This document shows positions 1-6,557 of a DNA stretch of 6,557 bases, in pieces. Position 1 is the stretch's first letter. Each line of letters begins with the position of its first letter. Source of the DNA: Candidatus Latescibacterota bacterium (GTDB lineage Bacteria; JAAXHH01; JABIQT01); the NCBI GenBank assembly GCA_018667995.1, contig JABIQT010000216.1, positions 1 to 6,557 of the forward strand. Direction: 5' to 3'. Under the pieces are notes generated by a model that searched no databases, was not told where the DNA came from, and saw only the letters and a program-made list of their open reading frames with translations. Made by a program: the position numbers and the translations under genes.

Positions 1-623
1 AATCCTGTAATGGCGCCTGCAAATACCAGAACCATGGTCGCCGTCACGAAATCCTCACGAATGAATGAGATGGCGCCGATGGTAGCTACGGCAATTAGAG
101 ACACGCCAGAGGCCAATCCATCCAGCCCATCGATGAGATTCACGGCGTTCGTAACACCAACAATCCAAAATATGGTCACCGGATAATCGAGCCATCCGAT
201 GTCAAAAGTTCCGTCGCCCAAGAGGTTAGTAACCGAGGAAATCCGGAAACCGGCGAGGTAAATCAAACTGGCTATTACAAACTGAACGAGGAATTTCTGT
301 CCTGGATTCAGTGTCTTAATGTCGTCCCAGATACCCAGCAAGAAGACCAGGCACAGGGCTCCTATAAAGACAGAAATCTTGGAAACAGAACCTGCCGCGA
401 AGTACGGCATTTCCGGACCCAGGAGGAAGAAAATCATGAACGAAAAAATCACACTCACAAAAATTGCCATTCCCCCGAGTCGGGGCATGGGGCGGCTGTG
501 GACCTTTCTAGGATCCGGGAGATCCACCGCACCTATGTGAGGTGCCAACCAGATCACAAACGGCGTGACCAGTAGGGACAACACAAGAGGGAGAAAGAAG
601 CTGAGTGCAAATTGATAAACCAT
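1..623 (-). CDS. WecA/TagO-type undecaprenyl-phosphate sugar-1-phosphate transferase, 3' end cut off by the window
   Basis: This gene was read by translating the reverse complement from an ATG at 623. It gives 207 codons and is still open at the window edge, against about 330-370 residues for the family. It belongs to the MraY/WecA/TagO family of integral inner-membrane enzymes that transfer a sugar-1-phosphate from a UDP-sugar to undecaprenyl phosphate, the first step of lipid-linked polysaccharide assembly. Visible signatures are HSRPMPRLGG at residues 42-51, the WDD pair at 99-101 followed by PGQK (107-110), and NAVNLIDGLDGLA at 159-171 with Asp165 and Asp168. Hydrophobic helices lie near 5-28, 53-70, 82-98, 112-125 and 148-160. 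The missing C-terminal part would hold the His-rich cytoplasmic loop that helps separate WecA from TagO or MraY, so the sugar cannot be named. WecA-like is favoured over MraY because of the export-gene context. The start is supported by AAAGGA about 11 bases upstream, overlapping the stop of the export gene. Confidence 0.93.
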   Translation of the reverse strand, partial: MVYQFALSFFLPLVLSLLVTPFVIWLAPHIGAVDLPDPRKVHSRPMPRLGGMAIFVSVIFSFMIFFLLGPEMPYFAAGSVSKISVFIGALCLVFLLGIWDDIKTLNPGQKFLVQFVIASLIYLAGFRISSVTNLLGDGTFDIGWLDYPVTIFWIVGVTNAVNLIDGLDGLASGVSLIAVATIGAISFIREDFVTATMVLVFAGAITG

Positions 624-634
624 CGGCTGTCGGT

Positions 635-641
635 TCCTTTA
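635..641 (-). promoter_or_regulatory. Ribosome binding site of the WecA-like gene, overlapping the upstream stop codon
   Basis: On the minus strand the sequence TAAAGGA contains both the TAA stop of the export-protein gene (639-641) and an AAAGGA Shine-Dalgarno element placed about 11 bases before the ATG at 623. Stop and ribosome binding site share bases, and only 15 bp separate the two genes. They are therefore very probably transcribed together and may be translationally coupled. Confidence 0.6.
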
Positions 642-1736
642 GCGGAAACTGAATATCAAGAAGAGTCCGGTTGCGGAGGTTATGGCGGCGGAAAAAATAG
701 TCAGAAAGTTCCGAACTGTATGTTTCTTGCGTGGAATGAACACGGTTTCACCAGGCTGGACGATCGGCATCACCAGTCCGTTGCGCATGGTCTGATCGAG
801 ATTGACTTCGATAGATCCACGGGTGGGGCTCATGATGGTGATCCTCTGAAGGTCAGATTCTGGGGTCGTTCCCCCCGCCAGGGACAGCAGTTCAAACAAT
901 GGCAGCTCCGAGCCGACCTGGTAATTATCCTGTCGCGCTATTTCACCCAGCACCGTTATAGTGGTCTGACTGGCTCCCGCCGTAAGGACAGTGGAACCCG
1001 CACCTTGATTTGCCGCGCCCTGCGCCTGCCGGCGCCCGATGCCGGTTAAGGTACTCGGGTCTGGCTTGCCGGGCGTGACCACCGTCGTCAGTCGAATGTC
1101 GCCCTTCACGTACTCAGATAGACGTTGCTTGACTGCAGCCTCCAACTGAGCCTCGGCAAGCCCTCGAGCCCGAACCTCTCCGATGAGCGGCACATCAATT
1201 GTTCCTCCAAGCGATACAATCGAATCCGTATTGAACTCGTCGTATCCCCAGACCTTGATGTTGATCTTATCATTGGTCTGTATGACATAGGCGTTAGCAG
1301 GTACCTGTGGAGGCGTATATGTCGGGTTGGCAGGGATTGGTGCTTTAGTCGTCACAGGCTGGACCACACGTTCCGGCACCTCCCGTTCCGGCAGCCTCGC
1401 AGCGCGCTTGACGGTTGACGGCGTGACGGTGGTAATGAGCTGTATGTTTCCCTTAATGTAATCCGAAAGCTTATCCTTTAGCTGACTCTGGAGCTGCATC
1501 TCGGTCAAGCCCGCTATCTGAAGATCGCCTACGAGCGGGACAAGTATGGTACCGTCCGGTGATACGATTCCATCGGTATTGAATTCAGAGTAACCGACCA
1601 CTTCAATCTGCACGGCATCGCCAGGACTGATGGCGATGCTCTGGAGTCGTCCCGTGGCGGCGGCCGATAGACCGGCGGTCCCTGGGATACCCACTAACAG
1701 CATCACTATACAGGCGAAGTGTCTTACGCTCATCAT
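639..1736 (-). CDS. Wza-like outer-membrane polysaccharide export protein (OPX) with two tandem export domains
   Basis: This is a periplasmic/outer-membrane polysaccharide export protein of 365 residues from the ATG at 1736. A hydrophobic signal peptide (about residues 5-28, ending SAAA) shows no lipobox cysteine, so it does not look like the lipoprotein form of Wza. Two poly_export (PES) domains follow at about 36-107 and 152-223. They are homologous to each other and joined by a proline-rich linker (about 108-150). An SLBB-like domain comes next at about 258-337 (TVLGEIARQDNYQVG, then PGETVFIPRK). A hydrophobic C-terminal segment (about 344-362) could be the outer-membrane helix used by Wza. 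Family members normally carry a single PES domain. A GTG at 1745 also opens this frame, but it lies inside AAAGGGTGG, the only good Shine-Dalgarno sequence, which is ideally spaced for ATG 1736. A further ATG follows at 1733. The gene is followed closely by the WecA-like gene. Confidence 0.92.
   Translation of the reverse strand: MMSVRHFACIVMLLVGIPGTAGLSAAATGRLQSIAISPGDAVQIEVVGYSEFNTDGIVSPDGTILVPLVGDLQIAGLTEMQLQSQLKDKLSDYIKGNIQLITTVTPSTVKRAARLPEREVPERVVQPVTTKAPIPANPTYTPPQVPANAYVIQTNDKINIKVWGYDEFNTDSIVSLGGTIDVPLIGEVRARGLAEAQLEAAVKQRLSEYVKGDIRLTTVVTPGKPDPSTLTGIGRRQAQGAANQGAGSTVLTAGASQTTITVLGEIARQDNYQVGSELPLFELLSLAGGTTPESDLQRITIMSPTRGSIEVNLDQTMRNGLVMPIVQPGETVFIPRKKHTVRNFLTIFSAAITSATGLFLIFSFR
1068..1283 (-). 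repeat. Second copy of the duplicated PES (poly_export) domain within the export protein
   Basis: This stretch encodes 72 residues that align without gaps to the domain encoded at 1416-1631. By hand count 38 of 72 positions are identical. Shared blocks include GY-EFNTD, IVS, GTI-VPL and the YxKGxIxL region. This copy starts IQTNDKINIKVWGYDEF and ends VVTPG. The duplication is at the protein level; the DNA copies have diverged considerably. Confidence 0.85.
1416..1631 (-). repeat. First copy of the duplicated PES (poly_export) domain within the export protein
   Basis: This copy encodes ISPGDAVQIEVVGYSEF through TVTPS, directly after the signal peptide. The opening ISPGD matches the usual PES start (Y-x-[IL]-G-[PA]-G-D) better than the IQTND of the second copy, so this is probably the canonical domain and the other its diverged duplicate. 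Confidence 0.85.
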
Positions 1737-1741
1737 CGTTG

Positions 1742-1750
1742 CCACCCTTT
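1742..1750 (-). promoter_or_regulatory. Ribosome binding site that decides the start of the export gene
   Basis: The minus strand reads AAAGGGTGG here. AAAGG ends 9 bases before the ATG at 1736. The upstream GTG at 1745 is part of this element, so initiation there would leave no ribosome binding site. This supports ATG 1736, or ATG 1733 directly after it. Confidence 0.55.
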
Positions 1751-1818
1751 ACGTTTAATCGTTCACCTGGGACTGCTTCTTGGTCACATAAGTCGGACTT
1801 GCTTGTGCCCAGTCCCTA

Positions 1819-1834
1819 CACAAAAGGTGTGCCA
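1819..1834 (-). promoter_or_regulatory. Candidate sigma-54 (RpoN) promoter for the export-protein operon
   Basis: The minus strand reads TGGCACA-CCTT-TTGTG. The -24 half matches the TGGCAC consensus fully. The -12 half is TTGT instead of TTGC, one mismatch at a strongly conserved base. Ten bases separate the GG from the GT dinucleotide, the spacing sigma-54 requires. Transcription would begin near 1808, giving a leader of about 72 bases before the ATG at 1736. The imperfect -12 keeps this tentative, but its position and direction fit, and a near-perfect counterpart faces the other operon. Confidence 0.45.
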
Positions 1835-1984
1835 TAACAGATTTCGACCTATGGGGAGATGAACTTGGAATAGCGCGAACTGGCCCGAAGGATAGGAGTT
1901 AAGCCAATGACACATCTTTTTTCTGCGAGTGTCTGAAGGTTGCCCATCGTCAAGTGCGGCATCCGGAAAAAGGTGGCGAAATAC

Positions 1985-1998
1985 TTGCAGACTCGCAA
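1985..1998. repeat. Short inverted repeat TTGC-N6-GCAA, possible activator site
   Basis: The sequence TTGCAGACTCGCAA is a dyad with 4-bp arms. Its right part, CAGACTCGCA (1988-1997), is also an imperfect inverted copy of TGCGAGTGTCTG at 1924-1935, differing by a GT insertion. It lies about 177-220 bp upstream of both predicted sigma-54 start sites, within reach of an enhancer-binding protein. With arms this short, chance is a real alternative. Confidence 0.25.
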
Positions 1999-2022
1999 AT
2001 TGTAACCATGTTGATCACTTTC

Positions 2023-2066
2023 TATACACTTTTGCCCCAATAGGGTCGTTTTTATACAGTTTTGCC
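2023..2066. repeat. Pair of 14-bp direct repeats with a 30-bp period
   Basis: TATACACTTTTGCC (2023-2036) and TATACAGTTTTGCC (2053-2066) differ at one base, and their starts are exactly 30 bp apart, about three helical turns. Between them lies CCC-AATA-GGG (2036-2045). They sit about 139-182 bp upstream of the predicted plus-strand sigma-54 start site, a usual distance for enhancer-binding-protein sites. An alternative is that they are the repeated transposase-binding sites of a decayed mobile-element end, since multiple terminal repeats occur in IS21-family elements. No transposase fragment is visible nearby. Confidence 0.6.
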
Positions 2067-2178
2067 TCCGATTAGCAGTCTGCCATCCAATTCAGCACTG
2101 TGTTTCCTTCCTGGATACGGCCCCATACAGGATCAAACGCGGTGTTGAGACGGCACGAAGGCGCAATCAAAGCATTTC

Positions 2179-2194
2179 TGGCATGTGAATTGCA
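2179..2194 (+). promoter_or_regulatory. Sigma-54 (RpoN) -24/-12 promoter for the copolymerase-ATPase-polymerase operon
   Basis: The sequence TGGCATG-TGAA-TTGCA matches the sigma-54 consensus TGGCAYR-N4-TTGCW at every defined position, with ten bases between the GG and GC dinucleotides. Transcription would start near 2205, leaving a leader of about 35 bases before the start codon at 2240. Sigma-54 promoters require an ATP-driven enhancer-binding protein, so this operon is probably switched on by a dedicated activator rather than being constitutive. The activator gene is not in the window. Confidence 0.75.
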
Positions 2195-2239
2195 CTACTG
2201 TCCAATCGTCACCACACAAGACATCGTTTTCGGAGATAA

Positions 2240-3598
2240 ATGCTTATGTATGCTGCCCATGTAAAACTGACCGAGATAATCAGTATTATAAAACGTAGGA
2301 AGCGCCTGTTGATCATTCCACCGATTCTCGTGACGATCATCTGCTCTATAGCTGCATTCGCGCTTCCTCGTAAGTATGAGGCCTGGACCACTATACTCAT
2401 CCGGAAGGATGACGTGTTGAATCCATTGGTTAAGATTGACATGGCCGTGTCTATGGTTAGCGATGACAGGATCCGGTCTTTTGGCGATATCGTCTATAGT
2501 ACCAGTACGGTTCAGGCGGTAGTGGACAGCCTCAGACTGGACGCAGGAATGACCACGGAGTCAGAGAGGCAATATCAGCTGAATACCTTGAAAGGACGGA
2601 TCGGTTACGCTAACCTCAACGAATCCACTGTCAGGATTATTGTTGAAGGTGACGATCCCGTTTTCGTGCAGCAGGCCACGGGTATCATATCCCGCAAGGC
2701 CATTAGAACTATGATACAGGTGGAGAACCAGAAGAACGAGATGACGGTGCGCTTCTTTCAGGAGAAACTTCAGGAGTACCAGGAGAAGTTCGAGATTAGC
2801 CGACAGGCTATCCTGCCTGTGCTCCAGGAACGCATTGCGGAGATGCCGGCAGGTCAAGGTTCGCTCGTAGCTGAAATCAATCAAATCTCAAATCAACGCC
2901 AGGAGATAGAGGCTAAGGTAGAAGATTACCGACAGGCCCTCACGATGCTGGGACAGTTTCCGGAAGCACTTCGAACGGAAAGTGGACAGCGGTCCCTCTC
3001 ATCGTTACAGAGATACGACCTTCCATTTTCCAGCGATCTCAAGCCTCTGATCACTCGCTACGCAGACATGTCACGCCGCTACACCAACAACTACCCTGGC
3101 ATGGTCGATCTCGAATCGCAGATCCTGGAGATGCTCAATAATATGAAGGATGTTCTGTCCTACGAGATACCGGAACAGACGAGCCTGCTCACGGATCTTA
3201 ACAGGGAGCATGGTCGGCTTGTTGCCTCGCTGCAACAATCATCGGTCGTGAAGCGAATGGACCACGAGAAGGAATCCTCATACGATATTTACCGGCGTCT
3301 GTATGACGATATGAAGGTGAAACTTGAGCAGGCGAGAACCAACCGCGAATTACGCAAGATGGGTGAGGAACAGTTCGTGGTAATCGATCCCCCTGTCGTG
3401 CCCACCAGACCGACCAAACCCAACCGAGCCATGGTAATCATGGCTGGCATGATTTTCGGCATGGTCCTTGGAGGCGTTGCCGTAGTGCTGTCAGAACTAT
3501 TCGACACTACAATAAACTCACCCGATGATCTGAAGATATACAAAGCGCCGGTCGTGGCCCTTATCCCTGCGCGTACATCTGAAAATCGCAGCAATTAA
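2240..3598 (+). CDS. Wzz-type polysaccharide copolymerase / chain-length determinant protein
   Basis: This 452-residue inner-membrane protein sets chain length and couples Wzy-dependent polymerisation to export. Its architecture is typical of the Wzz/Wzc/GumC membrane part: a basic N-terminus, transmembrane helix 1 (about 23-42), and a periplasmic Wzz domain starting RKYEAWTTILIRK (44-56). A long helical, probably coiled-coil region runs from about 155 to 370 and includes a GNVR-like Y-x-x-x-YPGMVDLESQI segment (281-295). The proline-rich stretch IDPPVVPTRPTKPNR (382-396) precedes transmembrane helix 2 (about 397-418). A short cytoplasmic tail, DTTINSPDDLKIYKAPVVALIP, ends the protein. It carries no kinase domain; that is encoded by the next gene, as in split CapA/CapB-like pairs. 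GGAG lies 4 bases before this ATG and 10 before an in-frame ATG at 2246, so either start is possible. The frame continues after the TAA for 19 sense codons to a TGA at 3656-3658. Confidence 0.9.
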   Translation: MLMYAAHVKLTEIISIIKRRKRLLIIPPILVTIICSIAAFALPRKYEAWTTILIRKDDVLNPLVKIDMAVSMVSDDRIRSFGDIVYSTSTVQAVVDSLRLDAGMTTESERQYQLNTLKGRIGYANLNESTVRIIVEGDDPVFVQQATGIISRKAIRTMIQVENQKNEMTVRFFQEKLQEYQEKFEISRQAILPVLQERIAEMPAGQGSLVAEINQISNQRQEIEAKVEDYRQALTMLGQFPEALRTESGQRSLSSLQRYDLPFSSDLKPLITRYADMSRRYTNNYPGMVDLESQILEMLNNMKDVLSYEIPEQTSLLTDLNREHGRLVASLQQSSVVKRMDHEKESSYDIYRRLYDDMKVKLEQARTNRELRKMGEEQFVVIDPPVVPTRPTKPNRAMVIMAGMIFGMVLGGVAVVLSELFDTTINSPDDLKIYKAPVVALIPARTSENRSN

Positions 3599-3661
3599 CT
3601 GCAGGACGACCGCATCAAACACATGAGCCGTCTAGATCCGGCCGATGGGAAAGACTGATTT

Positions 3662-5026
3662 ATGGCAACGCAACAGAACAACCAACTGACGATGCGCATT
3701 CCCACAAAGCATATCGTAGTAGTGGCTACACTGCTGATCGTAGTGTACATCCTGCAGTCTATGATATTGCACGTCTATAGCGACAATCTGGACTCCTTCG
3801 ACTGGTTCTTCGAAGGACTGCAACCGCTGATCTCATTCGGTCTCTGGGCGGTCCTGTCTCCGGTCTTGTACCGGTATTTCGTACACTTCTATCCGCCCGC
3901 ACAGGAATCGACTGCGGGCAAGCTGCGTGCCCTTCAGAACGGCATCCTTGTCGCCGGTGTTCACCGGTTGCTGTCTATGATCTTCTTCTGGCTGTCGCTG
4001 TATTTTTTCACTGATGCCTATGTATATGAGGCCTATTTCGACCAGGCGCTCCAGCTCTTCGGAACCGGCTTGATCGAGAGTATTCTGGTTTTTGCCATTA
4101 TCGTGGTCATCATCACCGCCTATAACGCCTATCAGGAAAAGCAAATTGAACTCTTTGATATGCAGAGGGAACGCTCCCAAGATGTGATGAGCGAGGAGGA
4201 TGCCCCCTGGAATCGTGATGACCGTGAGAAGGACCGTGGGTTCCAAGGCACATCTGGTTTTGCCGGCAGCCATCTACTCGGCGGACCCGCCGCACCTCGA
4301 AACGCACTCGTACAATCGATGGGTGCGGCACCCATTCTTCTGAATCCTCGTCGGGGAATGTACGTGGATCAGAACGTCGTGGCGCCTCAGTTCTTTGATA
4401 AATTTCATTCGCTTCTGTCTGAAGAACAACGCGAGAATGGACTGACTGTCGGAGTAATCAGTCCCAATCCCAAAGAGGGTAAGACACTCGTGGCCTCCAA
4501 CCTGGCTGTCTCTCTCGCGCTGGGATACCAGAAGAAGACCATCCTGATGGATTTCAACGTCAGACAACCCGCACTCCATCATATCTTTGATGTGGCGTTG
4601 AGCCCCGGCCTGGTAGAGGCCGTGGATGAATCGCTGGGTAAGCGAATCCATGTATCGTCGACGCCTATCAAGGGACTCTTCGTTTTGACGGCCGGAGGCG
4701 TTGAGAAGGGGTCATCGGAGCGAGCCCAGATCGATAGTGAGCGTTCAGACTACGTAACCGATGAAGAGGACGGACAACCAGTCATCACGCTCGAGCAGTC
4801 CTCCGCCTTTTTCGAAGTGATAGACGCGCTTGAACGCGAATTCGATTGCATTGTAATTGACATGCCCTCGGCGAACAGAGGCGAATTTCCCGCTCTCCTG
4901 TCGACCCGGTTGGATAAGTTCCTTGCGGTGGTAGACACTACAAAAACCAAACATAGGGATATTGAACAGATGATGACCCACGTCAACGAAGAACAGTTGA
5001 TGGGATTTGTCATGAACCAGGCCTGA
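3662..5026 (+). CDS. BY-kinase-like P-loop ATPase fused to an N-terminal four-helix membrane domain resembling LytS/YehU sensors
   Basis: The protein has 454 residues. Residues 1-160 hold four likely membrane helices (about 17-37, 53-73, 93-117, 132-154), then a charged segment (157-175) and a flexible linker to about 238. The layout and wording (FDWFFEGLQPLISFGLWAVLS, then a final helix running into AYNAYQEKQIELFDMQRE) resemble the membrane input domain of LytS/YehU-type histidine kinases; this is an inference from pattern memory. Residues 240-454 form a CpsD/CapB/Wzc-like ATPase: Walker A SPNPKEGKT (267-275), A' region TILMDFNVRQP (293-303, Asp297) and Walker B DCIVIDMPS (395-403, Asp400). 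Departures from tyrosine kinases are DFN where DxD is usual, an acidic insert (about 348-376) in place of the usual NPxELL segment, and no C-terminal tyrosine cluster (it ends GFVMNQA). It probably partners the Wzz-type protein, as an ATPase rather than a proven kinase. The ribosome binding site is weak (GGGAAAG, 8 bases upstream). Confidence 0.85.
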   Translation: MATQQNNQLTMRIPTKHIVVVATLLIVVYILQSMILHVYSDNLDSFDWFFEGLQPLISFGLWAVLSPVLYRYFVHFYPPAQESTAGKLRALQNGILVAGVHRLLSMIFFWLSLYFFTDAYVYEAYFDQALQLFGTGLIESILVFAIIVVIITAYNAYQEKQIELFDMQRERSQDVMSEEDAPWNRDDREKDRGFQGTSGFAGSHLLGGPAAPRNALVQSMGAAPILLNPRRGMYVDQNVVAPQFFDKFHSLLSEEQRENGLTVGVISPNPKEGKTLVASNLAVSLALGYQKKTILMDFNVRQPALHHIFDVALSPGLVEAVDESLGKRIHVSSTPIKGLFVLTAGGVEKGSSERAQIDSERSDYVTDEEDGQPVITLEQSSAFFEVIDALEREFDCIVIDMPSANRGEFPALLSTRLDKFLAVVDTTKTKHRDIEQMMTHVNEEQLMGFVMNQA

Positions 5027-5054
5027 GACCTGGGAATATAGAGAGTATTGATAC

Positions 5055-5222
5055 ATGTCTGCACTGGCAGCTGTTCTTGGATTATTGATCATGTCAATGT
5101 GGTTCGGCAAACGCATGCAAAGAGTCACGTTCGGAACCTATACATTGACAGCCGTCCTTGCGGTCCTTCAAGTCGCCGTGATTCTCATATACATGTTCAC
5201 CGTAGAAGCACCGGAATTCTAA
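5055..5222 (+). CDS. Small two-helix membrane protein of unknown function (55 residues)
   Basis: An open frame begins MSALAAVLGLLIMSMWFGKR and ends with TAA at 5220-5222. It has two hydrophobic segments, about residues 2-17 and 31-50. A basic turn between them (GKRMQR, 18-23) suggests a hairpin with both ends outside and the loop in the cytoplasm, and the C-terminus is short and acidic (VEAPEF). I do not recognise a family. It fits tightly between the ATPase gene (28 bp upstream) and the polymerase gene (15 bp downstream) in the same direction, and only this frame gives a coherent membrane protein. The longer overlapping frame in this interval encodes a basic, low-complexity product. The Shine-Dalgarno site is weak (GAGAG, 9 bases before the ATG). 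A role as an accessory subunit of the polymerase or copolymerase is only an inference from position. Confidence 0.65.
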   Translation: MSALAAVLGLLIMSMWFGKRMQRVTFGTYTLTAVLAVLQVAVILIYMFTVEAPEF

Positions 5223-5237
5223 CGAAAAGTCTAATCA

Positions 5238-6557
5238 ATGAAGAACATCTTCAGCACTCCCATAAATGGCGATATCATCAAGACCGACCTGTCTCTCGAC
5301 AGTCTATTTTCGAGATTCGGCGGCATACTGAGTCGTGAGGTACTATACCTCATTATGGGATCTCTCATTCTATCGGCCGTGATCATCAGAACCGACGGCG
5401 ACGCCATGGCACCCATGGCCTTTCTCGGTATGATCGTCCTCCTGGTTACGACATTCTATAGGCTCGATTGGGGATTCTACTTCTTCTTCGCCATAGTGAT
5501 GTTGGTTGACCAGTTTCCACCCGTAGAGTTTGCCAACCAACTTATCACCTACAAGGTGCAATATCTGGACAATGTCAAGACACTCAAATATCTGCCGTCG
5601 ATTTCAGCTGGAGTGATGACGCCCATGGAGCTGCACCTGTTCCTGCTCTTTTCCGTGTGGCTGTTGATCGGACTGGCGAAGCAGAATCTGGGGCTAAATC
5701 GCATAGGTGCCTGGGGCCTAGGGCTTCTCTTTCTCTTTTCGCTGATCGGATGGTTGGCCTTCGGTATCTCAAACGGTGGCGTATTCATCAACGCACTCTG
5801 GGAAATCCGCGCCATGTTCTACATGGTCATATTCATGTTTTTCGCACCCCAGATTATCCAGACCAAGACTCATGTAAAGGCGCTTATATGGATTATGATA
5901 TTAGCCCTCACATACAAATCAATTCAGGCCACCTATTTCTTTGTGACTGTCGGCGGTTCCTCATTCGAGCAGATTCCCGCATTCACCAGCCATGAGGATC
6001 CCATTTTCATCGTGGCTCTATTCGCCCTGGGTTTGGGCCTTTTCCTGTTGAAAGCGTATCGGGCGCAACTCGCCGTATTGTTGCTCTGTCTTCTACCGCT
6101 CCTGGCAGGTTTCCATGTGGGCCAGCGCCGAGCGGCGTTCGCAGCCTGTGGGACAACCCTCTGCGTATTCCTGGTGGTACTGGACAAGCAACATCGCCGC
6201 AAAATTACAATGTTTCTGATACCCTTTCTCGTCTGTTTCGCCCTGTATCTGGGGGCCTTCTGGAACAGCAACAGCGCAATAGGGTCCTTTGCCAAGACAA
6301 TCAAATCAGGATTCGTAACCGATAAGTCAAGTCTATCAGAGGAGGACTATCTGTCCAATCTCTGGCGGGATATCGAGAAATACAACCTAGCCGTGACCGT
6401 GCGGCGAGCACCGATCATTGGTGTGGGTTACGGAAATAAGTATGACCAGCCCATTAAGCCCCTAGAGGATCTGTGGTCATTGGATGGCTACGTGCCACAC
6501 AACATGATGCTTGATGTAATCGTCAAATCAGGCGCAATAGGGTGCTTCATCTTCTGG
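5238..6557 (+). CDS. Wzy/WaaL-family (O-antigen polymerase/ligase) membrane protein, 3' end cut off by the window
   Basis: Translation from the ATG at 5238 stays open for 440 codons to the window edge. The protein is very hydrophobic, with around ten membrane helices visible, for example near 34-50, 57-72, 78-91, 132-147, 158-175, 191-205, 214-229, 254-272, 277-290, 300-315 and 325-342. The O-antigen ligase/polymerase (Wzy_C) signature is present: GQRRA (295-299), then a large extracytoplasmic loop (about 343-425) containing RRAPIIGVGYGNKYD (389-403). It closes with PHNMMLDVIVKSGAIG (420-435), in which the HN and G-x-x-G pattern is characteristic. Such proteins polymerise lipid-linked repeat units or ligate glycans on the periplasmic face. 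Neighbouring Wzz-type and ATPase genes favour a polymerase over a ligase, but the two cannot be separated by sequence alone. The ribosome binding site is weak (GAAAAG, 8 bases upstream). Confidence 0.88.
   Translation, partial: MKNIFSTPINGDIIKTDLSLDSLFSRFGGILSREVLYLIMGSLILSAVIIRTDGDAMAPMAFLGMIVLLVTTFYRLDWGFYFFFAIVMLVDQFPPVEFANQLITYKVQYLDNVKTLKYLPSISAGVMTPMELHLFLLFSVWLLIGLAKQNLGLNRIGAWGLGLLFLFSLIGWLAFGISNGGVFINALWEIRAMFYMVIFMFFAPQIIQTKTHVKALIWIMILALTYKSIQATYFFVTVGGSSFEQIPAFTSHEDPIFIVALFALGLGLFLLKAYRAQLAVLLLCLLPLLAGFHVGQRRAAFAACGTTLCVFLVVLDKQHRRKITMFLIPFLVCFALYLGAFWNSNSAIGSFAKTIKSGFVTDKSSLSEEDYLSNLWRDIEKYNLAVTVRRAPIIGVGYGNKYDQPIKPLEDLWSLDGYVPHNMMLDVIVKSGAIGCFIFW

Follow-up and report, generated by a model that had tools for sequence, protein, structure and literature searches.

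A four-helix membrane domain fused to a BY-kinase-fold ATPase in a predicted exopolysaccharide locus of Latescibacterota

Introduction

Bipartite PCP-2 systems in which the partner protein is a BY pseudokinase have been described in Myxococcus xanthus (EcpK/EpsV) and in Caulobacter (HfsB/HfsA), and the arrangement is experimentally supported (PMC12004946). CapA, EpsV and Wzc each have a cytoplasmic C-terminal PCP segment that packs against the kinase domain (PMC12004946). In the kinases themselves, EX2RX2R and the tyrosine-rich tail matter both for trans-autophosphorylation and for octamer formation (PMC3795738, PMC8285477). Among the PF06580 histidine kinases, the first 150 residues of AlgZ/FimS are predicted to form four helices (PMC4064291), and YehU/BtsS has seven (PMC10653868).

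Here we describe P0001, a protein encoded by a Latescibacterota bacterium that can be compared with each of these systems. Like EcpK and HfsB, it appears to stand alone as the BY-kinase-fold partner of a PCP-2 that lacks a kinase domain, with changed catalytic motifs and no tyrosine tail; EcpK, however, is soluble and without any Walker motif, whereas P0001 has both Walker A and Walker B as well as four predicted membrane helices. With CapB/CpsD (PCP-2b) and Wzc (PCP-2a) it shares the fold, Walker A and B and the link to a PCP, but it lacks their D-x-D motif, EX2RX2R motif and tyrosine tail; its membrane helices do not form a Wzz domain, and CapB/CpsD are without any membrane part. With AlgZ/FimS-like PF06580 kinases it shares four N-terminal helices, the motif LWA.L.P in the second of them and a last helix that runs into the cytoplasm, but it is without a His-kinase or HATPase domain and its output is an ATPase. 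LytS/YehU (BtsS) are PF06580 kinases too, but their membrane input is the 5TMR_LYT domain, which belongs to a different family from the domain of P0001.

Results

A predicted Wzx/Wzy-type exopolysaccharide locus

The window analysed here is a complete 6.6-kb contig (C578; 6,557 nucleotides) of a draft metagenome assembly of 6.06 Mb (1165 contigs, 85% complete). To judge by its predicted products, it is a Wzx/Wzy-type exopolysaccharide locus:

3..623, minus strand: WecA-type sugar-1-P transferase (PF00953, 9e-26); incomplete, leaves the contig
639..1745, minus strand: OPX protein, outer-membrane polysaccharide export (PF02563, 1.7e-32; PF10531)
2240..3598, plus strand: P0002, Wzz/GNVR PCP without a kinase domain (PF02706, 1.1e-6; PF13807, 2.2e-8; over cut-off)
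3494..3595, plus strand: cytoplasmic C-terminal tail of P0002, residues 419-452 (ELFDTTINSPDDLKIYKAPVVALIP), similar in sequence to the corresponding part of the genome's own Wzc
3662..5026, plus strand: P0001, fused ATPase, 454 aa; single ORF, BY-kinase-like by TIGR03018, PDB sequence matches and fold
5055..5222, plus strand: hydrophobic small protein of 55 aa with two apparent membrane segments; homologues in L050, L051 and L052
5238..6557, plus strand: Wzy-type polymerase (PF04932, 3.6e-9, over cut-off); incomplete, leaves the contig

A sequence-only reading of this DNA had taken the Wzz-type protein to be a gene separate from the ATPase, and the PCP at 2240-3598, with PF13807 and PF02706 over their cut-offs, bears this out. 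The separation had also been presented as a departure from classical BY-kinases; because stand-alone partners without kinase motifs, EcpK and HfsB, have already been described (PMC12004946), it is not new in itself. P0001 thus stands alone beside a kinase-less PCP, and P0002 ends about 34 residues past its second membrane helix. By analogy with CapA and EpsV, this tail would be the segment that contacts the partner.

When the locus was examined as a candidate XrtA/PEP-CTERM system, the matches to TIGR03018, TIGR03007 and TIGR03027 were all below their cut-offs, and the 85%-complete genome gave no match to the exosortase family PF09721. An Rfam scan of the window returned no match. The OPX protein (639-1745, minus strand) contains two Poly_export-type segments in tandem, seen as two PF02563 stretches; judged by eye, the OPX proteins of L050 and L052 apparently have one.

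The small protein belongs to a family of hydrophobic proteins of 55-60 residues with the motif GK[RQ], whose genes separate those of the ATPase and the Wzy polymerase (L050:4784-4957, L051:4668-4844, L052:4694-4873), a synteny kept in Latescibacterota and Ignavibacteria. No Pfam family matches it significantly, and it may be a so far undescribed component of the Wzy/PCP machine.

One uninterrupted frame joins membrane helices to an ATPase

P0001 is a single uninterrupted 454-residue frame (3662-5026, plus strand). An AlphaFold2 model, computed from an input alignment with 13 relatives, places helices at residues 15-38, 47-76, 84-117 and 123-176, followed by a confidently predicted C-terminal Rossmann ATPase domain, so that the fusion of a membrane domain to an ATPase proposed from the sequence stands. 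The parts and motifs of the protein are as follows:

3704..4189, plus strand: four-helix membrane domain, residues 15-176 (AlphaFold2 helices; match to the PF06580 kinase L101; HMM and shuffle tests)
4184..4321, plus strand: disordered linker, residues 175-220 (pLDDT below 50)
4367..5023, plus strand: BY-kinase-fold ATPase domain, residues 236-454 (AlphaFold2 fold, structure comparison, motifs)
4460..4486, plus strand: Walker A, SPNPKEGKT, residues 267-275; conserved in alignment A2
4541..4564, plus strand: Walker A' variant, ILMDFNVR, residues 294-301; D-x-N instead of D-x-D
4847..4870, plus strand: Walker B, CIVIDMPS, residues 396-403; conserved in the alignment

In the model, the last membrane helix, like its counterpart in PF06580 kinases, projects into the cytoplasm, by about 20 residues. 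The charges outside the helices alternate, the loops at 1-16 and 76-91 being positive and those at 39-53 and 118-132 acidic; this pattern fits an N-in/C-in topology and hence a cytoplasmic ATPase.

The fusion is known from one contig of one draft metagenome assembly, and two genes might have been misjoined during assembly or binning; a single instance on a 6.6-kb contig of a genome in 1165 pieces would be compatible with such an artefact. However, the fusion is in frame, codon usage and GC3 are continuous between the two halves of P0001, and the gene order PCP - ATPase - small protein - Wzy is the same in the window and in L050. An artefact could therefore have arisen only if sequence had been inserted in frame at the gene's 5' end. 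With uniform codon usage, and with the PCP upstream and the ATPase downstream as in the syntenic relatives, we regard an assembly chimera as very improbable.

The ATPase has a BY-kinase fold and has lost the autokinase motifs

The BY-kinase-type ATPase recognized in the sequence is supported by comparison of the predicted structure. The closest fold was that of CapA1B1 (VIA-align Z 23.0 for the AlphaFold2 model, 188 residues, 2.3 Å), with the kinase domains of CapAB, VpsO and Wzc at Z 21-22 and the CapB/CpsD and Wzc group as a whole at Z 20-23, and Foldseek agrees with VIA-align on the assignment. An alternative identity as a MinD/ParA protein was rejected, the best MinD reaching Z 16.8 versus 23.0 for CapA1B1. 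By sequence, the best NCBIfam profile for P0001 was TIGR03018 (XrtA-associated autokinase; 5e-22, below cut-off).

Walker A and Walker B are intact. At Walker A', P0001 reads D-F-N, and its three closest relatives (L050, L051 and L052) read D-L-N. Other stand-alone relatives have D-x-D, as does the genome's own Wzc, with the exception of L066 (E-x-N), in which the second aspartate is gone too, outside the P0001 clade. The EX2RX2R motif is absent before Walker A: the corresponding place reads APQFFDKF, with no arginine at the expected sites. The last 40 residues contain no tyrosine, versus 12 in the genome's own Wzc (L002), which has EAYRNIRT at EX2RX2R and DTDLRRP at Walker A'. The losses of D-x-D, EX2RX2R and tyrosine tail are the same in P0001 and its three closest relatives.

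Because the Walker A' aspartate is changed to asparagine and both EX2RX2R and the tyrosine tail are missing, P0001 is probably not a tyrosine autokinase. Related to the bacterial tyrosine kinases but seemingly inactive, it is nearer to the EcpK/HfsB pseudokinases than to an active kinase, since its closest three relatives have the same motif losses. As Walker A and B are kept, unlike in EcpK, P0001 may still hydrolyse ATP or retain weak kinase activity. An active BY-kinase that tolerates D-x-N and finds its substrate tyrosines elsewhere, in the PCP, in Wzy or in the four-helix domain, would agree with these intact motifs and with an autokinase profile as best match; with the second Walker A' aspartate, EX2RX2R and the tyrosine tail missing alike in P0001, L050, L051 and L052, we consider it decidedly unlikely.

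The canonical Wzc-type BY-kinase (PCP-2a) lies on a second contig of the same genome (C563; L002:1-1167). Its D-x-D, EX2RX2R and tyrosine-rich tail indicate, at the level of motifs, that pseudokinase-like and canonical BY-kinase systems coexist in one genome.

The membrane domain resembles the N-termini of PF06580 histidine kinases

Scans of Pfam, NCBIfam and PHROG, with the N-terminus or the whole protein, assigned residues 1-177 to no family. A Foldseek search of the PDB with a single-sequence model of the N-terminus, which is of low confidence (pLDDT 69-70), gave no match, and thus no known PCP or adaptor fold was found for it.

For comparison, N-termini of PF06580 histidine kinases were collected, and an HMM was built from 20 of them that carry WA..TP near the end of helix 2, the seeds being picked by eye for this motif and P0001 being left out of the build. 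The P0001 N-terminus scored 12.6 bits, a value that none of the 4937 full shuffles scored reached and that 2 of 5000 topology-preserving shuffles (helices and loops kept apart) did. Specificity fell when a broader HMM was made from all the kinase N-termini: 73 of 5000 topology-preserving shuffles then reached the score. Among 1446 ORFs from fetched loci, the P0001 N-terminus was the top non-kinase sequence (E 0.006; E 0.0014 once L101 was added to the HMM), and hhalign gave the kinship a probability of 37-77%.

Used as a single query against 393 genomes, the P0001 N-terminus found L101 as its best match (E 2.3e-4 per genome, about 0.09 overall; 30% identity over 117 residues). L101 is the N-terminus of a PF06580 kinase that adjoins a LytTR regulator, and it matches other kinase N-termini with E down to 3e-10. 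Further matches in these genomes (L102-L104) were set aside, being weaker than L101 and not kinases. The 16 genomes of the order gave chance matches only (L017-L019), and no donor emerged from the same genome, since the PF06580 kinases encoded within the order (L020-L022) have a membrane part that is longer and different.

The four helices are thus likely akin to the N-termini of PF06580 histidine kinases, although the scores are modest. The LytS/YehU-like domain of the sequence-only reading holds in part: the likeness to PF06580 kinase N-termini is above chance in several tests, but the domain is not 5TMR_LYT, as PF07694 had no match in Pfam scans of the whole protein or of the N-terminus alone and BtsS has seven helices (PMC10653868). 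The subtype would instead be the four-helix, AlgZ/FimS-like one, with AlgZ compared by its published description only. Alternatively, the four helices could be an unrelated anchor whose likeness to the kinases is due to chance, a view compatible with a scaffold ATPase; it would agree with the modest scores and with the empty results in Pfam, NCBIfam and the PDB. The shuffle and ORF controls speak against it, as does an unselected best match in 393 genomes that turned out to be a PF06580 kinase, and we find it quite unlikely.

Syntenic relatives do without the membrane domain

The closest relatives of P0001, L050 from Latescibacterota and L051 and L052 from Ignavibacteria, are syntenic and have no membrane domain. 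An alignment of P0001 and L004 was used to scan the genomes of 84,980 species, by a method that relies on short conserved ATPase peptides and favours close relatives. Of the 19 relatives that it yielded, not one had a comparable membrane domain attached to its ATPase; the longer ones were PCP-2a proteins. Neither 16 genomes of the phylum nor a broader set of 384 yielded a second fusion. When 364 genomes were surveyed with TIGR01007, none of the matches listed was a BY-kinase frame 389-531 aa long, and the seven intermediate cases were PCP-2a proteins or had soluble extensions. Two stand-alone BY-kinases (L116 and L117; 342-351 aa) have about 120 additional, soluble residues at the N-terminus.

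Each half of P0001 is of a known kind, and their combination was found neither in a second searched genome nor in the open papers searched; the architecture did not prove to be common. Because L050-L052 do without it, the membrane domain appears to be an add-on and not part of the core function.

Discussion

According to our preferred model, P0001 and the kinase-less PCP P0002, products of one operon, would act together in a Wzx/Wzy exopolysaccharide machine, with P0001 as the separate, BY-kinase-like partner. The predicted ATPase domain would sit under the PCP ring and bind the cytoplasmic C-terminal tail of the PCP, like EcpK, HfsB and CapB, and would work mainly through ATP-dependent binding and scaffolding and not through tyrosine autophosphorylation. 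In this way it would help the PCP/Wzy machine to assemble and disassemble without tyrosine phosphorylation, while the four helices would anchor it in the inner membrane beside the PCP and Wzy, raise its local concentration and perhaps also dimerise it; a signal sensed by them would be a possible, secondary modulator. We judge a membrane-anchored scaffold ATPase of this kind to be slightly favoured on balance, and the same judgement covers the gain of the N-terminal four-helix domain by P0001 in this lineage, which forms part of it.

The linker bears on what the helices do. With pLDDT below 50 at residues 175-220, a tether is favoured, and about 45 residues of low confidence make tethering at least as likely as control by a signal. 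The sequence-only reading had suggested that a membrane signal could control polymerisation with no two-component relay. A true sensor of this sort, in which a ligand or the state of the membrane would change the four-helix bundle and act through its last helix on the ATPase, would suit the kinship with histidine-kinase input domains and the last membrane helix, which carries on past the membrane for about 20 residues as it does in such kinases. However, the disordered stretch between helix and ATPase makes rigid transmission in the manner of a histidine kinase less likely, the relatives function without the domain, and the sensor function of the four-helix domain of AlgZ is itself given as unknown (PMC4064291). 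We consider a sensor of this kind rather doubtful, and allosteric or ligand-dependent oligomerisation of the four helices possible. A shade less probable still is the fuller proposal that a histidine-kinase input domain has moved onto a PCP partner, where a membrane signal would switch exopolysaccharide assembly with neither a phosphorelay nor tyrosine phosphorylation.

EcpK and HfsB raise the question of how PCP-2 machines cycle without tyrosine phosphorylation. Read as a scaffold ATPase, P0001 would be a natural variant, a membrane-anchored partner in an otherwise soluble clade, and would offer a clean comparison for the effect of membrane proximity or sensing. P0001 further suggests that the input domain of a histidine kinase may be recruited to outputs that are neither kinases nor regulators.
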